IMG/VR virus record: IMGVR_UViG_3300001782_000005
Span: 124,001-188,000 of that record
DNA from: a virus
Strand: one strand, 5' to 3'
Length of the DNA stretch: 64,000 nucleotides
Below are positions 1 through 64,000 of this stretch, piece by piece; the first letter of the stretch is position 1, and the number at the start of each line of letters is the position of its first letter. Position numbers and translations under genes: made by a program. The notes beneath the pieces were generated by a model that was given only the letters and a program-made list of their open reading frames with translations, was not told where the DNA came from and did no database searches.

Positions 1-97
1 CACCACTTACATCGTGAAACTCAGTGACAAAATCTTCATAGGATAACTCTTTTAACCGCAGTTTATTCTTCCAAACTGCAGCATAATTTATTGCCAT
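1..97 (-). CDS. Hypothetical protein, N-terminal part only
   Basis: An open frame reads leftward off the window edge from an ATG at 95-97, preceded by a GAGG ribosome site five bases upstream. The 32 visible residues begin MAINYAAVWKNKLRLKEL and show no recognisable motif. It lies beyond the minus-strand terminator at 165-189, so it probably belongs to another transcript. The product is truncated by the window and its function cannot be judged. Confidence 0.5.
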   Translation of the reverse strand, partial: MAINYAAVWKNKLRLKELSYEDFVTEFHDVSG

Positions 98-164
98 AAA
101 TACCTCAATTCACGATAGTAACATTTTTAATTTGTTCTTAAAGAAACAAAAAAAAGAGTAGTTC

Positions 165-189
165 AAAAAATAAGGGGACAGTGCCCCTT
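165..189 (-). terminator. Intrinsic terminator, minus strand
   Basis: AAGGGG (172-177) pairs with CCCCTT (184-189) around a 6-base loop. On the minus strand the hairpin is followed by A and six T. It lies just past the stop of the 52-residue membrane peptide and would end the transcript that starts at the 1136-1149 promoter. Confidence 0.75.
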
Positions 190-214
190 ACTTCACTTCG
201 AATCTAATTCTGAG

Positions 215-373
215 CTAAAACGAACTAGCTGCCCACACAATAAACTTTGATGCCTTAATTGTGCAGAAGCCAATGATAATGATGGTCCATGAGATAACAC
301 CACCCATTATCATGAGTTCAGACAGGAATCCCATCCAATCTCCAAACTTTTCAGACTTAGTTGCTTCTTTCAC
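215..373 (-). CDS. Small membrane protein (52 aa)
   Basis: GTG start at 371-373 with an AAGGAGG site a few bases upstream; stop TAG at 215-217. The product has a charged N-terminus (about residues 1-12) and then one long hydrophobic stretch (about 14-38) rich in Ile and Gly, so it is probably a single-pass membrane peptide. It is the last gene before the terminator at 165-189 and follows another tiny membrane gene (397-534) with the same kind of ribosome site. The family is unknown. A holin or antiholin role is possible but unsupported. Confidence 0.6.
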   Translation of the reverse strand: MKEATKSEKFGDWMGFLSELMIMGGVISWTIIIIGFCTIKASKFIVWAASSF

Positions 374-396
374 TTCTATCCTCCTTGAGAATTATC

Positions 397-534
397 TTAG
401 TATATGCCAGCCGCTCGCCCCATGAACACTCCGATAATGAAAGGCCAGAATATTACAAGAGCGATAACTAGGGATATACTAATGGCAAGAACTGTTGAAA
501 GAACAATCTCTTTGAATTTACTCATCTCTTCCAT
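397..534 (-). CDS. Small membrane protein (45 aa)
   Basis: ATG at 532-534 with an AGGAGG site, overlapping the 3' end of the upstream gene (518-823) by 17 bases. A short polar N-terminus (MEEMSKFKE) precedes a single hydrophobic helix of about 25 residues containing FWPF, ending in a short RAAGIY tail. It is a probable one-pass membrane peptide with no recognised family. The back-to-back arrangement with the 215-373 peptide suggests the two are made together. Confidence 0.6.
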   Translation of the reverse strand: MEEMSKFKEIVLSTVLAISISLVIALVIFWPFIIGVFMGRAAGIY

Positions 535-823
535 CTCGATCCTCCTTGAGGATTGGAATCTCATCACCATCAGCCAAAATTTCCAATAGACGACCTAATA
601 CCACATGGTCAAGACCTTCAATAGGAGTATGGATTACTTGAACATCATCTGGAAGTTCAGCTGCACGAGTATGAGGAAGAATTGCTTCCAGGACACTTAT
701 GTGAGTTTCCATCGACTCTAATAGGTTATCTCGTATTGGATGCCTTGATCTACTAGACTCGATAAGGTCTTTAGCATTCTTTACTTCCTCAATTTTATAC
801 TCAAGAGTTGCTGTTAGATCCAT
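518..823 (-). CDS. Hypothetical protein, charged helical (101 aa)
   Basis: The start chosen is the internal ATG at 823, because AGGAGG lies just upstream; the longer frame to 895 lacks one. The protein begins MDLTATLEYKIEEVKNAKDL and is mostly charged helix, with an acidic C-terminus. It overlaps the upstream zinc-type gene by 23 bases and the downstream membrane peptide by 17, so the three are probably co-translated. No family recognised. Confidence 0.6.
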   Translation of the reverse strand: MDLTATLEYKIEEVKNAKDLIESSRSRHPIRDNLLESMETHISVLEAILPHTRAAELPDDVQVIHTPIEGLDHVVLGRLLEILADGDEIPILKEDRDGRDE

Positions 824-1088
824 AAGCACCTCCTGCGAGAGTTTTCTCTCTTTCTCTTTCAAGGTAAGCATTACGACAGTAATTTGAACACTCAATATCA
901 GTGGGTTGAAGTTCGCCCTCTACGAAATTAAACCTCTGAGGACAAGTAACTTCAACTCCTTCAAAATAGACCTCTATAAACTTAACTCCGCAGTGACTAC
1001 AATTTCCATTTACATACTTTAATGCTTTCCTAACTCTCTCGATATGACCACACACTAAACAAATCACATAATTAACTTTAATTTCCAT
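801..1088 (-). CDS. Zinc-ribbon-like small protein
   Basis: ATG at 1088 with AAAGGAGG upstream, 48 bases downstream of the promoter element at 1136-1149, so this is the first gene of its transcript. Two CxxC pairs near the N-terminus (CLVC at about residues 10-13, CSHC at about 30-33) form a likely zinc ribbon; further Cys residues follow (VTCP, ECSNYC). It could bind nucleic acid or protein. No specific family identified. Confidence 0.6.
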   Translation of the reverse strand: MEIKVNYVICLVCGHIERVRKALKYVNGNCSHCGVKFIEVYFEGVEVTCPQRFNFVEGELQPTDIECSNYCRNAYLEREREKTLAGGAYGSNSNS

Positions 1089-1135
1089 TGGTATTATCCT
1101 CCTTTAAAAAGTTTACAAACACAGCCCTATCATTG

Positions 1136-1149
1136 ATTAATATATATAG
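1136..1149 (-). promoter_or_regulatory. Phage promoter element, copy 1
   Basis: Exact 14-mer ATTAATATATATAG on the plus strand, CTATATATATTAAT read on the minus strand. It lies between a minus-strand terminator (1172-1201) and the ribosome site of the 801-1088 gene, the expected position of a promoter firing leftward. Four other exact copies occupy equivalent positions (11727, 38506, 53301, 62577). Confidence 0.65.
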
Positions 1150-1171
1150 TTTTAGATCGTTATAAGTAGAC

Positions 1172-1201
1172 AAAAAAATAAGCGGCAAAATTAAGCCCGC
1201 T
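1172..1201 (-). terminator. Intrinsic terminator, minus strand
   Basis: AGCGG (1181-1185) pairs with CCGCT (1197-1201). On the minus strand the stem is followed by TTATTTTTTT. It ends the 1201-1452 gene, whose stop codon is inside the stem. Confidence 0.6.
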
Positions 1202-1452
1202 CATCCTCTATATTTTACATCTTTACGCCAAGTATTTAAATCTGATGTACACCCAGCACCAACATAGATCATTCTTGCAAATGCTCTCTTCTCCCTAGCC
1301 TGTTTACACCAATAACGACCAGCCTCTTCATCCCACATAAGTTTATTACAACGCATATCTTCATCAACCCAATTATGAAAAAGAGCAGCAAAACATGGAA
1401 TTTTAAGGCAGCAATAACCACAACCAACACATGGTTGATAATTTTCATTCAT
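1201..1452 (-). CDS. Cysteine-cluster protein, YkgJ-like
   Basis: ATG at 1452 with CCAGGAG upstream; 83 residues. The N-terminal CxxCxxCC motif (CVGCGYCC, about residues 8-15), with later Cys in PCFA, RCNK, WCKQ and GCTS, resembles the UPF0153/YkgJ group of small proteins thought to bind zinc or an iron-sulfur cluster. It stands alone between two terminators, so it is a single-gene transcript or depends on read-through. Substrate and role are unknown. The family call rests only on the cysteine spacing. Confidence 0.55.
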   Translation of the reverse strand: MNENYQPCVGCGYCCLKIPCFAALFHNWVDEDMRCNKLMWDEEAGRYWCKQAREKRAFARMIYVGAGCTSDLNTWRKDVKYRG

Positions 1453-1467
1453 TAATTAATCTCCTGG

Positions 1468-1542
1468 AAAAAAATAAGGCAGCAACCAAGCAGGGGCATG
1501 GCGGTACCCAAAAAGGGTAACACTTCAACTCAGTTGCTGCCT
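1468..1542 (-). terminator. Nested-hairpin terminator 1
   Basis: Outer 10-bp stem AGGCAGCAAC (1477-1486) with GTTGCTGCCT (1533-1542), enclosing a second stem TACCC/GGGTA (1505-1509, 1515-1519) with an A5 loop. On the minus strand the outer stem is followed by TATTTTTTT. It sits between the HTH gene and the 1201-1452 gene. Confidence 0.65.
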
Positions 1543-1548
1543 AATTTA

Positions 1549-1776
1549 TTATCTGTGACAAATCGAAGTCCTAGTTCTAGGACCTCTTCTTCTTTTTCTT
1601 TTCTTCTTAAGTCTAATACCGGCCTCACTAGCAAGATCTGGATTTTCTCCCACTATTCTGTAGACTTCCGACCTATCCATGCCCAATTCGCTCGCTGCCC
1701 CCAGTGGCCCGAGTTTAGCCACTAATTGACAAACTCTTTGCGCCCTTATAATTCGAAAATCCTTGGGTTCTTGCAT
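1549..1776 (-). CDS. Small helix-turn-helix protein with basic tail
   Basis: The start chosen is the second ATG of the frame (1776), eight bases after GGGAG. Residues about 15-45 read as a helix-turn-helix: LVAKLGPLGAASELGMDRSE then VYRIV, with the typical small-residue turn. The C-terminus is very basic (KKKRKRRRGPRTRT), consistent with DNA binding. It is flanked on both sides by nested hairpin terminators, so it may be expressed separately. Probably a transcription regulator; no family assigned. Confidence 0.6.
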   Translation of the reverse strand: MQEPKDFRIIRAQRVCQLVAKLGPLGAASELGMDRSEVYRIVGENPDLASEAGIRLKKKRKRRRGPRTRTSICHR

Positions 1777-1790
1777 GAGCATTCTCCCAG

Positions 1791-1866
1791 AAAAAATAAA
1801 GCAACAACCAGGAGAGGGGGAGGGTTTTTGGACTCATTAAAAACCCTTAACTGTCCCGGTTGTTGC
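1791..1866 (-). terminator. Nested-hairpin terminator 2
   Basis: Outer 9-bp stem GCAACAACC (1801-1809) with GGTTGTTGC (1858-1866) encloses a second 9-bp stem AGGGTTTTT (1821-1829) with AAAAACCCT (1839-1847). On the minus strand the outer stem runs into TTTATTTTTT. Its plan matches the structure at 1468-1542. Confidence 0.65.
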
Positions 1867-1869
1867 CAA

Positions 1870-2148
1870 TTAGTTAATTTCTGAATTTGATCTCCTTTTC
1901 TTTATGGCCATTCTCAATGGTTTGATCTCCCCCCATAGGGCAACCACACAGTAACCTGTAAAAATTCCAAGGTAATCATGAGCAATATCCATCATATCGA
2001 ATTTACCAACTCCAAGATTGAATTGAATCACCTCAGTTACAAATGGAGCTGCAAGAAGAATGGTAATAAAAAACCAATCTTCGAGAGACCAGATTAAAAT
2101 TGAAACAACAGCGAATATAATCGTGTGATATGCATATGCCTGCGGCAC
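1870..2148 (-). CDS. VanZ-like membrane protein
   Basis: GTG start at 2148, seven bases after AAAGGAGG (the frame upstream of it is the ribosome site itself). The 92 residues hold three hydrophobic segments. The stretch TEVIQFNLGVGKFDMMDIAH followed by DYLGIFTGY matches the core of the VanZ family (TExxQ, then D-x2-DI-x2-N-x2-G; Asp replaces the usual Asn). VanZ-like proteins are small membrane proteins, best known from teicoplanin resistance, with unclear chemistry. In a phage this could alter the host envelope; that is inference. Confidence 0.6.
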   Translation of the reverse strand: MPQAYAYHTIIFAVVSILIWSLEDWFFITILLAAPFVTEVIQFNLGVGKFDMMDIAHDYLGIFTGYCVVALWGEIKPLRMAIKKRRSNSEIN

Positions 2149-2185
2149 ACGACCACCTCCTTTCAAATATATCTACAACACCTCC

Positions 2186-2437
2186 TTATCTACGATACCA
2201 CGGTATATATTTCCCACCATCCACATTATCTATCCTAACAACATGGCGATAAGGAAATATAACCGTTGGCCTTATCCTTGGATTTCGGTTGGCAGGATTA
2301 TCGACGTTAGAAAGTACTAGACCTTGTTCTCCATAATATGCCTTATCCGCAGTAACTCTTCGAATCTCCTTACCATCCCAATAAGTCACAACAACAGCCA
2401 AGGATAATACCGCTAGAAATGCCATTAATTTCTTCAC
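2186..2437 (-). CDS. Exported or membrane-anchored small protein
   Basis: GTG start at 2437 with GGAGG upstream, one base from the stop of the upstream gene. Starts MKKLMAFLAVLSLAVVVTYW, a signal peptide or membrane anchor without a clear cleavage site, followed by a basic, Tyr-rich 60-residue region ending YIPWYRR. No family recognised. It belongs to a run of exported proteins with the next upstream gene. Confidence 0.55.
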   Translation of the reverse strand: MKKLMAFLAVLSLAVVVTYWDGKEIRRVTADKAYYGEQGLVLSNVDNPANRNPRIRPTVIFPYRHVVRIDNVDGGKYIPWYRR

Positions 2438-3181
2438 TTAGTCACCTCCTCTCTTAATTATTGTTGAAGATGAAGAAGATGATCCATCTTGAGTTCCTCT
2501 ACCCGGGTCCGTTGTTGTCGTACCAGTACCTCGACCAGAATCTGGAGGTATAGTACTACCAGGCGGAAGGGTTGAACCAGGATCTTTAGGAATTACTGTT
2601 TCTAATATTTTAGGGTCAATAGATGACTCCTCATCTTCACCTGTTGTAACATCAAAAGGGCACTTTATTTCAAAACAATGAAGTTTTCCATCTATCTCGT
2701 AACAACGCCAGCATGTGGGTCCCTCATCGTCATCGTCACCCATGCTTGTCCCTTGATCATTTATCCCAAGACCACTATAGTCATAAGTCTCAGGTTTTTT
2801 CTCCCCTCCCTTCATCATAGCAGTTATGACACCATTAGGACTTGAATAAACAACAAAAGTTCTACTTACTTTCGGAGTGAAACCAAATTTATAACGATAG
2901 ACGTCAGCTTTTTTCACTTCCGAGGGAAGACGAGAACCTCTTATACCATCACCAAAGCGATACTCTGGTGCATTATCCGGATTATAATCTGGAGCAGGCA
3001 TAAGGATAATCATAATTTCATCCTTATCAGCAGGAGAAATATCATGGTCTCTTACGGTCTTTCGACTATTATCCAGAGGTTCAGTCTCTTTACTAATAAG
3101 ATCGCCCTTAGTCATAGCAATAGCTATACCTACACTTAAAGCGAGAAAGACTGCCAAAAGCAGTATTGTTAATTTCTTCAT
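2438..3181 (-). CDS. Exported protein with Ser/Thr/Pro-rich tail
   Basis: ATG at 3181 after AGGAGGTGTT; 247 residues. N-terminal signal peptide (KKLTILLLAVFLALSVGIAIA). Residues about 30-150 are a mixed globular region; a four-Cys patch follows (CWRC, then CFEIKC; about 155-173), a possible metal site or disulfide knot. The last 60 residues are low-complexity Pro, Gly, Ser and Thr (PPGSTIPPDSGRGTGTTTTD), like a spacer or surface stalk. Probably periplasmic or exported; function unknown. Confidence 0.6.
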   Translation of the reverse strand: MKKLTILLLAVFLALSVGIAIAMTKGDLISKETEPLDNSRKTVRDHDISPADKDEIMIILMPAPDYNPDNAPEYRFGDGIRGSRLPSEVKKADVYRYKFGFTPKVSRTFVVYSSPNGVITAMMKGGEKKPETYDYSGLGINDQGTSMGDDDDEGPTCWRCYEIDGKLHCFEIKCPFDVTTGEDEESSIDPKILETVIPKDPGSTLPPGSTIPPDSGRGTGTTTTDPGRGTQDGSSSSSSTIIKRGGD

Positions 3182-3189
3182 AACACCTC

Positions 3190-3387
3190 CTATAAATCGG
3201 GCGGTTTTCCAATGCCTGGAAAATTAAAATTACCGCTTCTAACGGCTCTTTGATCTGCTTCAAGAGCTTCTTTAAATTTTGGATGTTTCCTTTCCTTCTC
3301 GTCACAATCCATACATAAAGTATCTTCGTTAAAATACGACATAGTAGTTATGCCAGTACCTTTTCCACACCGGTCACATTTAGTCAT
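3190..3387 (-). CDS. Conserved zinc-finger-like small phage protein
   Basis: The start is the internal ATG at 3387, preceded by GAGGAG five bases away; it overlaps the upstream gene by 8 bases. The 65 residues open with MTKCDRCGKG and continue with TMSYFNEDTLCMDCDEKE, giving CxxC...CxxC. They end in GNFNFPGIGKPPDL. From memory this combination recurs in small hypothetical proteins of many phages. It probably binds zinc; role unknown. Confidence 0.65.
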   Translation of the reverse strand: MTKCDRCGKGTGITTMSYFNEDTLCMDCDEKERKHPKFKEALEADQRAVRSGNFNFPGIGKPPDL

Positions 3388-3619
3388 CACCACTCCTCTT
3401 ATCAAGAAACATATTAACTGATAAAGTAGCATCACGAACAGTTTTAACTAGTTCATCTTCATCTCGACCATAGAAGATAACAATCTCCAACCAGTCAAAA
3501 CCCAGATCCTTACCTTTAATAAAAATAGGCATCCCCTCTTTAAGTCTTTTAACATTCTCCTCAGAGATTCCGAGACCTACTAAAGTACTCTTTTCTCCTA
3601 TTGAAGTAAATTTAATCAA
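3380..3619 (-). CDS. Hypothetical protein (79 aa), TTG start
   Basis: AGGAGG lies directly before a TTG at 3619, so translation most likely starts there (M-IKFTSIGEKSTLVGLGIS) rather than at the upstream ATG at 3652. The product is a mixed alpha/beta polypeptide with no cysteine and no membrane segment. It overlaps both neighbours by 8 bases. No family recognised. Confidence 0.55.
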   Translation of the reverse strand: MIKFTSIGEKSTLVGLGISEENVKRLKEGMPIFIKGKDLGFDWLEIVIFYGRDEDELVKTVRDATLSVNMFLDKRSGDD

Positions 3620-3872
3620 TATACTCCTCCTTATCCCAGTTATGACTGTCATACATATAACAACGTTTATCTTGATACCACTTCTTCCAAGGTTCAGTAT
3701 AGATTTTACACTTTAACTTTCCCCTTACCTCTCTCATGTATGGACATCTTCTGGGACCCAATTTAGGACATTTCTCGGCAACGGTATGTAGAGTATAGGT
3801 TGTTTCTTCATGCCTCTTTTCTTCAGGATCAATATCTGGTACGGATTTCCCAAATTTCTTAGTCTTTCTTGC
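3612..3872 (-). CDS. Basic cysteine-containing small protein
   Basis: The TTG at 3872 follows a G-rich ribosome site (AGGGGGAT). The protein begins M-ARKTKKFGKSV and carries Cys residues in EKCPK, RRCPYM, LKCKI and KRCYMY, a C-x6-9-C spacing that could bind metal. It is 86 residues and basic. It follows the 33-residue peptide gene at 3886-3987. Function unknown. Confidence 0.5.
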   Translation of the reverse strand, partial: ARKTKKFGKSVPDIDPEEKRHEETTYTLHTVAEKCPKLGPRRCPYMREVRGKLKCKIYTEPWKKWYQDKRCYMYDSHNWDKEEYID

Positions 3873-3885
3873 CAAAATTATCCCC

Positions 3886-3987
3886 CTACCATTTAGCACC
3901 AAATAAAGGACCAAGCGACCAAATAAAAAGAAAAAAGAGGGCAGTTAGAATTAATGCTTCAATCGCTTTTCTTTTTAGTGATTTCAT
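3886..3987 (-). CDS. Tiny membrane peptide (33 aa) overlapping a hairpin
   Basis: ATG at 3985-3987 overlaps the TGA of the upstream gene as ATGA, with GGAGAGAGGG upstream. The product is MKSLKRKAIEALILTALFFL plus a short WSLGPLFGAKW tail: a basic N-terminus and one hydrophobic helix. The same DNA holds a terminator-like hairpin (3931-3997), so the hydrophobic residues could simply be a by-product of its T-tract. Both readings are plausible. Confidence 0.4.
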   Translation of the reverse strand: MKSLKRKAIEALILTALFFLFIWSLGPLFGAKW

Positions 3988-3997
3988 ACTGCCCTCT
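3931..3997 (-). terminator. Hairpin with T-tract overlapping a small ORF
   Basis: AGAGGGCAGT (3936-3945) pairs perfectly with ACTGCCCTCT (3988-3997). On the minus strand the hairpin is followed by TTTTTTC. The 5' arm holds part of the ribosome site of the 33-residue ORF, so it could terminate transcription or control translation. Confidence 0.5.
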
Positions 3998-4142
3998 CTC
4001 CTTTTCTATATCTCACAATTAAATCAACAGCTTCATCTGTAGTAAATCCAGCTAATCGTAAGATATCATACTGTGCTTTGGTCAAAACAGTCATACAAGC
4101 AGGTATCCAGTCGAGGGTCTTTCTCTTTTTACTAGTTTTCAC
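3984..4142 (-). CDS. Small hypothetical protein (52 aa), GTG start
   Basis: GTG at 4142 with AAGGAGGG upstream; the longer frame to 4271 lies inside the upstream gene and lacks a ribosome site. The protein starts M-KTSKKRKTLDWIP and its second half (LTKAQYDILRLAGFTTDEAVDL) looks like a short helical hairpin. The ATGA overlap links it to the next peptide. No family recognised. Confidence 0.5.
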   Translation of the reverse strand: MKTSKKRKTLDWIPACMTVLTKAQYDILRLAGFTTDEAVDLIVRYRKGERAV

Positions 4143-4152
4143 TTTACCCTCC

Positions 4153-4761
4153 TTACTGAATCTCCTTGACTTTATCAACTCCAGTAGGTTTATCTTTCTT
4201 CGGTTTATCTTTTTCAGGAGTTTGGGTATCCCCCAGATTAGGAGCTTGAACTCCAACCGAATCGGCATCACCTACTCCAGCACCAGGTTCTTGTACTGGT
4301 CCAACTCCACCTTTTTCAAGAATATCCTTAACCTGTGGAGGATATTGAGGACCAGGAGTATCCGGTTTATTTGTATCAACTTGAGCAAGAAGCAAAGAAC
4401 TTTCTTGCCAAATCAACTGAATATGCCTATCTTCGGAAACAGACATAAGTAAACGATTTGTACTTACATCTCGGACAATAACTTCCCTTGGATAATATGC
4501 CCAAGATAGATCTTGAGCAAAATTTAACCTTTGCTGATTATTAAGGTTATGATATTGCTCACCAACAAAAACATCCACTCTTTCATCCCTAAGAAGAGTA
4601 TCTCTAATAAGGTAACGATAGGGTTCAAGTCTTTCCTCAATTGTCATAGTATCTGGACTCTTATGAGCACAACCGGGTAAAAAGAAAACCACAAAGGCCA
4701 AAACCAAAACAATTGAAAGAAGCAATAACTCAAAAAATGATGTTTCATTTTTATATGACAT
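4153..4761 (-). CDS. Putative lipoprotein (202 aa)
   Basis: ATG at 4761 after AAGGAGGG. A long hydrophobic signal ends in the lipobox FLPGC at about residue 31, so the mature protein should carry a lipid-modified Cys and face the periplasm. The mature N-terminal part (about 32-120) is mixed alpha/beta; the C-terminal 70 residues are Pro-, Asp- and Lys-rich (PDTPGPQYPP, EKDKPKKDKP) and probably disordered. Phage lipoproteins often act in lysis or superinfection exclusion, but no family is recognised here. Confidence 0.65.
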   Translation of the reverse strand: MSYKNETSFFELLLLSIVLVLAFVVFFLPGCAHKSPDTMTIEERLEPYRYLIRDTLLRDERVDVFVGEQYHNLNNQQRLNFAQDLSWAYYPREVIVRDVSTNRLLMSVSEDRHIQLIWQESSLLLAQVDTNKPDTPGPQYPPQVKDILEKGGVGPVQEPGAGVGDADSVGVQAPNLGDTQTPEKDKPKKDKPTGVDKVKEIQ

Positions 4762-4775
4762 TCTTCCCTCCTTCT

Positions 4776-5051
4776 CTATAATCTAAGGAGGGCCTCATAT
4801 CTACAAAATCTTCGACCATCCTTAGTTATCACATCTACTAATGCAATTTTTACACCAAGAGGAACAATTTTCTTTGTAAGAAATTTTGCTCTTTCCTTCC
4901 ATTCTTTAGACCAACTTTCCACTTGTGTAGCAATTATATCAATCTGCTTACTAATGGGGTCGTTAGCATCAGCTTCAGCAATAAAAACAGTATTTAGATC
5001 CGAAAATTGATTAACCAATAGAGCGGGAATTTCCCTATGAAAAGAACCCAT
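4776..5051 (-). CDS. Hypothetical protein (91 aa)
   Basis: ATG at 5051, four bases from the stop of the upstream gene, whose end supplies an AAGGAGG at long spacing. The product is a soluble alpha/beta protein with a Trp- and Lys-rich middle (ESWSKEWKERAKFLTKK). No motif recognised. It sits between a membrane protein and the lipoprotein, within the exported-protein cluster. Confidence 0.5.
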   Translation of the reverse strand: MGSFHREIPALLVNQFSDLNTVFIAEADANDPISKQIDIIATQVESWSKEWKERAKFLTKKIVPLGVKIALVDVITKDGRRFCRYEALLRL

Positions 5052-5054
5052 AAT

Positions 5055-5549
5055 CTATCTTTCTTCCTCCTTAAATCTCGCACCAAAACCTAAACCCATG
5101 TCCTCAATTTTTACACTCACATAATCAGGTTTGACACTTGTAAAATAGGTCACTAACCTCTCCTCTCCTGGTGCAATAGAACACGGATAGACTCCAGTTT
5201 GAGTTACTTGGCCTCCCTCGGTAATCTTAGAGTGAATAAATCCAGTAAAAACTTTTTCATCCCGATTGAGAACAGAAAAATAAACCTTATACCAATTTTC
5301 CCGAATCTCTTTCACAATGGCCGTACCCATAGTTAAGTTCATCGGCCTCACAGATTCAGTAACAGGTTTAGAAATTTTAACAATTGGAACCACTTTTGGT
5401 TCAGGTTTAACCTTCATCCACTTGATAAGATTATTCGCCACAGATATGGCTAAAAGGACAGCTAGTATATAGAGAAGAATCTCAATACTAGATAAATCCT
5501 TATCCAAGTCGTCAGAATAATATTTTCTATATCTTGGTCTTGCCCCCAT
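5055..5549 (-). CDS. Single-pass membrane protein (164 aa)
   Basis: The start is the internal ATG at 5549, after AGAGGAG; the frame upstream runs through a terminator. After a charged N-terminus (MGARPRYRKYYSDDL) comes one membrane helix (about residues 25-45, ILLYILAVLLAISVANNLI), then a beta-rich domain with ETRVTYFTSVKPDYVS-like strands. This gives a type II or N-in topology with an extracytoplasmic domain. Function unknown. Confidence 0.6.
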   Translation of the reverse strand: MGARPRYRKYYSDDLDKDLSSIEILLYILAVLLAISVANNLIKWMKVKPEPKVVPIVKISKPVTESVRPMNLTMGTAIVKEIRENWYKVYFSVLNRDEKVFTGFIHSKITEGGQVTQTGVYPCSIAPGEERLVTYFTSVKPDYVSVKIEDMGLGFGARFKEEER

Positions 5550-5562
5550 TTTTAACTCCTCT

Positions 5563-5641
5563 AAAAAAGAACCCGCCGACAGGAAAAAGTAAGTGGGGGG
5601 CGCACATCCCCACTTACACAAGGAGAGATCCCGCCGGCGGG
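5563..5641 (-). terminator. Nested-hairpin terminator 3
   Basis: Outer stem CCCGCCGAC (5572-5580) with GCCGGCGGG (5633-5641); the single mismatch becomes a G-U pair on the minus transcript. It encloses a perfect 10-bp stem GTAAGTGGGG (5589-5598) with CCCCACTTAC (5608-5617). On the minus strand T5 follows the inner stem and T6 follows the outer one. Confidence 0.7.
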
Positions 5642-5647
5642 AATTGG

Positions 5648-6295
5648 TTATTCTAACGGATCCCCATCAAGTTCATCCATGGGGATAGGAGCATAACGCC
5701 AGTCTGTATTCTGAGAAATGGTCACAATGGGAGCTTTCAGGAGATAAACTTCATTGTTGATCCGAAATCTCAAATTACCACCAGCTTTAAATGCTTCTAT
5801 ATCGTCCTCCGACACCTCCCCAGTAAAGAAATAAAGCGGTCTTCCTCCTGGAGAAAATAATCTAATATCAACCTGCTTACTGAGAACTATTGGCATCTCA
5901 TCTGGAGGCATTATCTGCTCAGAAGAAACACCATAATCTTCCTCTTCAGCTGCTAATATCGCAAAACGATATGGAATAGGTTTCACAATGATAATCGGAG
6001 CATCAATTAACCCCTTCATTGCGGACGCACCGCCATACCTGAGGTCATCTCCATATACAAAAGCTAGCTCATCTTCTCCTGTGATCCATGCTTTTGTATT
6101 CGGTCGGTAAAATATACGACCATGCTCAGTTATAGCCCAGACCTCATAGAAACGGATACGAGGATAATAAATTGTATCAACTGCTTCCGCCTCATCTCCA
6201 CCATCATTGGCAGATGCACCTCCAGTGCAGCCATAAGTGAAGCATAAAGCTACCACCAACAACAGTAAAGCGATAATCTTAGGTATTTGTTTCAT
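5648..6295 (-). CDS. Putative lipoprotein (215 aa)
   Basis: The ATG at 6295 follows AAGGAG; the longer frame to 6373 has no ribosome site. The signal peptide MKQIPKIIALLLLVVALCFT ends at a YGC lipobox (about residue 23), followed by a Gly/Asp-rich linker (GGASANDGGDEAEA). The mature domain is beta-rich and Tyr/Pro-rich, with no catalytic motif seen. Followed by the strong nested terminator 5563-5641, so it ends its transcript. Function unknown. Confidence 0.65.
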   Translation of the reverse strand: MKQIPKIIALLLLVVALCFTYGCTGGASANDGGDEAEAVDTIYYPRIRFYEVWAITEHGRIFYRPNTKAWITGEDELAFVYGDDLRYGGASAMKGLIDAPIIIVKPIPYRFAILAAEEEDYGVSSEQIMPPDEMPIVLSKQVDIRLFSPGGRPLYFFTGEVSEDDIEAFKAGGNLRFRINNEVYLLKAPIVTISQNTDWRYAPIPMDELDGDPLE

Positions 6296-6439
6296 AATGC
6301 TACTCCTTACTTTAGTATAGTTTGGTAATTTAGCTCGTCGGAGAGCCTCCGGGGATGAAGATGAATCTATCATCCCAAGCTACCTGCATTTTTAATGGGC
6401 CAAGTCATCCGATACCATTTTCCCACAAGTGCGCTCGCC

Positions 6440-6598
6440 TCAGAACGAGGTAGATAGAATATCTATATGAGATATCTTGCAATTAGCACAATACTTCTTC
6501 TCAACATCAACCGGGTGGTAACTTGTCTTATTACAAATTAGACACTTGATAGCTAAAGTATCACCCTTCTTGATTATTTCGTAAGTTTTTTCTTTCAT
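6440..6598 (-). CDS. Zinc-ribbon miniprotein
   Basis: The start chosen is the ATG at 6598 (MKEKTYEIIKKGD); GAGG lies 12 bases upstream. The 52 residues contain IKCLICNKTSYHPVDVEKKY then CANCKISH, a CxxC...CxxC ribbon with His. From memory, this CLICxxTSxxPxDVxxxYCxxCxxxH pattern occurs in many small bacterial and phage hypothetical proteins. Probably zinc-binding; role unknown. Confidence 0.6.
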   Translation of the reverse strand: MKEKTYEIIKKGDTLAIKCLICNKTSYHPVDVEKKYCANCKISHIDILSTSF

Positions 6599-6755
6599 AT
6601 ATATTAACCTCTTCATAGAGATCACGTAATTGAGATTTGATTCCAGCAACCACAGCTTGCTGAAGAATTAGTCTATCTTCCTCAACCTTCAATGACTTTT
6701 CAAACTTTTTTATCTGTTCTTTAGTTACTTTATACTGAGTATCATTCTCAATCAT
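6561..6755 (-). CDS. Small coiled-coil phage protein (64 aa)
   Basis: ATG at 6755 with GAGGGAG five bases upstream. The product is almost all charged helix (YKVTKEQIKKFEKSLKVEED) with a heptad-like pattern. The N-terminal YxVTxxQIxxFExxL pattern is familiar from small proteins in other phages. It overlaps the downstream zinc-ribbon gene by 38 bases. Function unknown. Confidence 0.6.
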   Translation of the reverse strand: MIENDTQYKVTKEQIKKFEKSLKVEEDRLILQQAVVAGIKSQLRDLYEEVNIYERKNLRNNQEG

Positions 6756-6766
6756 TGACTCCCTCT

Positions 6767-7171
6767 CTAAGGTTTTATCACACCATCAGGTGGAGCAACT
6801 CCCCACCTAATATAATGAACTAATGAGCGACAATTTGTTGTTACCTTCTCAAATGCTTGACCACCCCCATAACAATTGACAGAAAACTCAAAGTTTCCCC
6901 TTTTCTCCTCTTTCTTAACGACATAACCAACTGTAACAGAATTTTCAGGCGGTCGGTACGTCTGAATAGTGTCTTCAGTGATCACCTGGATACTAGTAGA
7001 ACTATAATTAGTTATCCAGTTTATGCCTCTATTCCAGGCAGCATCTGCTTTCCTCTTTGGAATTTCAAATACAAAAGGCTCTTGTGCAATAGTATCAATA
7101 TAATTCTGCCTCTCAGGACTCATCACACACCCAACTAGAAATATGATCATAATTGAAAGAATCTTCTTCAT
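6767..7171 (-). CDS. Putative lipoprotein (134 aa)
   Basis: ATG at 7171 after AAAGGAGGATAAAATTACT. The short signal MKKILSIMIIFLVGC ends in a lipobox, FLVGC, giving a lipid anchor at about Cys15. The mature part has two further Cys (NCYGG and NCRS) that could form a disulfide. It is followed 11 bases later by the coiled-coil gene. One of three lipoproteins within 3 kb; no family recognised. Confidence 0.65.
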   Translation of the reverse strand: MKKILSIMIIFLVGCVMSPERQNYIDTIAQEPFVFEIPKRKADAAWNRGINWITNYSSTSIQVITEDTIQTYRPPENSVTVGYVVKKEEKRGNFEFSVNCYGGGQAFEKVTTNCRSLVHYIRWGVAPPDGVIKP

Positions 7172-7210
7172 AGTAATTTTATCCTCCTTTCAAATTAACT
7201 TTTTCTACAG

Positions 7211-7423
7211 TCACCTCCTAAAAATTAATATTAAAGATATAGTAATTGAGAGTATACAAAACCACATACTTCCAGCGAAGAAATATAAAAGATCAGTACC
7301 ATTCTCAGCCAGATCACTCCACGTCCAATCTTTTACAGGATGATCTTCAGGTAATATAGGTTTTGACGCTCTTGCAATTAACCATGGAAATAAGATAAAT
7401 ATCTTCTTCAACCATAATTCCAT
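7211..7423 (-). CDS. Small membrane protein (70 aa)
   Basis: The ATG at 7423 is nine bases after AAGGAT and overlaps no other gene start; the frame upstream of it is inside the previous gene. Two hydrophobic segments (about residues 5-18, KKIFILFPWLIA, and about 46-68, YFFAGSMWFCILSITISLIL) flank a polar loop with WTWSDL. The size and two-helix plan are holin-like, but no lysis cassette is next to it. Confidence 0.5.
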   Translation of the reverse strand: MELWLKKIFILFPWLIARASKPILPEDHPVKDWTWSDLAENGTDLLYFFAGSMWFCILSITISLILIFRR

Positions 7424-7427
7424 GAGT

Positions 7428-7634
7428 CTATCCTTGCTCAAGATCTTCTGTTCCAATAGGTTCAAGTCTTCCAACTCCTGCTTGAGAGACCCTTTTACAA
7501 TCAAAACAAATGAAGAAAATCGGGAAAGTTCCAGAAGGATTAGCATATTTCTCTATCAGCAAATACACATATTTATCACATTCATAACACCTTGAAGAAT
7601 CTGATTTTTGGAGTACATATTCTGGCGGTCTCAC
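7428..7634 (-). CDS. CxxC zinc-ribbon miniprotein (68 aa)
   Basis: GTG at 7634 with AAAGGAG upstream, overlapping the previous gene by 4 bases. CYEC (about residues 16-19) and CFDC (about 43-46) make a four-Cys zinc ribbon around an aromatic core (YVYLLIEKYANP). It is one of many such miniproteins in this window. No function assigned. Confidence 0.55.
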   Translation of the reverse strand: MRPPEYVLQKSDSSRCYECDKYVYLLIEKYANPSGTFPIFFICFDCKRVSQAGVGRLEPIGTEDLEQG

Positions 7635-8059
7635 GGTATATCTCCTTTTAAATTAATTACATCTCCTTTCAAGTTGATACCAATACTAGCAAGATCTCTT
7701 TTAAGAAGTCCAAACACTTGAGGTATATTTTTAACAATCGCATAAAGTGACATATAAATATGCTCAGGTTGCATACGAGAAGCTATTGCGTATTGTTTTT
7801 CATGCTCACAGATAAGTAAGGTATTTAAACCATATTCCTCATATAAAAAATCACAGGTTCCTGTAATCATTGGATTATACTTCTCAACAAAATCTTCAGT
7901 GCCAGCTCCTATCTTCTTAACAATCACATAGTGATCTTTTAACTCAGCGGCCAAATCTCTAGCTGCTTCAATTTCTTCACGAACTGACTCAACATATGGA
8001 TTCTCAGCTAATTCCATAAGCATATTAACCAGTTCATAAAATTTATTCATATATTCCAC
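7631..8059 (-). CDS. Hypothetical helical protein (142 aa)
   Basis: GTG at 8059 follows GGAGGTAACTT. The product is largely helical and soluble, with an acidic N-terminal half (ELVNMLMELAENPYVESVRE) and a repeated phrase, INLKGDVINLKGDIP, at the C-terminus. The 3' arm of the long stem at 8078-8203 ends 18 bases before the start, so translation might be affected by that structure. No family recognised. Confidence 0.5.
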   Translation of the reverse strand: MEYMNKFYELVNMLMELAENPYVESVREEIEAARDLAAELKDHYVIVKKIGAGTEDFVEKYNPMITGTCDFLYEEYGLNTLLICEHEKQYAIASRMQPEHIYMSLYAIVKNIPQVFGLLKRDLASIGINLKGDVINLKGDIP

Positions 8060-8077
8060 AAGTTACCTCCATAAGAA

Positions 8078-8203
8078 ATCGCTCGGGATCGTGGTCTCCA
8101 ATACCACAGTTACCACTACTCGTTGTTTCTTGGGATAATTTAGTGTTCTGAAGCGGCCACCCTCCCTTCTCCAGAATTTTAGGATTATTCGATCCCGAGC
8201 GAT
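8078..8203 (-). ncRNA. Long nested stem structure in the intergenic leader
   Basis: A perfect 14-bp stem, ATCGCTCGGGATCG (8078-8091) with CGATCCCGAGCGAT (8190-8203), encloses 98 bases that hold at least one further hairpin (GTGGT 8091-8095 with ACCAC 8103-8107). It fills the gap between two minus-strand genes and ends next to the ribosome site of the downstream one. Only TTTCTT follows on the minus strand, so it is a weak terminator. A structured leader or small RNA is possible. Confidence 0.5.
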
Positions 8204-8208
8204 ATTTG

Positions 8209-8535
8209 TTAAAGATACCTCTTTGTCGGAACTCTGAGGGTCTTTATCGTTGAAGGTTTCTTCAAAATACCAACATCGCCCATCTGATATTCAACCCACT
8301 TCTCCTCACCACACGGACGCCAATACTTATACTCAGTAATGCTATGGGTGACAGTTTTTCCATCTGCCTGAGTAACTTTACTCTCTTTTACCTCCATCTT
8401 AAATTCAATACAAGTCCCATCGTCAATCTGAACGCTCAGCACATTTCCTTGACCCTTAATTACAACATCTTGAGCAAATGATACTCCAGAGATTATAAAA
8501 AAGAGTAAGAATAAAAACAGTAACATCCTCCGCAA
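8209..8535 (-). CDS. Exported small protein (108 aa)
   Basis: GGAGG is eight bases before a TTG at 8535, the likely start (M-RRMLLFLFLLFFIISGVSF). The signal peptide probably ends at SFA-QD. The mature 80-residue domain is beta-rich with two Cys (GTCIEF and PCGEEK) that could form a disulfide. No family recognised. It belongs to the cluster of periplasm-directed proteins at 2-8.5 kb. Confidence 0.55.
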   Translation of the reverse strand: MRRMLLFLFLLFFIISGVSFAQDVVIKGQGNVLSVQIDDGTCIEFKMEVKESKVTQADGKTVTHSITEYKYWRPCGEEKWVEYQMGDVGILKKPSTIKTLRVPTKRYL

Positions 8536-8598
8536 GTTAATCACCTCCTTTCATCATAACGTACCTTGCTCATAACTAGGCTCTATCAGGTAATATAT

Positions 8599-9045
8599 TT
8601 AGGTGAGAGTGGAAGTAGTTCTGTCCCACTTCAAAGGTTGGATAAGATTAATAGCAGTTGTAATTCTGAGTTCCTCAACCCAGATGTAACAATCATCCAT
8701 ATCTCCCTCGAAACCAAATCTACTTATAATTTCATTTATCACCGCTTTACTAGGTAAAGATTTTGAATCTCCGAGAGATATGGAGATATGTCTACACAGA
8801 CCAATTGCCTGATCCTCTATTGAATAGACAACTCGAAATCCTCTTGGAATACTACAAACGTAGCGTCTGTCATCTCCAATTGGTCTTATATTCTCTGCTT
8901 CCATTGCTTCCAATGTAGCATGAGAAATAATATTTTCTTCAGCAAATTTAATAATTCTTGCTATATTTTTCTCGACTGTTTTATCAATGTATATTCTTCT
9001 CCCACTAGCTCCGTGCCTTTTTCTTATATTCGTTAATGTTGCCAT
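8599..9045 (-). CDS. Conserved hypothetical protein (148 aa)
   Basis: The start chosen is the ATG at 9045 (MATLTNIRKRHGASGRR), which overlaps the upstream gene by 41 bases; the ribosome site there is weak (ACGGAAA). The protein is soluble alpha/beta with a central segment, RRYVCSIPRGFRVVYSIEDQ, and a C-terminal helical part. The style suggests a conserved phage protein. No domain or catalytic motif identified. Confidence 0.5.
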   Translation of the reverse strand: MATLTNIRKRHGASGRRIYIDKTVEKNIARIIKFAEENIISHATLEAMEAENIRPIGDDRRYVCSIPRGFRVVYSIEDQAIGLCRHISISLGDSKSLPSKAVINEIISRFGFEGDMDDCYIWVEELRITTAINLIQPLKWDRTTSTLT

Positions 9046-9259
9046 TATATTTCCGTCCCGGTTCAATTGGTTTCGGTATAATATAATCATATGGGTGAGG
9101 TTTTCTAGCTCTCTTCTCCAAAAATTGTTTACGAGTCTCGTCTAATTCGCTATCATTTCTTCCCAACCGTTTACAGTAGAGATACCCGACAACAATAGAA
9201 GAAATAAGAGCAAATGCTAAAAGAGCAAGAAAACTCATTGCAATATCAAAAATACCCAT
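9005..9259 (-). CDS. Single-pass membrane protein (84 aa)
   Basis: ATG at 9259, AGGAGA upstream. One membrane helix near the N-terminus (about residues 5-28, AMSFLALLAFALISSIVVGY), then a basic cytoplasmic-type tail with a Pro-rich stretch (YDYIIPKPIEPGRKY). The orientation and tail recall small inner-membrane subunits such as i-spanins, but there is no partner nearby. Function unknown. Confidence 0.55.
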   Translation of the reverse strand: MGIFDIAMSFLALLAFALISSIVVGYLYCKRLGRNDSELDETRKQFLEKRARKPHPYDYIIPKPIEPGRKYNGNINEYKKKARS

Positions 9260-9268
9260 AATCTCTCC

Positions 9269-10711
9269 TTAAAAATCAGAATTCATCAGTTGTTGCATTT
9301 CATTAAATTCATCACCTAATTTATTGGCAAAATATAGAGTATAGAATCTTATCATATCCTCTTCAATCTTTGAAAGAGGAATACCAACAAGTTTCTGACC
9401 ATCAAAAATATTACAAAAACTAACTCTTGATATTCTACCAACAAAATAACTCAAGACTTTATGTGGGTATAACTTTGTTCGAAAACCAAGAAAGTTATCT
9501 GTATCATTCTGTATATTTATATAATTGTGAATCCCTTTCAATTTATATGTTGTGGTAATCGAAGGTTGTTCAAGCGGATAATAATCAAGTAGGGAAAACA
9601 AATTCCCATACTGACTCTTAAATGTCCTCTTTAACAAACCATGTAAATATACAGAAAGAACAGCAGCATGATCAGGTGAAATAGTCTTGAAATGAATATA
9701 GGGTATATTTGTTAACCTTGATAAAACAGGAAAGACAAGACATTCACATAAAGGAGATACGTGTTTTATCTGACCGGCCCTAGTTTGAAATTCTACTATC
9801 GAAGTGTCAGAATTTTTCTTATCATCGAAAGTAGACACAGTTAGTCTCTCTATCATGTCATATATCTGCTTAAATGCAACGCCTTTTAATCTTCCCAACG
9901 TATCATTATAAGAATATGTCTTGAGATTATTAACGCTCTGTGAGTGAATATCCTCAGTTGCAACAGAATCATCATATATAATTGACCCTTTATAAACTGA
10001 TCTCAAAAACCACTTCACAGACTCATCAACAACCCCGACAAAATAAGTAATTGGATTTCTACCATCACAGAGAACAAGAATTGAGTTCATAATAAAATTA
10101 AATATCTCAATCACATGGACATCAATTCCCTTTCCCTGTATCATCTTTATATAATCCCACATATACCGATCTGTAAGATTATATCGAAAAGTTTTTGTTT
10201 TAATCACGTTGAAAATTTTGAAAACTATCTCAGTTTCCAAAATATCATCCGCTAACTGATTATAAATCTTCTTATGCAAACGATCACTCAATCTCATGTT
10301 CTCACTATTCGAAATTAATGCATATAATTTCAAATAGCTAGATAATTGAACTATTCTTTCAATTTCATCTGCGGTAAATAAAATAGAGGTTTTCTTTGCC
10401 TTGGATTCATCAACGAATTGATTAAAATCCATATTCTCCAACTGCATGGTCATATCAACATATTTCTTAATCATTGGAATATTTTCGGATAAACTAACAA
10501 ATCTCTTCTCAGGGTCATCCACATATTTGGAAAGAAAATCATAGAACCAATCATCAAATTCTTGACCACAGAGTTCTGAAACTCTCTTAATAAAACTCGT
10601 AACTATATCAAATTTATTTGTTATAGAAGATGCTGTTAACTCGAGAAAGAACTCACGGTCTCCCACAGTCACAACCCAACTTTTTGAATCCTCTTGTCTG
10701 AAGTCTATCAA
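9269..10711 (-). CDS. Large hypothetical protein (480 aa), possibly virion
   Basis: TTG at 10711 after GGAGG; the start overlaps the stop of the upstream repeat protein by 4 bases. The protein begins M-IDFRQEDSKSWVVTVGDRE and is largely helical, with no membrane segments and no catalytic motif that I recognise. Its length and its place between the repeat proteins and the accessory region leave open a baseplate, head or regulatory role. I assign no function. Confidence 0.5.
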   Translation of the reverse strand: MIDFRQEDSKSWVVTVGDREFFLELTASSITNKFDIVTSFIKRVSELCGQEFDDWFYDFLSKYVDDPEKRFVSLSENIPMIKKYVDMTMQLENMDFNQFVDESKAKKTSILFTADEIERIVQLSSYLKLYALISNSENMRLSDRLHKKIYNQLADDILETEIVFKIFNVIKTKTFRYNLTDRYMWDYIKMIQGKGIDVHVIEIFNFIMNSILVLCDGRNPITYFVGVVDESVKWFLRSVYKGSIIYDDSVATEDIHSQSVNNLKTYSYNDTLGRLKGVAFKQIYDMIERLTVSTFDDKKNSDTSIVEFQTRAGQIKHVSPLCECLVFPVLSRLTNIPYIHFKTISPDHAAVLSVYLHGLLKRTFKSQYGNLFSLLDYYPLEQPSITTTYKLKGIHNYINIQNDTDNFLGFRTKLYPHKVLSYFVGRISRVSFCNIFDGQKLVGIPLSKIEEDMIRFYTLYFANKLGDEFNEMQQLMNSDF

Positions 10712-11301
10712 CTTTTTTTCCTCCCCCTAATCTTCGAGATTATATCCCTTATCCTCTTGAGTTTCGTCTTATCCCCTTCATTAATTTCAATAAATTCTGG
10801 AAGCGCAGATTCATCTAAAATGAGAGCTTCAATTTCATCTACTTCTTTCTGCTCTTCTGCCTTTCTTCGATCATCTACACTTCTATAAATTTTTATACTA
10901 CTCTCCAGTTTGTCTTTCTTATACTGAAAATAAAGTTGAACATCGACAGGATCAGTAAGTCGCCCCATAACTTCATTATCATCTCGAATTTGTGTACAAT
11001 AGTTTAATACCCACTCCGATTCCACAATTTTCTCTCTCATATCAGGTTCATCTCTAACATGCTGACAATACATATATGCCCATTTTGAAGTTGTAATCAT
11101 CTCTTTTAACTCAGGGTCAATCTCTTTATTATCATCGAATTTATCATCTCTAAGTTTAAGGCATTGATAATATGCCCACTGAGAAACTGCATCTTCAGTA
11201 ATCCACATTTTTGTCTCAGTAAGCATAGGGTTAACATCATCTTCTAATAATCCGTATTTCATCATATTCTTACGTTCTTTCACTTCATGATCATCAGACA
11301 T
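10708..11301 (-). CDS. WAxxYC repeat protein (197 aa)
   Basis: The ATG at 11301 follows GGAGAGAGAA; the frame upstream to 11313 starts with TTG inside that site. Residues about 30-130 carry three to four degenerate repeats of about 31 residues with a core WA/V-x2-YC-x2-hRD-x(3-5)-E, for example WAYYQCLKLRDD, WAYMYCQHVRDE and WVLNYCTQIRDD. The C-terminal third is charged and basic (KLKRIRDIISKIRGRKK). It is a paralogue of the next gene upstream. Such helical repeats usually bind proteins; the partner is unknown. Confidence 0.6.
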   Translation of the reverse strand: MSDDHEVKERKNMMKYGLLEDDVNPMLTETKMWITEDAVSQWAYYQCLKLRDDKFDDNKEIDPELKEMITTSKWAYMYCQHVRDEPDMREKIVESEWVLNYCTQIRDDNEVMGRLTDPVDVQLYFQYKKDKLESSIKIYRSVDDRRKAEEQKEVDEIEALILDESALPEFIEINEGDKTKLKRIRDIISKIRGRKKS

Positions 11302-11710
11302 TTCTCTCTCCAATTATTCGACCCATCACTCCTCTTCTAATTAAGAGTTCAGGATATTTACCTGCATATTCTTCAGCCTTTTTCGTATCTTTCTCAACAA
11401 AACGATAATAATAATACTTCCAAGGTCTTTCAGTAATTCTCTCTTTCATATCTTCGTCATTGGAGACATCTTCACAATAGAACGCTGCAAACTCTGATTC
11501 TGTAATTAAATCTCTAATTTCTGACCGATTCTCAATATATTTACAATAAATAAAAGCATATTTAGATCCTTTAATCATCGACCAAACTTCTGGATCATCC
11601 TCTACGTTATAACAATAATCAAATGCCCATTTATCAATCTGCTCCTGCTCGATCCACACTCCAATTGCTTCTCCTTTCATAAGATAATAAAAAAAACGAA
11701 CAAACCACAT
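11294..11710 (-). CDS. WAxxYC repeat protein, paralogue (138 aa)
   Basis: First gene after promoter copy 2 (17 bases upstream of the ATG at 11710). The true start could instead be the internal ATG at codon 11 or the GTG at codon 18, since ribosome sites are weak for all three. It has repeats of about 31 residues: WAFDYCYNVEDD, YAFIYCKYIENR, FAAFYCEDVSND and WKYYYYRFVEKD. Same architecture as the downstream gene, so the pair arose by duplication. Related repeat proteins of unknown role are common in phages. Confidence 0.6.
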   Translation of the reverse strand: MWFVRFFYYLMKGEAIGVWIEQEQIDKWAFDYCYNVEDDPEVWSMIKGSKYAFIYCKYIENRSEIRDLITESEFAAFYCEDVSNDEDMKERITERPWKYYYYRFVEKDTKKAEEYAGKYPELLIRRGVMGRIIGERNV

Positions 11711-11726
11711 ATACCTTAATCTATTA

Positions 11727-11740
11727 ATTAATATATATAG
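11727..11740 (-). promoter_or_regulatory. Phage promoter element, copy 2
   Basis: Exact ATTAATATATATAG (CTATATATATTAAT on the minus strand), 17 bases upstream of the ATG of the 11294-11710 gene. The only AGG-like sequence in the leader is AAGG. It would drive the two repeat proteins and the genes to their left. Confidence 0.6.
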
Positions 11741-11778
11741 AAAAAGTGTTCAAACTGGAAGGTAATTTGATTGGAAGG

Positions 11779-12309
11779 TTATTTATTTACAGCCTTATCT
11801 ATTCTATTTGCTAAAGTATCCCACCACTTTAACCATTCATTATGTTTAGCACATTTATAATATAGTGGGGCAGCACAGATAATTCTTGGTCTCTTCTGCA
11901 TTCCAATATCCCATCCGGCTCTGGTGTTTTTATCCATATTTAATTTTCTTATAACATCCTCTACTTTATTCTTACTTTCAATATTAGAGGTTAAGCGAAA
12001 ACCAACATAAGTTGGCCAATCCAATTTCATCTCTCCAGGAGGACCATGACCTTCACAACTAGACCTAATCTCCACATTGTCTATTCGATTAATGTCACTC
12101 AACCATTTATCTTTTAAATGCTTATCAATATAATAACCTTTATAAAGTCTCTCCTCTGCATCAGGTGCTCGACCAGATCTCCAACCAGGATACTTCTTAC
12201 CATGCACAAGTTCCCAAGCAAATGTAGGAGCAGGTTTTTTACCAGGCCGAGGGCCCCTAACGTAATGCTGATCCTGAAGATAACTTAAATAACGATCAAT
12301 TATTAACAT
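11779..12309 (-). CDS. Hypothetical protein with N-terminal YLxxLQ motif (176 aa)
   Basis: ATG at 12309 after CCCAGGTG. The N-terminus (MLIIDRYLSYLQDQHYV) matches a short helical motif shared with several other virion-region proteins here. The rest is basic and aromatic, with a conserved-looking core SSCEGHGPPGEMKLDWPTYV and a C-terminal YYKCAKHNEWLKWWD. The SCEGHG patch with a later Cys-x2-His could bind metal. Function unknown; a virion or prohead-targeted protein is possible. Confidence 0.5.
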   Translation of the reverse strand: MLIIDRYLSYLQDQHYVRGPRPGKKPAPTFAWELVHGKKYPGWRSGRAPDAEERLYKGYYIDKHLKDKWLSDINRIDNVEIRSSCEGHGPPGEMKLDWPTYVGFRLTSNIESKNKVEDVIRKLNMDKNTRAGWDIGMQKRPRIICAAPLYYKCAKHNEWLKWWDTLANRIDKAVNK

Positions 12310-12313
12310 CTTT

Positions 12314-12526
12314 TCACCTGGGATTTAGAACCACAGAGTTCCATGAACTAAAAGGTTGGGTCACTTTAACAGATGTAATACCGGCAGGTTGCTGTAAAAT
12401 CAAGAGACTACCTGAACCCTCTTCTTTCATCCCAAGTACATTTTCCATAAATACCAGAACTTCTTCTCCAGCAGAACCCAAAGTTACATGATCTTCTGCT
12501 AAGACAATCCTCAAATAAAGTGACAT
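12314..12526 (-). CDS. Small hypothetical protein (70 aa)
   Basis: ATG at 12526 after AAGGAG. Compact, beta-rich and Gly/Val-rich (DHVTLGSAGEEVLVFMENVL), with no cysteine. It lies between the amidase and the 176-residue protein in the tail-gene block, which suggests a minor virion protein. No family recognised. Confidence 0.5.
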   Translation of the reverse strand: MSLYLRIVLAEDHVTLGSAGEEVLVFMENVLGMKEEGSGSLLILQQPAGITSVKVTQPFSSWNSVVLNPR

Positions 12527-12538
12527 TTTGAATACTCC

Positions 12539-13057
12539 TTATATTAATACAAATCTACGTACCATCGCAATGACAACGTTCTTATCCACAAAATCTCCTG
12601 GACAAGTTTTATCCTTAATATTTGAAACCTCATGATGGAACTTAACTCTGTTTACATTCAATTTGAACATCTTAAGCAATGGATTTAAAAGTCTAAAAGC
12701 AAGAACTTCATATAACCTTTTCTCCGGAATTTTGAAATCATATGAACCAAGTAGAGCAACATGAATAGCCGACTTATTCATATTCACATCAATATCATCA
12801 TATTCGCAAAGAGTCACAAATGGCCGACAGGTTATGGGAACATAATCTTCTTTTATCTTATCAATAACAAAATGATAATTCACATCTCCGTGTTTCTGCT
12901 CCAGAACCTGATTATATATGGATTTCATTTGATACTTTGAATTATCAATCTTTGCATCGGTTGCCCCCGGATACTCATCAATAGTGTGGTGTAGGATAAT
13001 CCACTTAACCTTAGTACGCCTCATTTTAAGTATAGATGGTTTAAGTGGTATTCTCAT
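12539..13057 (-). CDS. N-acetylmuramoyl-L-alanine amidase (amidase_2/PGRP type)
   Basis: Cleaves the lactyl-amide bond between MurNAc and L-alanine in peptidoglycan. The 172 residues cover one domain. The zinc ligands are visible: His in WIILHHT (about 23-24), His in VKFHHEVSN (about 141-142) and Cys in KTCPGDF (about 152). The family's NYHFVID strand and the AIHVALLGSY strand are also present. Its start overlaps the spike gene stop as TAATG. The pairing suggests a tail-associated lysin acting when DNA is delivered, doing the job of the lysozyme domain inside T4 gp5; a role in final lysis is the alternative. Confidence 0.85.
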   Translation of the reverse strand: MRIPLKPSILKMRRTKVKWIILHHTIDEYPGATDAKIDNSKYQMKSIYNQVLEQKHGDVNYHFVIDKIKEDYVPITCRPFVTLCEYDDIDVNMNKSAIHVALLGSYDFKIPEKRLYEVLAFRLLNPLLKMFKLNVNRVKFHHEVSNIKDKTCPGDFVDKNVVIAMVRRFVLI

Positions 13058-14070
13058 TATGTATCTCTTTCTCCTTCTGGAGTTGCCTCAGTAGCATCCT
13101 CTGCTGTACCAGCTGCACCTGCTGGACCTGCCTGTCCAGATTGATCATATATTGTTGCTGCATCCGAATTAATATTGCCTGTAGCTAAATCATTAATATC
13201 TTGAAATGATTGCCTGTTTAAATTTCCACTGGCCCTAATATTAAAATCATCTACTGATTCTTGGTTAATATTTGCATCTGACAATAAATTCATATCTCCA
13301 GCAGACTCTTGATTAAGTTTAGCTCCACTCTTCACATTCATATCTTCACCAGACTGTTTATTAAATTTCTTTCCTGCTTTAATATGAATATCTTCAGCAG
13401 CAGTCAAATAGAAAGATTTATCAGTTTTTATTTCAATATCCTGAGCAAAATATGCTTGTAACTTCTGCTCATCTATATCAATGTGAAAGAAATCCCCTTT
13501 ATAAGTCCTTATAAGGACTTTCTCCTTACCAATCCTCTCATCAAAGAGAATAGTCGTCTGGTTGCCATCAATTTGGTAGACCGAAGCGACGTCCCCAGAA
13601 GGGGGCGTTGTAATCTGACGCTTCTTTCCAGTAATCTCAATCCTAGCATCGAACGGATCGTCCGAAATAACGACACATCTTCCTTCATGTGATTTGAAGA
13701 TGACCCACTTGTGCTCATATTCAGATCCTTCTTGAGATTCAGCTTGACATTCGGCCAAAACTTTTGCACTTTCGATATCTAGAGCAGCAAAGTAATACGG
13801 TCTATTTATATTTCCAGCCTCAAAAAATACCCAAACCCATGATCCTTTTCTGGGTATATAAGAAGTACCCATATAATTTTGTGAAGGATCATCTCTTTCA
13901 TTTCTACCGCCAACCGGATTATTTGCAGGGCGTGCCCATAACCCAGTATCTTCCTCAATTAAAGGCATTAAATCAGGAATCCAAACGAGAACTCTCCCAA
14001 ACTTCCCAGCATCTTTATTATCTACGACTTTCGCTCTATACATGCCGAGCATTGGGGTCTCTACTTCCAA
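13057..14070 (-). CDS. Tail spike, gp5/VgrG-like
   Basis: Baseplate central spike that punctures the outer membrane. TTG start at 14070 after AAGGAG. Residues about 5-100 form the gp5-type OB fold (YRAKVVDNKDAGKFGRVLVW then IPDLMPL), and about 95-180 continue the beta domain. Residues about 205-310 are regular short repeats (DMNVKSGAKLNQESAGDMNL and similar), the signature of the triple-stranded beta-helix needle. The tail ends in Gly/Ala-rich, collagen-like GPAGAAGTA. There is no internal lysozyme domain; the amidase next door probably replaces it. The PAAR tip is encoded 37 kb away. Confidence 0.85.
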   Translation of the reverse strand: MEVETPMLGMYRAKVVDNKDAGKFGRVLVWIPDLMPLIEEDTGLWARPANNPVGGRNERDDPSQNYMGTSYIPRKGSWVWVFFEAGNINRPYYFAALDIESAKVLAECQAESQEGSEYEHKWVIFKSHEGRCVVISDDPFDARIEITGKKRQITTPPSGDVASVYQIDGNQTTILFDERIGKEKVLIRTYKGDFFHIDIDEQKLQAYFAQDIEIKTDKSFYLTAAEDIHIKAGKKFNKQSGEDMNVKSGAKLNQESAGDMNLLSDANINQESVDDFNIRASGNLNRQSFQDINDLATGNINSDAATIYDQSGQAGPAGAAGTAEDATEATPEGERDT

Positions 14071-14080
14071 TTTTATCTCC

Positions 14081-14575
14081 TTACTTTAACCTAGTTAAAT
14101 AGACCTCTTCTCCTCTTCTAGAAAACCCACCTTGTATTCTCCACCCACTCTTTCCCAAACCGGGAACCACATCAGTTACAAATTTAAAATCAGCTGAATC
14201 TAAAAAGGGTCTTCCAAGAGGACTCGAGGGTGTTGCTTTTATATGTCCCTCAGCTTTAAATTTTCCAAACTTTAATAGCTTATATGTTGGATGTCTAGAG
14301 TGCTTCTTCACCCAGTCATCATATGACTTGGCATTTGGATGTATTATTCCCACATCTAATTTTTGTCTCTTTTTTACTTCTCCTGCACTTGAGGGTTTCT
14401 GTTTCTCACGAGTCTCGATTTCAAAAGGACCTCCTTCAAATAGACCAGTATCTAAATCAAATATAAAACCAAAATTATTTAATGGCCGATCATGCTCAAA
14501 ATATATAATTCGGCCGCTCGCTCTACCAGCGAAATCTTCTCTCAGAGTAGTCAGATAGCTACCCAATAACTTCAT
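14081..14575 (-). CDS. Hypothetical virion-region protein (164 aa)
   Basis: ATG at 14575 after AAGGAG. Begins MKLLGSYLTTLREDFAGRAS, a variant of the YLxxLQ N-terminal motif. The body is basic, and its C-terminus is rich in Gly and Phe (PGLGKSGWRIQGGFSRRGEE). It directly precedes the spike gene, so it is probably a baseplate or tail protein. No domain assigned. Confidence 0.5.
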   Translation of the reverse strand: MKLLGSYLTTLREDFAGRASGRIIYFEHDRPLNNFGFIFDLDTGLFEGGPFEIETREKQKPSSAGEVKKRQKLDVGIIHPNAKSYDDWVKKHSRHPTYKLLKFGKFKAEGHIKATPSSPLGRPFLDSADFKFVTDVVPGLGKSGWRIQGGFSRRGEEVYLTRLK

Positions 14576-14576
14576 C

Positions 14577-15473
14577 TTATCTCCTTCTAAAAGCTATTCT
14601 TGCAATCTCTACAATATTATTAAAAGCTGTACTATTATATGTATGGATGAAAGTAGGGACAATAGTAGAACCAGTCAACGTACTAACTGTAAGTATAGAG
14701 ATACACCTTGATAAATCTTCAATAGCTGGGATAAAGTTTATAGTTAAATGTCTTAAGAGTTTAGCAGTAAAAGTATGCTGATTTATACCTGGCATTACTC
14801 TAAGATCAGACAAAGATCTAATAAAACTTAAAATATTAGAAAAATCATACTTATCTAAATCAGTAATTATATCCTCAGGATTAAATGTTGCAATAGCTGC
14901 TGATTTCTTATAAACATCTTTTCCACTTTTTAATCCAAAGAAAGAAGATAGAATATAACAACTCAGCAAAAATTTCAACTTGGGAATTTCAGTCGCATAT
15001 GCTCCAACCAAACCATATTCCTTCCCAAACAATCTAACAAATACTGCAAGAAAATAACTCACAAAATTAGCAGCATGGGAATCTTTAACTTTCACTGCCT
15101 TTGTTACCAAATCACCAAATAATATTGTATAAACAGTCGATGCATAGATGTTCCTAGGGTCAACCCTAGACATGTCATCTGTACCAAATGCTCTAAGATT
15201 GACAATGTTCCCTCTGGTCTTTTTATTATATGAAGCAGGAAGATTATACTCTGTAAAACTTACAACATGAATTTTTCTCAATTTAGGTGGATCCGAAATA
15301 ATTTTATAAACTCTCTCTTTCGTGAAATGATTAATTCTTCTCTCAATAAGATTTAGTGTAGCAGCAAGAGTACGTGGACCATCTTCAATAGAATTTGTTT
15401 TTATGACAGATGCTGACAAATCTAGTATATTTGGCACATCTTTTAATAAAGTGAACTTATCTTTTATTACCAT
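14577..15473 (-). CDS. Hypothetical virion-region protein (298 aa)
   Basis: ATG at 15473 following GGAAGG. Helical and soluble, with Ser/Thr-rich segments. The C-terminal third (LRHLTINFIPAIEDLSRCIS then STLTGSTIVPTF) is moderately hydrophobic but not a clear membrane span. It lies in the tail cluster between the 121- and 164-residue proteins, spaced by 1-3 bases, so it is part of the same operon. Function unknown. Confidence 0.5.
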   Translation of the reverse strand: MVIKDKFTLLKDVPNILDLSASVIKTNSIEDGPRTLAATLNLIERRINHFTKERVYKIISDPPKLRKIHVVSFTEYNLPASYNKKTRGNIVNLRAFGTDDMSRVDPRNIYASTVYTILFGDLVTKAVKVKDSHAANFVSYFLAVFVRLFGKEYGLVGAYATEIPKLKFLLSCYILSSFFGLKSGKDVYKKSAAIATFNPEDIITDLDKYDFSNILSFIRSLSDLRVMPGINQHTFTAKLLRHLTINFIPAIEDLSRCISILTVSTLTGSTIVPTFIHTYNSTAFNNIVEIARIAFRRR

Positions 15474-15476
15474 ATT

Positions 15477-15842
15477 TTACCTTCCGGCTCTTGCACGATA
15501 CATTGATAAATTCTGATTTAATTTTCTCAGTTTCTCCTCCTGACGAGCAATCTTTTTATTCATCATTTCACGGCATTTATTTGGATTATTCGCTTGAGTG
15601 CATTTGGACATACTCCTCCTCATTTCACCAATCAATCGCCTCATACCAGTTATCTTTACTGAGGTATCACAAATAGAGGCTTCTAATCCTTCCAGTCCTT
15701 CACAAGCTCTCTGAGCAACTGAAAGGTAATCTTGATATAACTTTCTTGCTGCAGAACTTAACATTGACGCAGTATACGCACTAACTCTTTCGGATAAACC
15801 CTTTTGAAGATAAATCAAGTAACTCTCAAGTAATTTATTCAT
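15477..15842 (-). CDS. Helical protein with N-terminal YLxxLQ motif (121 aa)
   Basis: ATG at 15842. The N-terminus MNKLLESYLIYLQKGLSERV is the clearest copy of the shared motif. The remainder is charged helix with four Cys (RACEG, SICDTS, SKCTQ, NKCRE) and a basic coiled-coil tail (KKIARQEEKLRKLNQNL). The Cys layout, two of them in NPNKCREM/KCTQANNP, resembles the end of the next upstream protein (NPELCVGK). This suggests the two are distant relatives or partners. Confidence 0.5.
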   Translation of the reverse strand: MNKLLESYLIYLQKGLSERVSAYTASMLSSAARKLYQDYLSVAQRACEGLEGLEASICDTSVKITGMRRLIGEMRRSMSKCTQANNPNKCREMMNKKIARQEEKLRKLNQNLSMYRARAGR

Positions 15843-15846
15843 GTAT

Positions 15847-16503
15847 CTATAGCTCTCCCAATTTAGCTTTGAGTTTTATAACCTTCTTGTTAATTTTTCC
15901 AACACATAATTCTGGATTTGAAGTAACTTTACATTTGACTTTAGTCCTGTCTAAAAGAGCAATACGAGCTCTAATGCCATCTCTCTTAAACTTTACCATA
16001 CAAGACTTTTTCTCAGGTCCCTTTTTACCTTTACATGCTCTAGCAGCTTTTGAAAGATAATTCTTATATACATAATAACCAGCAGTTAAGATTAAAGCAG
16101 CAAGAGCAGCATAACCAATAACCCCCACCGGCATAGCCCCAGTATCGGCCGCTGGTGCCGTTCTCTCCCCATATTCTATGGCTTTATTCACCAGTTTATC
16201 TACAAAATTCATTATTTGTTGAGGACTCTTATCCGCAAAATCTCTTATAGAATATACAAGTTCTGGATGATCCCCACGACTCATAAAAATTTTCACCAAG
16301 GGAGCATCCCGTTCAAATATAATCCTTATATAAGATAGCTCTGTCTCAGTTAAAGGTTCAGTCATAGAACCATATAAAAGGAGATGCTTAATTTGACCTT
16401 CATCCGCTTCCTTCACATAATTCAACAACTGAATCTTATCTTTATTTGAAAGATTTTCTTGTAGGTCAATGTAATATGCTGTAAATATTTTCAGACTTTC
16501 CAT
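15847..16503 (-). CDS. Membrane protein related to its downstream neighbour (218 aa)
   Basis: ATG at 16503 after TAGGAGG. Starts MESLKIFTAYYIDLQENLSN, again a variant of the shared N-terminal motif. Residues about 125-148 (VIGYAALAALILTAGYYVY) form a membrane helix. The last 70 residues (KAARACKGKKGPEKKSCMVK, then KVKCKVTSNPELCVGKINKK) resemble the Cys/Lys-rich C-terminus of the 121-residue protein. It may be a virion membrane protein. No family recognised. Confidence 0.5.
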   Translation of the reverse strand: MESLKIFTAYYIDLQENLSNKDKIQLLNYVKEADEGQIKHLLLYGSMTEPLTETELSYIRIIFERDAPLVKIFMSRGDHPELVYSIRDFADKSPQQIMNFVDKLVNKAIEYGERTAPAADTGAMPVGVIGYAALAALILTAGYYVYKNYLSKAARACKGKKGPEKKSCMVKFKRDGIRARIALLDRTKVKCKVTSNPELCVGKINKKVIKLKAKLGEL

Positions 16504-16512
16504 AACTACCTC

Positions 16513-16905
16513 CTACCAATTGGCAGTCTCTAAATCAGATACTGCTTTCTGAGAAAATTTATCTTTAACAACTTCTACTACTGACTGGAATGATGGAATA
16601 ATCACTGTACTCAAATCAAACTGCTCAATACAAAAAACTCCATTAACATACATCAAAACCGGAGCAAGAATAACAGTTCCATATTCATCAAATGATAAAT
16701 AATCCGGTCTCATCTTATATTTTGGTTCAAAGGTCTTCTCTTCCGAATTCTTCAATAAATAAAAGAGATGTTTTTCCAAAGTCCACAAACTAGGAGAGGT
16801 AAACGTATAAAGGCCATTATCCGTTGCATATCTTTCAGCAAAAAAATCAAGATCAACTGGTAACCTTATATTTTCTCTTGCCTCAGTACTAACCAATTCT
16901 GCCAT
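16513..16905 (-). CDS. Possible baseplate wedge protein (130 aa)
   Basis: ATG at 16905, overlapping the upstream stop by one base (TAATG). The middle (RPDYLSFDEYGTVILAPVLM then YVNGVFCIEQF) and the C-terminal IIPSFQSVVEVV recall wedge proteins of the T4 gp53 kind, where a globular part is followed by a LysM-like end. The similarity is by eye and weak. Position in the tail block supports a virion role. Confidence 0.35.
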   Translation of the reverse strand: MAELVSTEARENIRLPVDLDFFAERYATDNGLYTFTSPSLWTLEKHLFYLLKNSEEKTFEPKYKMRPDYLSFDEYGTVILAPVLMYVNGVFCIEQFDLSTVIIPSFQSVVEVVKDKFSQKAVSDLETANW

Positions 16906-17513
16906 TATCTAGTTACCTCTTCAAGTCCCGGATATTCATCTCTAGACCATTGACAATTTGAGACATTAATTCCAAGGAGATAATTAATTCTCTCAACATC
17001 ATCCTCATCTAAATAACCACTATAATTATCAATGAACCAACTATAATTTCCTCTAATTATTTCCATAGGAATAGCTAGATATCCATTATGATATTTCTCG
17101 TGCATACTTTTCAACAAAACGGCATACCCAACTCTATTGGCATAATGAATTTCAATCGCTTCAAGAGCAATATCAAATGTTGAAAATTCCTGCTCCTTCT
17201 CAATTCTTTTATTAACTAATGCTTTCACTAAAGTATATAAACTAGGAACGTGATGGTGAACATCAATCGTAACTTCATCCATCCTTTCTTGAGTCAACAT
17301 ACAACAATTTATCTGAAGTATATCTTTAATATATGAAGACCATAGACGATACTCAATACTACGTCTAATTAAAGCTTCCACATTACGAATAAACTTCTTA
17401 TACTCAGCTTCCGATTCAAAATTCTTAATTCTTAATGAAAGTCGAAATGGATAAAGATCACTATATAATTCTAGCGCTTCAATATTTGATTGAATTTCAG
17501 TATTTTGTGTCAT
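16905..17513 (-). CDS. Hypothetical virion-region protein (202 aa)
   Basis: ATG at 17513 with AGAGG upstream. Soluble and mostly helical, with an acidic N-terminus and many Tyr, Ile and Glu residues; the centre reads QINCCMLTQERMDEVTIDVH. It is tightly coupled to the wedge-like gene downstream and follows the 578-residue protein, so it is probably part of the baseplate or head set. No family recognised. Confidence 0.5.
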   Translation of the reverse strand: MTQNTEIQSNIEALELYSDLYPFRLSLRIKNFESEAEYKKFIRNVEALIRRSIEYRLWSSYIKDILQINCCMLTQERMDEVTIDVHHHVPSLYTLVKALVNKRIEKEQEFSTFDIALEAIEIHYANRVGYAVLLKSMHEKYHNGYLAIPMEIIRGNYSWFIDNYSGYLDEDDVERINYLLGINVSNCQWSRDEYPGLEEVTR

Positions 17514-17525
17514 AATAATTTCCTC

Positions 17526-19262
17526 TTATACAACTTCCTCTGGAGGCATCCTTGTTACTCCGAACTCAGCAGATACAAATGCTAAAAGGGCCATTATTAT
17601 TGTAAAAACGAGTCCTGCAACTATCCACCCCTCAGAAATAGCAGTAAGTAATGTAATTCCAATAGTACCCGCTGCAAATAACGAACTGAGTACAACCACA
17701 ATAGCTTTCTCAGTCTTTATCTGTTTTTGTGCCTCAGGAGTTCGTAAACGAGAAACTACATCTTTTAAATTCTTTCTAGTTTCTCCCATGACATCTTCTT
17801 TTTTCAGAGATGATTTAATAGCAATAGCCGCAGAAACCGGTTCAACTAACCTACTTGGCAAATTGGGTAGGGAGTTTGAGATAACCTTTTTAGATAATTC
17901 ATAACTCTTTCTAAAACCTGACAAATTCTTATGTGCTACTTGCTCTATACTGGACATACTAACTTCTGGAATCTTCAATTTACTCACTATATTTTTAATC
18001 TTGCTCACATTCTTGCTCAAAACTGCTTTATCTAATTCTTCCCCAACTCTTTTAACAATTGTGGGGGTTAACCTCCTGGCAAAAGATTTTATATCTTCTT
18101 CTAAAACCTGAGGTTCAGGAAGGTACTCCTCCATCTTTGAGGTAGCGAGACACTCTCCAACCAAACGACTTGCTTTAGTTGTCATTTTAAAGAAGGGACT
18201 TGCAGCACGCCGAACATCTTCTAAATCTTCATAGACTTTAGATTGTTCTAAGGAAGAGTATATAAATGAATACTGAACTGTAGAGCAAAGTCCTCTAAAT
18301 GGTTTCATACAGAACGTTGCTCTCTTATTTACGTCGTCAGCAACAACAAACGAATTCCAACCTAATTTATATAATTTTGTGATTCCACCAGCTGATTGAA
18401 AAAACTCATTATCAAAATCCATCATACTAAAGCATACAAAGACATTATCTCGATGGATTGAACGATTAAAAATAACGTCCCTTCTTATATCTCCAGTAAT
18501 AGGAGAACGCTTGAGGAAGGGCAATTTGCCAACAGTAGCATACCACAATTTATAAAGATTCTTTATAATTTTCCTATAAGTCGAAATCGTTTCAGACATT
18601 ATAAAACCGAGTTGTCTATCACTCATAACCAACTCAGCTAAAGTAGCATCTGATCTCACCGGAAAGGGAATTACTTTAACTCCAATTAAACTAGGTCCAA
18701 TATGAGTATCAATTTTTACCCATGTAGGTTCTGCAGTTATCGTACCGCCCAATTGAGTTGTTCTTACATCTACCTTAGCCCTTTCCCTTCTATCTTTAGC
18801 AATCTCCCTTTCTCGCTCCTCTTTTTCCCTCTGTCCCCTTGCACGATCTAAATCCTTTTTTGTTCTGTCATAATCTCGTCTAGAATCACGCAACTCCCTT
18901 TCAAGATCTCTTATCTTCTCCTGGTCTGCCTTCCCTTTAGCCCTTTCTAATTCCTTCTCTAGTCGTTCACTCTTCTTTCTCTCAGCAGCCAATTGAGTTT
19001 CAAGATCTTTCTCAGTAGCAGATTTAGATATCTTCTGCTCCTCAAGAAAATCATCAAGAAAAAGCAAACCACCGTCTTCTTTTAACCGAAGCCTCTGACC
19101 AGTAGTTATCTGGATAGTCTGTTTAGTTCTGACTTTAGAGACCTTCATAATATGATCAAACCAGTATATTAAGACATATCTCTCCAAAACCTTAGCAATT
19201 CCAGGTAGAGCTGCTGGTGAAACTGCCGAAGATGATAGCATTGGATAAACAAAAATAGCCAT
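17526..19262 (-). CDS. Large coiled-coil protein with C-terminal membrane helices (578 aa)
   Basis: ATG at 19262 after GGAGG. Residues about 80-165 are a long, highly charged coiled coil (LAAERKKSERLEKELERAKG, then RELRDSRRDYDRTKKDLDRA). Residues about 170-500 form a mixed region with no recognised motif, and about 515-565 hold two hydrophobic helices (AIVVVLSSLFAAGTIGITLL and WIVAGLVFTIIMALLAFVSA). This layout would suit a tail or internal virion protein that enters the host membrane, or an inner-membrane anchor. Neither is proven. Confidence 0.55.
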   Translation of the reverse strand: MAIFVYPMLSSSAVSPAALPGIAKVLERYVLIYWFDHIMKVSKVRTKQTIQITTGQRLRLKEDGGLLFLDDFLEEQKISKSATEKDLETQLAAERKKSERLEKELERAKGKADQEKIRDLERELRDSRRDYDRTKKDLDRARGQREKEEREREIAKDRRERAKVDVRTTQLGGTITAEPTWVKIDTHIGPSLIGVKVIPFPVRSDATLAELVMSDRQLGFIMSETISTYRKIIKNLYKLWYATVGKLPFLKRSPITGDIRRDVIFNRSIHRDNVFVCFSMMDFDNEFFQSAGGITKLYKLGWNSFVVADDVNKRATFCMKPFRGLCSTVQYSFIYSSLEQSKVYEDLEDVRRAASPFFKMTTKASRLVGECLATSKMEEYLPEPQVLEEDIKSFARRLTPTIVKRVGEELDKAVLSKNVSKIKNIVSKLKIPEVSMSSIEQVAHKNLSGFRKSYELSKKVISNSLPNLPSRLVEPVSAAIAIKSSLKKEDVMGETRKNLKDVVSRLRTPEAQKQIKTEKAIVVVLSSLFAAGTIGITLLTAISEGWIVAGLVFTIIMALLAFVSAEFGVTRMPPEEVV

Positions 19263-19279
19263 TTGTATTTACCTCCAAA

Positions 19280-20200
19280 CTACATAAGAAAGACGGGTGC
19301 CTTATCTTGTTCTTTCTTCTCTTTGTCTTTTATATATGGTAATTTCATTTTCGTTGAATCTTTCTCGCAATATTCTTTATAAGGACAATATTTACACTGA
19401 TCGCTAGTTGCCCCTATAGGGTCAGGAACAATATTTTCCGAAATTGATTTTTGGAGAAGAAGTGAATTGTCAAGGAAGGATTTTGCTAGATTGTTATCCA
19501 TCGGAAGGTCGAACGGAACAACTCTCTTCAGACTTCTAGGAACATAAACAAGGGTAATCGTATGAATTTTATATTTATACTCATTATTGAGAATATAAGC
19601 ATAGATCAACCCCTGGTTATAATCCTTAATTTGATAAGTATTTTTAAATTTCTTATCATCAACCGATTTAATATCAATCAAAAATCCTTCCCTAATACCA
19701 TCAACTCTTCCCTTAACTTTATACTTCTCACTAATTACCGTCTTCTCAACTTCTTGAAAATCATAAAGATTTTCAATAAAATCGTGGATCGCTCCTCCAA
19801 CATGGTTAATTAGTGATAAATAAGCAAATCTATATTGCTCATTTATATCTATTGAGTATCTTTTCCTCGTATAATAAACTTTTCTAATACAAATAACCAG
19901 TTCACTAACCCAAACATACGGCCGATCATAACTTTGTAATCGTTTAAATTCGTCAATCAGTTTTGCTCTCATAAGGGATTCAAATTTAAGTAAATCAAAA
20001 CCCTCAGATTGTGGAAATGGTTTTAAACGAGGAATGTCCGAGTGAATATTAGTTGAACATTCCTCAATCAACTTCTTAGTCTGTTTTTCAACTAATTTTC
20101 TATCTTGAGTCTTAGCATCCTCTTGCGGACTAACTCCACCTTCAAGAAAATGTTCTAGATAATCGAGTAATCTTGAATATTCATGGTCAAGTTTAGACAT
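19280..20200 (-). CDS. Cas4/RecB-like nuclease (PD-(D/E)xK with Fe-S cysteines)
   Basis: Likely DNA exonuclease. The PD-(D/E)xK core is visible: H139 in GGAIHDFIE, D167 in GRVDGIR, D176-x-K178 in IDIKSV, and Q196/Y200 in YNQGLIYAY. One Cys near the front (C104, VICIRK) and three at the back (C269, C272, C278 in CKYCPYKEYC) match the four-Cys iron-sulfur cluster of Cas4 and AddB-type nucleases. No CRISPR array or other cas gene is in the window, so recombination or DNA end processing with the nearby UvsX is more likely than CRISPR adaptation. The ATG at 20200 overlaps the upstream gene by 8 bases. Confidence 0.85.
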   Translation of the reverse strand: MSKLDHEYSRLLDYLEHFLEGGVSPQEDAKTQDRKLVEKQTKKLIEECSTNIHSDIPRLKPFPQSEGFDLLKFESLMRAKLIDEFKRLQSYDRPYVWVSELVICIRKVYYTRKRYSIDINEQYRFAYLSLINHVGGAIHDFIENLYDFQEVEKTVISEKYKVKGRVDGIREGFLIDIKSVDDKKFKNTYQIKDYNQGLIYAYILNNEYKYKIHTITLVYVPRSLKRVVPFDLPMDNNLAKSFLDNSLLLQKSISENIVPDPIGATSDQCKYCPYKEYCEKDSTKMKLPYIKDKEKKEQDKAPVFLM

Positions 20201-20750
20201 CTTCTAAAATTAGTATAGCCTGCTCAACCAAGCTATCCCTAAGAATCTTATAAGCATCTTCAATAATTCTTCCTTCCCACTCATTCATCTTCTTATACTC
20301 AGCAGATTCAGAGATAGTCTTAGCGATCAGTAGGTTGTCAACAGCAAGGCGATAAGCCTTTTCCCTAATCTTCGTCTTTACTAATTGTTCAATGTCAACA
20401 TTTTTCTGTTCTTCAATGGTTTCTCTCAACTCAGCTTTGATGTCTGCTCTTCCCTTACTTGAGGTCACCAGATTTTGACTATTTTCTCTAGCAACCTTGG
20501 CGCTTTCACGTGCCATCTTTGTGAGCACCTTAGTATTGATGGACTCAGCAACTGCTTCAGGTTGATGACCTACCAGTTTGTATAACTCAATCAACACCGA
20601 GAGCAGAGCACCTTTGATTGACGTATATTCATCAATCAAACCTTCACAGCAAACTTCTTTCAATTTGCTCGCCGGTTTACCAAAGAGAACATAATCTACG
20701 GCGTAAAAGTTTTCAAGTATCCTAATTTTTGACTCTTTACTTAGGTTCAT
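20193..20750 (-). CDS. Hypothetical helical protein (185 aa)
   Basis: ATG at 20750 after AGGAGG. Entirely helical and charged, with a basic middle (KMARESAKVARENSQNLV) and Ile/Leu heptads towards the C-terminus (ILRDSLVEQAILILEDV). It lies between the KH-domain gene and the Cas4-like nuclease and overlaps the nuclease. It may be a partner of either; no family recognised. Confidence 0.5.
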   Translation of the reverse strand: MNLSKESKIRILENFYAVDYVLFGKPASKLKEVCCEGLIDEYTSIKGALLSVLIELYKLVGHQPEAVAESINTKVLTKMARESAKVARENSQNLVTSSKGRADIKAELRETIEEQKNVDIEQLVKTKIREKAYRLAVDNLLIAKTISESAEYKKMNEWEGRIIEDAYKILRDSLVEQAILILEDV

Positions 20751-20767
20751 AACTTTTCCTCCTAATA

Positions 20768-21088
20768 TTAATCTGTCTCACAAACTGGTTCTCTGGTGTG
20801 AGGTTCATCCTCAATCAACTCCAAGGAAACCTTCCTTGTATCCTGACAGAAATGTGTATTTTTAATAGCCAAAGCAATAGTTTTTAATGAATCTATTGTT
20901 CTTCCCTTTTTACCTATTATCTTGCCAAAATCTTCCTTCTTTACTTTTATTTGAACAATAATAGATTTAGTTGAAGTTACAATACTAATTTCAACTTCAT
21001 CTGGATTATCAACTAATCTTTTGGCCGTCTGTGTAACAAACTCCTCTAGCATATTTTTCATCTGTTGAACAGTATTATTAATTGCCAT
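20768..21088 (-). CDS. KhpA-like KH-domain RNA-binding protein
   Basis: Single KH domain. After an N-terminal helix and the phrase LVDNPDEVEISIV come a beta strand (IIVQIKV), the signature EDFGKIIGKKGRTIDSL with the GxxG loop at about residues 59-62, and a C-terminal helix. This is the layout of bacterial KhpA (YlqC), an RNA-binding protein of about 80 residues that pairs with KhpB; here it has about 25 extra residues. ATG at 21088 after GGAGGAG. It sits upstream of recombination genes. It may bind phage or host RNA, or interfere with host KhpA/KhpB. That role is inference; the domain call is firm. Confidence 0.8.
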   Translation of the reverse strand: MAINNTVQQMKNMLEEFVTQTAKRLVDNPDEVEISIVTSTKSIIVQIKVKKEDFGKIIGKKGRTIDSLKTIALAIKNTHFCQDTRKVSLELIEDEPHTREPVCETD

Positions 21089-21182
21089 CTTATATCAGCT
21101 CCTCCAATTGGCCAAACTCGTGTGAACTGGTGGCATCCAATTTTAATTTTGTTCTAAATCTAAACAAGTATTAGTTGTCTAA

Positions 21183-22439
21183 CTAAAAAACTTTCGGATT
21201 ATATGCCTCAATTATATCCCTTTGAATTGCATCCTTAACTGCTGCATCAAATGCTTTCTTGAAATCACCATTCTCCATATATAACTGAGTTGCATCTTTT
21301 GTTCTAAATTTCTTTTCTGGTAATGAAGTAAGATAATTCCATGCTCCAGAGTTTAATCTCTTAGTCTCCTTCAAAAATTCATAATTAGTCCAGAAATTAC
21401 TAAAACCTTTAACAAAATCTCCAACTAACTCAATCTCAACATTGGGAGGAAAAAGTTTATTCTTTACACATTTCACACTCGCCTTTATACCTTCAAAACC
21501 ATACATCTCAGGTTTAAGAGCACCTTTAACTTTCATTTCTAAAAGTTGAAAAGCGTTGAACTTCAAAACATTACCACCTGGCATATCTTTATGAGAACTC
21601 ATAAACCTAAGGTCTCTTGGAGTCTGAAATTGACCCATCTGTAAAACATCACGAAGTTGATTAACAGCAACAAGGCATATATTATAAGTTCCAATTTTTG
21701 ATACATACTTAGGTATAAGAATAGAAAATAAACGTGCTCTATATCCAATGACAGAATTTGGATCCTCTGCCTCCCTTTCTTTAATACTAAGCGTATTTGC
21801 AATAGAATCCCATACAATAAATGACGGTACACTAACAATTTTCTTCTGATGTTTAAAGATACATAAACCCTCAATAAATCTAAACACTTTTTCAACTGTT
21901 ATATCAGTATAGGGTTTTATCATTGGATTCCGAACTCCAAGGTTCGCCAATCTTATAGTTGTTGTTGCCTCCTCCGAATCGAGATATGATGCCAATAACT
22001 TACCTCTATAAATTCTTTGAGCATTACCTTGTGCCTGCATTGCAAGCATAGACTTACCACTACCGGGCTGACCAACTATAATATTTAATGATCCAACAGC
22101 AAACCCTCCCCCCAGAATAGCATCTAAAATATCAATACCAGTTGGAATAACTTGCTTTAGACCAGTATCCTCTGTTATCTCAACTTTCTGCTCCAGAAAT
22201 ATATTAAATTCCTTATATAACATCACTGCTTCTTCTTCAATAGATCCAATTTCAGGTTCGCCAGGAGCAGGAGGTTCTATAACGTCGGGTGGACTTGGTG
22301 GAATAGAGGATATATCTGGAGCGACCTCACCATCAATCTTTACACTCTCCATAACTTCTTTGAGATCAACTTGCTCAACCTTTTGGTCAGCTTGCTTTTC
22401 CTCTACATCTTCTATAACTTCATTGTTTTCCTCTGACAT
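21183..22439 (-). CDS. uvsX: UvsX/RecA-family recombinase
   Basis: Strand-exchange ATPase for homologous recombination and repair. ATG at 22439 after AGGAGGG. Residues 1-70 are an acidic, Pro-rich extension (SSIPPSPPDVIEPPAPGEPE) not present in typical UvsX. The Walker A is GQPGSGKS (123-130), Walker B is FIVWDS (about residue 205), and a RecA-type loop with NQLR follows (VAVNQLRD). About 418 residues against 390 in T4 UvsX, the excess being the N-terminal tail. It neighbours KH, Cas4-like and small cysteine genes in one minus-strand run. Confidence 0.85.
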   Translation of the reverse strand: MSEENNEVIEDVEEKQADQKVEQVDLKEVMESVKIDGEVAPDISSIPPSPPDVIEPPAPGEPEIGSIEEEAVMLYKEFNIFLEQKVEITEDTGLKQVIPTGIDILDAILGGGFAVGSLNIIVGQPGSGKSMLAMQAQGNAQRIYRGKLLASYLDSEEATTTIRLANLGVRNPMIKPYTDITVEKVFRFIEGLCIFKHQKKIVSVPSFIVWDSIANTLSIKEREAEDPNSVIGYRARLFSILIPKYVSKIGTYNICLVAVNQLRDVLQMGQFQTPRDLRFMSSHKDMPGGNVLKFNAFQLLEMKVKGALKPEMYGFEGIKASVKCVKNKLFPPNVEIELVGDFVKGFSNFWTNYEFLKETKRLNSGAWNYLTSLPEKKFRTKDATQLYMENGDFKKAFDAAVKDAIQRDIIEAYNPKVF

Positions 22440-22456
22440 TCATCCCTCCTGACCTT

Positions 22457-22852
22457 TTAATTTTTGTTACTTCCTGCAGTGATTCTATCTTGCTCTTTCT
22501 GAGCTCTTTCAACTCTTTCTGCTAATGCTCCAATATCAAGAAGATCTGCAAGATCTCCAGCACCGCCTCCAGACAATTTTCTTCTTAAATCCATTTCATC
22601 TTTAAGACTCCTAGATATTTCCTTTCTTATATCAAGTAAACTATTAAAAAATGCTGTCGCCGTCTTAATTTTCTCCTCAAAAAGATATCTAAATCTTTTA
22701 TCAATTTTCTCCGGAAAAATACTACCCACCTCGGCCTGGATGGATTCAAGATTAGTTAGAAGTTCTTTGAGCGCCTCACGATTCTGCTTATACTCCTCCA
22801 GGAGCTGAATAATTACCGCCTCATGGCCACTCCTATCTGAAATTCCGGACAT
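22457..22852 (-). CDS. Coiled-coil protein (131 aa)
   Basis: The start chosen is the ATG at 22852 (MSGISDRSGHEAVII), eight bases after GGAGG. Residues about 10-110 are almost continuous charged helix (QLLEEYKQNREALKELLTNL), ending in a Gly-rich turn (GGGAGDLADLLDIGALAERV). It overlaps the upstream cysteine protein by 40 bases and ends 18 bases before uvsX. Its placement suggests a recombination accessory, which is inference. Confidence 0.55.
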   Translation of the reverse strand: MSGISDRSGHEAVIIQLLEEYKQNREALKELLTNLESIQAEVGSIFPEKIDKRFRYLFEEKIKTATAFFNSLLDIRKEISRSLKDEMDLRRKLSGGGAGDLADLLDIGALAERVERAQKEQDRITAGSNKN

Positions 22853-23028
22853 ATTTCTGGCCTCCATGCATAAAAAATCATCCTTGTTTCGTAAGATATA
22901 CAAGGATTACACTTCTCGCTACAATTAGACATTAGTAAACAACCATCACATGGATTAGGGATGGTTTTTTGAAACTCTTTTAACCTTTCTTGAGAGAAAT
23001 TCTTCTGACGTAACTTTTCTGTCTTCAT
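22813..23028 (-). CDS. PCx2Cx5Cx3C miniprotein A
   Basis: ATG at 23028 (MKTEKLRQKNFSQERLKEF); ribosome site weak. Contains NPCDGCLLMSNCSEKC, that is P-C-x2-C-x5-C-x3-C, followed by NPC and a Trp/Pro tail. Three other gene products here carry the same spacing. It overlaps the upstream gene by 74 bases in another frame; both frames hold structured cysteine motifs, so both are probably real. Probable zinc or Fe-S site; role unknown. Confidence 0.5.
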   Translation of the reverse strand: MKTEKLRQKNFSQERLKEFQKTIPNPCDGCLLMSNCSEKCNPCISYETRMIFYAWRPEICPEFQIGVAMRR

Positions 23029-23161
23029 CTGTATACCTGCATATAAACTCACAATCTCTAGTTACAGTACCACGACAGTAATTAATCTTATCATGTTTCT
23101 CAGCAAAAGGGCACGTCTCAGTATAGGGACACACCTCATTCGATTTTAGCCTCAAAGTCAT
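22955..23161 (-). CDS. Cysteine-rich small protein (68 aa)
   Basis: ATG at 23161, directly adjoining the ribonucleotide reductase stop (spacing zero). Cysteines in CPYTETCPFAEKHDKINYCR and RDCEFICRY could bind a metal cluster. It is not the PCx2Cx5Cx3C pattern of its neighbour. It might serve the reductase as a small redox partner; only the position supports that. Confidence 0.55.
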   Translation of the reverse strand: MTLRLKSNEVCPYTETCPFAEKHDKINYCRGTVTRDCEFICRYTDEDRKVTSEEFLSRKVKRVSKNHP

Positions 23162-24898
23162 TTATTCCCCACAACTATTATCCCCAAGGTTACAAACCAT
23201 ATCTGATGCAGAGAGGTTTCTTATAATATTCCTTCCATTCTCTTTCAGATATTCAATTACTTCATCTTTATCCATTTTGTTATAAATCTGACCTTGCCGA
23301 ACACCATCTACATAAACAGTTACTCCCTTCAAATCTTTTATATACTCAAGAAGTAAATCACTCAATTGTTGATCCGTCGTCCCTGCTGGCATATTAATCG
23401 TCTTACTAACTGCACCATCAACAAACCTTTGAACTGCCGCTTGAATATTAAAATGATCTTTTGGTTCAAGTTCAAAAGAATCAACATACCAATCAGGTAT
23501 ATCAATTCCTTCTGAAAGAAACCTTTCATAAAGCGGATGAACATAAACCCGACTACCGACCCGATCATTTCTTACATATGATTTGGCAAATAGAGGTTCA
23601 ATTCCACTAGTTACATCAGCTATAAGAGAAATCGTTCCGGTTGGGGCAATTGCCATTGCCGTAACACAACGAGAACCATATTTCTTTATATCCATTCGTA
23701 ATTCACCAGGAAGCTTTTTAACAAACGAAGCATTTACATAAGGCATTTTCTCAAACTTTGGAAATGCGCCTTTCTCATCCGCCAATTTTACTAAAGTCTG
23801 ATAAATTATATTTCTAATAAATCTCATTACTTTCTCAGCCTCTTCTATAGATTTATCAGAACCATATCTTACACCCTTGGAAAATAAATATTCAGCTAAA
23901 CCCATAACTCCAATACCTATTCTCCTTGAATTATGGGCCTTAATATCAATCTCCTTTAACGAGTATTTATTTACATCAATAACATTATCAAGAAAACGTA
24001 CCGCTAGTTCGACAGTAGATTCAAGTTTTCTCCAATTTGTATAGACATTTCCTGTGATAAAACTAGGTAGGACAAGTGAACCTAAATTACAGACATCATA
24101 GGGAGCGAGAACTGCTTCCCCACAAGGATTTGTACCCGTGACTGGATCATAATAGTAGGAATTATTTTTTCTCAAATAATCCCAATTTAGAAGGCCAGGT
24201 TCAGCACACTCAATCATATTTTTTATGATCTTATCCCATATCAATCTAGCCTTCACTTTTCCATAGGATCTCTGTTTAAATTTGAATTCCCACTGTTTAT
24301 CTTCTTCGACGGCATTGAGAAATTCTTGATTAACAGCAACTGAAATATTGAAATGTGGTAATATCCCATGCTGCAACTTAGCATCTATAAAATCACAAAC
24401 CTCTGGGTGTCTAACATCAACAGAAGCAAGAGCTGCTGCCCTCCTAGCACCGCCACTCTCAATTGTTTCAGCGACTCCATCTGCTGCTTTAATAAAACTA
24501 ACTAACCCAGATGATTGACCACCCTTTCCCAGAATAATATCACCTTTTGGTCTTAACTGGGAAAAATTGCACCCGACCCCTCCTCCATCACTCCATAGAA
24601 TCAGAGCATCTTTTATAAATTGACCTATTTCTTCTATGGAGTCTCCACAAGGGAGATGATAACAGTTAAACAATGATCCGCTAGGTCTTCCACAATTTCT
24701 CAAAATCCTCCCGCCTGGCAAAAAGTCCCTATTGTAGATCATATCAAAGAATAGATCATAATATTTCTTATCACTCTCAACACTAGAAACAGTTCGTGCA
24801 ACTCTTTTGCAACACTCCTGCCAGTCCTCTCCTTCCATAAAATACCTAGCTTCGGCAACCGCTTGCGCGTTCGACGACAAAATAACTTCTTTGCCCAT
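23162..24898 (-). CDS. nrdJ: Ribonucleotide reductase, class II (NrdJ-type)
   Basis: Makes deoxyribonucleotides. Recognised by FNCYHLPCGDSIEEIGQF, the SDGGGVGCNFSQLRPKGD segment, GGARRAAAL, and the active-site NPCGEAVL (about residue 257). The C-terminus holds a likely redox Cys pair (MVCNLGDNSCGE). The 578 residues, lack of an ATP-cone domain and absence of an nrdB or nrdG gene beside it point to the adenosylcobalamin-dependent class II type rather than class I or III. ATG at 24898 after GGAGAAA. The phage therefore probably depends on host B12. Class I alpha remains an alternative if a beta subunit lies outside the window. Confidence 0.85.
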   Translation of the reverse strand: MGKEVILSSNAQAVAEARYFMEGEDWQECCKRVARTVSSVESDKKYYDLFFDMIYNRDFLPGGRILRNCGRPSGSLFNCYHLPCGDSIEEIGQFIKDALILWSDGGGVGCNFSQLRPKGDIILGKGGQSSGLVSFIKAADGVAETIESGGARRAAALASVDVRHPEVCDFIDAKLQHGILPHFNISVAVNQEFLNAVEEDKQWEFKFKQRSYGKVKARLIWDKIIKNMIECAEPGLLNWDYLRKNNSYYYDPVTGTNPCGEAVLAPYDVCNLGSLVLPSFITGNVYTNWRKLESTVELAVRFLDNVIDVNKYSLKEIDIKAHNSRRIGIGVMGLAEYLFSKGVRYGSDKSIEEAEKVMRFIRNIIYQTLVKLADEKGAFPKFEKMPYVNASFVKKLPGELRMDIKKYGSRCVTAMAIAPTGTISLIADVTSGIEPLFAKSYVRNDRVGSRVYVHPLYERFLSEGIDIPDWYVDSFELEPKDHFNIQAAVQRFVDGAVSKTINMPAGTTDQQLSDLLLEYIKDLKGVTVYVDGVRQGQIYNKMDKDEVIEYLKENGRNIIRNLSASDMVCNLGDNSCGE

Positions 24899-24900
24899 CT

Positions 24901-25299
24901 TTATTTCTCCTTGCCTTTAAAAAGTAAGTATGTCTCACCTTTTGTATCTTTAAATACTGACAAAAAATGATATATCCCTTTAATTTTCCTCCCCTTAAAA
25001 TCAACTACTATGTGCCTTTTTGGTTCATATTTTAAAATTACACAACTCCCTCCATCCCATTTTTTTAATGTCCCTGCACCATAACCAGTTTTGATTTCTC
25101 CAGTAAATAATGCTTCTTCCTCAGTATGATCGTGAGTCCGGGTTACCATTACTCGAACTGCCTCTTTAGTTGGGATTTCTTTTCTAGATGCAAAGGATAT
25201 CCATTTTGTACCCCTAGGTATTTTAAAGCGAATATCATAATGAAGACCAGCCTTTTTGGCCCTATGTTCTATTACTACAAATTTGCTACTTACTTTCAT
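24901..25299 (-). CDS. Stand-alone LigD-type 3'-phosphoesterase domain
   Basis: Resembles the phosphoesterase domain of bacterial non-homologous end-joining ligase LigD, which trims 3' ribonucleotides and phosphates. Visible hallmarks: FVVIEHRAKKAGLHYDIRFK (His12, His20, Asp22, Arg24), a catalytic-region His in RTHDH (56/58), Glu68 in FTGEI, and the YGAGTLKKWD segment (73-82). No ligase, polymerase or Ku gene is near. ATG at 25299 overlaps the ruvC stop by 14 bases, and nrdJ follows two bases later, so it is co-expressed with repair and nucleotide genes. Probable DNA 3'-end repair enzyme. Confidence 0.75.
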   Translation of the reverse strand: MKVSSKFVVIEHRAKKAGLHYDIRFKIPRGTKWISFASRKEIPTKEAVRVMVTRTHDHTEEEALFTGEIKTGYGAGTLKKWDGGSCVILKYEPKRHIVVDFKGRKIKGIYHFLSVFKDTKGETYLLFKGKEK

Positions 25300-25771
25300 C
25301 TTTAAATTCCTCCAATGCTAATCTAGCTAAGCAATAAGCATCACAAATATTATCGTCTTCAAAAGATTCGCCCCACCTCTTATAACACTTGAGAAGCATT
25401 AGATTCTTCTTTGCATTACCATTATTTGTGACAAATTTCTTTAAAGTTTTTGGTGGGATTATTTTGATTTGAATGTTGGTTTTAAAAAAGTAAGTTCTAA
25501 TTAAGAAATGTAATCCAGCCAATTCAAACAATCGACTAGATTTTGAGAAATAGGCAAGGTCCTCCATATAAACTTTTACTAAACGAGGGACTTTTTTTAT
25601 AAAAGAAAGATTTTCCAAAATATCCAGAAGTCGTTTTTCTGTCGGAGTATCAGAACTTGTAGAAATAAGTTTTTGCTCAACGATCTCCCCATCTTCATTA
25701 ATCATTACAATTCCGGTACCAATAAGACTCGGGTCGATACCAACGAAGTAATTACTCCCCCCTTCAACCAT
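25286..25771 (-). CDS. RuvC-like Holliday junction resolvase
   Basis: RNase H-fold resolvase of 161 residues. The acidic catalytic set is visible: D13 in GIDPSL, E70 in YMEDLAY, and D139/D140 with D144 in EDDNICDAYCLA. The PPKTLKKFVTNNGNAKK segment matches RuvC's conserved basic helix. ATG at 25771 after AGGAGA. It likely resolves recombination or replication junctions before packaging, with UvsX and the exonuclease in the same run. T4-like phages use endonuclease VII here, so a RuvC-type enzyme is a difference. Confidence 0.85.
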   Translation of the reverse strand: MVEGGSNYFVGIDPSLIGTGIVMINEDGEIVEQKLISTSSDTPTEKRLLDILENLSFIKKVPRLVKVYMEDLAYFSKSSRLFELAGLHFLIRTYFFKTNIQIKIIPPKTLKKFVTNNGNAKKNLMLLKCYKRWGESFEDDNICDAYCLARLALEEFKDESK

Positions 25772-25786
25772 TTAGGTATTCTCCTC

Positions 25787-26512
25787 TTATCCATGATCAA
25801 TAATTACATTCGGTATTGCTCCAGCAGTTAATTTTTCAACAATCTCCCGCTTCTTCTCTTTTCCCTCATCCATAATTTCAGAACTCAAGGGTATCTCACC
25901 AAACGGGGTCCTTAGAGTTCCATCACCGTATTTCTTTCTAATTCTGCCTAACAGCATCATAATATCTGCAAGAGCCATTTCACAAAATAAAACCTGAAAT
26001 TCATTGGGAATACCTCTAAAATCTGGAGGTTGAATACGCTCATATTCTATGGTTACATATGGACCAGCATTTGTAACCACAGGAGAAATCCTTATCCTAT
26101 TGGGATGTATAAACTCATGAGTATAATCCCAACTAGAAAACATTTTTATCTGCATAGAAGTTGCAACGGCCAATGCCCAATCTTTTATCTCTCCTTGTGA
26201 TAGAGGACCCATTGGCGGATGACCATGTAGAATCAAATTACCTTCATCAAAATAAACATCAACAACATTCAGAATTTCGTACCCCTCGGGTTCATGAATA
26301 TAATACTCGTTACTTCTGCCAGGAACTTTATTTTGGTCAAGAGTCACATTTAGACCCATTCTCTTTACCTGCGGAATATAATACGAAAATTCTCGCAGAG
26401 TATAATCTGTGACATACTCCATGATCTTGCTATCTTCAATCTCAATAAAATTAAACGGGAAAGCAAGATTATCTTTTATATATTTCAAAACTCTAGATGG
26501 ATTTAACATCAT
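25787..26512 (-). CDS. Conserved phage structural-type protein (241 aa)
   Basis: Starts at 26512 or the adjacent ATG at 26509, overlapping the exonuclease stop as ATGATG; GGAGG upstream. The C-terminal part (FQVLFCEMALADIMMLLGRI, then RKKYGDGTLRTPFGEIPL) resembles, from memory, neck or tail-completion proteins of large myoviruses. The N-terminal half is a mixed alpha/beta domain. It lies among replication genes, so a virion role is not supported by position. No catalytic motif. Confidence 0.45.
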   Translation of the reverse strand: MMLNPSRVLKYIKDNLAFPFNFIEIEDSKIMEYVTDYTLREFSYYIPQVKRMGLNVTLDQNKVPGRSNEYYIHEPEGYEILNVVDVYFDEGNLILHGHPPMGPLSQGEIKDWALAVATSMQIKMFSSWDYTHEFIHPNRIRISPVVTNAGPYVTIEYERIQPPDFRGIPNEFQVLFCEMALADIMMLLGRIRKKYGDGTLRTPFGEIPLSSEIMDEGKEKKREIVEKLTAGAIPNVIIDHG

Positions 26513-27648
26513 TTTCCTCCGTTATAATATATAACCTCCAAAATATCTTTATCAATAAACACTCGATTCATCTCTAATGCTTTCTTCATACTCTCTAATC
26601 TTGCTCGACTATCATTTTCTAAAATTTGTAATATCCTTTTTCTTTTCTCAATCATTTCAGTAGTTGTGGGTTCATCAACTTCTCTTGACAATAACTCAAA
26701 TGAAACTAACTTTAAGTTGTTGGAAATTAAACTCTTTTTCTCTTCTTGTTCTATTATTTGATTTATATATTTGTTCTTAAATTTGAGGTCGCCAAACTGA
26801 AAAATTGGTCTACAATTAAACACATCATCATATAATTTTTCCATTCCGCCAACCAACTTAACTATCTCATCCAATAGAGATGCGACCCTCTTCTGACCAA
26901 TGCCGGGGATTCCGTCAACATCATCCCCAGTATCACCAACTATTGCCATAGCAAGTGGAAGATATTCATCAGGAAAATTATTCTTGAATTTAAGATATCT
27001 GGTCATTACCTCATTCTTCTTTATTATCCTCTTCCTTCGCCCAGTCTTACAAAATATATAGACATTATCATTCACACACTGAAAAAGATCATGATCATTG
27101 GAATAAACAACATGGACAACATTTGGACTTGTATCAACTAAAGAATTTCTTATAAGATAATACGGGATAAAATCAGTTTCCAAATTAGGAATTCTGATAA
27201 TCTTTATATTTGGCATCAAATTGCAAGCTCTATCAATAAGTTGAAAATTCTTCTGAACTATTTCAGCAAATAATTCTCTCTTATCTCTCTCCAATCCATA
27301 AAGATCATCAATCTGCCTAGAGATTTTATATTTCTTACTTATATTTGTATGATAGTATGATTTTCCCGTCTCAAAAAAGATATAAAAATTTATATTAACT
27401 TTTCTTTTAACAGAGTATAGTTTATGAAACCAAAGAAATGATAATAAAGATTCAAAAACTGCAGTATTTATATAATTTGATTTAAGGGTACTCTCAACTA
27501 GATTTATAATCGCATGCTGCATATATAAAGATTGAAGATTATTTTTCAAATCCAAATAGAGATTCAAAGTATCATAATCAGAATATGATAGAATTTCATC
27601 AAGTATAGAATATGTCGGGTAATAACTAAGAATTGACGACGGGTGCAT
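26509..27648 (-). CDS. 5'-3' exonuclease, T4 RNase H/FEN-like
   Basis: Removes RNA primers and 5' flaps during lagging-strand synthesis. The start is one of two adjacent ATGs (27651/27648) after GGAG. The nuclease signature is YSNDHDLFQCV (metal-binding Asp, about residue 195) and the H3TH DNA-binding motif GDTGDDVDGIPGIGQKRVAS (about residue 240). About 379 residues against 305 in T4 RNase H; the N-terminal 120 residues are rich in Tyr, Ile and Asn and diverged, so the first acidic residues are hard to place. Clamp, primase and clamp loader lie just upstream. Confidence 0.8.
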   Translation of the reverse strand: MHPSSILSYYPTYSILDEILSYSDYDTLNLYLDLKNNLQSLYMQHAIINLVESTLKSNYINTAVFESLLSFLWFHKLYSVKRKVNINFYIFFETGKSYYHTNISKKYKISRQIDDLYGLERDKRELFAEIVQKNFQLIDRACNLMPNIKIIRIPNLETDFIPYYLIRNSLVDTSPNVVHVVYSNDHDLFQCVNDNVYIFCKTGRRKRIIKKNEVMTRYLKFKNNFPDEYLPLAMAIVGDTGDDVDGIPGIGQKRVASLLDEIVKLVGGMEKLYDDVFNCRPIFQFGDLKFKNKYINQIIEQEEKKSLISNNLKLVSFELLSREVDEPTTTEMIEKRKRILQILENDSRARLESMKKALEMNRVFIDKDILEVIYYNGGK

Positions 27649-28135
27649 CATTATCTCCCAAAGAATGATATTTCTTTCCAACTTCCATAATTTTTTTGTC
27701 AATATCATATATTTGTTCTCGAATTTGACCCATTTCTCCTTCTTTTCTTTTTAATTCTTGTTCGTGGAAATCTCTTCTTCTAATCAGGTCAACCATCTCG
27801 AGTGGTTGGTTAACCTTCTCATCACCCAAGTAAATATCCCACTCTTGCTTATCTCCCACAAACCACATAAAATATTTTATTTTCTTCATCTTAGATTTAT
27901 AAGAATCATAGTGTGCTTTCCAACCTGCCAGAAGATTTCCATCTAAATCATAAACATTAAGCTCTATAACTGCATAGGGCGGCTGACGCTTATTCCATAC
28001 CTCAAGAGACTTAGGAAACCTATCAACTATATCTTCCAGACTATCATACTCATAAACGTCCGTATGTGTATCTTTATGCTGGCAGCAACCACACCAATAT
28101 CCATTATGACTTATTTCTTCTACCTTGAAATACAT
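27626..28135 (-). CDS. Hypothetical protein (169 aa)
   Basis: ATG at 28135 overlaps the clamp stop as TGATG. The N-terminal half has YWCGCCQHKDTHTD, a Cys/His patch (CGCC with His) that may bind metal, and a stretch VIELNVYDLDGNLLAGW that looks like a beta domain. The second half is a charged coiled coil (RRRDFHEQELKRKEGEMGQI). It overlaps the exonuclease start. Possibly a replication accessory protein; no family recognised. Confidence 0.5.
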   Translation of the reverse strand: MYFKVEEISHNGYWCGCCQHKDTHTDVYEYDSLEDIVDRFPKSLEVWNKRQPPYAVIELNVYDLDGNLLAGWKAHYDSYKSKMKKIKYFMWFVGDKQEWDIYLGDEKVNQPLEMVDLIRRRDFHEQELKRKEGEMGQIREQIYDIDKKIMEVGKKYHSLGDNDAPVVNS

Positions 28136-28875
28136 CAGTCACCCTCAGGATTTACAAGGCTAGATCTACAATAGACATTTATATCAATGTCAGATATAGC
28201 AGTTGATATTCTATTTAAGCAAACATTTTCTTGAATATTATACATCGTAAAATTCATATCACCATCGTGATCAATAATAAACGGAATTGAAACAATATTC
28301 GTTACAAAATTCATATCACGGTTAGACATAATACCACTTACCAGTTTTGCATACTGATCTTTAGATTGAGCCTCAGTTGATATAGAAGCACTATCTCCTT
28401 CAAATATTACTCGAATATTATTAACATTAAAATTAGAAGTAATAACTCTTATTCTATCCGAGATTATTTTCTCAATACTACAATTTAGAATACAATCAGA
28501 CTCATCAGCTACAAGTATACTTTCAGCTTCCTCATCTGGCATAAACTTATTATTCATAAACTCTAAATTCGGCGTAGTAAATCTAAATGAAGAATACTGA
28601 TCTGTAAATGAGTAATCTCTTTCATTTACAGTTATTTCAACTTCCTGCTCAGAAAAACATTTTAATAAATCTATCTTCTGCTTCAAATTTGTTAAAGGTA
28701 TATTCAATGCAGGTATAATAGGATTCAAATCCATTTCAAAAACAGCCGAGTTATCATTAGTCCTCTGACGCACTACACCATTACGAATATCTACGTCATC
28801 AAAATCTTCCTTAAGAAGAGAAATACATCTAAGAAATTCATCATACCTTTCCGCACTAAGATTTACAGTAACCAT
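28135..28875 (-). CDS. Sliding clamp, gp45/PCNA-like
   Basis: DNA polymerase processivity clamp. 246 residues, near the 228 of T4 gp45. Starts MVTVNLSAERYDEFLRCISL, with the clamp-style alternation of short strands and helices in two similar halves (about 1-120 and 130-240) and acidic surface strands such as VEITVNERDYSFTDQYSSFR. No exact motif defines clamps, so the call also uses position: clamp, then primase and clamp loader upstream, exonuclease downstream. ATG at 28875 after GGAGAG. Confidence 0.7.
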   Translation of the reverse strand: MVTVNLSAERYDEFLRCISLLKEDFDDVDIRNGVVRQRTNDNSAVFEMDLNPIIPALNIPLTNLKQKIDLLKCFSEQEVEITVNERDYSFTDQYSSFRFTTPNLEFMNNKFMPDEEAESILVADESDCILNCSIEKIISDRIRVITSNFNVNNIRVIFEGDSASISTEAQSKDQYAKLVSGIMSNRDMNFVTNIVSIPFIIDHDGDMNFTMYNIQENVCLNRISTAISDIDINVYCRSSLVNPEGD

Positions 28876-28889
28876 TCAAACTCTCCTTT

Positions 28890-29270
28890 CTATCCAACCT
28901 TTTTCACGACAACCATATACACAAACTTATCCTCTTTTACTTCTATAGAACTAGAGAAGTCAATAGTTGTAAAACATTCCTCCACATTTTCAATTACTTC
29001 CATAACTCTCTCAGAAATATGTTTACTTCCTATTTCTTTAGAATTTATAGGAATTGAAAAAAGCATCAAGACAGCATCGTTATCATTATACTTACAGTTG
29101 AACATACACATATTGTTTCCCATAAGTTTAAATAAACGATCTTTCGATGCCGATTTACAAAGAAGTGCATAATAATCTATCTCAGTAACAGACCCGGTAT
29201 ATTTAGCATCAGAGTCAATTGTGGCCTCAAAAATCTCTTTTAATTTCTCTCTCACAACTTCTTTTCCCAT
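28890..29270 (-). CDS. Hypothetical protein next to the clamp (126 aa)
   Basis: ATG at 29270 after AGAGGG. Compact alpha/beta protein with several Cys and Met in the middle (LLCKSASKDRLFKLMGNNMC). It lies between primase and sliding clamp, six bases from the primase stop. It is too short and dissimilar to be called the T4 gp62 small clamp-loader subunit. A replication accessory role is inference only. Confidence 0.5.
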   Translation of the reverse strand: MGKEVVREKLKEIFEATIDSDAKYTGSVTEIDYYALLCKSASKDRLFKLMGNNMCMFNCKYNDNDAVLMLFSIPINSKEIGSKHISERVMEVIENVEECFTTIDFSSSIEVKEDKFVYMVVVKKVG

Positions 29271-29275
29271 ATTAT

Positions 29276-30274
29276 CTACCCTCTACTAATATTTAAATAT
29301 TCATACTGGGGAATTATAGGAGTAATGTTAAAATCTTTACCTGTTTTATTATAAACAACAACTAACTTATTAATATAACGACCAACATTTCTTGTCATCC
29401 GCTTATAATAATCAATAGTAACATCGTTATCAGACAATATATAAATATCTGGCATTAAAACTCTCTCATTTTTCATAAGACTAACTATTAGGGATGTATA
29501 AGAGGTAGAGAATGCACAAGCATACAATCTAGCAGATTTTTTTATGTTTAAAGAATCAAATATATGTTCTGTGAATATATCAAAAATTCCCTCTGATATT
29601 ACAACTTCATTACCAAAAGGGTTACCACCATCTAGTTTATAATAGTCAAGAAATTTAGAAGCATAGAGATTATACTTCCAATGATCAAATTCTTGTGACT
29701 CATCTATATTTCTAAAATATAACCTACTTTGATTATTTGCTATAAAACAAATAAAATTCTCTTGAAGATAATCTTTAAGACGAAACAACGTTGGACTAAC
29801 TGGAATCTCATTCAATCTTATCAACTCATTAATATCAAAAACTAAACCTCTAATAGACTGAAGATCAACATTTCTAAATTTTAACCTTTGTTTAACATAG
29901 AGAGATTTTGCCTTAAACCTATCTTCTTCAATTTTCGGTCTTATCAACTTCTTTACTTGAACTTGCTGTCTAGCTAATTTTGTCCTTCTCTTTTTCCTTT
30001 CTTTAACCTCCTTTTCATCAACAAAATCATTTGAGATATCTTTTCCTTCTATTCTTCGTATTAGTTTAGGAATCACTCCACTAACATTACAATCTCCAAA
30101 AAAACAATGAAAAATCGGAGCTTCTAAAGATATATACATATGATAATGCTTCTTCTGCTTTCCATATTCGCACCAAGGACAACGACAGATAATATTACTC
30201 GATGAAACCTTAACAGGTTCACCAAGTCTATCTCTTAGAAAATCTATAAAACTGTCCTGATAAATACCAATCAT
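29276..30274 (-). CDS. DnaG-type DNA primase
   Basis: Makes RNA primers. N-terminal zinc finger: CRCPWCEYGKQKKHYHMYIS, then FHCFFGDCNV (about residues 28-65). The Toprim core follows: NEVVISEGIFDIF (acidic Glu, about residue 215) and the DxD segment DIYILSDNDVTIDYY (about 275-285). ATG at 30274 after TAGGAG. At 332 residues it is close to T4 gp61 (342). The linker region (KERKKRRTKLARQQVQVKKL) is strongly basic. The partner replicative helicase is not in the window. Confidence 0.85.
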   Translation of the reverse strand: MIGIYQDSFIDFLRDRLGEPVKVSSSNIICRCPWCEYGKQKKHYHMYISLEAPIFHCFFGDCNVSGVIPKLIRRIEGKDISNDFVDEKEVKERKKRRTKLARQQVQVKKLIRPKIEEDRFKAKSLYVKQRLKFRNVDLQSIRGLVFDINELIRLNEIPVSPTLFRLKDYLQENFICFIANNQSRLYFRNIDESQEFDHWKYNLYASKFLDYYKLDGGNPFGNEVVISEGIFDIFTEHIFDSLNIKKSARLYACAFSTSYTSLIVSLMKNERVLMPDIYILSDNDVTIDYYKRMTRNVGRYINKLVVVYNKTGKDFNITPIIPQYEYLNISRG

Positions 30275-30282
30275 TATTACTC

Positions 30283-30615
30283 CTAAATAGTCATTAACCC
30301 ACCAGATAATGACTCTTTAATATCGAGTTCCATCATCTTCTTAAAATCCTCCAAAGGAATCCAAAGGCAAACCTCTTGTAACTCAGGATTTATCTGATCA
30401 TCAATCCTATAATCTTTTCCCCTACCTACATAAACTTTAAGAACAACTCTTTTCCCTCTAGCATATGGGTGTGCTAACTCATTATCTTGTTCAACATAAC
30501 ATATACCGCACGGAACATCATTTGCTCTAACACATTGTTTACCAGTCAAAAGTTGAAAACCTTTACTATTAAACATCTTCCATCCAAGATTTTTATTTCT
30601 CACTTTTGATTTCAT
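30283..30615 (-). CDS. Hypothetical protein (110 aa)
   Basis: ATG at 30615 after GGAGAAA. N-terminal NLGWKMFNSKGFQLLTGKQC is followed by PCGICYVEQDNE with CxxC, then a beta-rich domain (GKRVVLKVYVGRGKDY). It sits between the primase and a 58-residue small gene. It may bind zinc; no family recognised. Confidence 0.5.
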   Translation of the reverse strand: MKSKVRNKNLGWKMFNSKGFQLLTGKQCVRANDVPCGICYVEQDNELAHPYARGKRVVLKVYVGRGKDYRIDDQINPELQEVCLWIPLEDFKKMMELDIKESLSGGLMTI

Positions 30616-30788
30616 TCATTTCTCCAAGGACCCAAAGGTTCAAACCTATCCTCATCAACATAATAAACTGCGCTAAGACTCTCATCATCTAAACACTCAA
30701 AAATTACCTTCCTCTCTTCTTCATAAACTTTCAGAGCAAAAAGGTAACCATCAATATCTCTGAGTTCTCTAGTACGAATCCAAGTCAT
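30612..30788 (-). CDS. Small acidic protein (58 aa)
   Basis: An open frame from ATG (30788) to TGA (30612) fills what would otherwise be a 150-base gap. It overlaps the 3' end of the DnaJ-type zinc gene by 20 bases and the next gene's ATG by 4. The product begins MTWIRTRELRDIDGYLFALK and continues acidic and aromatic. The ribosome site is weak; gene spacing supports it. No family recognised. Confidence 0.5.
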   Translation of the reverse strand: MTWIRTRELRDIDGYLFALKVYEEERKVIFECLDDESLSAVYYVDEDRFEPLGPWRNE

Positions 30789-31044
30789 CTAATTTCTTAT
30801 AATCCCCACCTGTCATTAAGTGATCAATCCAATAAACTAATCCCCTACCTTCACACTTATCACAATATGAACCATCCCATGCCATATGGGTATTGTTGCC
30901 ATCAGTCCATTCTTGAATTCCGGCCAAACCTGTACCATCACAATGTTCACACTTAGTAGTAGCCTCTGGAGGTAATTTTTGAAGTTCTGTATATCTTCTT
31001 CTTAAAGAAATCATTCTCTTCGCAGAATGTCTAATTGCCATCAT
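30769..31044 (-). CDS. DnaJ-type zinc-finger miniprotein (91 aa)
   Basis: Two CxxCxGxG modules, CEHCDGTG (about residues 33-40) and CDKCEGRG (about 63-70), form the zinc-binding hairpin seen in DnaJ. There is no J domain (HPD) and no substrate-binding C-terminal domain. The ATG at 31044 overlaps the clamp-loader stop as ATGA, so it is translationally coupled to it. Stand-alone zinc centres of this type bind zinc and protein partners; the role here is unknown. Confidence 0.65.
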   Translation of the reverse strand: MMAIRHSAKRMISLRRRYTELQKLPPEATTKCEHCDGTGLAGIQEWTDGNNTHMAWDGSYCDKCEGRGLVYWIDHLMTGGDYKKLDDLDSY

Positions 31045-32027
31045 TTGCTCCCAACTGCTTTTCGATAATCCATTAGCACTTTAATAATTTCATATACACA
31101 GGCCATAAAATGCATTGAGGGAACCAAACAACTTCCATGACTATTTGAATATTTATTTACAACAATCTTTGCTGGAGCAGGAATGCCCTTCTTAAAAAAT
31201 AAATTTGAATATAAACTCCTATATTCAAGATCCCTCTCATCCAATCTCGAGATGATCATATTTACCGATTTACCTATCTTATGTTGTTGATCATTCTTTA
31301 AAGCATCAATTATCTCAGTAATACAACCAGCAATAACTCTCTCACTTGTTAGGGCAATATCTTTACTTACCCTCAAAGTATTAGTCCTTGAACTTCTCTG
31401 TAAATTATTGACGATCTTTCTAACATCTGGATAAAAACTATCAATAACAAATTTCAAATCATCTTCATTATACTTAATCTGCTCTCCACCGAGAATATTC
31501 TTACAATATTCAAGTACAAACTCAAGCGGCAATTGCTTAAAAAAATACTCTTGGGTTCTACTTTGAATTGCCTCAGGAAGTTTAGAAATATAATTACAAG
31601 TAAATAAAAAGCGACCATATTTCTCATATCTTTCGATTATTGACCTTAATGAGTGAAAACTAGCATCCGTCAGATAATCCGCTTCATCAATGAAAACAAC
31701 ACGAAAAGGATCGTTACCTGCTGGAGGGATTTTCAAGAAAGGTTCAATAACATCTTCAACAAATGATATACCTCTTGTTCTCTTTGATGAACCATTTATC
31801 TCAAGAAGATTATCATTTGCATTATTGAGAATTCCATTTTTCGAAACTAATATTCTAGCAACCGTTGTCTTGCCCCCACCCGGAGGACCATGAAATAAAA
31901 AATTTGCTATATCTCTCTGCTCAATACATTTCTTAAAATCTTCTTTATAATCATCTGGCAACACTAAATCATCAATAATTCTAGGTCTATACTTTTCAAC
32001 CCAAAGTCTTCCAAGAACTTGCTCCAT
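31041..32027 (-). CDS. Clamp loader AAA+ subunit, gp44/RFC-like
   Basis: Loads the sliding clamp onto primed DNA using ATP. ATG at 32027 (MEQVLGRLWVEKYRPR), five bases after GGAG; the longer frame to 32093 is not needed. Motifs: WVEKYRPRIIDDLVLP (RFC box), Walker A HGPPGGGKTTVAR (about residue 48), Walker B VVFIDEADYL (about 104), and the SRTQEYFF sensor with the SRC-type Arg (about residue 150). About 328 residues, similar to T4 gp44 (319). The separate small subunit gp62 was not identified. Confidence 0.85.
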   Translation of the reverse strand: MEQVLGRLWVEKYRPRIIDDLVLPDDYKEDFKKCIEQRDIANFLFHGPPGGGKTTVARILVSKNGILNNANDNLLEINGSSKRTRGISFVEDVIEPFLKIPPAGNDPFRVVFIDEADYLTDASFHSLRSIIERYEKYGRFLFTCNYISKLPEAIQSRTQEYFFKQLPLEFVLEYCKNILGGEQIKYNEDDLKFVIDSFYPDVRKIVNNLQRSSRTNTLRVSKDIALTSERVIAGCITEIIDALKNDQQHKIGKSVNMIISRLDERDLEYRSLYSNLFFKKGIPAPAKIVVNKYSNSHGSCLVPSMHFMACVYEIIKVLMDYRKAVGSK

Positions 32028-32037
32028 CGCGACTCCA

Positions 32038-32445
32038 TTAGCAATGATATCCTTCAACAGCATGAAGAAGCTGAAGTTGTTTCTGTGTTTCAATAAATTT
32101 GCCTATAGCTTCTTCACCTATAGCTTCTATGAAAGCATCTAAGGCTCTCCCGCCTGTTACTAATTTAACGTTTCCATCTTCTCCAAGTTTATGAAAATAT
32201 GGTTCAGCAATTTCTATATTTAACTTCTTTATTTGTTTAAAAATGAGTATATCAGCGGCTGCTCTAGTTGGGGCTGTAGCAGCATTAAACGAAATATATA
32301 ATCTTTCCTCATTTTCTTTATAAACTAAAATAAAATAATCACAAACAAATGTATGTATACCCGCTTTAGCTGGATCCCCCTGGTAAGTAAAGTCTGTTCC
32401 ATACTCATCTAATTTTTTAATTATTTTTTTAATCATGCTGTTCAT
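32038..32445 (-). CDS. Hypothetical protein (135 aa)
   Basis: ATG at 32445 after CTGGAG. Alpha/beta protein with a beta hairpin (ERLYISFNAATAPTRAAADI) and a Lys/Asn-rich surface. It lies between the terminator at 32522-32549 and the clamp loader, so it is the first gene of a new transcript or is reached by read-through. No motif recognised. Confidence 0.5.
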   Translation of the reverse strand: MNSMIKKIIKKLDEYGTDFTYQGDPAKAGIHTFVCDYFILVYKENEERLYISFNAATAPTRAAADILIFKQIKKLNIEIAEPYFHKLGEDGNVKLVTGGRALDAFIEAIGEEAIGKFIETQKQLQLLHAVEGYHC

Positions 32446-32521
32446 ATTAATTTCTCCAGCACTATTTATTTTTTATTTGTTCCATATCAAAAAAATTTAT
32501 ACTCATATGGTATGAAACCAA

Positions 32522-32549
32522 AAAAAAGAGTTGTGAACAACTCTTTTTT
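32522..32549 (-). terminator. Bidirectional-type intrinsic terminator
   Basis: AAAAAAGAGTTG (32522-32533) pairs perfectly with CAACTCTTTTTT (32538-32549) around TGAA. Six T follow the G-C-containing core on either strand. It lies directly after the stop of the 32550-32765 gene, so on the minus strand it ends that unit. A new promoter for 32445 would be needed but was not identified. Confidence 0.75.
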
Positions 32550-32765
32550 CTACATTTTACCAAGGGTTATTTTTAGGGTCTCAAATAATTGATCCATTGC
32601 GTGCTGTATTTCATCATTAGATATACAATTACGACCAAAACAGATCGAACAAATGGCAACCCCAATAAAATCACCATCCTCAACAATCATTCCTGTTGGA
32701 CGCTGACAGAGATTACACATAATCTCTGTGTCATCTATTGTTATGAAATCTTTATACTGTGCCAT
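32550..32765 (-). CDS. CxxC zinc-ribbon miniprotein (71 aa)
   Basis: ATG at 32765, overlapping the upstream gene by one base. CNLC (about residues 17-20) and CSIC (about 39-42) form a four-Cys ribbon around MIVEDGDFIGVAI, followed by an acidic helix. Single-domain zinc protein; possibly a transcription or translation modulator like many phage miniproteins, but nothing specific can be said. Confidence 0.55.
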   Translation of the reverse strand: MAQYKDFITIDDTEIMCNLCQRPTGMIVEDGDFIGVAICSICFGRNCISNDEIQHAMDQLFETLKITLGKM

Positions 32766-33355
32766 TAATGTACCCCATTTAGTTTTGGTATAAGTATAGG
32801 ATCTCCTCTCCTACATCCAGGACACATCTTTACTTGCCACTCCATTATCCTCTCTTCAATAAGTGATTTTGTCTGAATGTATGGATGTTTCCAATATGTT
32901 CTATTCCAAATTGCAAATATTCCCGCAATAAAGGCCCCATCTTGCTCAGCCTTAAATGCTAAAGCACTAACAGAACTTCCGGTGGTAATTACGTCTTCAA
33001 TTATAATAAGGTTACACCCTGAAAGGTTATGCACTGAAGTTGATCTAAATCTAAATGGATCATTCCATTCATTAACTTTCTCTGCAAATATAAACCTCAC
33101 ACCCAGTTTGTAGGCTAACATGCCTGCCAAAATCCCTCCAGCGTCTGGTGGGCCAGTAATTGTATCAAACTTATATTCAAAGAGAGAGAGTTGAGTAGCT
33201 AACGCATCAACAACTTTTGTTCTCAATATTTCATCATACAGTATCAAGTCTTTATTTACATATTTGAGTGTATGATTTCCTGAACTAAGCTGAAAATGAC
33301 CTTCTACTACAACTCCCCTCTTAACCAAAAGATCCCTAAGGTTTGTTTTTACCAT
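32765..33355 (-). CDS. Orotate phosphoribosyltransferase-like enzyme
   Basis: Type I phosphoribosyltransferase. The PRPP-binding loop is LIIIEDVITTGSSV (about residues 113-126), with the family's TGPPDAGGILAGMLAYKLG segment before it. The C-terminal CPGCRRGDPILIPKLNG resembles OPRTases from thermophiles and cyanobacteria. The reaction would join orotate and PRPP to give OMP; the purine PRTase alternative is less likely because of the N-terminal LSSGNHTLKYVNKD. Length (196) fits. It probably supplies pyrimidine nucleotides during infection. Confidence 0.75.
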   Translation of the reverse strand: MVKTNLRDLLVKRGVVVEGHFQLSSGNHTLKYVNKDLILYDEILRTKVVDALATQLSLFEYKFDTITGPPDAGGILAGMLAYKLGVRFIFAEKVNEWNDPFRFRSTSVHNLSGCNLIIIEDVITTGSSVSALAFKAEQDGAFIAGIFAIWNRTYWKHPYIQTKSLIEERIMEWQVKMCPGCRRGDPILIPKLNGVH

Positions 33356-33770
33356 TCCCTTTCCTTACCATGTTATCAACTACATTTTCAATAAGTTCTT
33401 TATTCAACATAGGAAATGAGTCAATAAAATATTTCTCAGTCCTAATTCGGCATTCTTCACATCTACTAACTAAATCACACCATGCCTTGTTTATAGCGAA
33501 AGAATTCATTTTGATACCTTTCATCCAGGTATCCAAATAAGGAGTAACATCCTCAAGTGGAGATTTATGATTATATCCTCTATATTTCATTTCCTCGACA
33601 ATTTCATCATGCCTATCTCCCAGATATTGAGGAACGAGAAAATGTTTTTGAATATAACCCTTAACTGAGCGACCTCCCCTAATAGTTCCAACAAACATAT
33701 GATGTTCGAGATGCTCTCCAAGTAAGTGTTGTCTGCACATTAATCTAGGTGGTAAAAACCATTGTCTCAT
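33336..33770 (-). CDS. Pyrimidine-dimer DNA glycosylase-like (DenV/Pyr_excise)
   Basis: Resembles the T4 endonuclease V group, which removes UV-made thymine dimers and nicks the DNA. The start MRQWFLPPRLMCRQHLLGEH matches the MRxW...L.RQxLLGEH pattern of the Pyr_excise family, and the SVKGYIQKHFLVP and MKYRGYNHKSPL stretches align with the T4 enzyme's core. Catalytic candidates are the Glu in LLGEH and the N-terminal region. T4's own N-terminal Thr is not present. ATG at 33770 after AAGGAG; C-terminal Cys cluster (SRCEECRIR) is extra. By-eye call. Confidence 0.6.
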   Translation of the reverse strand: MRQWFLPPRLMCRQHLLGEHLEHHMFVGTIRGGRSVKGYIQKHFLVPQYLGDRHDEIVEEMKYRGYNHKSPLEDVTPYLDTWMKGIKMNSFAINKAWCDLVSRCEECRIRTEKYFIDSFPMLNKELIENVVDNMVRKGNGKNKP

Positions 33771-33786
33771 TTGATCTCCTTATCAA

Positions 33787-34047
33787 TTAGAATATGCAGA
33801 GGTATGTAATTACAAAACCATAAATGAGAAGGCTAATAAAAGGAGAGAGAACCTTTAGATCATCAATAGCTGATTTAGTTTTTGTTCTCTTCTGAGTATA
33901 ATTACTATACTTAATACACCCTTCTGTACATATAGCTCCAATAATACATTCTCTACATGGATTTTTACAAAGAGAATCAAGCAACCACGAAGAGCTTCTC
34001 CTTCGCTCTAGTAACTCCTGTGTATAACCACCTTCGGTAATAGTCAT
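33787..34047 (-). CDS. PCx2Cx5Cx3C membrane miniprotein B
   Basis: The start is uncertain: ATG 34047 or a TTG at 33984, both with an AAGGAG 13-14 bases away. The Cys motif NPCRECIIGAICTEGC is followed by a charged linker and one C-terminal membrane helix (about the last 25 residues, SPFISLLIYGFVITYLCIF). It overlaps the helicase gene 3' end. One of four proteins with this cysteine spacing. The membrane anchor is unique in the set. Confidence 0.5.
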   Translation of the reverse strand: MTITEGGYTQELLERRRSSSWLLDSLCKNPCRECIIGAICTEGCIKYSNYTQKRTKTKSAIDDLKVLSPFISLLIYGFVITYLCIF

Positions 34048-35239
34048 CGTCCCAATATCGACTCCTTTCCTCAAATAAAACAACTTTTTTCCACTCACTC
34101 CCCTGTGCTCTATGGACAGAAATAGCATAACCAAAATCAAAAAGGTCAATACTATCAAATCCCGTTCCTTTTATCCTTTCCCTATTCTTCTTAAAGTCCG
34201 CTTTATCAACAACATCACCATATGACTCAACACCAAAACAGCAATTATGAACCAGTCCAGTATACATATCGTTAAAATCATCCATCTCAATAGTGACATT
34301 ATACATATCATCAGAAACGGGCAGCAACCACATAAGGGTTCCAAGTTGGCCATTCATTATCTTAGTAACATAATTATTTCGTAGACAAATAAGTCTCTCA
34401 CCAGGATACGGATCAGGAGCATCAAAACCAAACTTTTGCCTGATCATACTATTTATCAATACCCTAGACTTATTCATCCCACATAAGGCAATGACATCCT
34501 CATTAAAATCAATTGCTTCAAAAATTTCTCGTGATTTCCTTTCACGCCAAGCAATCTTAAAAACGCCCGGATCATGAACTCCATATGGAATTGATCCATT
34601 ATTTCTAACAATCATTGATAATTTTATAATTGGATTTCCCAATGCCTGCCTGTGAATATCTCTGAGAATATAATCTGGTTTCTTCATCAGATAAAAATCT
34701 TCCCCAACAGGAGGCAATTGTCCATGATCTCCAAAAGCAACAATTGGTACCTGGTAACTGTTTAGATCTTTCCATATCTCTTCATTGACCATAGATGCCT
34801 CATCAATTATGATCATATCACAAGGGATCTCAAGTTTCTTTTTCCAACCACTAATTACTTTCTTTCCCCATTTATCTATTTTATATATTGGTTGGTATAC
34901 TAAAGAATGAATAGTCCCAATAAAATCTGCGGAATAGACTGCGTCAGCATCTCGTAACCTTGTAGCAAGAACTGAAGATGCTTTGCCTGTAAATGCACAA
35001 AAAGCAACAGTATATCCTCTTCCAATTTTATAAATTTCATTTCTGAGATGTGGAATAAGGTGAGTCTTGCCAGTACCTGCATATCCACCAACTAGTCTAT
35101 AATTATCCGGTTTTGGAACAACCAAACCTTCAAAATCAGAACTGGCAAATACTCTAACATAACTGGGTTTGATTACATACCTAACCCAATCTACTAACTC
35201 CTTTAAAACATGGGATTGTTCAGAACTTAGATTATTCAC
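33977..35239 (-). CDS. Dda/RecD-like SF1 helicase
   Basis: ATP-driven DNA helicase of superfamily 1B. GTG at 35239, six bases after GAGG. Motifs in order: GGYAGTGKTHL (Walker A), FTGKASSVLA (Ia), MIIIDEASMV (II), FGDHGQLPPVGED (III), YAISVHRAQGSEWKK (V) and WLYTGVTRAKEKLFVV (VI). About 420 residues against 439 in T4 Dda. Dda helps start origin replication and remodels protein-DNA complexes. It is the largest gene in this part of the block. Confidence 0.85.
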   Translation of the reverse strand: MNNLSSEQSHVLKELVDWVRYVIKPSYVRVFASSDFEGLVVPKPDNYRLVGGYAGTGKTHLIPHLRNEIYKIGRGYTVAFCAFTGKASSVLATRLRDADAVYSADFIGTIHSLVYQPIYKIDKWGKKVISGWKKKLEIPCDMIIIDEASMVNEEIWKDLNSYQVPIVAFGDHGQLPPVGEDFYLMKKPDYILRDIHRQALGNPIIKLSMIVRNNGSIPYGVHDPGVFKIAWRERKSREIFEAIDFNEDVIALCGMNKSRVLINSMIRQKFGFDAPDPYPGERLICLRNNYVTKIMNGQLGTLMWLLPVSDDMYNVTIEMDDFNDMYTGLVHNCCFGVESYGDVVDKADFKKNRERIKGTGFDSIDLFDFGYAISVHRAQGSEWKKVVLFEERSRYWDDDYYRRWLYTGVTRAKEKLFVVA

Positions 35240-35492
35240 TGTAGTCCTCAAGTAATTTTGTTATTTTAACTAACACATGACCAAGAAATTTTCTCGGATC
35301 CTTAATATTCTTTAACTCAATCTGACTAAGAAGTATGGTCTTTAAATCAGTAAAAAATGAATCAAATCCAATAGCGATACCCGATGGTGTCTTCTCTTTG
35401 GCCATCAAACACTTCTTACCTGGAGTAATTGGATGTATAAAACCACACTCAGGACATGTATCGCCTCTAGTCTGAATGTCGCCTGTTTTCAT
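35232..35492 (-). CDS. CxxC protein (86 aa) preceding the helicase
   Basis: ATG at 35492 after AGAGGTG. The N-terminus has TCPECGFIHPITPGKKCLMA, a CxxC...C zinc-type knuckle with a His; the rest is a helical tail (KTILLSQIELKNIKDPRKFL). It overlaps the helicase start by 8 bases, so it is translationally linked to it. A helicase partner is possible but only by position. Confidence 0.55.
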   Translation of the reverse strand: MKTGDIQTRGDTCPECGFIHPITPGKKCLMAKEKTPSGIAIGFDSFFTDLKTILLSQIELKNIKDPRKFLGHVLVKITKLLEDYSE

Positions 35493-35501
35493 AGACCACC
35501 T

Positions 35502-35654
35502 CTAAAAGAAAATCCATTTAATGTATTTACTAATCCCAATCAACCAAGGGATTAAACCAAATAAAATAAATACCAAAAGTGCCCCCCAAACAATAACCTT
35601 AGCAGAAAGGTCATCTCCTTCACGCTTCCAATATTCAATTGCTCTTTCTATCAT
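35502..35654 (-). CDS. Small membrane protein (50 aa)
   Basis: ATG at 35654, five bases after GGAG. The charged N-terminus (MIERAIEYWKREGDDLS) is followed by one hydrophobic helix (about 20-40, VIVWGALLVFILFGLIPWLI) and a basic end (SKYIKWIFF). It fills the gap between the CxxC protein and the next gene. The N-in, C-out arrangement and the lack of any family make it a small membrane peptide of unknown role. Confidence 0.6.
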   Translation of the reverse strand: MIERAIEYWKREGDDLSAKVIVWGALLVFILFGLIPWLIGISKYIKWIFF

Positions 35655-35724
35655 GACTACTCCAATCTTTTTATTTATTTTTTGTTCCCCCCCAGGATTA
35701 AAGTATCCCGGGAGGGGACAAATG

Positions 35725-35982
35725 TTATAGAAAAATTTCAGACCACCCCATCTCCTCTTTCTTCAAAACTGCTCTAGCATTTCTAATAGCTTCGGGTAAT
35801 ATAAGTATAGGTTTAACACAGGCCCAACAACGATGTATTCCCGACACGGGCGGTTGATTATGGGTTTTGTTACCACAGTCTCCACACTCAAAACTCATAA
35901 ACTCCTGACCACCTTTCATAGTTAAGGTTATCTCTCTCATGACCGAATTCTTGTTGTAACGAATTTTCGTGTGACAAGTCAT
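35725..35982 (-). CDS. Zinc-ribbon protein (85 aa)
   Basis: ATG at 35982, seven bases after GAGGAGG; the longer frame to 36033 is rejected because the ribosome site lies inside it. The protein has CGDCGNK (about residues 33-39) and CWAC (about 52-55), together a four-Cys zinc ribbon, then a helical end (EAIRNARAVLKKEEMGW). It overlaps the upstream gene by 4 bases. Role unknown. Confidence 0.55.
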   Translation of the reverse strand: MTCHTKIRYNKNSVMREITLTMKGGQEFMSFECGDCGNKTHNQPPVSGIHRCWACVKPILILPEAIRNARAVLKKEEMGWSEIFL

Positions 35983-36191
35983 TTTTTGTGCCTCCTCATT
36001 ATTTTTAGAACTTTCTCTGTAAGGATCATCCAACCGTCATCATATCTATGTTTAATATTATGATCCTCAAACCCGCGCGGTCTTACAATTTTATAAGTAT
36101 AAATTTTCCTCCTCTTGCTTCTACTTTCTTGTCTCCTCACTTGAATTTGACCTATTCTCTCAAAATCCACATATGCACATATTATTAACAA
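35979..36191 (-). CDS. Small basic protein (70 aa), TTG start
   Basis: TTG at 36191, nine bases after GGAGG. A strongly basic middle (RRQESRSKRRKIYTYKIVRP) suggests nucleic-acid contact, and the rest is mixed. It overlaps the next gene by 4 bases. No family recognised. Confidence 0.5.
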   Translation of the reverse strand: MLIICAYVDFERIGQIQVRRQESRSKRRKIYTYKIVRPRGFEDHNIKHRYDDGWMILTEKVLKIMRRHKK

Positions 36192-36192
36192 G

Positions 36193-36717
36193 TTATCCGT
36201 CCTCCCTCAAAACTTTAAAATCAAAAGGACCCAAATTCCCACTATAAACCTGATCAATAAAATTCTGCTCCTGAGTCATGAGAAGATTTATTGCCTTCTT
36301 GTCATTCGTATATCCTATATGATTAGGATCAATATATTCAAGAGTCATTATCCGCTCACTATCAGTTACAGGAAAGAACCTAAGACCTTTCTCTTCTGAA
36401 GCATCAATTATGCTCGGTATCCCATCAGTAAGTCTAAGTCCACACTCTTTAGCAATCCATTCAACATAAACTTTATCCTCAATAGGAATAGACATAACTC
36501 CCCATATCATCTCTTCCCACTTGACCATGACAAGTTGAAATAAATCATTCTTAGGAGTATCTGGAGGATAATGTCTATATTCCAAAATAGACCCAAATAG
36601 ACCTACACCAATCCTAATAGGTATCAACATACCAATTATAAAAAATCTACTCTCATCTTTAGTCATCTCCCTGAGTTCATCATCGTTCATTGGACGACTT
36701 ATCTCTGGTATTGGCAT
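36193..36717 (-). CDS. Hypothetical protein (174 aa)
   Basis: ATG at 36717 after GGGAGG. Soluble alpha/beta protein whose centre (IWGVMSIPIEDKVYVEWIAK then ECGLRLTDG) looks like a folded core, with an acidic C-terminal helix. One base separates it from the basic miniprotein. No motif recognised. Confidence 0.5.
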   Translation of the reverse strand: MPIPEISRPMNDDELREMTKDESRFFIIGMLIPIRIGVGLFGSILEYRHYPPDTPKNDLFQLVMVKWEEMIWGVMSIPIEDKVYVEWIAKECGLRLTDGIPSIIDASEEKGLRFFPVTDSERIMTLEYIDPNHIGYTNDKKAINLLMTQEQNFIDQVYSGNLGPFDFKVLREDG

Positions 36718-36728
36718 ATATCCTCCCT

Positions 36729-37754
36729 CTACTTTTTTATTTTCCCTATCTTATAATCTTTCTCAATAATGCCTACCTTCTTATCTCCCCTAGTATGCAT
36801 TGGAACCCAATATACACCTTTATGACGTCCAAAAAGACCTCGTCCCTCTCGACAATCTCGAAAGTGACCTCGACAAATATGAAGAGCTCGTCTCAAACCT
36901 ACTTTATCACTCTTCCCCTCATATTTCAAAATTTTCCTTGCTGCATCTATTTCGAGAGTTTTAAATTTCATTAGAGGTCTTTTTCCCTTTTTCTCTCGAT
37001 ATTTGTTAATTCTCACTTCACTTTTTCTCTCAACTGCTTCAACATTCTTACAGTGTAGTAAAGATACTCCAAAGAGAGAAGGAAGTATAGTTGTGAAGAA
37101 AATAAGATTATTAACATCTTCACCATCATCGAATCCTGCTAATGTAGGAGCAGGTTTTACAACTGGAAGGTGATCAAATTCACTAACTCTCTTAGTCGCA
37201 AACAGTTCTTGACCTTGATCATCAAGGTAACTATTATATATACCGGCACAACTATAACCTTCCTTGAATTTCATACTTTTTAAAAAGATTATATGAATAA
37301 CAACCCAATTAATTAAGCTATCATCCATATGAACTAATCTTCCTTCTACTTCTAGTTGATGACTCCAAAGACCAATTCTAGAGATTCGTCGAAATAATTT
37401 CCCATGATCTTTTTTTGAAAGGCCAAGCGAAAATGCACCAACTCTCTTTACCCTAGAGAAATAATTCTTTACCAGTTCATTAGCAATTGATATAGTAGGA
37501 ACTGTAAACTCAAACCAACTAAATGGCCACGGTGGCGATAAGCAAGGAAATATTTTACTATCCCACCAAGACCACACATCCTTCTCGCCAGTATATATCC
37601 ATTTTGAGACGTTAGATAACTCAACAAAGGTAGTATGACCAAGTAGAACTTCCTCTACATCTATACTTATCTCATGGAAAATATAAGCACTAAGTTGCTC
37701 AATTAAAAACTTTATATCATAGATAATATCATCTAGATATTCATCAATAAACAT
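36729..37754 (-). CDS. Conserved protein with HICRGHF C-terminal module (341 aa)
   Basis: The start is the ATG at 37754 (the GTG three bases before is also possible) after AAAGGAG. The N-terminal 240 residues are helical with no motif. The C-terminus has RRALHICRGHFRDCREGRGL, then FGRHKGVYWVPMHTRGDKKV, and ends EKDYKI. This HICRGHF...GxYWxxxHxRG module recurs in phage and bacterial proteins of unknown role and looks like a small nucleic-acid-binding or metal site (several His and Cys). It is not a known nuclease motif. Confidence 0.55.
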   Translation of the reverse strand: MFIDEYLDDIIYDIKFLIEQLSAYIFHEISIDVEEVLLGHTTFVELSNVSKWIYTGEKDVWSWWDSKIFPCLSPPWPFSWFEFTVPTISIANELVKNYFSRVKRVGAFSLGLSKKDHGKLFRRISRIGLWSHQLEVEGRLVHMDDSLINWVVIHIIFLKSMKFKEGYSCAGIYNSYLDDQGQELFATKRVSEFDHLPVVKPAPTLAGFDDGEDVNNLIFFTTILPSLFGVSLLHCKNVEAVERKSEVRINKYREKKGKRPLMKFKTLEIDAARKILKYEGKSDKVGLRRALHICRGHFRDCREGRGLFGRHKGVYWVPMHTRGDKKVGIIEKDYKIGKIKK

Positions 37755-37766
37755 CACAATCTCCTT

Positions 37767-38141
37767 TCATATACCAATTCTCTCAAGTCCAAATGGACTG
37801 GCATTAAATCTATGCCTACATTTAGCACACATTATATTAGTACAAAGTCCTCCTTGAGGTCCCTCAAGAAATTCCCGACCACCACAATCCGGACAGCAAT
37901 TATACTTTCTAGCTATCCTTGTTAATTCTTCATCATCCATCACAACCTTATCACATATTTCAGTACAATTAGTTGTAACTATACAATCAGTGCAGGGAAA
38001 TAATTCTCTTTCAATTCTCATAACTACATTTGTTGGTTTAACCATTTCATAGGTAACTTCTGATGGATGCTCATATTCTCCATCTTTCAAAAACCCAAAA
38101 AGTTTAAACATCTGAGTACAGAAATCCCAAACGAATGACAT
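37767..38141 (-). CDS. PCx2Cx5Cx3C protein C with zinc ribbon (124 aa)
   Basis: The ATG at 38141 follows AAAGGAA; a TTG upstream is less likely. The Cys motif FPCTDCIVTTNCTEIC (about residues 48-62) is followed by a second zinc-type pair set, CCPDCGG and CTNIMCAKC, near the end. That gives two metal centres in one small protein. It overlaps none of its neighbours and lies next to the 38.5 kb promoter region. Function unknown. Confidence 0.55.
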   Translation of the reverse strand: MSFVWDFCTQMFKLFGFLKDGEYEHPSEVTYEMVKPTNVVMRIERELFPCTDCIVTTNCTEICDKVVMDDEELTRIARKYNCCPDCGGREFLEGPQGGLCTNIMCAKCRHRFNASPFGLERIGI

Positions 38142-38152
38142 TTTTTTCCTTT

Positions 38153-38461
38153 CTACCAACCAGGTCCAGCTACAGAATATTTATAACTACAACCTTTACA
38201 TCTATAAATATTTCCCAATGCTGGCGGTTGACAATCACGAAACCATTCGGTTTCTCCGGTTCTTTGAATAATTCCCCCACAGTATGGACACATACCCGGA
38301 TATATATCACTTATGTAGCTAACTTGTGCCTGGTCAACTTTATCACACCTCTCTTGGCAAGTCTGAATCAATATGCATCCGGTACATGGATATTTGAATC
38401 TTCTAATTTCCCACTCGTATTTTAACTTCTTTATCCACATTCTAAACCGATAACCCACCAT
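38153..38461 (-). CDS. PCx2Cx5Cx3C protein D with zinc ribbon (102 aa)
   Basis: The ATG at 38461 (MVGYRFRMWIKKLKYEWE) has AAGGAGG just before it; the longer frame to 38503 starts only two bases from the promoter element. The motif YPCTGCILIQTCQERC (about 24-38) and a CPYCGG plus CKGC ribbon repeat the layout of the next gene, so C and D are close paralogues. It is the first gene of the long minus-strand unit driven by the promoter at 38506-38519. Confidence 0.6.
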   Translation of the reverse strand: MVGYRFRMWIKKLKYEWEIRRFKYPCTGCILIQTCQERCDKVDQAQVSYISDIYPGMCPYCGGIIQRTGETEWFRDCQPPALGNIYRCKGCSYKYSVAGPGW

Positions 38462-38505
38462 ACCCTCCTTCCAATTAAAAAAATCAACAAGTCTATTATT
38501 CATAA

Positions 38506-38519
38506 ATTAATATATATAG
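38506..38519 (-). promoter_or_regulatory. Phage promoter element, copy 3
   Basis: Exact ATTAATATATATAG. It lies 44 bases upstream of the ATG at 38461 chosen by its AAGGAGG site, which gives a normal leader. It heads the leftward run of replication genes and faces the Rep-like gene that starts rightward at 38625. Confidence 0.65.
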
Positions 38520-38624
38520 TGGATTGAAGGTTTAAAAATAAGAAAATTTCTACTGAATGAGATACTTTTTTAGAATATAGTAACAAATGAATGATAGAAT
38601 CAGTTTGGAGGGAGTAGTGCAAAT

Positions 38625-39569
38625 ATGAATATAAAAATTGAACGATCTATACGACAAGCATTGTGTCCATGTAGGTATGGTTCGTGGGGTAGTAAATTCA
38701 AATGTAGCTCCTTAAATGGTTCAAAACCATTATTTAATATAGATCATATGCTACTAGTTAACATTATTCAAGATATGTTAATTCAGAATTATTGGGATGG
38801 GAGGAACAACGGAGAAATACCCAAATCCTGGAAAAATCCAATAGTTTGGAAAGGTATTAAACCATTGATACATAGAGGAGATTGGTTCAATATATATAAT
38901 GGTACATCAACTGAGCGTTCAAAAGATTATACTTATACCTATCTATATAATAAATATCCCTTTCTAAAGGAGCGTATAAAACATGCCGGATCATTGAAAA
39001 AGTTGATTCTAGAGCTTAATAATATGAGATTCAACTTAGTTATGAGAGTAAGAGCAGTATATCATGCGAAAAAGAAGATGTACAATTATCAAACTCATAA
39101 AGATTATAATAAAGAATATCCTGAATACGATAGTTTCTTTATGAATACAATGAATAAACCAGCATCAAAATTATTTAACTTTGAGATAACCAAGGAAGAA
39201 AAATTTAGTAGAGGTGGTATATCAGATATTGAATTTCATATAAAGATGAACAATATATACTTCTATTCAATGTACCAGGGTGCCATGTATGTAACTATCG
39301 ACTGGATACCCGAGGAGATATATACCCTGAAGATGAACAATTATAGTAAATTTCTTTATATACTAATGCTAGCAGGGAAGGTAAAAAAGGACTATGAGTA
39401 TAACTTGGGTGAAATAGTTGAAAAACTACAGCTGAAACCTAATCAAAAGAAGAGTCAATTATGTATGCTCATTGATAGGTACTTAGATGATCTGGTGCAA
39501 AATAACTTTATCGAAGTAGAATCAAGGGGTGGATTTAAGAATAGAAGATATATTATAAATAGAAAGTGA
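38625..39569 (+). CDS. Rep-like replication initiator (winged helix)
   Basis: Probable origin-binding initiator. ATG at 38625 after GGAGGGAG at long spacing; 314 residues. The C-terminal 110 residues read as a Rep-type winged helix: YSKFLYILMLAGKVKKDYEY, then NLGEIVEKLQLKP, then IDRYLDDLVQNNFIEVES and a final beta wing (GGFKNRRYIINRK), the layout of plasmid RepA/RepE C-terminal domains. The N-terminus holds CPCRYGSWGSKFKC, a possible metal site. Direct 20-bp repeats start four bases after the stop, as iterons do beside rep genes. No nicking or polymerase motif is seen. The call is by fold pattern and context. Confidence 0.6.
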   Translation: MNIKIERSIRQALCPCRYGSWGSKFKCSSLNGSKPLFNIDHMLLVNIIQDMLIQNYWDGRNNGEIPKSWKNPIVWKGIKPLIHRGDWFNIYNGTSTERSKDYTYTYLYNKYPFLKERIKHAGSLKKLILELNNMRFNLVMRVRAVYHAKKKMYNYQTHKDYNKEYPEYDSFFMNTMNKPASKLFNFEITKEEKFSRGGISDIEFHIKMNNIYFYSMYQGAMYVTIDWIPEEIYTLKMNNYSKFLYILMLAGKVKKDYEYNLGEIVEKLQLKPNQKKSQLCMLIDRYLDDLVQNNFIEVESRGGFKNRRYIINRK

Positions 39570-39572
39570 GGT

Positions 39573-39666
39573 AAAAAGTATATTCATTACCCAAAAAGTA
39601 TATTCATTACCCAAAAAGTATATTCATTACCCAAAAAGTATATTCATTACCCAAAAAGTATATTCA
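39573..39666. repeat. Iteron-like tandem repeat, 20 bp x 4.7
   Basis: Four complete, identical copies of AAAAAGTATATTCATTACCC (39573-39592, 39593-39612, 39613-39632, 39633-39652) plus a 14-base partial copy to 39666. The 20-bp unit is about two helical turns, so each copy presents the same DNA face. I saw no copy elsewhere in the window. It lies between the Rep-like gene and the next operon, in AT-rich DNA. Best read as an initiator-binding iteron array and candidate replication origin; autoregulation of rep is also possible. Confidence 0.75.
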
Positions 39667-39748
39667 AGAGGCCATAAAAATTTGAATAAAATTAAAGATT
39701 TACAGAACCACATTTTCCCTGATTTATGATAATGATTTATGACACTCC

Positions 39749-39775
39749 GGTGTGGTTCATTGGTTTCACCACACC
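39749..39775 (+). promoter_or_regulatory. Hairpin in the leader of the 39849 operon
   Basis: GGTGTGGT (39749-39756) pairs perfectly with ACCACACC (39768-39775) around an 11-base loop. It lies 74 bases upstream of the start of the 663-residue gene. On the plus strand only TTTT four bases further on follows, so it is a weak terminator at best. It could be a leader structure, or part of the origin region next to the repeats. Bases 39667-39748 are AT-rich and hold no gene that I can support. Confidence 0.45.
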
Positions 39776-39848
39776 AAAGTGCTTTTGGGCATACGCCTTA
39801 TACGTTAAAGAACAAATCAAAAAGAAAAACAAAAAAGGAGATCAACGA

Positions 39849-41840
39849 ATGTACAATGGAGAAGAAACAGTATGGGTTAATCAAAAGGAATTTCAGTACA
39901 AAGATGTAGAATATGGTTCAGCTTCAACAATGGATATTTCAACTTCAATTAATACGAAAGATTTCAAATATTTTTCACAGGTGACTCTAAACATCTCAAT
40001 TACTTCAGATTCGGATAGAAGTAGGAGAAATTGTAATTTAAATATTAATGATGTTAGGAGTTTGTTCAACTCTTTCTTAGAGGTTTCAAGAGATTATAAG
40101 GCCGCTTATGAAAAAGAAGAACCATTCAAAATCTCAAATAAATATGGTAATAAATACCTTGAGATTATGTATAAACTTTCAAGAACTCAAGTAAGATGTG
40201 TCGTGTTAACTATTATCCACAGTGAGAATGATTATGGTCAAATAGTAATTCCTTTAGAAGAATTTGAGACAATAGTTCATATATTCTCATTGTTTCGTCA
40301 TAGTTATCACATATTTAGAAAAGAACTCAAAGATCAAATCATTAATCATAAGATAGTTGAAAATACTTCAGCAATGGAAAGAGCTATTAGGACTTTACCT
40401 TCCTCAATTTCCACATCTCAGGTAGAATTTCCAAGTTTTAATATTGAAACACCAATCGAGTCTACTGAAGAGCAGAATGATTTTGAGAAATATGTTAAAG
40501 ATGAAGAGGTTCTAGAAAAACCTCTTCCGGAAGAAAAGAGGATAGAACAACAACAAGAGGTAGAGGCACCTCCAGAAATAAATAGTGAATTTATTCGTGA
40601 TGTTTTAAAGTTGGATATGGGAAATTATGAGAGATTACTTGCAGCAGCATCTGGAGAGTATAATACAACTGAGGCGATATTAGAAAGGTTAAAAGAAACT
40701 ATAACACAATCTGAAGATTATGAATTTTTGCCGGGAATATCTGAGAGTGATTATAAATCTGCTCTATATATTTCAAGGTTTAATTATTTAACTGGATTCA
40801 AATTATATTCCAGAGATAAAATTCAAATTCCAACTTCTATCGCTCCGATTAAATATAGACCCGATAAATCCAAAGTTCAAGATTTAAACGTTGAAGTAGC
40901 TTATGATCTATTGACAATAAGTGCTTTTGTAAAATGTTTAGTTCAGAAACTAGGTCAAAAGATTGCAGATAGTCAGAGTAATAAATCACTATTCTATTAT
41001 GCACATAGGTGCTTTACTGATATTTTATGCTTTAGTTTTCTGACTGATGTGGAAGGAAGTATTGTAAAGAATTGTGTAATGACAAGATTTCGAGATTATG
41101 AGAAGATAGGATTTTTCAAGCAATATCAAGATCTTCTTCTTGTAAATAATTGTACTTCTGTCGTTGAGCAGGATATACAGTCATTTCTGGATCTTTTAGT
41201 TGAGAAGGTTTTACCTGCTGAGCTCTATATTAATAATTTACATAATAAACTCCATGAAGATAAATTATTGCTACCTGCTACAAATAAGGTTAGTTTAGAA
41301 CAAATTACAAATGAGGTAGTTAAGATTAACGTTCTTCATTTTGTTAAGGAATTGAATGTTTATGAGATTGATTTAGCACAACTAAATCAGACTATTAATA
41401 TGCAAATTCCTCCTGAGTTATTTGATTTATTACGTGCTCCGAAAAGTTTGAGAAAACCGGTGGAGAAGACAAAATATAACTCTAATCTCCATTGGTATTT
41501 TAATAAATATCAAGGTGACCTTCCAAAGGGTCATGAAGATAAATTAATTAGTTATTTTGAACAACTTGGAGATAATGATTTTCCATTTGATAATCCTCCT
41601 ATAAATTTGGAAGATTTAGAGGAGAGATATATACGAGCAATATATCATCATAATAGTTTGGAGAAGGATCAGAGGAACTTAAAACGAAATGACTTTATCA
41701 CGTATGTTCATGAAGAATGTACTATGTCGAAAAGGAATATTCTTGATATATATAAGGCCAAAGAAGAAGAAGAAGAAAAAGAATTGAAAAAAGATATAGT
41801 TGAAGATTTTGGTGCTATGTTGGAGGCCATGGAAGAATAG
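39849..41840 (+). CDS. Large hypothetical protein (663 aa)
   Basis: The ATG at 39849 follows AAAGGAG; the longer frame from 39726 runs through the hairpin and lacks a ribosome site. Mostly helical, acidic (pieces such as DFEKYVKDEEVLEKPLPEEK), with a charged C-terminal coiled coil (KAKEEEEEKELKKDIVEDFG). It begins the plus-strand operon that contains the actin-like and PAAR genes. No domain recognised; a large virion or DNA-handling protein is possible. Confidence 0.5.
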   Translation: MYNGEETVWVNQKEFQYKDVEYGSASTMDISTSINTKDFKYFSQVTLNISITSDSDRSRRNCNLNINDVRSLFNSFLEVSRDYKAAYEKEEPFKISNKYGNKYLEIMYKLSRTQVRCVVLTIIHSENDYGQIVIPLEEFETIVHIFSLFRHSYHIFRKELKDQIINHKIVENTSAMERAIRTLPSSISTSQVEFPSFNIETPIESTEEQNDFEKYVKDEEVLEKPLPEEKRIEQQQEVEAPPEINSEFIRDVLKLDMGNYERLLAAASGEYNTTEAILERLKETITQSEDYEFLPGISESDYKSALYISRFNYLTGFKLYSRDKIQIPTSIAPIKYRPDKSKVQDLNVEVAYDLLTISAFVKCLVQKLGQKIADSQSNKSLFYYAHRCFTDILCFSFLTDVEGSIVKNCVMTRFRDYEKIGFFKQYQDLLLVNNCTSVVEQDIQSFLDLLVEKVLPAELYINNLHNKLHEDKLLLPATNKVSLEQITNEVVKINVLHFVKELNVYEIDLAQLNQTINMQIPPELFDLLRAPKSLRKPVEKTKYNSNLHWYFNKYQGDLPKGHEDKLISYFEQLGDNDFPFDNPPINLEDLEERYIRAIYHHNSLEKDQRNLKRNDFITYVHEECTMSKRNILDIYKAKEEEEEKELKKDIVEDFGAMLEAMEE

Positions 41841-41851
41841 GAGAATCGTGA

Positions 41852-42463
41852 ATGGGATTAACTTTAGGAAAATCTCTTGATCGTTGTTTCAGTATGAGAT
41901 TGCCATTTCTCGATGGATATTATAATATAGGTGTATTTTTTAATAAGAAATCTACTTTCTTACTATTTAAAGTTGATTCTGATTTTCCTAAGGGAGATAG
42001 AAGCGTTCATGGTATAAAGATAAATATGTTTAAAAATATTGAATCATCTAAATTTTGTGAAACTTTTTTGAGTTTACACAGTTACCGAGGAGATAATCTA
42101 GATATATTAAATCAATTTGATTCGATCAGAGATGAATATTACTCGGAAATAAATTTTATCTTGAATGAGACAATAGTTCTTTCAAAAGTCAAAACTGGAG
42201 AAAAAACATTTTTTGATCAACTAATGATATATGGTTTTACTCTCTCTGCATTTCAATCGGAGATAATTTTTCTTCTAGCTGAGAGGCAGAACATTGTTAG
42301 GCGTTTTAGTAAGAAGATCGTGAGAACGACGGGTATCCAAATTGCTACGACTTCAGCATTAGAGATGATAAATGAATTTCACGAAGATTTTAAGGTAGGT
42401 GGTAAAGTGGGGCTAGAACCAAAGTTCCCAATAGATGAGGTAATAAAACTAGAGGAAGAATAA
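41852..42463 (+). CDS. Hypothetical protein (203 aa)
   Basis: ATG at 41852 after AGGAGA. The N-terminal half is a mixed domain with many Phe and Ser (FLDGYYNIGVFFNKKSTFLL), the C-terminal half helical and ending in a charged tail (FPIDEVIKLEEE). The stop overlaps the next ATG by one base. No motif recognised; co-transcribed with the 406-residue protein. Confidence 0.5.
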   Translation: MGLTLGKSLDRCFSMRLPFLDGYYNIGVFFNKKSTFLLFKVDSDFPKGDRSVHGIKINMFKNIESSKFCETFLSLHSYRGDNLDILNQFDSIRDEYYSEINFILNETIVLSKVKTGEKTFFDQLMIYGFTLSAFQSEIIFLLAERQNIVRRFSKKIVRTTGIQIATTSALEMINEFHEDFKVGGKVGLEPKFPIDEVIKLEEE

Positions 42464-43683
42464 TGCCTACTAAACCAGATAGATATGAGTATACGTTCAT
42501 ACACAATGTTTACGCTCACTTTTTTAGTTCTACTGCTGATTACTTTTCGAAGCATGTATGGCCCAGATTTCTGTGGGTAACCATTGGTACATATGATAAG
42601 GCAGTTGAGTACATTGCTAAAAAACAGCAAGAGGCAAGAGAAACAGACAAACCATTACTCCCTGCTCTCATTTTGAATCCTGCTGGCGATTGGAATGTAT
42701 CTGACTACGGCGGTAAACAATATTGGAGATTTCCAAACCTTCAACCGGGTTTTGTAGATAAGCTATTTGATCCTATCTATCAAGATCAGAATGTTTTGAT
42801 AACTCCCGCATTTACAAGGATATCTGGTGAGTTAGAGCTGATAATGCTCTTAAATTCATTTTATGAGTATTGTGATGTTAGAACTTTAATGCTACTTATT
42901 TTTGGAGGCATGGAAAGAATAATATATCCAAAATGGTTTCATAGTTTTATAATACTTCCAGAAGAACTAATTAATTATAGATATAACAATCCGGTTACTG
43001 GTGTTTCATATAATCTGAATTGGGAATCTGCTAATGCAAACCCAGAATTAGTCAAAAGCACTGCAAGAAATGAACTTGTAGTTCCGTGTAATATTAGACC
43101 GTGGTATAAATTAACTTCGATAAGTGATGCTAGCACAAAGTATGGTGGAGATAAACTTGCAGACTGGAGATTATCAGCACAGATTCAATATGAAGTTGAG
43201 TTGCCCACATTTTTAGTTATTAAATCTGATTACCTACTTGAAAATATTGAGTATGAGCTAAGGTATGGAGCAGTTTATACTGAATATGAAGATTATAATA
43301 ACCCCGCCAACAGGCAGTATTGGAGGACTAGTTGGGACTGGGGTCTTGATACTACTGCGTCTATGACAATTGATCTTTCTCTACTTCAGGAACAGGTTGA
43401 TATAGTAGAGGAAAAAGATTTTGTTTTCAAAACTAGATATTTTCATGTTGTAACCGCTGCTGAAGCAGATTCAACAGCTGATATTATAATTGATATGCCG
43501 GAGCAAATAACGGATGAAAAGAGGTTGATTGTAAATTCCTATGCCGGTCATTTAGATTACTGGGATCACTATGAATTAATTGATAATGGTACGAAATTAT
43601 TAATCAAAATTCCTCAAGTTAGACTTAGAGAGGGAGATGTTCTTGAATTATATGTATATGAGGTAACTTATGAAAATCCTTGA
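42463..43683 (+). CDS. Beta-rich hypothetical protein, possible virion (406 aa)
   Basis: ATG at 42463, TAATG overlap with the upstream stop. Rich in Tyr, Trp and Asn with many beta strands (YWRTSWDWGLDTTASMTIDL, then VVTAAEADSTADIIIDMPEQ), no Cys patch and no membrane span. The Trp- and Tyr-rich middle resembles capsid or tail proteins of large phages, but this is a general impression. Function unknown. Confidence 0.5.
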   Translation: MPTKPDRYEYTFIHNVYAHFFSSTADYFSKHVWPRFLWVTIGTYDKAVEYIAKKQQEARETDKPLLPALILNPAGDWNVSDYGGKQYWRFPNLQPGFVDKLFDPIYQDQNVLITPAFTRISGELELIMLLNSFYEYCDVRTLMLLIFGGMERIIYPKWFHSFIILPEELINYRYNNPVTGVSYNLNWESANANPELVKSTARNELVVPCNIRPWYKLTSISDASTKYGGDKLADWRLSAQIQYEVELPTFLVIKSDYLLENIEYELRYGAVYTEYEDYNNPANRQYWRTSWDWGLDTTASMTIDLSLLQEQVDIVEEKDFVFKTRYFHVVTAAEADSTADIIIDMPEQITDEKRLIVNSYAGHLDYWDHYELIDNGTKLLIKIPQVRLREGDVLELYVYEVTYENP

Positions 43684-44227
43684 CAAATATCTTGAAGGTT
43701 TGATGATAGGGCAAACTAATAAGGTAGAATTTGAAGTAGATGTCGCTGCTGGAGTTATAGTTCGTCTAGATGAGAATGGAGTTCCCGAAATTCTACTTAT
43801 TCAGAGAGCTAAAGAAGATCACTGGCCAAGTCATTGGGAGTTTCCAAGAGGAAAATGTGATCAAGGTTCAGATGAGAATTTATATCCTTGCCTAAAAAGA
43901 GAGATTAAAGAAGAAACTGGTCTTGATATAATTCCTCTTAGATTTATTGATCAATTTGAATATTTGGCTATGGGAGGTAAAAGAAAATCAACACAATATA
44001 ATTATCTTTGTAAGTTAGAAAAACCAGACCAGATAGTTAAGTTATCAAAAGAGCATCAAGATTATAGATGGGTAAGAACTGCTGGAGAAGTTGAACTAAT
44101 GGTTAACGCTGGTGAAATGAAAAGAACTCTTGTAAAAGTATTTGATTTTGACCATAGAATGGTTGCATATCCAGAAGATGGTTCAATTGAAAAAATTAAG
44201 GAATCGAAGAAAATTTGGGGTAAATAA
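43670..44227 (+). CDS. Nudix hydrolase
   Basis: Hydrolyses a nucleoside diphosphate linked to another group (dinucleoside polyphosphates, damaged nucleotides or sugar nucleotides). The Nudix box reads WEFPRGKCDQGSD then REIKEETGLD (about residues 63-88), with two extra residues between the first Gly and the Glu helix compared with the standard Gx5Ex7REUxEExGU. ATG at 43670 after GAGG. The extra N-terminal MKILDKYLEGLM stretch matches the YLxxL motif of virion-region proteins here. It lies in the same operon as an actin-like gene and glycosyltransferases. Substrate unknown. Confidence 0.85.
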   Translation: MKILDKYLEGLMIGQTNKVEFEVDVAAGVIVRLDENGVPEILLIQRAKEDHWPSHWEFPRGKCDQGSDENLYPCLKREIKEETGLDIIPLRFIDQFEYLAMGGKRKSTQYNYLCKLEKPDQIVKLSKEHQDYRWVRTAGEVELMVNAGEMKRTLVKVFDFDHRMVAYPEDGSIEKIKESKKIWGK

Positions 44228-44700
44228 TGAAACTTACTATTAAGCAGGCTGGCCTATTCTTAACATTAACAGGGATTAAACCATTTAGGACTCCCGCTGT
44301 AGTTGATATATCGAAGGTAGACTTAAATACCCTTAGAATGGAATTAAAGCAGTATGGTGTGATAAACTATGAGATAGTTGAGGAGATAATTTCAGAATCA
44401 GTACAACCAAGGCGAAAACCTCAGAAGAATCCATTAGCAGAGAAAGTAGATGCAATATATAAAATGATGCAACAACTGATAGAGAGAGAACCAACGGTTG
44501 AGCATCACTACCATTCTGCTGTACAGACTTTAGATAGGTTAGTGGAGGAAAAATTTGATGAACCCGATGTAGAAGAGTTCATCCCCGGAATTGATATTAG
44601 TGATCTTAGTGATGTTGAATTAGATTATAGAACTGAACAGGCAGAAGATGTTATGGACGCAGCAGAGAAACTAAGGAAACTAAAAGGAGGAGATACATAG
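44227..44700 (+). CDS. Hypothetical protein (157 aa), possible actin-like partner
   Basis: ATG at 44227, TAATG overlap with the Nudix gene. N-terminal globular part, basic linker (QPRRKPQKNPLAEKVDAIYK), then an acidic helical C-terminus (DLSDVELDYRTEQAEDVMDA). The stop is one base before the actin-like ATPase ATG. Small adaptor proteins beside bacterial actins (ParR, for example) are common; similarity to ParR itself is not seen. Confidence 0.45.
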   Translation: MKLTIKQAGLFLTLTGIKPFRTPAVVDISKVDLNTLRMELKQYGVINYEIVEEIISESVQPRRKPQKNPLAEKVDAIYKMMQQLIEREPTVEHHYHSAVQTLDRLVEEKFDEPDVEEFIPGIDISDLSDVELDYRTEQAEDVMDAAEKLRKLKGGDT

Positions 44701-45804
44701 ATGAGTGATGAAGAAAAGAAAGAGGAGATAGTTGAGCAGCCTGAGATAGTACCTCACCCGCCTCCACCTCGACCAGAGAAAAAAGATAATAGATTATTTA
44801 TTGGTCTTGATTGTGGGACAATGAATATCTGCTGTGCCAGAAATGATGTAGACCAGATTAGAATTACAAGAAATGTCTTTCTGCCAATTAGCGACGATTC
44901 TGTTTCAATGTCTGAGTTATCAAATATTAGCTATGTGAAATCAGATGATGGAGAATTGTTTATTATAGGAGAAGATGCGTTTAAATTTGCAAATATATTT
45001 GGTCAAGCAGTTTCTCGACCAATGGAGAAGGGTTTAATCTCTCCAAAAGAGATATCTGCAATTGATGTTCTCACATTAATAGTCAAAGATCTAATAGGTC
45101 CAGTGCAGAATAGAGATGTTTATTGTGCTTATAGTATCCCTGCTGAAGCGATTGACGAAACTAGATCTGTTATCTATCATACAAGAGTATTTGGTCGAAT
45201 TTTGGGTGCCCTTGGCGTCAATCATCGCCCAGTTAACGAAGGTGCAGCAATTATATACTCAGAGTGTAGTAAGGAGAGGTTTTCTGGAGTTGGAATATCT
45301 TTTGGTGCAGGTATGTGTAATGTTGCAATAATGTATAAGGGAGTGGAAGTTTTAAAGTTCTCTACTTCTAGAAGTGGGGATTATATTGATAATTCCGTTT
45401 CCGAATCTCTAAATATAGTTCCAAACAGAGTGACTTCAATAAAAGAAAGACGTCTTGATCTAACTAAAGGTTTTATGCAAGAGAAGGACAAAAAAATAAG
45501 GCGAGTTATTGAGGCACTTGAGTATTATTATTCTGCTCTTATAAACTATACAATAAAAAAGATAATTAATGAATTTAATGAGAAGGTTGACATTGAAGTT
45601 GACGAGAATTTGCCAGTTATTATATCTGGAGGAACGTCAATGCCGAATGGTTTTCTTGAGTTGTTTAAGTCTATGATATCTCAATATGAGTTGCCATTTG
45701 GTGTTAGTGAAGTAAGGAGGGCTAAGAATCCACTTACTTCTGTTGCAAACGGTTTACTTGTTTTAACTGTTGCTGATTTCTCAGGAACAAAAATAAAAAG
45801 ATAG
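44701..45804 (+). CDS. Actin-like ATPase (MreB/FtsA/ParM fold)
   Basis: Nucleotide-binding filament protein of the actin/Hsp70 fold. After a Pro-rich, acidic N-tail (about 1-30), the three ATP-binding segments appear in order: phosphate 1 GLDCGTMN (35-42), phosphate 2 GISFGAGMCNVAI (198-210) and adenosine ISGGTSMPNG (308-317). Length (367) fits MreB or ParM. ATG at 44701 after GGAGGAG. Flanked by small partner-like genes. It could centre phage DNA, segregate copies or organise virion assembly. Closest family (MreB, ParM, Alp) cannot be judged by eye. Confidence 0.8.
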   Translation: MSDEEKKEEIVEQPEIVPHPPPPRPEKKDNRLFIGLDCGTMNICCARNDVDQIRITRNVFLPISDDSVSMSELSNISYVKSDDGELFIIGEDAFKFANIFGQAVSRPMEKGLISPKEISAIDVLTLIVKDLIGPVQNRDVYCAYSIPAEAIDETRSVIYHTRVFGRILGALGVNHRPVNEGAAIIYSECSKERFSGVGISFGAGMCNVAIMYKGVEVLKFSTSRSGDYIDNSVSESLNIVPNRVTSIKERRLDLTKGFMQEKDKKIRRVIEALEYYYSALINYTIKKIINEFNEKVDIEVDENLPVIISGGTSMPNGFLELFKSMISQYELPFGVSEVRRAKNPLTSVANGLLVLTVADFSGTKIKR

Positions 45805-45816
45805 GAGGCAGTTACA

Positions 45817-46377
45817 ATGAAGTCAGATAAATTAGTAGACCTTGTACTTGACGGAAAGTACAATAAAGTTAAAGAAGCGGAGAGATTAGTAGACCAGCTA
45901 CTTGAGAGCTGTGGTAAGAAGCATGTAAAAGAAGGCGATGGTGGTGAAGAAGTTGAAACTGTGACTGGTACTGACGTTGGTGATGCATCAGGTCATCTCT
46001 CATCTGTTCCAAAAGAGAAGGAACAAAGAAAGGAAGAGATTGCAAAAGAACAAACTGACCTCGAACCGGCAAAAGAACCTGAGAAAGTAGAAAATGAACT
46101 GGATTCAGGTGACGTTGATCAGAATGTTGGGAGTTTAAAGAAAGATGTTAAAGCTGATGTCGCTAAAGAGGTAGAGGGTGCTCTCTCCGAGGCTAAAGAA
46201 CTTGGTCCAGAAGATTTCAAAGACTATTTTGAAGACCTGAAGAAAAAAGGCCTAACGGATGAAAAGAAATTATATGGAATGTTGAATCGAGCGAAAGAGA
46301 TTGCGAAGAATCAAGGGAAAGAGAATGACAAAAGAGCTATAACGGGGATTATGCAGGGATTCCTAGGTGGCAAATAA
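45817..46377 (+). CDS. Acidic hypothetical protein (186 aa), possible actin partner
   Basis: ATG at 45817 after AGGAGG. Highly charged and mostly disordered or helical; the N-terminal SDKLVDLVLDGKYNKVKEAE looks like a small helical domain and the C-terminus has DFKDYFEDLKKKGLTDEKKL. Composition (Lys, Glu, Asp) resembles filament-binding adaptors. It follows the actin-like gene by 12 bases. No family recognised. Confidence 0.45.
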   Translation: MKSDKLVDLVLDGKYNKVKEAERLVDQLLESCGKKHVKEGDGGEEVETVTGTDVGDASGHLSSVPKEKEQRKEEIAKEQTDLEPAKEPEKVENELDSGDVDQNVGSLKKDVKADVAKEVEGALSEAKELGPEDFKDYFEDLKKKGLTDEKKLYGMLNRAKEIAKNQGKENDKRAITGIMQGFLGGK

Positions 46378-46402
46378 TCGAACTCTCGAAAGGTTTTGAA
46401 AA

Positions 46403-47659
46403 GTGAAAAGAGCAAGATTTTCGAGGCAACCGGTAGCTAAACAGATAACTCCACTCGAACTAAGAATGTTTGGTCTTTCTGAAGATTCAATAAAATTAGT
46501 TGACAAGATAGAAGAATTGAGGTCAGACCCTCCGAATATTGTGATTGCGGAATGTCTGAAAACTGCTCATTTTATTCAAAATAAATTTAAGCAACAAGTT
46601 GTGAAAAAGAAAAGTAAATATGTAATGGGTTTGGGGGTATATGAGCAGTTAAAATTTGAACCAAAGATGAATGCCAAAATATTGAGACCCGCTAAAGTAA
46701 AATTTAAAAACATATATAATCCATATATAGGTCATGATCTTGAAGATGAAACCCTTATAGTATGGAGAACCGGGGGTATCGGCGACCTTTTATTTATCCA
46801 ACCAAACCTAAATTATCTCAAAGAAATATATCCAACTTGTGAAATCATTTTAGCCTGTGGTCCTCAGTATCAAGCAATGGTTGAAGATTGGCCAGCGGTT
46901 GATATGGTTCTTGATCTTCCTTTCCTATTTCAATACTTAATTAGAGCTGATTACCATGCAGTTTTTGAAGGAGTTATCGAAAGATGTAAAGAAGCACAAA
47001 CTACAAATGCATATGAGTTATTTACTAGATGGTTAGGTTTAGATCTCCCAAAAGATAGATTAGTACCTACACAAGATGTAAAACTAGACAAACTTGAAGA
47101 GTGTAAGAAGATTTTGGAAGATGAATGGAACTTAGAAGGGATAGATTTTATTATTATTCAATTAAGGGCTAGTTCTCCAATTAGGTCTCCAAGGTTAGGT
47201 CTTTGGGGAGATATAATAAATCGTTTGACTAAAAATGATCATGTGGTAATAATTACTGATGCACCTCATTATGCAAAAGAAATAGATTTTCTAATTGATA
47301 AATTTATAAAAGATAAAGATCTTGTGTTTAATTTTGCGCATCATTCAAAGAGTTTGGATTATACCATTGCTCTAACTTCATTAGCAAAGATGGCATTATC
47401 TACTGATACTGCTATGATGCACCTTGCTGCTGCTTTAGATATTAAAGGATTTGGACTTTATGGTCCTTTTCCTGGAGAAATAAGACTTACTACATATCCA
47501 AAAAGTCGTTGGATAAATGCTGAGTATCATTGTGCTCCATGTTTTTTACATGGCCATAAACCTTGCCCCGGTGCTGCTGCAGATGGAACTCCAAGATGCT
47601 ATGAGCAAATAAATTTAGATGAACTTATTGAAAGGATTGAGGAGTTGTACAATGATTAA
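46403..47659 (+). CDS. GT9/heptosyltransferase-like glycosyltransferase
   Basis: GT-B sugar transferase like the ADP-heptose:LPS heptosyltransferases. GTG start after AAAGG. The family's N-terminal domain begins at about residue 105 (TLIVWRTGGIGDLLFIQPNL, with DLLFIQPNLNYLK); C-terminal domain has the donor-site TALMHLA-like STDTAMMHLAAAL and GLYGPFPGEI. Four Cys at the end (CAPCFLHGHKPCPG and RCYEQ) follow a common GT9 pattern. The first 100 residues are a basic extra domain. Substrate unknown; could act on host LPS or on virion proteins. Confidence 0.7.
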   Translation: MKRARFSRQPVAKQITPLELRMFGLSEDSIKLVDKIEELRSDPPNIVIAECLKTAHFIQNKFKQQVVKKKSKYVMGLGVYEQLKFEPKMNAKILRPAKVKFKNIYNPYIGHDLEDETLIVWRTGGIGDLLFIQPNLNYLKEIYPTCEIILACGPQYQAMVEDWPAVDMVLDLPFLFQYLIRADYHAVFEGVIERCKEAQTTNAYELFTRWLGLDLPKDRLVPTQDVKLDKLEECKKILEDEWNLEGIDFIIIQLRASSPIRSPRLGLWGDIINRLTKNDHVVIITDAPHYAKEIDFLIDKFIKDKDLVFNFAHHSKSLDYTIALTSLAKMALSTDTAMMHLAAALDIKGFGLYGPFPGEIRLTTYPKSRWINAEYHCAPCFLHGHKPCPGAAADGTPRCYEQINLDELIERIEELYND

Positions 47660-48482
47660 AATTGCAGTCACTATTCGTAATAGACTTGCAATTACTAAAA
47701 AGTGTATAGCAGCGATTAAAAAGCATTCAAAGATTCCCCACCAGTTATATTTATATAATAATTCAACTAATCATCTAATAAAGGAACATTTTGAATATGC
47801 TTATAATCTCTATAAGAATGGATTAGTAACGCAAATAACCTTCAATACTGATGCTAGTACATATAAGGCATTTAGTAAAGCATCTGCTCTAAATGCTTTT
47901 GGGTTAGCACATGAGCAAGACCCTGCTAAAGATAGTTATCATTTTTTAGTATTTCTTGATAACGATGTTATTGTTGTACCTGGTTGGGACCAAGTTTTTT
48001 ATGAAGGTTGGAAATTTGTTAATAATCAAAAATTGAGTAATATAAAAGTAATTGGCCAATTGCCAGGGGGGATTAAAGAAAGAAAAAATTTGAAAAGTCA
48101 AATTGCAGGATGTACTGCAGCGATGGGAAAGTTAGGCGGGTCTGGACTTTGGACTGTTAGGACAAACTTTTTTAGAGATATTGGATATTTAGATATAAAA
48201 CAATTAGTTGGACATAATAAACGCCATGACCAAATGTATTGGTCTTTAATGAATAGAAAGACTAATGGTAAGGAATATATTTTAGGTATTAGGAAAAAAC
48301 TTGGATACCATTGTGGTCCATTTGCTGGTTCCGTATGCAATATTCTCACGAAGCAAAAGGATAGCAAGATAAGTATGGAGGCAATAAAATTTAAGGAACA
48401 AGAGAAGAAAATCGAAGCAATGTCATTCGATGAATTTTATGAAAAGGTTATTACGGATCCAAGAGTTCAGCGAGGTTGGTAA
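47652..48482 (+). CDS. GT2-like (GT-A) glycosyltransferase
   Basis: The ATG at 47652 follows GAGGAG; the frame upstream to 47619 overlaps the previous gene. Starts MIKIAVTIRNRLAITKKCIA, a GT-A Rossmann start, and holds the metal-binding DxD as FLDNDVIVV (about residue 104). Later GLWTVRTNFF and a C-terminal helical tail. Family GT2-like or a relative; donor unknown. Second of three adjacent glycosyltransferase-like genes. Confidence 0.65.
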   Translation: MIKIAVTIRNRLAITKKCIAAIKKHSKIPHQLYLYNNSTNHLIKEHFEYAYNLYKNGLVTQITFNTDASTYKAFSKASALNAFGLAHEQDPAKDSYHFLVFLDNDVIVVPGWDQVFYEGWKFVNNQKLSNIKVIGQLPGGIKERKNLKSQIAGCTAAMGKLGGSGLWTVRTNFFRDIGYLDIKQLVGHNKRHDQMYWSLMNRKTNGKEYILGIRKKLGYHCGPFAGSVCNILTKQKDSKISMEAIKFKEQEKKIEAMSFDEFYEKVITDPRVQRGW

Positions 48483-49402
48483 TGCAGAAAGCAGTCTTAA
48501 TGGGTCCTTTCATTGGGGAAATGGGGTGGGAATTGCTGAGGTTTGCTCCAATGCTTCCCTATATGAAGACAAAAAAGTATAAAGGTCAAAATGTAAAATT
48601 TATTGTTTTTACGAGGCCAGAGAGGTTTGACCTGTATGGTGTATGGGCAGACACTCTAGTGCCTCTTCGATTAAAGGGCGATTATCACAATTATAAACCT
48701 GAATGTTTCCGAGCAATAGGTTTTTCAGCTAAAACTTATAATAAACTTGCAGAATCTTTTAGGAAACAATTTTCTGCTAAATATAATATTATAGAACATA
48801 TATATCCAAAGATTACAAAACCTGCATATTTAAATAAGAATCAATATCCACAAAAAATTATGATTTATGATTACCGGCCTAGAAAGTCTAATAGAATTCT
48901 AGTTGGAAAGTATGTACCTAATGATAAACCAGTTGTTGTTTTGGGACCAAGATTTAGGAAGGGTTTCAGAAGAAATTGGCCTCATTGGCAGAAATTCTAT
49001 AGCATACTGTCAGCAAATAGTTGGTTAGTAAATAATTTTCATTTTGTGATTTGTGGAAAGGAACCTGAATATGTCCCGGATGAGCGACAGAGATTTTTCG
49101 ATATTAATAGTATCGAAAGGCATGAAAATAGCTCTCTTATTGGTCTTACTATTGAAACTATAAGAAGGTCAATGCTCGTTGTTGGGTCCCAGTCTGCTAT
49201 ACCAAATGTTGGCATGATATTAAGAGTTGAAGTTTTAGAGTGGGGTAATGAACCAAGAGAACATACAAAAACTTATAATGTCTTTAATACTAAAGTTAAC
49301 TTCATCACTGATAAATTTTATAAAACTCCGCCAGAGGCGATCATTAAAGACATGACGAAAATCCTGAAAAGAAAACTCAAAGAAGGAGCGAAAAATGAAT
49401 GA
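48482..49402 (+). CDS. Glycosyltransferase-like protein (306 aa)
   Basis: The ATG at 48482 overlaps the previous stop as TAATG; a TTG at 48476 is less likely. Opens MQKAVLMGPFIGEMGWELLR, a Gly-rich nucleotide-sugar-binding style start, and has VLGPRFRKGFRRNWPHWQKF with a later VGSQSAIPNVGMILRVEVLEWGN, similar in plan to GT-B C-terminal domains. Distant from known families by eye. Acts with its two neighbours or with the 53-61 kb cassette. Confidence 0.5.
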   Translation: MQKAVLMGPFIGEMGWELLRFAPMLPYMKTKKYKGQNVKFIVFTRPERFDLYGVWADTLVPLRLKGDYHNYKPECFRAIGFSAKTYNKLAESFRKQFSAKYNIIEHIYPKITKPAYLNKNQYPQKIMIYDYRPRKSNRILVGKYVPNDKPVVVLGPRFRKGFRRNWPHWQKFYSILSANSWLVNNFHFVICGKEPEYVPDERQRFFDINSIERHENSSLIGLTIETIRRSMLVVGSQSAIPNVGMILRVEVLEWGNEPREHTKTYNVFNTKVNFITDKFYKTPPEAIIKDMTKILKRKLKEGAKNE

Positions 49403-49682
49403 GAATGTTTGGTTAATTTCGAATAGAAAGAAGGTCAAAGCATTACTTCGCCAATTTGAAGAACACCGAATGAAGGGTTCTTATGGAGGAGATATAAATC
49501 TTGGTGAAGCAATCATGCTTACGAGTGGTTTAATAAACGAGATAGAAAGACTGAATAGAGAAAATGTGGAATTAAAGTCGAAACCAGAAGTAGATATTAG
49601 TAAGTTGAAAGCCAAAATTGAAACCCTTGAGATTGAGAATAAACACCTAAAGGGCAAGATATCGACTTTAAAGGGAGAATAA
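49395..49682 (+). CDS. Short coiled-coil protein (95 aa)
   Basis: ATG at 49395 after AAGGAGC, 8-base overlap with the previous gene. The N-terminal 35 residues are basic (LISNRKKVKALLRQFEEHRM); the remainder is a clear coiled coil (INEIERLNRENVELKSKPEV, then IETLEIENKHLKGK). Probably an oligomerising virion or scaffold-type protein, since PAAR and another virion-type gene follow. No family. Confidence 0.5.
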   Translation: MNENVWLISNRKKVKALLRQFEEHRMKGSYGGDINLGEAIMLTSGLINEIERLNRENVELKSKPEVDISKLKAKIETLEIENKHLKGKISTLKGE

Positions 49683-49683
49683 A

Positions 49684-50436
49684 ATGGCCCTTCCAATTGA
49701 TGCAGTTTACGCAGGGACTAATGCCAAGATAGCAGATGTACAGGCAAAATATAATGATTGTCTTACCTTATTCCCCGATATTCAAACACAATTAGCAATA
49801 GTCTCAGCAAATGTGACAACTATATATAATACTGCTGTTGATATGATCAGTGAAGAATTTAGTACTCTACTAGAGAAATACGGAATTAATTGTGCATCCA
49901 GAGCATATTTTGGTCAAGATGCTGATGACTTAATAACTGATAGATATGACATATTTGAGAAAGCACAAAGCGGTGACATATATAATCCAATTAATGATCA
50001 ACTACAGTATATGCTAGATCAAACAGGACCTTTTGACTGTAGTATACCTGCTATAGAAGCTTGGGTGAGAAGTTTATTTGATAATTTATCTGATAAGACA
50101 GATGACCGTAAAGATCTTATTGATGCAGCAAAACAATTTGTAGATGATGCAAAAGAATTTGTCGATGATGTAAACCGTGCTTTAGGTTTCCTTGGTGAGT
50201 GGATAGGATGTGGAGTACAGATGTTTAATAATTTCTATGATCTTGGACCTGCTATGGAAACTTATAATACATATGCCAATCAAACTTTTACTGCAGTTGA
50301 TAATGCAAAACAAATAACCGATAATCCAACTGAAATTTATAATTTATCAGTAGAGGAAACAAAATCCACTCTAGGTTTACAAACTAGAATGGATAACCTC
50401 AAGAGTGAAGCTAGTTCTATACTAAGTTTATTTTAG
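49684..50436 (+). CDS. Hypothetical protein before PAAR (250 aa)
   Basis: ATG at 49684 after GGAGAA. Helical with Asp/Asn- and Ala-rich repeats (KYNDCLTLFPDIQTQLAIVS then QFVDDAKEFVDDVNRALGFL) and a Cys in IGCGVQM. The gene lies directly before the PAAR tip protein, so it may be a baseplate or needle-associated component. No motif recognised. Confidence 0.5.
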   Translation: MALPIDAVYAGTNAKIADVQAKYNDCLTLFPDIQTQLAIVSANVTTIYNTAVDMISEEFSTLLEKYGINCASRAYFGQDADDLITDRYDIFEKAQSGDIYNPINDQLQYMLDQTGPFDCSIPAIEAWVRSLFDNLSDKTDDRKDLIDAAKQFVDDAKEFVDDVNRALGFLGEWIGCGVQMFNNFYDLGPAMETYNTYANQTFTAVDNAKQITDNPTEIYNLSVEETKSTLGLQTRMDNLKSEASSILSLF

Positions 50437-50444
50437 GAGAAAAC

Positions 50445-50747
50445 ATGCCCGGAACAGCATTCCTTACATCAATTGGAGTAGGTACTTGCTGCTGCCACCA
50501 CGATCCGGATTGTAGACCAAAAACTGGTATGATTGTTTCTGGATCTCCGGATAAGATTACGAATGGATTACCAACCGCAAGAATTGGGGACGTATTTTTA
50601 GGAACTTGTGGTCATACTTCTATAATGGCAAGTGGGTCTCCAAATGTGATTACAAATGGAAGGGGTCAATGTAGAATTGGCGATGTTTTTTCCGGCTGTA
50701 TAGTAGGAGTGATTGTTACAGGTTCTCCAGATTCTATCACTAACTAG
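50445..50747 (+). CDS. PAAR-domain spike tip protein
   Basis: Caps the tail spike and sharpens the puncture device. 100 residues, ATG after AGGAGA. Two copies of the PAAR-like beta hairpin (VSGSPDKITNGLPTARIGDV and MASGSPNVITNGRGQCRIGD), the metal-binding His/Cys in CCCHHDPDC and GTCGHTS, and a final VTGSPDSITN. It is like T4 gp5.4. The spike itself is at 13-14 kb on the other strand. Last gene of this plus-strand operon. Confidence 0.85.
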   Translation: MPGTAFLTSIGVGTCCCHHDPDCRPKTGMIVSGSPDKITNGLPTARIGDVFLGTCGHTSIMASGSPNVITNGRGQCRIGDVFSGCIVGVIVTGSPDSITN

Positions 50748-50749
50748 AT

Positions 50750-50773
50750 AAAAAAAGGGAGGTCAGACCTCCC
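50750..50773 (-). terminator. Terminator at convergent gene ends
   Basis: GGGAGGT (50757-50763) pairs with ACCTCCC (50767-50773) around CAG. On the minus strand seven T follow; on the plus strand there is no T-run. It ends the minus-strand 50.8-53.2 kb operon and may also stop the plus operon weakly. Confidence 0.75.
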
Positions 50774-50796
50774 AATTTCCAGAACACAGCTCTCCT

Positions 50797-51168
50797 TTAC
50801 TTAAGATCGGACGCTGAAACCTTTTCTTTCCTCACGGTATCTAGCTGAACGACCTTGATGGGTTTTGGAGTTGTTCTGAACTTCCCTTTCCTCATATCTA
50901 CCAAATGTTTCCTGACCATCTCGACTTTTGGGTCTTCACTTTCAATGTAATGAATTATGAATACGCCAGTTGTTGATGTACATTTTGGACAGCAGCGGTG
51001 TTCTAGTGCATCATATACTGCGCTACAATTTCCACAAAGTTTTGTATCATCAACTCTAAAGATTACGGAGACAAATGTTTCCTTCTTTTCCATTCTATAA
51101 TCATAGAAACCGGCGAATATGAAGCATCCTAAAGCGAGACCAACAATTAATGCTACAAGAATTTCCAT
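50797..51168 (-). CDS. Membrane-anchored zinc-ribbon protein (123 aa)
   Basis: ATG at 51168 after GGGGGT. N-terminal membrane helix (MEILVALIVGLALGCFIFAG), then CGNCSAVYDALEHRCCPKC, a CxxC...CxxC ribbon (about residues 41-59), and a basic C-terminus (RKGKFRTTPKPIKVVQLDTV). A cytoplasmic zinc domain tethered to the membrane. Last gene of the minus-strand operon. No family. Confidence 0.55.
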   Translation of the reverse strand: MEILVALIVGLALGCFIFAGFYDYRMEKKETFVSVIFRVDDTKLCGNCSAVYDALEHRCCPKCTSTTGVFIIHYIESEDPKVEMVRKHLVDMRKGKFRTTPKPIKVVQLDTVRKEKVSASDLK

Positions 51169-51170
51169 CT

Positions 51171-51410
51171 TTATCGACCCCCTTCGATAATTTGGCTAAG
51201 TTCTCCGATGCACTTAACACAGAGACCTGTTTTTCGAAATTTCTCAATTTCGATATTTGTTTGGAATTGGTCAAGAGTAATATTACTTGAGCAGGCCAGG
51301 CATCGACCCTGTTTAATCAAACCATATGTGTCGATGCCTCTTAGAAACATTGCTGACCTAATTGAACTTATGCATCTAACAGTTTTTATTGGATATTTGT
51401 TCTCGGTCAT
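51171..51410 (-). CDS. CxxC zinc-ribbon miniprotein (79 aa)
   Basis: ATG at 51410 overlaps the upstream stop as ATGA. CLAC (about residues 37-40) and CVKC (about 63-66) form a four-Cys ribbon, joined by a charged helix (FQTNIEIEKFRKTGL). The N-terminus has VRCISSIRSAMFLRGIDTYG. Similar in plan to the other zinc miniproteins in this window. Role unknown. Confidence 0.55.
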   Translation of the reverse strand: MTENKYPIKTVRCISSIRSAMFLRGIDTYGLIKQGRCLACSSNITLDQFQTNIEIEKFRKTGLCVKCIGELSQIIEGGR

Positions 51411-51880
51411 ATTGGGTACTCCCCTGAGTAATCAAGTTCTAATTTTAACCCACCTTCTTTAGGGACAATTTCGCCTATTCCTTTCTCAACTTCTTTCATT
51501 TGTTTTTTAATTTTTTCCAACTCTTGTTCAAGTTTAGATAAGATCTCCATCTCAACCATACCAAACATTTGTTTATGTTGTTCATAGAGTTCTGGACTTC
51601 GAGCAATTATTTGTATTTGCATCCCTTCAAGAATATCTAATTGGAGTTTGAGGGCTCTTAAATCTTGAGATACTTTAGATGATTGTTTAGCAATAGTGAC
51701 ACTAGAAGAAATAGCTTTATCGGTACCATCTATTACAACTAACATCTGATCTTTAGTTCTTATCATTCCCCAAAGCATCACAATTATAAGCGCCGCAAAT
51801 ATTATGTTGAGAGCGGTTTGGGCACAAAGGAAATTGTATGTAATCTTGAATGGATCCTTTTTGAATTTTTCAGCATGCAT
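51407..51880 (-). CDS. Coiled-coil membrane protein (157 aa)
   Basis: ATG at 51880 after AAAGGAGG. One membrane helix (about residues 22-42, ALNIIFAALIIVMLWGM) follows a basic N-terminus. Residues about 60-140 are a charged coiled coil (SKLEQELEKIKKQMKEVEKG). Resembles membrane-anchored oligomers; may be a receptor or sensing partner of the PilZ protein in the same operon. Inference only. Confidence 0.55.
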   Translation of the reverse strand: MHAEKFKKDPFKITYNFLCAQTALNIIFAALIIVMLWGMIRTKDQMLVVIDGTDKAISSSVTIAKQSSKVSQDLRALKLQLDILEGMQIQIIARSPELYEQHKQMFGMVEMEILSKLEQELEKIKKQMKEVEKGIGEIVPKEGGLKLELDYSGEYPI

Positions 51881-51891
51881 TAGTGCCTCCT

Positions 51892-52197
51892 TTATCTAGC
51901 TTGCTGCTGTAACTGACGTATTTCTTGAGCGCTTAATGCTCGTATCTGCATCACGTGTTCAGTTGGAATAGCCAACCAGAGACTTCGGTGATAGAGGTCC
52001 CCTCCGGGGTTCTCCATGTAACAAAGAGTATATTTTTCCTCTTCAGAAATTTTGAAATAGGGAGTATTGATATTCTGTATTACTGTCATAAATTGAGAAT
52101 CACCTCCTCTTGTATCAGGATTAGGTAACCAGAACTTATAAGTAATATTAAACATCAATACTAAACTTATAACAAATCCTAAAAGTTTTTTACCCAC
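51892..52197 (-). CDS. Membrane or exported small protein (101 aa)
   Basis: GTG at 52197 after GAGGAGG. N-terminal hydrophobic segment (MGKKLLGFVISLVLMFNITY), then a polar region with Tyr and Pro (LPNPDTRGGDSQFMTVIQNI) and a charged Gln/Arg C-terminus. Either an anchored membrane protein or an exported one. Middle gene of the 50.8-53.2 kb operon. No family recognised. Confidence 0.5.
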   Translation of the reverse strand: MGKKLLGFVISLVLMFNITYKFWLPNPDTRGGDSQFMTVIQNINTPYFKISEEEKYTLCYMENPGGDLYHRSLWLAIPTEHVMQIRALSAQEIRQLQQQAR

Positions 52198-52210
52198 GAT
52201 ATCCTCCTCT

Positions 52211-52699
52211 TTAGTTCATTAAATAGAAACCGATGATTTTCTGGTTATGGATACTTAGGATTATAAACTCAGCAGCAACTTTTCTGTCTTCTGTTCTCTT
52301 TACCAACATCCATTCATGTATCCAAATCAGATTTCCATTATTAAGAGCAAATGAAACTTTGATTCGGTCTCCTTTGTTGAGATTTACATTACTACTTGAT
52401 AGAAACGAGATTCCAGTCCTTGATAGGTCCTCGACAATCATACCATGCTCTTTCCCGAATCCGTCTATCCACGAACCAGGGAGACTCACCTTTTTTCTAT
52501 ACCAAGATCTGGTACAGAAAATTACGTTCCATTTTTCACCACAAGTACAACTAGCTCTAAGTTGCTTATTTAGTTTTCCATTTGTGAGTCTCATATGGTA
52601 TATTCTTGAACATTTAGGACATTCGATTTTAGTACCCCCGGATGGACCAACTGGAATAACCTCATATTCCTGATATGTTTCCAGATTTAGACCATTCAC
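52211..52699 (-). CDS. Zinc-ribbon plus PilZ-domain protein
   Basis: A small fusion: an N-terminal zinc ribbon (IECPKCSRIYHM...CTCG, Cys27, 30, 51, 53) and a C-terminal PilZ domain. The PilZ domain shows both c-di-GMP-binding motifs, RxxxR as RSWYR (64-68) and DxSxxG as DLSRTG (91-96), and the following beta-barrel (GDRIKVSFALNNG). PilZ proteins bind cyclic di-GMP and change partner activity. GTG at 52699 after AAGGAGG. In a phage this could sense host c-di-GMP and so motility or biofilm state. The binding prediction is strong, the role is inferred. Confidence 0.75.
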   Translation of the reverse strand: MNGLNLETYQEYEVIPVGPSGGTKIECPKCSRIYHMRLTNGKLNKQLRASCTCGEKWNVIFCTRSWYRKKVSLPGSWIDGFGKEHGMIVEDLSRTGISFLSSSNVNLNKGDRIKVSFALNNGNLIWIHEWMLVKRTEDRKVAAEFIILSIHNQKIIGFYLMN

Positions 52700-52720
52700 C
52701 TTAACTCCTCCTTGATTTAT

Positions 52721-52879
52721 CTATTCATATCTTGGCAAAACTTCCTCTGTAAACTCTTTTGCTTTCTTAAAAAGTTCATCTAATGATTCAAAATCTCTTA
52801 TTTCAAAGGTTTTCATATGTGTTACTTTATTAGTATCAACTATCACCTCGACTCTTAATTCTCTTAATATCTCTGCCAC
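52721..52879 (-). CDS. Small acidic protein (52 aa), GTG start
   Basis: GTG at 52879 is eight bases after AAAGGAG; stop TAG at 52721. The product is M-AEILRELRVEVIVDTNKVT, then helical and charged (ESLDELFKKAKEFTEEVLPR). It fits exactly between two known genes of the operon. No family recognised. Confidence 0.55.
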   Translation of the reverse strand: MAEILRELRVEVIVDTNKVTHMKTFEIRDFESLDELFKKAKEFTEEVLPRYE

Positions 52880-52904
52880 CCTCAGGTCTCCTTTCAACTT
52901 AGGG

Positions 52905-53222
52905 TTATTTAGTTTTACTTAATTCTTCGAATTCTTTCCTATATCTCATATAAGTTTGTGGATCGGTTGGCACAAATTTTCCACCCTTAGCTAATCTAGT
53001 CTGCGCTATAGGTAAGATAGCTAGGGCGACGGCTAATCCGAAAGTCTTACTGTTTGCGACCCAGATAACTACTCCAGCTTCTTCGTCTATAACTCGACTT
53101 ATTGTGGTTTCACCATCATGTAAGCTAATTTCAAAAGTTGTGACAGAGTCCGGATTAGCATAACACAGCGCAGAGGAAAGAAATAGAATTATTACTGATA
53201 AAACTAAAATTTTTGTCTTCAT
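52905..53222 (-). CDS. Exported protein (105 aa)
   Basis: ATG at 53222 after AGGAGG. Signal peptide MKTKILVLSVIILFLSSALC ending YA-NPDS, then a mixed domain with no Cys. The first gene downstream of promoter copy 4 (79 bases). Probably periplasmic. No family recognised. Confidence 0.55.
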   Translation of the reverse strand: MKTKILVLSVIILFLSSALCYANPDSVTTFEISLHDGETTISRVIDEEAGVVIWVANSKTFGLAVALAILPIAQTRLAKGGKFVPTDPQTYMRYRKEFEELSKTK

Positions 53223-53300
53223 AGGTTACCCCTCCTTTTCAAAAATTACTTTTATATTTGGCATTAAAATCACTCACAAACATATTGTTCTGCTTCAGAT

Positions 53301-53314
53301 ATTAATATATATAG
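53301..53314 (-). promoter_or_regulatory. Phage promoter element, copy 4
   Basis: Exact ATTAATATATATAG, 79 bases upstream of the start of the exported-protein gene. Divides the minus-strand operon (50.8-53.2 kb) from the plus-strand glycan cassette (53.37 kb on). A TTGGAT lies 18 bases from a TATATT read on the minus strand, a weak -35-like match. Confidence 0.65.
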
Positions 53315-53370
53315 AGTACATTTTATTATCCAAATAGAACAAAATAACAATATATACCGAAGGAGCGAAC

Positions 53371-54366
53371 ATGAGAATTCTTTTCAATCTGGTTAATTGT
53401 GGACTAGGTAATAATGGAGGGTCATCTACAATAATTCATTCAGCTAATACTCTACTTGAAATGGGCCATAATGTAAAAATTATTGATAGTATGAAAAATA
53501 AGTTTACTTGGTTTCCATTAAAAGCAGATCATATAATATTGAGAGATTTAGACGATTGCCCAGATGCAGATGTGGTCATTGCAACAGGTTTCAAAACTGT
53601 AGCTCCTACTCTCAAGTTACCTAATAGGTGTGGAATTAAAGCACATTGGATAAGAGCATGGGAACACTGGCAAATGCCACATGATCAAATTCTTAGTAGA
53701 GTTCTTAATGTGCCAACCATCAAACTTGTTAATAGTTTATGTCTTCAAAGGAAACTTGAACAGTATCAAATTCCATCTCATATTGTAAGACCAGGATATG
53801 ATTTTGGAAAGTTATATCCTCTCAATCTTAGAAACTACAGAGATAAACAAATCATTATAGGCGCTCTTTACCGTGAGGGAGTCCATGGTCAGAGAAAGAG
53901 AACAAACTGGGCTCTTGATGTTGCAAAACAGTTACATACAACTAAGAAAATAAAATTTTGGATGTTTGGATCAGAATCAAAACCAAACCTTCCCTTCATT
54001 GATAATTATCTTAGAATGCCCTCATTTCAACAAAAGAATGAATTCTATAATAAAATTCATTTATGGATTGCACCCACTATGTCAGAAGGTCTACATCTTC
54101 CTCCTGCTGAAGCAATGATGACTGAATGTCCAGTTGTAGGTACTGATGCACAAATGAGCGGCATGCAGGATTATTTGATAGATGGTAAAACCGGTAGAGT
54201 ATCGGGAGACAGTTTTATGTCATTTTTTCATATTGTTAGAGAATTAATTAACCAACCTGGGGTCATGCAAACATTGGGAAAGAATGGTAGATTAAAGATT
54301 ATGGAATTGGGTGACCGGAAAACCAATATGTATCTAATGATTAACTATCTAAAGAGTTTAATATGA
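53371..54366 (+). CDS. GT4-type glycosyltransferase
   Basis: GT-B glycosyltransferase of the GT4/GT1 kind. Starts MRILFNLVNCGLGNNGGSST, typical of the N-terminal domain, and has the C-terminal donor motif EGLHLPPAEAMMTECPVVGT, with Glu for donor binding, then GKTGRVSG. ATG at 53371 after AAGGAGC. First gene of the nine-gene cassette (to 61.2 kb). Acceptor unknown. Confidence 0.75.
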   Translation: MRILFNLVNCGLGNNGGSSTIIHSANTLLEMGHNVKIIDSMKNKFTWFPLKADHIILRDLDDCPDADVVIATGFKTVAPTLKLPNRCGIKAHWIRAWEHWQMPHDQILSRVLNVPTIKLVNSLCLQRKLEQYQIPSHIVRPGYDFGKLYPLNLRNYRDKQIIIGALYREGVHGQRKRTNWALDVAKQLHTTKKIKFWMFGSESKPNLPFIDNYLRMPSFQQKNEFYNKIHLWIAPTMSEGLHLPPAEAMMTECPVVGTDAQMSGMQDYLIDGKTGRVSGDSFMSFFHIVRELINQPGVMQTLGKNGRLKIMELGDRKTNMYLMINYLKSLI

Positions 54367-55196
54367 GCCTAAAAGTATATAAAGTAGCAGAAATACTAAA
54401 AGATCTTGAAAGTTCTATAGAAGAGAAGAGACCATTTTCTCTAATACGTTTTGGAGATGGTGGTATTAAATTAATTCATTCATACTACTTTCATGATCAT
54501 AAGCAATTATATGCAATCTGTAAGAAAGAAGGATTGCCAGGAGATAGAGTTAAATACATTATTGATTTATGGGCAAGATATGCAAATGAAGCTGATTATA
54601 TAGATTGCCTTGATGTTTATTTTTCAAAGCGTTTCTGGGGTAAGTATAGGAAGGGATTTGTTCAAGCATCTGATAAAACTTTGATGAGAATGAGAATGTG
54701 GAAAGAGTTATATAGTCGTGCAGGATTTGATATTCATAACGCTAAATACTGTAACCCAGAAGTTAATTATTTAATGTGTGTGGTTTTTCCTGGAAAGAAG
54801 ACTATCTTTGAGATAATGAAGGATAAGAAGGTATGTTGTATAACCTCTTGCCCACAAGCTATAAATAAGCTTCCCAATTATAATATTGACGTTATAGAAA
54901 TTGTTGGTCATTATGAGAGGCATTTTGCAAAATCTTTTTCTAAAGTTGTTAGTCTCATTGAAGGTCGTGCAAACCTCTATGATTTTTGGATTGTGGGAGC
55001 TGGAGAATTGGGTAGAATATATTCCGGATTAATCAAGGCTAGAGGAGGGAGAACGATTGATATGGGTTTTGTTATTGATTATTGGCACAATCAAGAAATC
55101 CCATCCCGACTTAATCAATTTATAGATCCCCATCCTCTAGATAAATTAAAGTTAGTATTGACAAAGTATGGGAAACCTTATGCAGAACACCTCTAA
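54363..55196 (+). CDS. GT-D-fold glycosyltransferase (DUF1792-like)
   Basis: The start overlaps the previous stop as ATGA. N-terminal RPFSLIRFGDGGIKLIHSYY matches the GT-D motif RFGDGE, except the final Glu is Gly, so the catalytic DxE triad appears broken. The second half (YDFWIVGAGELGRIYSGLIK, then DMGFVIDYW) fits the family's C-terminal part. Either the enzyme tolerates Gly, uses another acidic residue, or is inactive. 277 residues. Confidence 0.65.
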   Translation: MSLKVYKVAEILKDLESSIEEKRPFSLIRFGDGGIKLIHSYYFHDHKQLYAICKKEGLPGDRVKYIIDLWARYANEADYIDCLDVYFSKRFWGKYRKGFVQASDKTLMRMRMWKELYSRAGFDIHNAKYCNPEVNYLMCVVFPGKKTIFEIMKDKKVCCITSCPQAINKLPNYNIDVIEIVGHYERHFAKSFSKVVSLIEGRANLYDFWIVGAGELGRIYSGLIKARGGRTIDMGFVIDYWHNQEIPSRLNQFIDPHPLDKLKLVLTKYGKPYAEHL

Positions 55197-55926
55197 GAAA
55201 ATAGATATTACGATGACTAGTGTCCTTCGACCAAGTATAGTCGATGCGACTCTTAGGTCGTTCTGTGAAAAAATGTTGACTGATCGAGATAGATATCGTT
55301 TAATTATCAATATTGATCCAGTCGGTGAAAATATAAAACCAAAAGAAGTAATAAAAGTTTGTGAAAATTACTTTGATGATATTATTTATAATGTGGCTGA
55401 TAAACCATCATTCCCAGCTGCTGTAATATGGACTTGGAGAAAGGCAAGATCTGAGTGGATCTTTCACCTTGAAGATGACTGGAAAGTTTCTCGTGAAGTT
55501 AGCATAAATCATATGATCAACATTCTTAAAAAATATGAAGATATCGCATGCCTTAGACTTCCAAAACACCCCATTCCAAATAAAAGATTAATTATGATGT
55601 TTCGGTCTAGATATAAGTATAATCCCGATGGATTTTATATCGCTGATGATAGAAAAGCACAATTTGGCCTAAATCCGGTTTTGATAAGAGGAACTTTTGT
55701 TAGAAGAGCAGTTCCATTGATGGTTACATCTAAAAATCCTGAAAAACAATTTAGATATGGAAATATAGTAATGAGAGAGTTTATTATGAAATGGAAATAT
55801 GCAATTTATGGAACACCGGGTCAACCTACTCTTGCAATTGATAATGGTTTAGTATGGAGACAGACTCTAGGTTTCAATAAACCTGAACCAGAAGAAGGGC
55901 CATTTTTGGTATGGAAAAAGAAATAA
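55180..55926 (+). CDS. GT-A glycosyltransferase-like (248 aa)
   Basis: The start is uncertain: ATG at 55180 (GGGAA five bases before) or 55168. The protein begins MQNTSKKIDITMTSVLRPSI, has an EWIFHLEDDWK (DxD-like, about residue 105) and later YGTPGQPTLAIDNGLVWRQT. This suits a GT-A fold enzyme of family GT2 or similar. Third cassette gene, overlapping its neighbours on both sides. Confidence 0.6.
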   Translation: MQNTSKKIDITMTSVLRPSIVDATLRSFCEKMLTDRDRYRLIINIDPVGENIKPKEVIKVCENYFDDIIYNVADKPSFPAAVIWTWRKARSEWIFHLEDDWKVSREVSINHMINILKKYEDIACLRLPKHPIPNKRLIMMFRSRYKYNPDGFYIADDRKAQFGLNPVLIRGTFVRRAVPLMVTSKNPEKQFRYGNIVMREFIMKWKYAIYGTPGQPTLAIDNGLVWRQTLGFNKPEPEEGPFLVWKKK

Positions 55927-56678
55927 ATTTATTTTGGCAACACAAAGATGGAAATTTTGGAGATGAATTATCTCCTTATATTGTCAGCAAAATATCTGGA
56001 AAAAAAGTTAAGTTTTCTAATAGCCCTACTCCAACAAAAGTTATATATCTAGCTGTAGGTAGTATTCTCCATCATTTAGCTGCTGGAATGAAATGGTGTG
56101 AGATTTGGGGTTCTGGTTTAATGGACCAAAACCATACATTAGTTTCTCCAAAAAAGATTCATGCTGTTAGAGGACCATTAACTAGACAATTCCTAATAAG
56201 ACAAGGGATAGATTGTCCCGCTATTTATGGAGATCCAGCCCTTTTATTACCTCGTTTATTCAATCCAAAAGTTGAGAAGAAATATAGAGTGGGTATAGTT
56301 CCACATTTTATTGATCAGAAAGATAGTTGGATAAAAATTCAGAATGCCAAAGATGATGTTTTGATAATAAATGTTTATGATCCAATCGAAAAAGTTATCA
56401 TAGATATTTTGTCTTGTAAAGCAATTCTTTCTAGTTCTTTGCATGGCCTAATTGTAGCTGATGCGTATGAAATTCCATCGTTATGGATTAAACTATCCGA
56501 CAAGGTAAAGGGAAAGGGTTTTAAATTTAGAGATTATCTCTTATCAATTGGTGTTGAACCCTATAAACCATATTATCCAGCAATCCCATACCAAGACATT
56601 GATGCACCATTAAGATTTGTAAAAAAATATAAACTGAAATTAAATCTGGACAGACTTCTAGAAAGTCACCCCTTTTAA
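55911..56678 (+). CDS. Polysaccharide pyruvyl transferase-like
   Basis: Adds a pyruvate ketal to a sugar, using phosphoenolpyruvate. Opens MEKEINLFWQHKDGNFGDEL with the family's N/GDEL, then IWGSGLMDQ, VRGPLTR, and late SSLHGLIVADAYEIPSLW, the family's C-terminal signature. 255 residues, a compact member. Start overlaps the previous gene by 16 bases. Pyruvylated surface sugars would change receptor recognition or immunity. Substrate unknown. Confidence 0.75.
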   Translation: MEKEINLFWQHKDGNFGDELSPYIVSKISGKKVKFSNSPTPTKVIYLAVGSILHHLAAGMKWCEIWGSGLMDQNHTLVSPKKIHAVRGPLTRQFLIRQGIDCPAIYGDPALLLPRLFNPKVEKKYRVGIVPHFIDQKDSWIKIQNAKDDVLIINVYDPIEKVIIDILSCKAILSSSLHGLIVADAYEIPSLWIKLSDKVKGKGFKFRDYLLSIGVEPYKPYYPAIPYQDIDAPLRFVKKYKLKLNLDRLLESHPF

Positions 56679-56687
56679 GGAGATAAG

Positions 56688-57965
56688 ATGAAAGTTATTC
56701 TAATTTATTTACCGCACCCATATTTTAAGCAACCGGATTCACAAGCTCCATTAGGACTCTTATATTTGGGTGCAGTATTGGAGGAAGAGGGAATTGAAGT
56801 GGAGATGAAAAATTATTCAAGTTATTCAAATGAACAGGCAATTGAAGATCTACCTTTTGCTGACATCTATGGCCTTACTACAACTAGTCTTGAATTGCTC
56901 CAAAGTAATAGATTTGCTAAATCTATAAAGGAGAAGTATCCTAATTCAACTGTATTTGTAGGTGGACCCGGAACATATACAGATGAATATATTGATTGGA
57001 AATATATAGATTCAATTTGTAAAGGTGAAGCTGAGCATACAATTTTTGATATGATAAATGATTCTAATAAAGGTGCTCTAAGAAGAATATATAATGGTAA
57101 TTTTATTAAAGATTTAGATTCTCTACCTTTACCTGCCCGCCATTTATTAAAAGACAAACAAGGTGGCAAGATCTTTGCATATGACAGAGATTATAAGGGT
57201 ACAGGGAGTACTGTACTCATGACAAGTAGGGGTTGCCCTTTTAATTGTTCTTTTTGTTCTTCTCCCTGTTTCAATAATCGAGTTGTAAGGTGGCGAACTC
57301 CTGAGAAAGTAGCAGAGGAAGTCAGGCATGTAATAGATAGTTACAATATCCGCCAATTTAGATTTTCAGATGATACGATTACAGTAAATAAAAAGCATTG
57401 TCTAAGAGTAGCCGAATTATTTGGAGAATTAGATGTTGCTTGGAGAATATCAACTCGAGTCAAACCATTTGATTATGATGTCTTTAAAGCGATGCATGAG
57501 GCCGGTTTAAAAGAGATATCTTTTGGAGTTGAGAGTTTTGACGACGATATACTTAAGATATTAAATAAAGGTGCGACTGTTGCTGATAATGTTAGAGCTT
57601 TAGAATTGTCTGATAAAATTGGAATAAAAGCAAGAATCTTAATGATGATCGGAACGCCAGGGCAGACAAGAAAAACTATTGAGAGAAATAAATACTGGAT
57701 TCCGAAAGTTCCATTTAATATGGTTGCTTGTAAAAGATTTGTTCCAATGCCCGGGAGCGACATTTGGAATAATCCTGATCATTATAACATTGAAATTCTA
57801 AATAGAAATTTAGATGATTATAATTTCTATTTCTTCGGCCCGGAAGGAATGAATGAACATATTGATTTTATCAGACTTAAAGATAGGAATATGGATGAAG
57901 TCAATAAAGAAAATTTAGAGTTTTTAGACTTTTTAGATGAAACTGGAAAATTAAATAAGGGGTAA
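56688..57965 (+). CDS. Radical SAM protein with B12-binding-like N-terminal domain
   Basis: Iron-sulfur radical enzyme. CxxxCxxC cluster is in TSRGCPFNCSFCSS (Cys183, 187, 190). The N-terminal 140 residues resemble the cobalamin-binding domain of this superfamily (start MKVILIYLPHPYFKQ..., PLGLLYLGAVLEEEGIE), but no DxHxxG is seen. 425 residues. ATG after AAGGAG. In sugar cassettes such enzymes methylate or rearrange nucleotide sugars or lipids. It is not QueE. Substrate unknown. Confidence 0.75.
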   Translation: MKVILIYLPHPYFKQPDSQAPLGLLYLGAVLEEEGIEVEMKNYSSYSNEQAIEDLPFADIYGLTTTSLELLQSNRFAKSIKEKYPNSTVFVGGPGTYTDEYIDWKYIDSICKGEAEHTIFDMINDSNKGALRRIYNGNFIKDLDSLPLPARHLLKDKQGGKIFAYDRDYKGTGSTVLMTSRGCPFNCSFCSSPCFNNRVVRWRTPEKVAEEVRHVIDSYNIRQFRFSDDTITVNKKHCLRVAELFGELDVAWRISTRVKPFDYDVFKAMHEAGLKEISFGVESFDDDILKILNKGATVADNVRALELSDKIGIKARILMMIGTPGQTRKTIERNKYWIPKVPFNMVACKRFVPMPGSDIWNNPDHYNIEILNRNLDDYNFYFFGPEGMNEHIDFIRLKDRNMDEVNKENLEFLDFLDETGKLNKG

Positions 57966-57969
57966 AAGT

Positions 57970-58662
57970 ATGATACTCAAAGAGAGTCAAGAGCAGCGAG
58001 ATGGAGAACTTTCTAAATTGACTGGGATCTCTATAGATATAATTAGGAAACTCGATATAACAAAACCTAGATGTGGTTATGAAGAACCAGAAACCGAGAA
58101 TGGATATATAGAACTTTACTCAAAGGACTATGGATTGAAAACTGTTGAGTATATGAGAATCCTAATGTGTACTAGTATTAACGCGAGAGATGAGGAGCTT
58201 TATCAACTTATAAATAGAACTTCAGGAAAGAAGTGTCTTGATTTTGGTTGTGGAGTTGGAACTCATGCAATTGCTTTGTTAGAGAGAGGTAATGATGTTT
58301 CAATTTTAGATGTGCCTAGTCCACTTTTGGATCTAACTGTAAAAAGAGCTGCTTTAAGAAAGTTGTCGTTTGAGAAGGTTTATTCTAATGATGATAAACT
58401 CCCAAATTCTAAATTTGATATAGTTATATGTACTAACGTCCTCGAGCATGTATATGATCCAATTAGAGAAGTAGATAGGATAACTAAAAGCCTAAGGAAA
58501 CATGGAGAATTACATTTAGTTGTTAGTAACAAAATCAAACCATCTTCTGGGCATTTCAGAAGAACTGTTGAGATGTGGAGAAAAGAAGGTAGTGCTTTTA
58601 TGAAGAAATATTATGTTAAAAAGGGAAAAACTATGTATCAGAAGAGAAAAAGGCCACTATGA
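57970..58662 (+). CDS. SAM-dependent methyltransferase (class I)
   Basis: Motif I is KKCLDFGCGVGTHAIALLER (about residues 90-110), and motif post-I reads VSILDVPS. Motif IV-like FDIVICTNVLEHVYDPIREV. N-terminal 85 residues are a separate domain. ATG after AAGGGG, five bases from the radical SAM stop. Probably methylates a sugar or a nucleotide sugar within the cassette. Confidence 0.7.
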   Translation: MILKESQEQRDGELSKLTGISIDIIRKLDITKPRCGYEEPETENGYIELYSKDYGLKTVEYMRILMCTSINARDEELYQLINRTSGKKCLDFGCGVGTHAIALLERGNDVSILDVPSPLLDLTVKRAALRKLSFEKVYSNDDKLPNSKFDIVICTNVLEHVYDPIREVDRITKSLRKHGELHLVVSNKIKPSSGHFRRTVEMWRKEGSAFMKKYYVKKGKTMYQKRKRPL

Positions 58663-59246
58663 AAAAATTGAAGAACATTCCAGTTATTGCTAAATGGACT
58701 CATTGGAGAGTTGCAGAAGAATTGAAACATCATAAACCTTCGACAGTTATTGATATGGGAGGGGTCGGGAGATTAGGAAAACTTACATCTTTTAAGGTGA
58801 CAGATGCTAATATAAAACAAGGGATAGATGCAACCAATATGCCATTTGAAGATAAGTCATTTGACGCATCTGTTTCTATTAATACACTTGAGCATGTGAA
58901 ACTTAAGAAGAATTTTCTTCTTGAGGCTATCAGAGTAGCAAGGATTGTATCAATACATGAATTCCCATTTGGTCCACATGCTAGGCAGGTTGAGGAACTA
59001 AAAGAAAAATTAGGCCATAAGCATCCTTGTAAACTTCCAAATTATCGAGACCATATTTTACCTTTTATGACTAATTCATCATTAGATTGTAAATTTAAAC
59101 CTGCCATGAGTTGTCAAATTTGCCTTTTATTGTTAGCATCTATGAATGAAAAAATGAATGTGAATGAGACATTTGAACTTGCTAGATCATGTGGGAGTGC
59201 ACCATATAGCTATATATTAGTTATAAAATCGAAAGGTGAGAAATGA
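58659..59246 (+). CDS. Methyltransferase-like protein (195 aa)
   Basis: Compact SAM-type domain: VIDMGGVGRLGKLTSF (motif I with GGVG rather than GxGxG), VTDANIKQGIDATNMPFED and FDASVSINTLEHVK. C-terminal HPCKLPNYRDHILPFM and a Cys pair (SCQICLLL). 4-base overlap with the upstream methyltransferase. The smaller size and altered motif I suggest a partner or a degenerate enzyme. Confidence 0.6.
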   Translation: MKKLKNIPVIAKWTHWRVAEELKHHKPSTVIDMGGVGRLGKLTSFKVTDANIKQGIDATNMPFEDKSFDASVSINTLEHVKLKKNFLLEAIRVARIVSIHEFPFGPHARQVEELKEKLGHKHPCKLPNYRDHILPFMTNSSLDCKFKPAMSCQICLLLLASMNEKMNVNETFELARSCGSAPYSYILVIKSKGEK

Positions 59247-60127
59247 GAATCTTATATTTTTCGGACGGTTATTCATGGAATGTAATGGGAGTTAAGCGCT
59301 CAATTTCTGAAGAATTGCAAAGGAAAGGTCATGATGTTATTTATTTGGATAAAGGTTTGATATGGAAGATTTCGGACTTTATATTTGAGTATGATCCAGA
59401 TCAGATATGGTTAGCACATACAGGTTTATTTTTCTCAAATGAGGTTAGAAAGAAAATAAAGAAACCAATTATCGGTTTTGGTTTTAGTGATCCCTATTAC
59501 ACACAGTTGTATCCAGAGAAATATGACGTTTATATAACTAATCATTATAAAACTTACCTTAGTCTTAAAGATAAAATAAAGTGTATTTATAACCCGCCTT
59601 CATGCGATTTTAAATTTCACCAAAAATTAAACCTTCAAAAAACAGTCGATCTTTCAATGATTGGTACAGCAGTACATTCCCGCTTTAAAAATCAAAAATT
59701 AAGAATAGAGACAATCAACAAACTTAGAAAAGATACTAACTGGATTATTGTAGCATATGGAAAGAAATGGCCTAAAAACTTGAGAAATCGTGGCCATATT
59801 GAAGGTCAAGAATTTTTGGTTGCTATAAATAGTACAAAGTTAGGTCTGGATCCAGTCGAGAAACGCTTCATTTTAACAAGAAGGATATTTGAGTTTTCTG
59901 CTTGTGGAGTACCTATTATAACCAGACATAGAGAAGAACCATTACTACATTTTGAAAAAGACAAAGAAATTCTTACTTATCATAACTACGATGACCTTTT
60001 GGAACAAGTAAATTATTATCTTAGTAACTCATCTGAGTTAGAACAAATAGGTACAAGAGCATTAGAGAGGTGTGTGAGAGACCATAATATAAGTAATAGG
60101 GTTGATCACATATTGGCAGAACTTTAA
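59243..60127 (+). CDS. GT-B glycosyltransferase, CgeB-like
   Basis: N-terminal MRILYFSDGYSWNVMGVKRS and a C-terminal domain with NSTKLGLDPVEKRFILTRRI, FEFSACGVPIITRHREEPLL, resembling CgeB and related GT-B enzymes. ATG after GAAAGG, ATGA overlap with the previous gene. 294 residues. Substrate unknown. Confidence 0.65.
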   Translation: MRILYFSDGYSWNVMGVKRSISEELQRKGHDVIYLDKGLIWKISDFIFEYDPDQIWLAHTGLFFSNEVRKKIKKPIIGFGFSDPYYTQLYPEKYDVYITNHYKTYLSLKDKIKCIYNPPSCDFKFHQKLNLQKTVDLSMIGTAVHSRFKNQKLRIETINKLRKDTNWIIVAYGKKWPKNLRNRGHIEGQEFLVAINSTKLGLDPVEKRFILTRRIFEFSACGVPIITRHREEPLLHFEKDKEILTYHNYDDLLEQVNYYLSNSSELEQIGTRALERCVRDHNISNRVDHILAEL

Positions 60128-60139
60128 CGAGGATGGTAA

Positions 60140-61171
60140 ATGAGTAAAAACTTTTGGTTGTTCAGAACAAATTTGAGGCCATTAGAGTATTACCATCAAT
60201 ATAAGAGTTTAGAGAATTTTGAAAAGAATTGCCACGATTTTTATTTATTAATGGGCGTTTGGTTTCTGAGAAATAGAATATATGATAATTTTATAATATG
60301 GAGGTTGAATCCGAAGAGACAGAAATTGGAAGATATAGTTTTCGATATAGATGGTAAGAAATTTATTCAGAGATGGGTAAATAGTTTTAACGAAGTATTC
60401 AAATATGACCCACCAAAAATCTCCTTTTTTCGAGGAGGATTCCCCGAGTACTGTCAGATTACAAATTCCAACCCGGGTTATCTAGGTAAGAAATTATATC
60501 TTGGAGCTGGTAGGAGAGTCTATCCTCAACATGGAGGAAAGTATGACTTAGTACTCCTAGAAGACGAAGAAGATCAAAGAACTGACTATAAAACAGCTCC
60601 GTTTTATAAAACTGCTAATAGTGAAATATTTAAACCCCTTGATATGCCAAAAAAATATAACCTATGTTGGATTTGTAATTTTGTACAGATAAGACATAAG
60701 GGTCAAGAATTCTTTATAAATGAGGTTTCGAAATCATCTCATCTTAAGCAATTAGCTATTGTTCATGTAGGAAATAAATCCGAAGATGGCCGAAAGATGT
60801 GTAGGAAATATGGAGTTAATAATATTGAATTTGCTGGTTGGGTTGAAAGACCAATTCTAAATGAGTATTTGAATTCTAGCTATTTCGGTATAGTAACATC
60901 AAATGAAGTTGATGGATGTCCAAGAGTTATAACTGAAGTAATGATGTCCGGCACTCCTCTATTACTAAGAAAACGAACCCGTCTTTTAAGTTTCTATAAG
61001 AAATCTGGAATTATAATATTTGATGATAAAAGTTTAAAAGTTAAATTACAACATGGTATGTATAAATACGATGAGTATAAGAATCAAGCGAAAAAAAATA
61101 TTGAGGAGAGAATATCTATGAGTAAAGTTTGTAATATGAACTTAAATATATGGAGTAATTCAAAAAAATGA
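60140..61171 (+). CDS. GT4-like glycosyltransferase
   Basis: 343 residues; ATG after CGAGGA. The C-terminal domain has KGQEFFINEVSKSSHLKQLA, then FAGWVERPILNEYLN and ITEVMMSGTPLLLRKRTR, a GT4-like donor region. N-terminal 150 residues diverged. Last gene of the cassette, ending at the hairpin 61162-61196. Confidence 0.65.
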   Translation: MSKNFWLFRTNLRPLEYYHQYKSLENFEKNCHDFYLLMGVWFLRNRIYDNFIIWRLNPKRQKLEDIVFDIDGKKFIQRWVNSFNEVFKYDPPKISFFRGGFPEYCQITNSNPGYLGKKLYLGAGRRVYPQHGGKYDLVLLEDEEDQRTDYKTAPFYKTANSEIFKPLDMPKKYNLCWICNFVQIRHKGQEFFINEVSKSSHLKQLAIVHVGNKSEDGRKMCRKYGVNNIEFAGWVERPILNEYLNSSYFGIVTSNEVDGCPRVITEVMMSGTPLLLRKRTRLLSFYKKSGIIIFDDKSLKVKLQHGMYKYDEYKNQAKKNIEERISMSKVCNMNLNIWSNSKK

Positions 61172-61196
61172 GGTACATATAAATCATGTACCTCAT
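61162..61196 (-). terminator. Terminator at convergent gene ends
   Basis: ATGAGGTACAT (61168-61178) pairs perfectly with ATGTACCTCAT (61186-61196). On the minus strand six or more T follow (61162-61167), giving a strong terminator for the 61.2-62.5 kb unit. The plus-strand stop codon of the last cassette gene lies in the stem. Confidence 0.75.
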
Positions 61197-61222
61197 CCGG
61201 AGAATGGCGGGGGAGTTAAGTC

Positions 61223-62299
61223 TTATTCGACTCTATCGAGAGCCCATTTCCAGCCAGCCTTAATTCTGTCTTTGACATAATTATAGGATCTGACAATTCG
61301 ACCTGGGTTCTCTTTCTCCTTCTCCTTTTGTTTCATTTGATACTGTTGAATCTGTTCAAGGGGAATTTCTTTCATTTTTGCTTTCAGTACACTACCCTTA
61401 AGTTGCCCCTTGAAATTATCAGAATGGAAGGTAATCTTCTTTTGCCCTGTCCTCCAAAGGATAGATGCACGTCGGACCTCAACTTGTTCAATTTTTAGAG
61501 GGCCTTGTACATAATTCTTTATTGGATGAGGCATTGCTCGATGGTCTGGATTGCCCATAAAAGCAAAGCAATTCTTAAGACCTTTTTCACGCATTGCATT
61601 GACCATTACTTCCATGTCAGTTTCGGTTCCGCCTTTGAAATCTCTATAGACGAATGGGCCGCTCATGGAAGTATAGCCATCGCCGATTAGAATACTGTCA
61701 TACCCCCATTCTTTTGCTCGTTTTGACATAGCCTCTGCTAACTCTTTATTGATACCTTCTATGTTAGCGGGTCGGATTGTGACAAATCCATCTTTGTCTT
61801 CAATTACTTCGATGCCGTCAAAGTTGGGGTTTTTGAGTGTTTGGATTCTTCCTACTAGGGCATCCTTGATTTCTTCCAGAACAGATGCTTGCCTTGAGTA
61901 ATCTTCGACAGCTTGCTTGATGACTTGTGGTCCAGTCTCATATAGAACCACTCCAGCTATCCCGCCGAATACTATAGCAAGTACTAGGATCACACCTGCT
62001 AGAACTTTGGCTGTATATACTAACGGATTTGTCTTCAACTCCTCTGGTTCTAGTTCTTTGGCTTTCTTACCAAACATCTTTCCCAAGGTTTCAAAGAAAC
62101 CTGTTCTTTTGGTGAAGGCCACTTTTTCTTCAATCTCGGCAAGTTTGGAACTAATTTCAACTAGCTCCTCTTTAGCCTTAAGCAACCTTGCTTTGTCACC
62201 ATCGGTGGCTACTCCTTGGGTGATCCGATCCTCAATTGCTGCACATTCTCGCATCAATGATGCTCGGTTTTGACGAAGTTGCTTTTCTTTTTCGTCCAT
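61223..62299 (-). CDS. Coiled-coil membrane protein (358 aa)
   Basis: The ATG at 62299 is the fourth codon of the frame that begins at 62308, nine bases after GGAGG. Residues about 1-70 are coiled coil (MDEKEKQLRQNRASLMRECA), one membrane helix lies at about 95-118 (VLAGVILVLAIVFGGIAGVV), then a folded extracytoplasmic or cytoplasmic domain (about 125-340, NPNFDGIEVIEDKDGFVTIR). The C-terminus is basic. No family recognised. It shares an operon with the 62-residue membrane protein. Confidence 0.55.
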   Translation of the reverse strand: MDEKEKQLRQNRASLMRECAAIEDRITQGVATDGDKARLLKAKEELVEISSKLAEIEEKVAFTKRTGFFETLGKMFGKKAKELEPEELKTNPLVYTAKVLAGVILVLAIVFGGIAGVVLYETGPQVIKQAVEDYSRQASVLEEIKDALVGRIQTLKNPNFDGIEVIEDKDGFVTIRPANIEGINKELAEAMSKRAKEWGYDSILIGDGYTSMSGPFVYRDFKGGTETDMEVMVNAMREKGLKNCFAFMGNPDHRAMPHPIKNYVQGPLKIEQVEVRRASILWRTGQKKITFHSDNFKGQLKGSVLKAKMKEIPLEQIQQYQMKQKEKEKENPGRIVRSYNYVKDRIKAGWKWALDRVE

Positions 62300-62332
62300 A
62301 AGTAACATCCTCCTTTTTTCTTCGTTCGGTAA

Positions 62333-62521
62333 TTATACTATTTCTTCCCTTTCAATTTCCGAACTTCCATAACCTTTAATGATTTTGAAACCATATGCGG
62401 GAAATGCTACTAATCCCACAAGACCTCCTGCCGCCATTCCAAAGAAGAAGCCTATTACTGCTAAGGCTATCAAAATTAGAACGAACCCGACCACCGTCAT
62501 TACGTCGATCGCCAATTGCAT
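62333..62521 (-). CDS. Two-helix membrane miniprotein (62 aa)
   Basis: ATG at 62521 after GGAAGGAGG. Two hydrophobic segments, about residues 3-25 (AIDVMTVVGFVLILIALAVI) and 28-48 (GMAAGGLVGLVAFPAYGFKI), with Gly-rich helix packing, then an acidic tail. Holin-like in size and plan, 56 bases downstream of promoter copy 5. No proof of a lysis role. Confidence 0.55.
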   Translation of the reverse strand: MQLAIDVMTVVGFVLILIALAVIGFFFGMAAGGLVGLVAFPAYGFKIIKGYGSSEIEREEIV

Positions 62522-62576
62522 CTGCTAGCCTCCTTCCACAAGTAAATTTTCGACGCACAATAATTATATTCCAGTA

Positions 62577-62590
62577 ATTAATATATATAG
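62577..62590 (-). promoter_or_regulatory. Phage promoter element, copy 5
   Basis: Exact ATTAATATATATAG, 56 bases upstream of the 62-residue membrane gene. On the minus strand a TTGGTT sits 17 bases from TATATT. It separates the leftward unit from the QueC-like gene that starts rightward at 62671. Confidence 0.65.
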
Positions 62591-62670
62591 ACACAGATGA
62601 TTAACCAAGAATCATGTGAGATAAAATTTTTGGATATGAGAACATATATTAAAAATGAAGGGAGAAACGA

Positions 62671-63270
62671 ATGGTGAATATTGGACCAATAAGTGAAGAA
62701 GTTAGGGATCTATTGATACTTTATAGTGGCGGAGCAGACAGTCGATTGATGTTAGAAATTGCTCTTAGATTGGGCAGAAAACCACATTGCCTATTAATTC
62801 ATTATGGTCAACTACATAAAGAGGAACTTGATTTTGCAATAAATCAACTTGATAAACTTAAGGTTCCGTGGCAGATGGTTACGGTCCAAGGACTTTTGTA
62901 TGAGAGTGCATTAACAGGTAGTGGCGAGCAAGGTACATTCGGAGATAAAGACGAGATTAGTATATGGCATGTTCCTGGTCGAAATACAATGTTCGCTGGA
63001 ATTGCATTGGGAATTGCTGAAAATAAAAGGATTGATGAAATATGGCATGGGGCTGATTTTTCAGATCGTCTAAATTTATTTCCAGATTGTTACCAAGAAT
63101 ATGTTGTCAAAGTAAATGAATTATTTGCAATTGCTGGCCCAAAACCAATTAAATATATGGCACCTTTAGCCGGTATGACAAAAGAGATGATAATAGGTTT
63201 GTTGAAAGAGTATGAAATTTCTGAGCATGAAATCTTTTCAGGATATGGGGATATACAGGCAGAAGTTTAG
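62671..63270 (+). CDS. QueC-like protein lacking the zinc site
   Basis: Resembles 7-cyano-7-deazaguanine synthase, which makes preQ0 from carboxy-deazaguanine and ammonia with ATP. PP-loop SGGADS (residues 19-24), VPGRNTMFAGIALGIAENK and FPDCYQEYV match. The family's C-terminal zinc Cys cluster (CxxGxxxxCGxCxxC) is absent; the protein ends GYGDIQAEV at 199 residues instead of about 225. ATG after GGGAGA. It may make deazaguanine for DNA modification, act on another substrate, or be a truncated copy. Other queuosine genes are not in the window. Confidence 0.75.
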   Translation: MVNIGPISEEVRDLLILYSGGADSRLMLEIALRLGRKPHCLLIHYGQLHKEELDFAINQLDKLKVPWQMVTVQGLLYESALTGSGEQGTFGDKDEISIWHVPGRNTMFAGIALGIAENKRIDEIWHGADFSDRLNLFPDCYQEYVVKVNELFAIAGPKPIKYMAPLAGMTKEMIIGLLKEYEISEHEIFSGYGDIQAEV

Positions 63271-63295
63271 ACAAAAAAATAAATCGAAGAAAAAC

Positions 63296-63325
63296 AAAAA
63301 GGCATTAGAGTTAATATGCCTTTTT
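63296..63325. terminator. Bidirectional intrinsic terminator
   Basis: AAAAAGGCAT (63296-63305) pairs perfectly with ATGCCTTTTT (63316-63325). T5 follows on both strands. It separates the QueC-like gene (plus) from the protease gene (minus). Confidence 0.75.
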
Positions 63326-63362
63326 GACTATCTGGTTCATTGGAAGATTTCAACAGATAGTT

Positions 63363-63923
63363 TTAGTAGAATTCTCGCCAACGATTATTTTTCCACATAA
63401 GTTGACGATCAGCCTGGATGCTTGTATTTTTGGTTTTGGCAACATTTGCTGCCATCAGACCGATTGAATCATGACGATGGTGTGTGAAAGTATGACCAAG
63501 TTCATGAGCAGTGACAATACCACTACCTCTCATGGTCGACCTAATCAGAATATAGCGACCAGCACATTTTGCCATGAATGGTCTATTTGGAAGGTTCAGA
63601 TAGGCGATTGCAACATCAAAAGGATATTTCTTCTCGAAGCGTTTGGCCTTATGCTTAAGTTGGACCATTAACCTTGATCCCACTTTTTTGTTCCAATGAA
63701 CCTTCTTGACCGCCACGATTTCGAGATCCATATAGACTTGACCTTCCATGATTCTACTTGCATTTGAAATCGCTTGGTAAATCCGATCTTGTTTAAATAC
63801 ACCATCAGTCAGTACCAGAACCTTTAAGGTTCGGACATTGAAGTTCTCAGCGAGCACTGGACTTGCTAAACTAAGAACTAACACTATAGCCAATAGCCAC
63901 CTTAACATTGTTTTTTGTTTCAT
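63363..63923 (-). CDS. Exported metzincin-like zinc protease
   Basis: Probable zinc metallopeptidase. Signal peptide MKQKTMLRWLLAIVLVLSLA to VLA-EN. The active-site helix is HELGHTFTHHRHD (His140, Glu141, His144), with candidate third ligands His148, 149 or 151 and a Met-turn-like SIGLMA (Met157). The HExxH-to-third-His spacing is one residue off the usual HExxHxxGxxH. 186 residues; ATG at 63923 after AAGGAGG. Could degrade host surface proteins or peptidoglycan peptides at the periplasm. Role inferred. Confidence 0.65.
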   Translation of the reverse strand: MKQKTMLRWLLAIVLVLSLASPVLAENFNVRTLKVLVLTDGVFKQDRIYQAISNASRIMEGQVYMDLEIVAVKKVHWNKKVGSRLMVQLKHKAKRFEKKYPFDVAIAYLNLPNRPFMAKCAGRYILIRSTMRGSGIVTAHELGHTFTHHRHDSIGLMAANVAKTKNTSIQADRQLMWKNNRWREFY

Positions 63924-63955
63924 GATATTATCCTCCTTTTAGGTCATGGCCTGAC

Positions 63956-64000
63956 CTATTTCTTTTTCTTTTTTGCAGGTTTACAACTTCCTTTACCTTT
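63956..64000 (-). CDS. C-terminal end of a lysine-rich protein, partial
   Basis: The last 14 codons of a leftward gene enter at the right edge: KGKGSCKPAKKKKK then TAG at 63956-63958. A short inverted repeat AGGTCA/TGACCT (63941-63946, 63952-63957) overlaps the stop. Only the tail is visible, so the call depends on sequence beyond the window. Confidence 0.35.
   Translation of the reverse strand, partial: KGKGSCKPAKKKKK

Follow-up and report, generated by a model that had tools for sequence, protein, structure and literature searches.

A KhpA-like KH-domain protein kept beside uvsX in a phage clade: a candidate RNA regulator

KhpA is among the most widespread bacterial RNA-binding proteins, and its function is poorly understood. 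RNA binding by bacterial KhpA occurs in vivo (PMC12456014). In S. pneumoniae, Arg59 of KhpA has been modelled pointing into the RNA cavity, and pairing of KhpA with KhpB (EloR/Jag) uses KhpA Ile61 and EloR Leu239; the I61F substitution abolished self-interaction while pairing with EloR remained, and with I61Y self-interaction was lost and EloR pairing strongly reduced (PMC6403258). Phage-made proteins acting on mRNA have been described, and they are comparable to the protein reported here in the way they work only, namely T4 RegA, a post-transcriptional regulator with an RRM-type rather than a KH fold (PMC7824862), and ChmC/Imp6, which has affinity for phage mRNA and is made by nucleus-forming jumbo phages that encode RNA polymerases (PMC13282480). 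KH domains go unmentioned in a survey of 224 jumbo phages (PMC7824862) and in a 2026 review (PMC13282480), and a literature search, with most subscription journals outside its reach, found no paper on a phage KhpA.

The window, that is, the whole stretch of 64,000 nucleotides analysed here, spans bases 124001–188000 of a 277,131-base virus record and has a GC content of 37%. The KH gene and its neighbours are arranged as follows.

19280–20200, minus strand: Cas4-like PD-(D/E)XK nuclease gene, downstream of p185 (PF01930 and PF12705 over cut-off)
20193–20750, minus strand: p185, the next gene after KH, encoding an all-alpha protein of 185 aa (follows the KH gene in the clade)
20768–21088, minus strand: KH gene, encoding a phage KhpA-like, predicted KH-II protein of 106 aa (PF13083, 68.4 bits; 24-member phage subfamily; AF2 pLDDT 86.5)
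21098–21105, minus strand: ribosome-binding site GGAGGAGC of the KH gene (GGAGGAG, ~9 nt upstream of the start)
21183–22439, minus strand: UvsX-like recombinase gene, upstream neighbour of the KH gene (phrog_97 UvsX-like, E=6e-48)

The KH reading frame starts with ATG, and its translation contains LVDNPDEVEISIV followed by EDFGKIIGKKGRTIDSL, the two stretches on which the original prediction of a phage-encoded, KhpA-like RNA-binding protein had been based; the frame carrying this signature was confirmed where it had been placed, and its minus-strand orientation can now be added. The gene had also been described as standing between UvsX and a Cas4-like nuclease, which holds on the UvsX side but not on the other, where the p185 gene intervenes. 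Its phage origin is supported, with the gene located in a phage block (UvsX, RuvC-like, ribonucleotide reductase, Cas4-like, and baseplate-like genes) of a 277-kb virus record that encodes two multisubunit RNA polymerases, comprising two beta-like and two beta'-like genes outside the window (G000:C1:81080-87010 and 113878-121317). Two PF00562 matches were also detected in each of 8 other KH-bearing records searched and in one sister record, and the same two-polymerase arrangement characterises jumbo phages that have both a virion and a non-virion RNA polymerase (PMC7598289). Shine-Dalgarno-like sites precede most KH genes of the clade. Comparison with the ortholog on contig L001 (84% identity, dN 0.10 against dS 0.63) places the protein under purifying selection. 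Synonymous divergence in the KH gene was lower than in its neighbours in one pair (pS 0.43 vs. 0.56–0.73) and other pairs were inconsistent; an overlapping element is not claimed. An Rfam search of the window gave no matches, and no conserved RNA structure was predicted in the leader between uvsX and KH.

We are very confident that the protein belongs to the KhpA/KhpB family, and it falls on the KhpA rather than the KhpB side. Pfam PF13083 (KH_KhpA-B) matches it at 68.4 bits, where the cut-off is 32.1 (E=5e-19), and matches all 24 subfamily members, and the nearest solved structure, both by sequence and by profile, is KhpA 7xqc (E=2e-13). A NusA-type or DNA-binding KH group, which had been considered as the result that would speak against a KhpA assignment, was not recovered: the NCBIfam NusA-type models scored far under threshold (nusA_arch 25.1 vs. 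74.35; NF006258 18.4 vs. 243), as did, less widely, Pfam KH_1 (18.8 vs. 21.5) and KH_2 (16.2 vs. 22). No significant PHROGs match was obtained for the window protein or for any of the 24 subfamily members. Like bacterial KhpA (YlqC), it has a single KH-II domain, a GxxG loop, an LVDxPxxV start, a hydrophobic residue at the dimer position, and a size close to the bacterial 75–110 aa; it differs in lying outside the rpsP-khpA-rimM-trmD order found at most bacterial loci checked, in an alpha3-beta3 segment four residues longer, in a Lys for the near-invariant Arg59, in a fixed Lys76 and an LEDE tail, and in missing all NCBIfam KhpA-type equivalog cut-offs (PRK01064 69.7/85, PRK00468 63.6/106, PRK02821 53.3/106). 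With KhpB/EloR/Jag it shares the KH family model and a fold match (9lrg), but the one-domain phage protein is without Jag-N or R3H, and in the KH-domain tree the KhpB proteins branch separately (support 99). The phylogeny proposed at the outset groups the phage subfamily as one set among KhpA sequences (SH-aLRT 88, not a starred branch), apart from KhpB, in a tree of 88 columns and 137 rows that is otherwise weakly resolved and that, with few bacterial phyla sampled, singles out no bacterial donor.

Scans with UvsX and p185 alignments yielded 23 further KH-bearing contigs (L001/L117 counted once), and in all 24 related contigs the KH gene is placed between uvsX and p185. The uvsX–KH spacing is usually 41–146 nt, with another gene intervening in 4 contigs; in L122, L125, and L141 the inserts are cysteine-rich ORFs resembling homing-endonuclease insertions. 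At the uvsX locus of the 12 sister contigs used in the UvsX tree the KH gene is absent, and in 5 of these p185 and further block genes are recognisable. The 24 KH-bearing contigs form one clade in that tree (support 100/98), with one change reconstructed in all bootstrap trees, and distances among the KH proteins correlate with those among the UvsX proteins (Mantel r=0.62, 0/5000 permutations). Under the outgroup used, the most economical history is a single gain without loss. One sister that is KH-less at uvsX (L139) carries a standard KhpA-like gene far from uvsX (L202), perhaps a separate gain.

KhpA-like genes are also found elsewhere among viruses, with >80 viral contigs recovered by a pattern scan; of the 80 retained from it, none has the ribosomal neighbourhood of bacterial khpA. 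Clear phage settings are HSP20-KhpA-HU, ParB/methylase-RuvC-KhpA, portal-MuF-KhpA, and gp147 of the cultured Tunturiibacter phage Tunturi_5, a distant cousin. These genes (the HSP20-KhpA-HU lineage, L036/L038, L040, L042, and Tunturi_5 gp147) resemble the present one in their single domain and non-ribosomal neighbourhood but, unlike the phage clade, nearly all keep the 24-residue segment and Arg59, and their neighbours differ. The L044–L096 group is a large-phage lineage with the order DUF1360-HSP20-KhpA-(HNH-like ORF)-70 aa-HU, and a PF00562 RNA polymerase match was absent in the 3 HSP20-lineage records searched. A match in Listeria phage LM 4-11-1 was rejected as a phage gene and taken as bacterial DNA because rimM and trmD adjoin it, and a group among Patescibacteria-type sequences (around L063–L114) was left out as phage evidence since those contigs may be bacterial.

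Comparison of the 24 clade members with 118 bacterial and 78 other viral KhpA sequences separated what the phage clade has kept from what it has changed, including at three places in the gene.

20903–20914, minus strand: GxxG loop codons (G59 K60 K61 G62), the expected RNA-backbone contact (both Gly conserved)
20876–20878, minus strand: Ile71 codon, equivalent of S. pneumoniae KhpA Ile61, a dimer contact (assigned by the spacing R-x5-[KR]-T-I)
20840–20860, minus strand: NTHFCQD codons, region of a 4-residue subfamily insert between alpha3 and beta3 (segment-length comparison)

Both glycines of the loop, Gly59 and Gly62, are invariant in all three sets (24/24, 118/118, and 78/78), and position 60 is Lys or Arg throughout the clade (24/24). 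Position 71 is likewise hydrophobic, being I or L in 23/24 clade members and L, I, or V in 118/118 bacterial proteins. The segment from Gly62 to beta3 (G62–L89), by comparison, measures 28 aa in 24/24 clade members; in 114/118 bacterial and 76/78 other viral proteins its length is 24 aa. At position 69, the equivalent of Arg59, the window protein has Lys, as do 20/24 clade members in all, whereas the bacterial (117/118) and other viral (78/78) sequences have Arg. Lys is invariant in the clade at position 76 (24/24), which in bacteria is occupied by A, S, or G; position 73 is mostly Leu, where bacteria have polar or small residues; and the LEDE tail is conserved in the subfamily. On this comparison, the elements expected to hold RNA and form the dimer have been retained, and it is the end of the dimer helix that has been rebuilt. 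A KH type II fold is predicted by the AF2 model (pLDDT 86.5; H2-25 E33-38 E42-49 H51-58 H60-79 E86-93), whose Foldseek matches were ribosomal S3 KH domains, T. thermophilus KhpB (9lrg), and the Era KH domain.

Upstream of the gene lies a conserved motif.

21141–21155, minus strand: candidate phage-RNAP promoter AGAACAAAATTAAAA, 67 nt upstream of the KH start (conservation, non-coding enrichment, AR9 likeness)

The form AGAACAAAWWWWAAA, small departures allowed, occurs 43–71 nt upstream of the KH start in 21/23 other contigs (the exceptions being L134 and L136), or 22/24 contigs counting the window, and in 3 of the 4 contigs where another gene has been inserted it still lies directly upstream of KH. 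In the 277-kb record, 15/42 sites of AGAACAAA are non-coding, where non-coding DNA makes up 7.6% of the record (P ~2e-7), and motif sites precede large virion-type genes, replication genes, and others. The AACA part agrees with the AR9 late promoter consensus, A(-11)ACA-(6N)-UA/G, although the start-site part is not an exact match (PMC7598289). Judged by the motif, this is a candidate phage promoter, probably similar to the late ones of AR9. A sigma-70 promoter scan scored below the shuffled mean and was set aside. A like motif precedes p185 in sister phages lacking the KH gene, which suggests that the KH gene was inserted behind a promoter already in place.

Taken as a whole, the account we moderately favour is that the KH protein is a dimeric RNA-binding protein, mainly a phage homodimer, by which transcripts are tuned in mid or late infection; its core, that the protein binds RNA as a dimer, is considered likely. 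An ancestral KhpA-type gene would have been acquired once by a jumbo-phage lineage, from a cellular or viral source, and would have landed just downstream of an existing phage promoter, where it came to head a unit that includes p185. Its single KH type II domain would dimerise via helix alpha3 and hold single-stranded RNA with the GxxG loop. In the middle or late phase of infection the protein would bind phage transcripts, and perhaps those of the host, and adjust their stability or their translation; it would act as an RNA chaperone or regulator, chiefly in homodimeric form and not as a substitute for host KhpA. The steering of phage RNA raised in the original prediction would fit this anatomy. 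We infer the RNA ligand, the homodimer, and the regulation of transcripts, as well as the timing, the last from the promoter motif. The position of the gene beside a recombinase gene is a counterpoint to an RNA role, and the hydrophobic residue conserved at the dimer position would fit a heterodimer as well. A bolder proposal, which we regard as unlikely, is that KhpA has become a private RNA-binding system of the phage, with a dimer helix so altered that pairing with host KhpA/KhpB is lost, acting (perhaps with p185) on phage-RNAP transcripts; if true, it would amount to a post-transcriptional regulon of the transcripts made by these jumbo phages' own polymerases.

The altered copy in the phage clade suggests a private regulator of RNA after transcription. 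Jumbo phages that encode RNA polymerases may have post-transcriptional controls dedicated to them, a kind of regulation with few known examples. A single uptake, retained in 24/24 sampled contigs and accompanied by defined residue changes, also amounts to a natural experiment on KhpA, in which the kept residues could point to what KhpA must do to RNA and the changed ones to what sets its partner, and the KhpA-like genes in several other phage contexts broaden the question.

Among rival roles, which we rank as host KhpB, then UvsX, then p185, the first is that the phage protein replaces host KhpA as the partner of host KhpB (EloR/Jag), redirecting or blocking the KhpA-KhpB regulator and giving the phage control of host RNA or envelope growth. 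We consider this doubtful. The residue used for pairing in S. pneumoniae has its I/L equivalent in 23/24 clade members, and KhpB was not found in the nine KH-bearing records searched (possibly fragmentary), since each has exactly one PF13083 match and no R3H. However, alpha3 and its end are remodelled in the clade (Lys76 and the 4-residue insert in 24/24, mostly Leu73), which suggests a changed partner surface, the fully kept GxxG would be unnecessary for a pure decoy, and the candidate promoter is of the type found before virion and replication genes, not evidently an early one. Poisoning of the host KhpA-KhpB pair, raised in the original prediction, becomes less likely on the same evidence of a remodelled dimer helix, GxxG in 24/24, and a late-type promoter motif, together with no evident early takeover block.

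KH domains can also bind single-stranded DNA. In a second rival role, which we hold to be improbable, the protein would be a recombination or replication accessory that binds single-stranded DNA or R-loops beside UvsX, as a UvsY-like mediator. The fixed position downstream of uvsX in 24/24 contigs, the RuvC-like and Cas4-like genes in the same region, and the RuvC-like gene followed by a KhpA gene in L042 are consistent with such a role. Nonetheless, the whole block is syntenic, and closeness to uvsX is accordingly weak evidence; the two genes are separated by another in 4 contigs, in 3 of which the motif stays with KH, sister phages have uvsX and p185 without KH, and other phage lineages place KhpA beside HSP20 and HU or portal genes. 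Neither p185 nor a 148-aa neighbour protein has a UvsY match, and a UvsY identity was rejected for both (hhalign probability vs. T4 UvsY, 0.2% and <=0.1%).

The third, that KH and p185 serve together as an RNA-protein component in assembling the virion or in translating the baseplate genes downstream in the KH-p185 unit, is held to be highly improbable. The genes lie <= ~50 nt apart or overlap in nearly all clade contigs, baseplate-like genes come next, and a like promoter motif precedes p185 in sisters, but p185 is present without KH in sister phages and is without a recognisable function or structural homolog (AF2 pLDDT 91; no PDB relative by fold and no consistent PHROG or Pfam match).

Several other features of the record were observed alongside the KH locus. 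A stand-alone LigD 3'-phosphoesterase domain protein is encoded at 24901–25299, beside the RuvC and ribonucleotide reductase genes. Several unrelated proteins have in common an N-terminal stretch of the YLxYLQE type (14081–14575, 15477–15842, and ORFs o178, o349, o367, and o399–o401), reminiscent of the capsid-targeting leaders that a prohead protease cleaves. Outside the window, at G000:C1:36283-41805, five proteins starting with DFVTNSSS constitute a multi-copy family.
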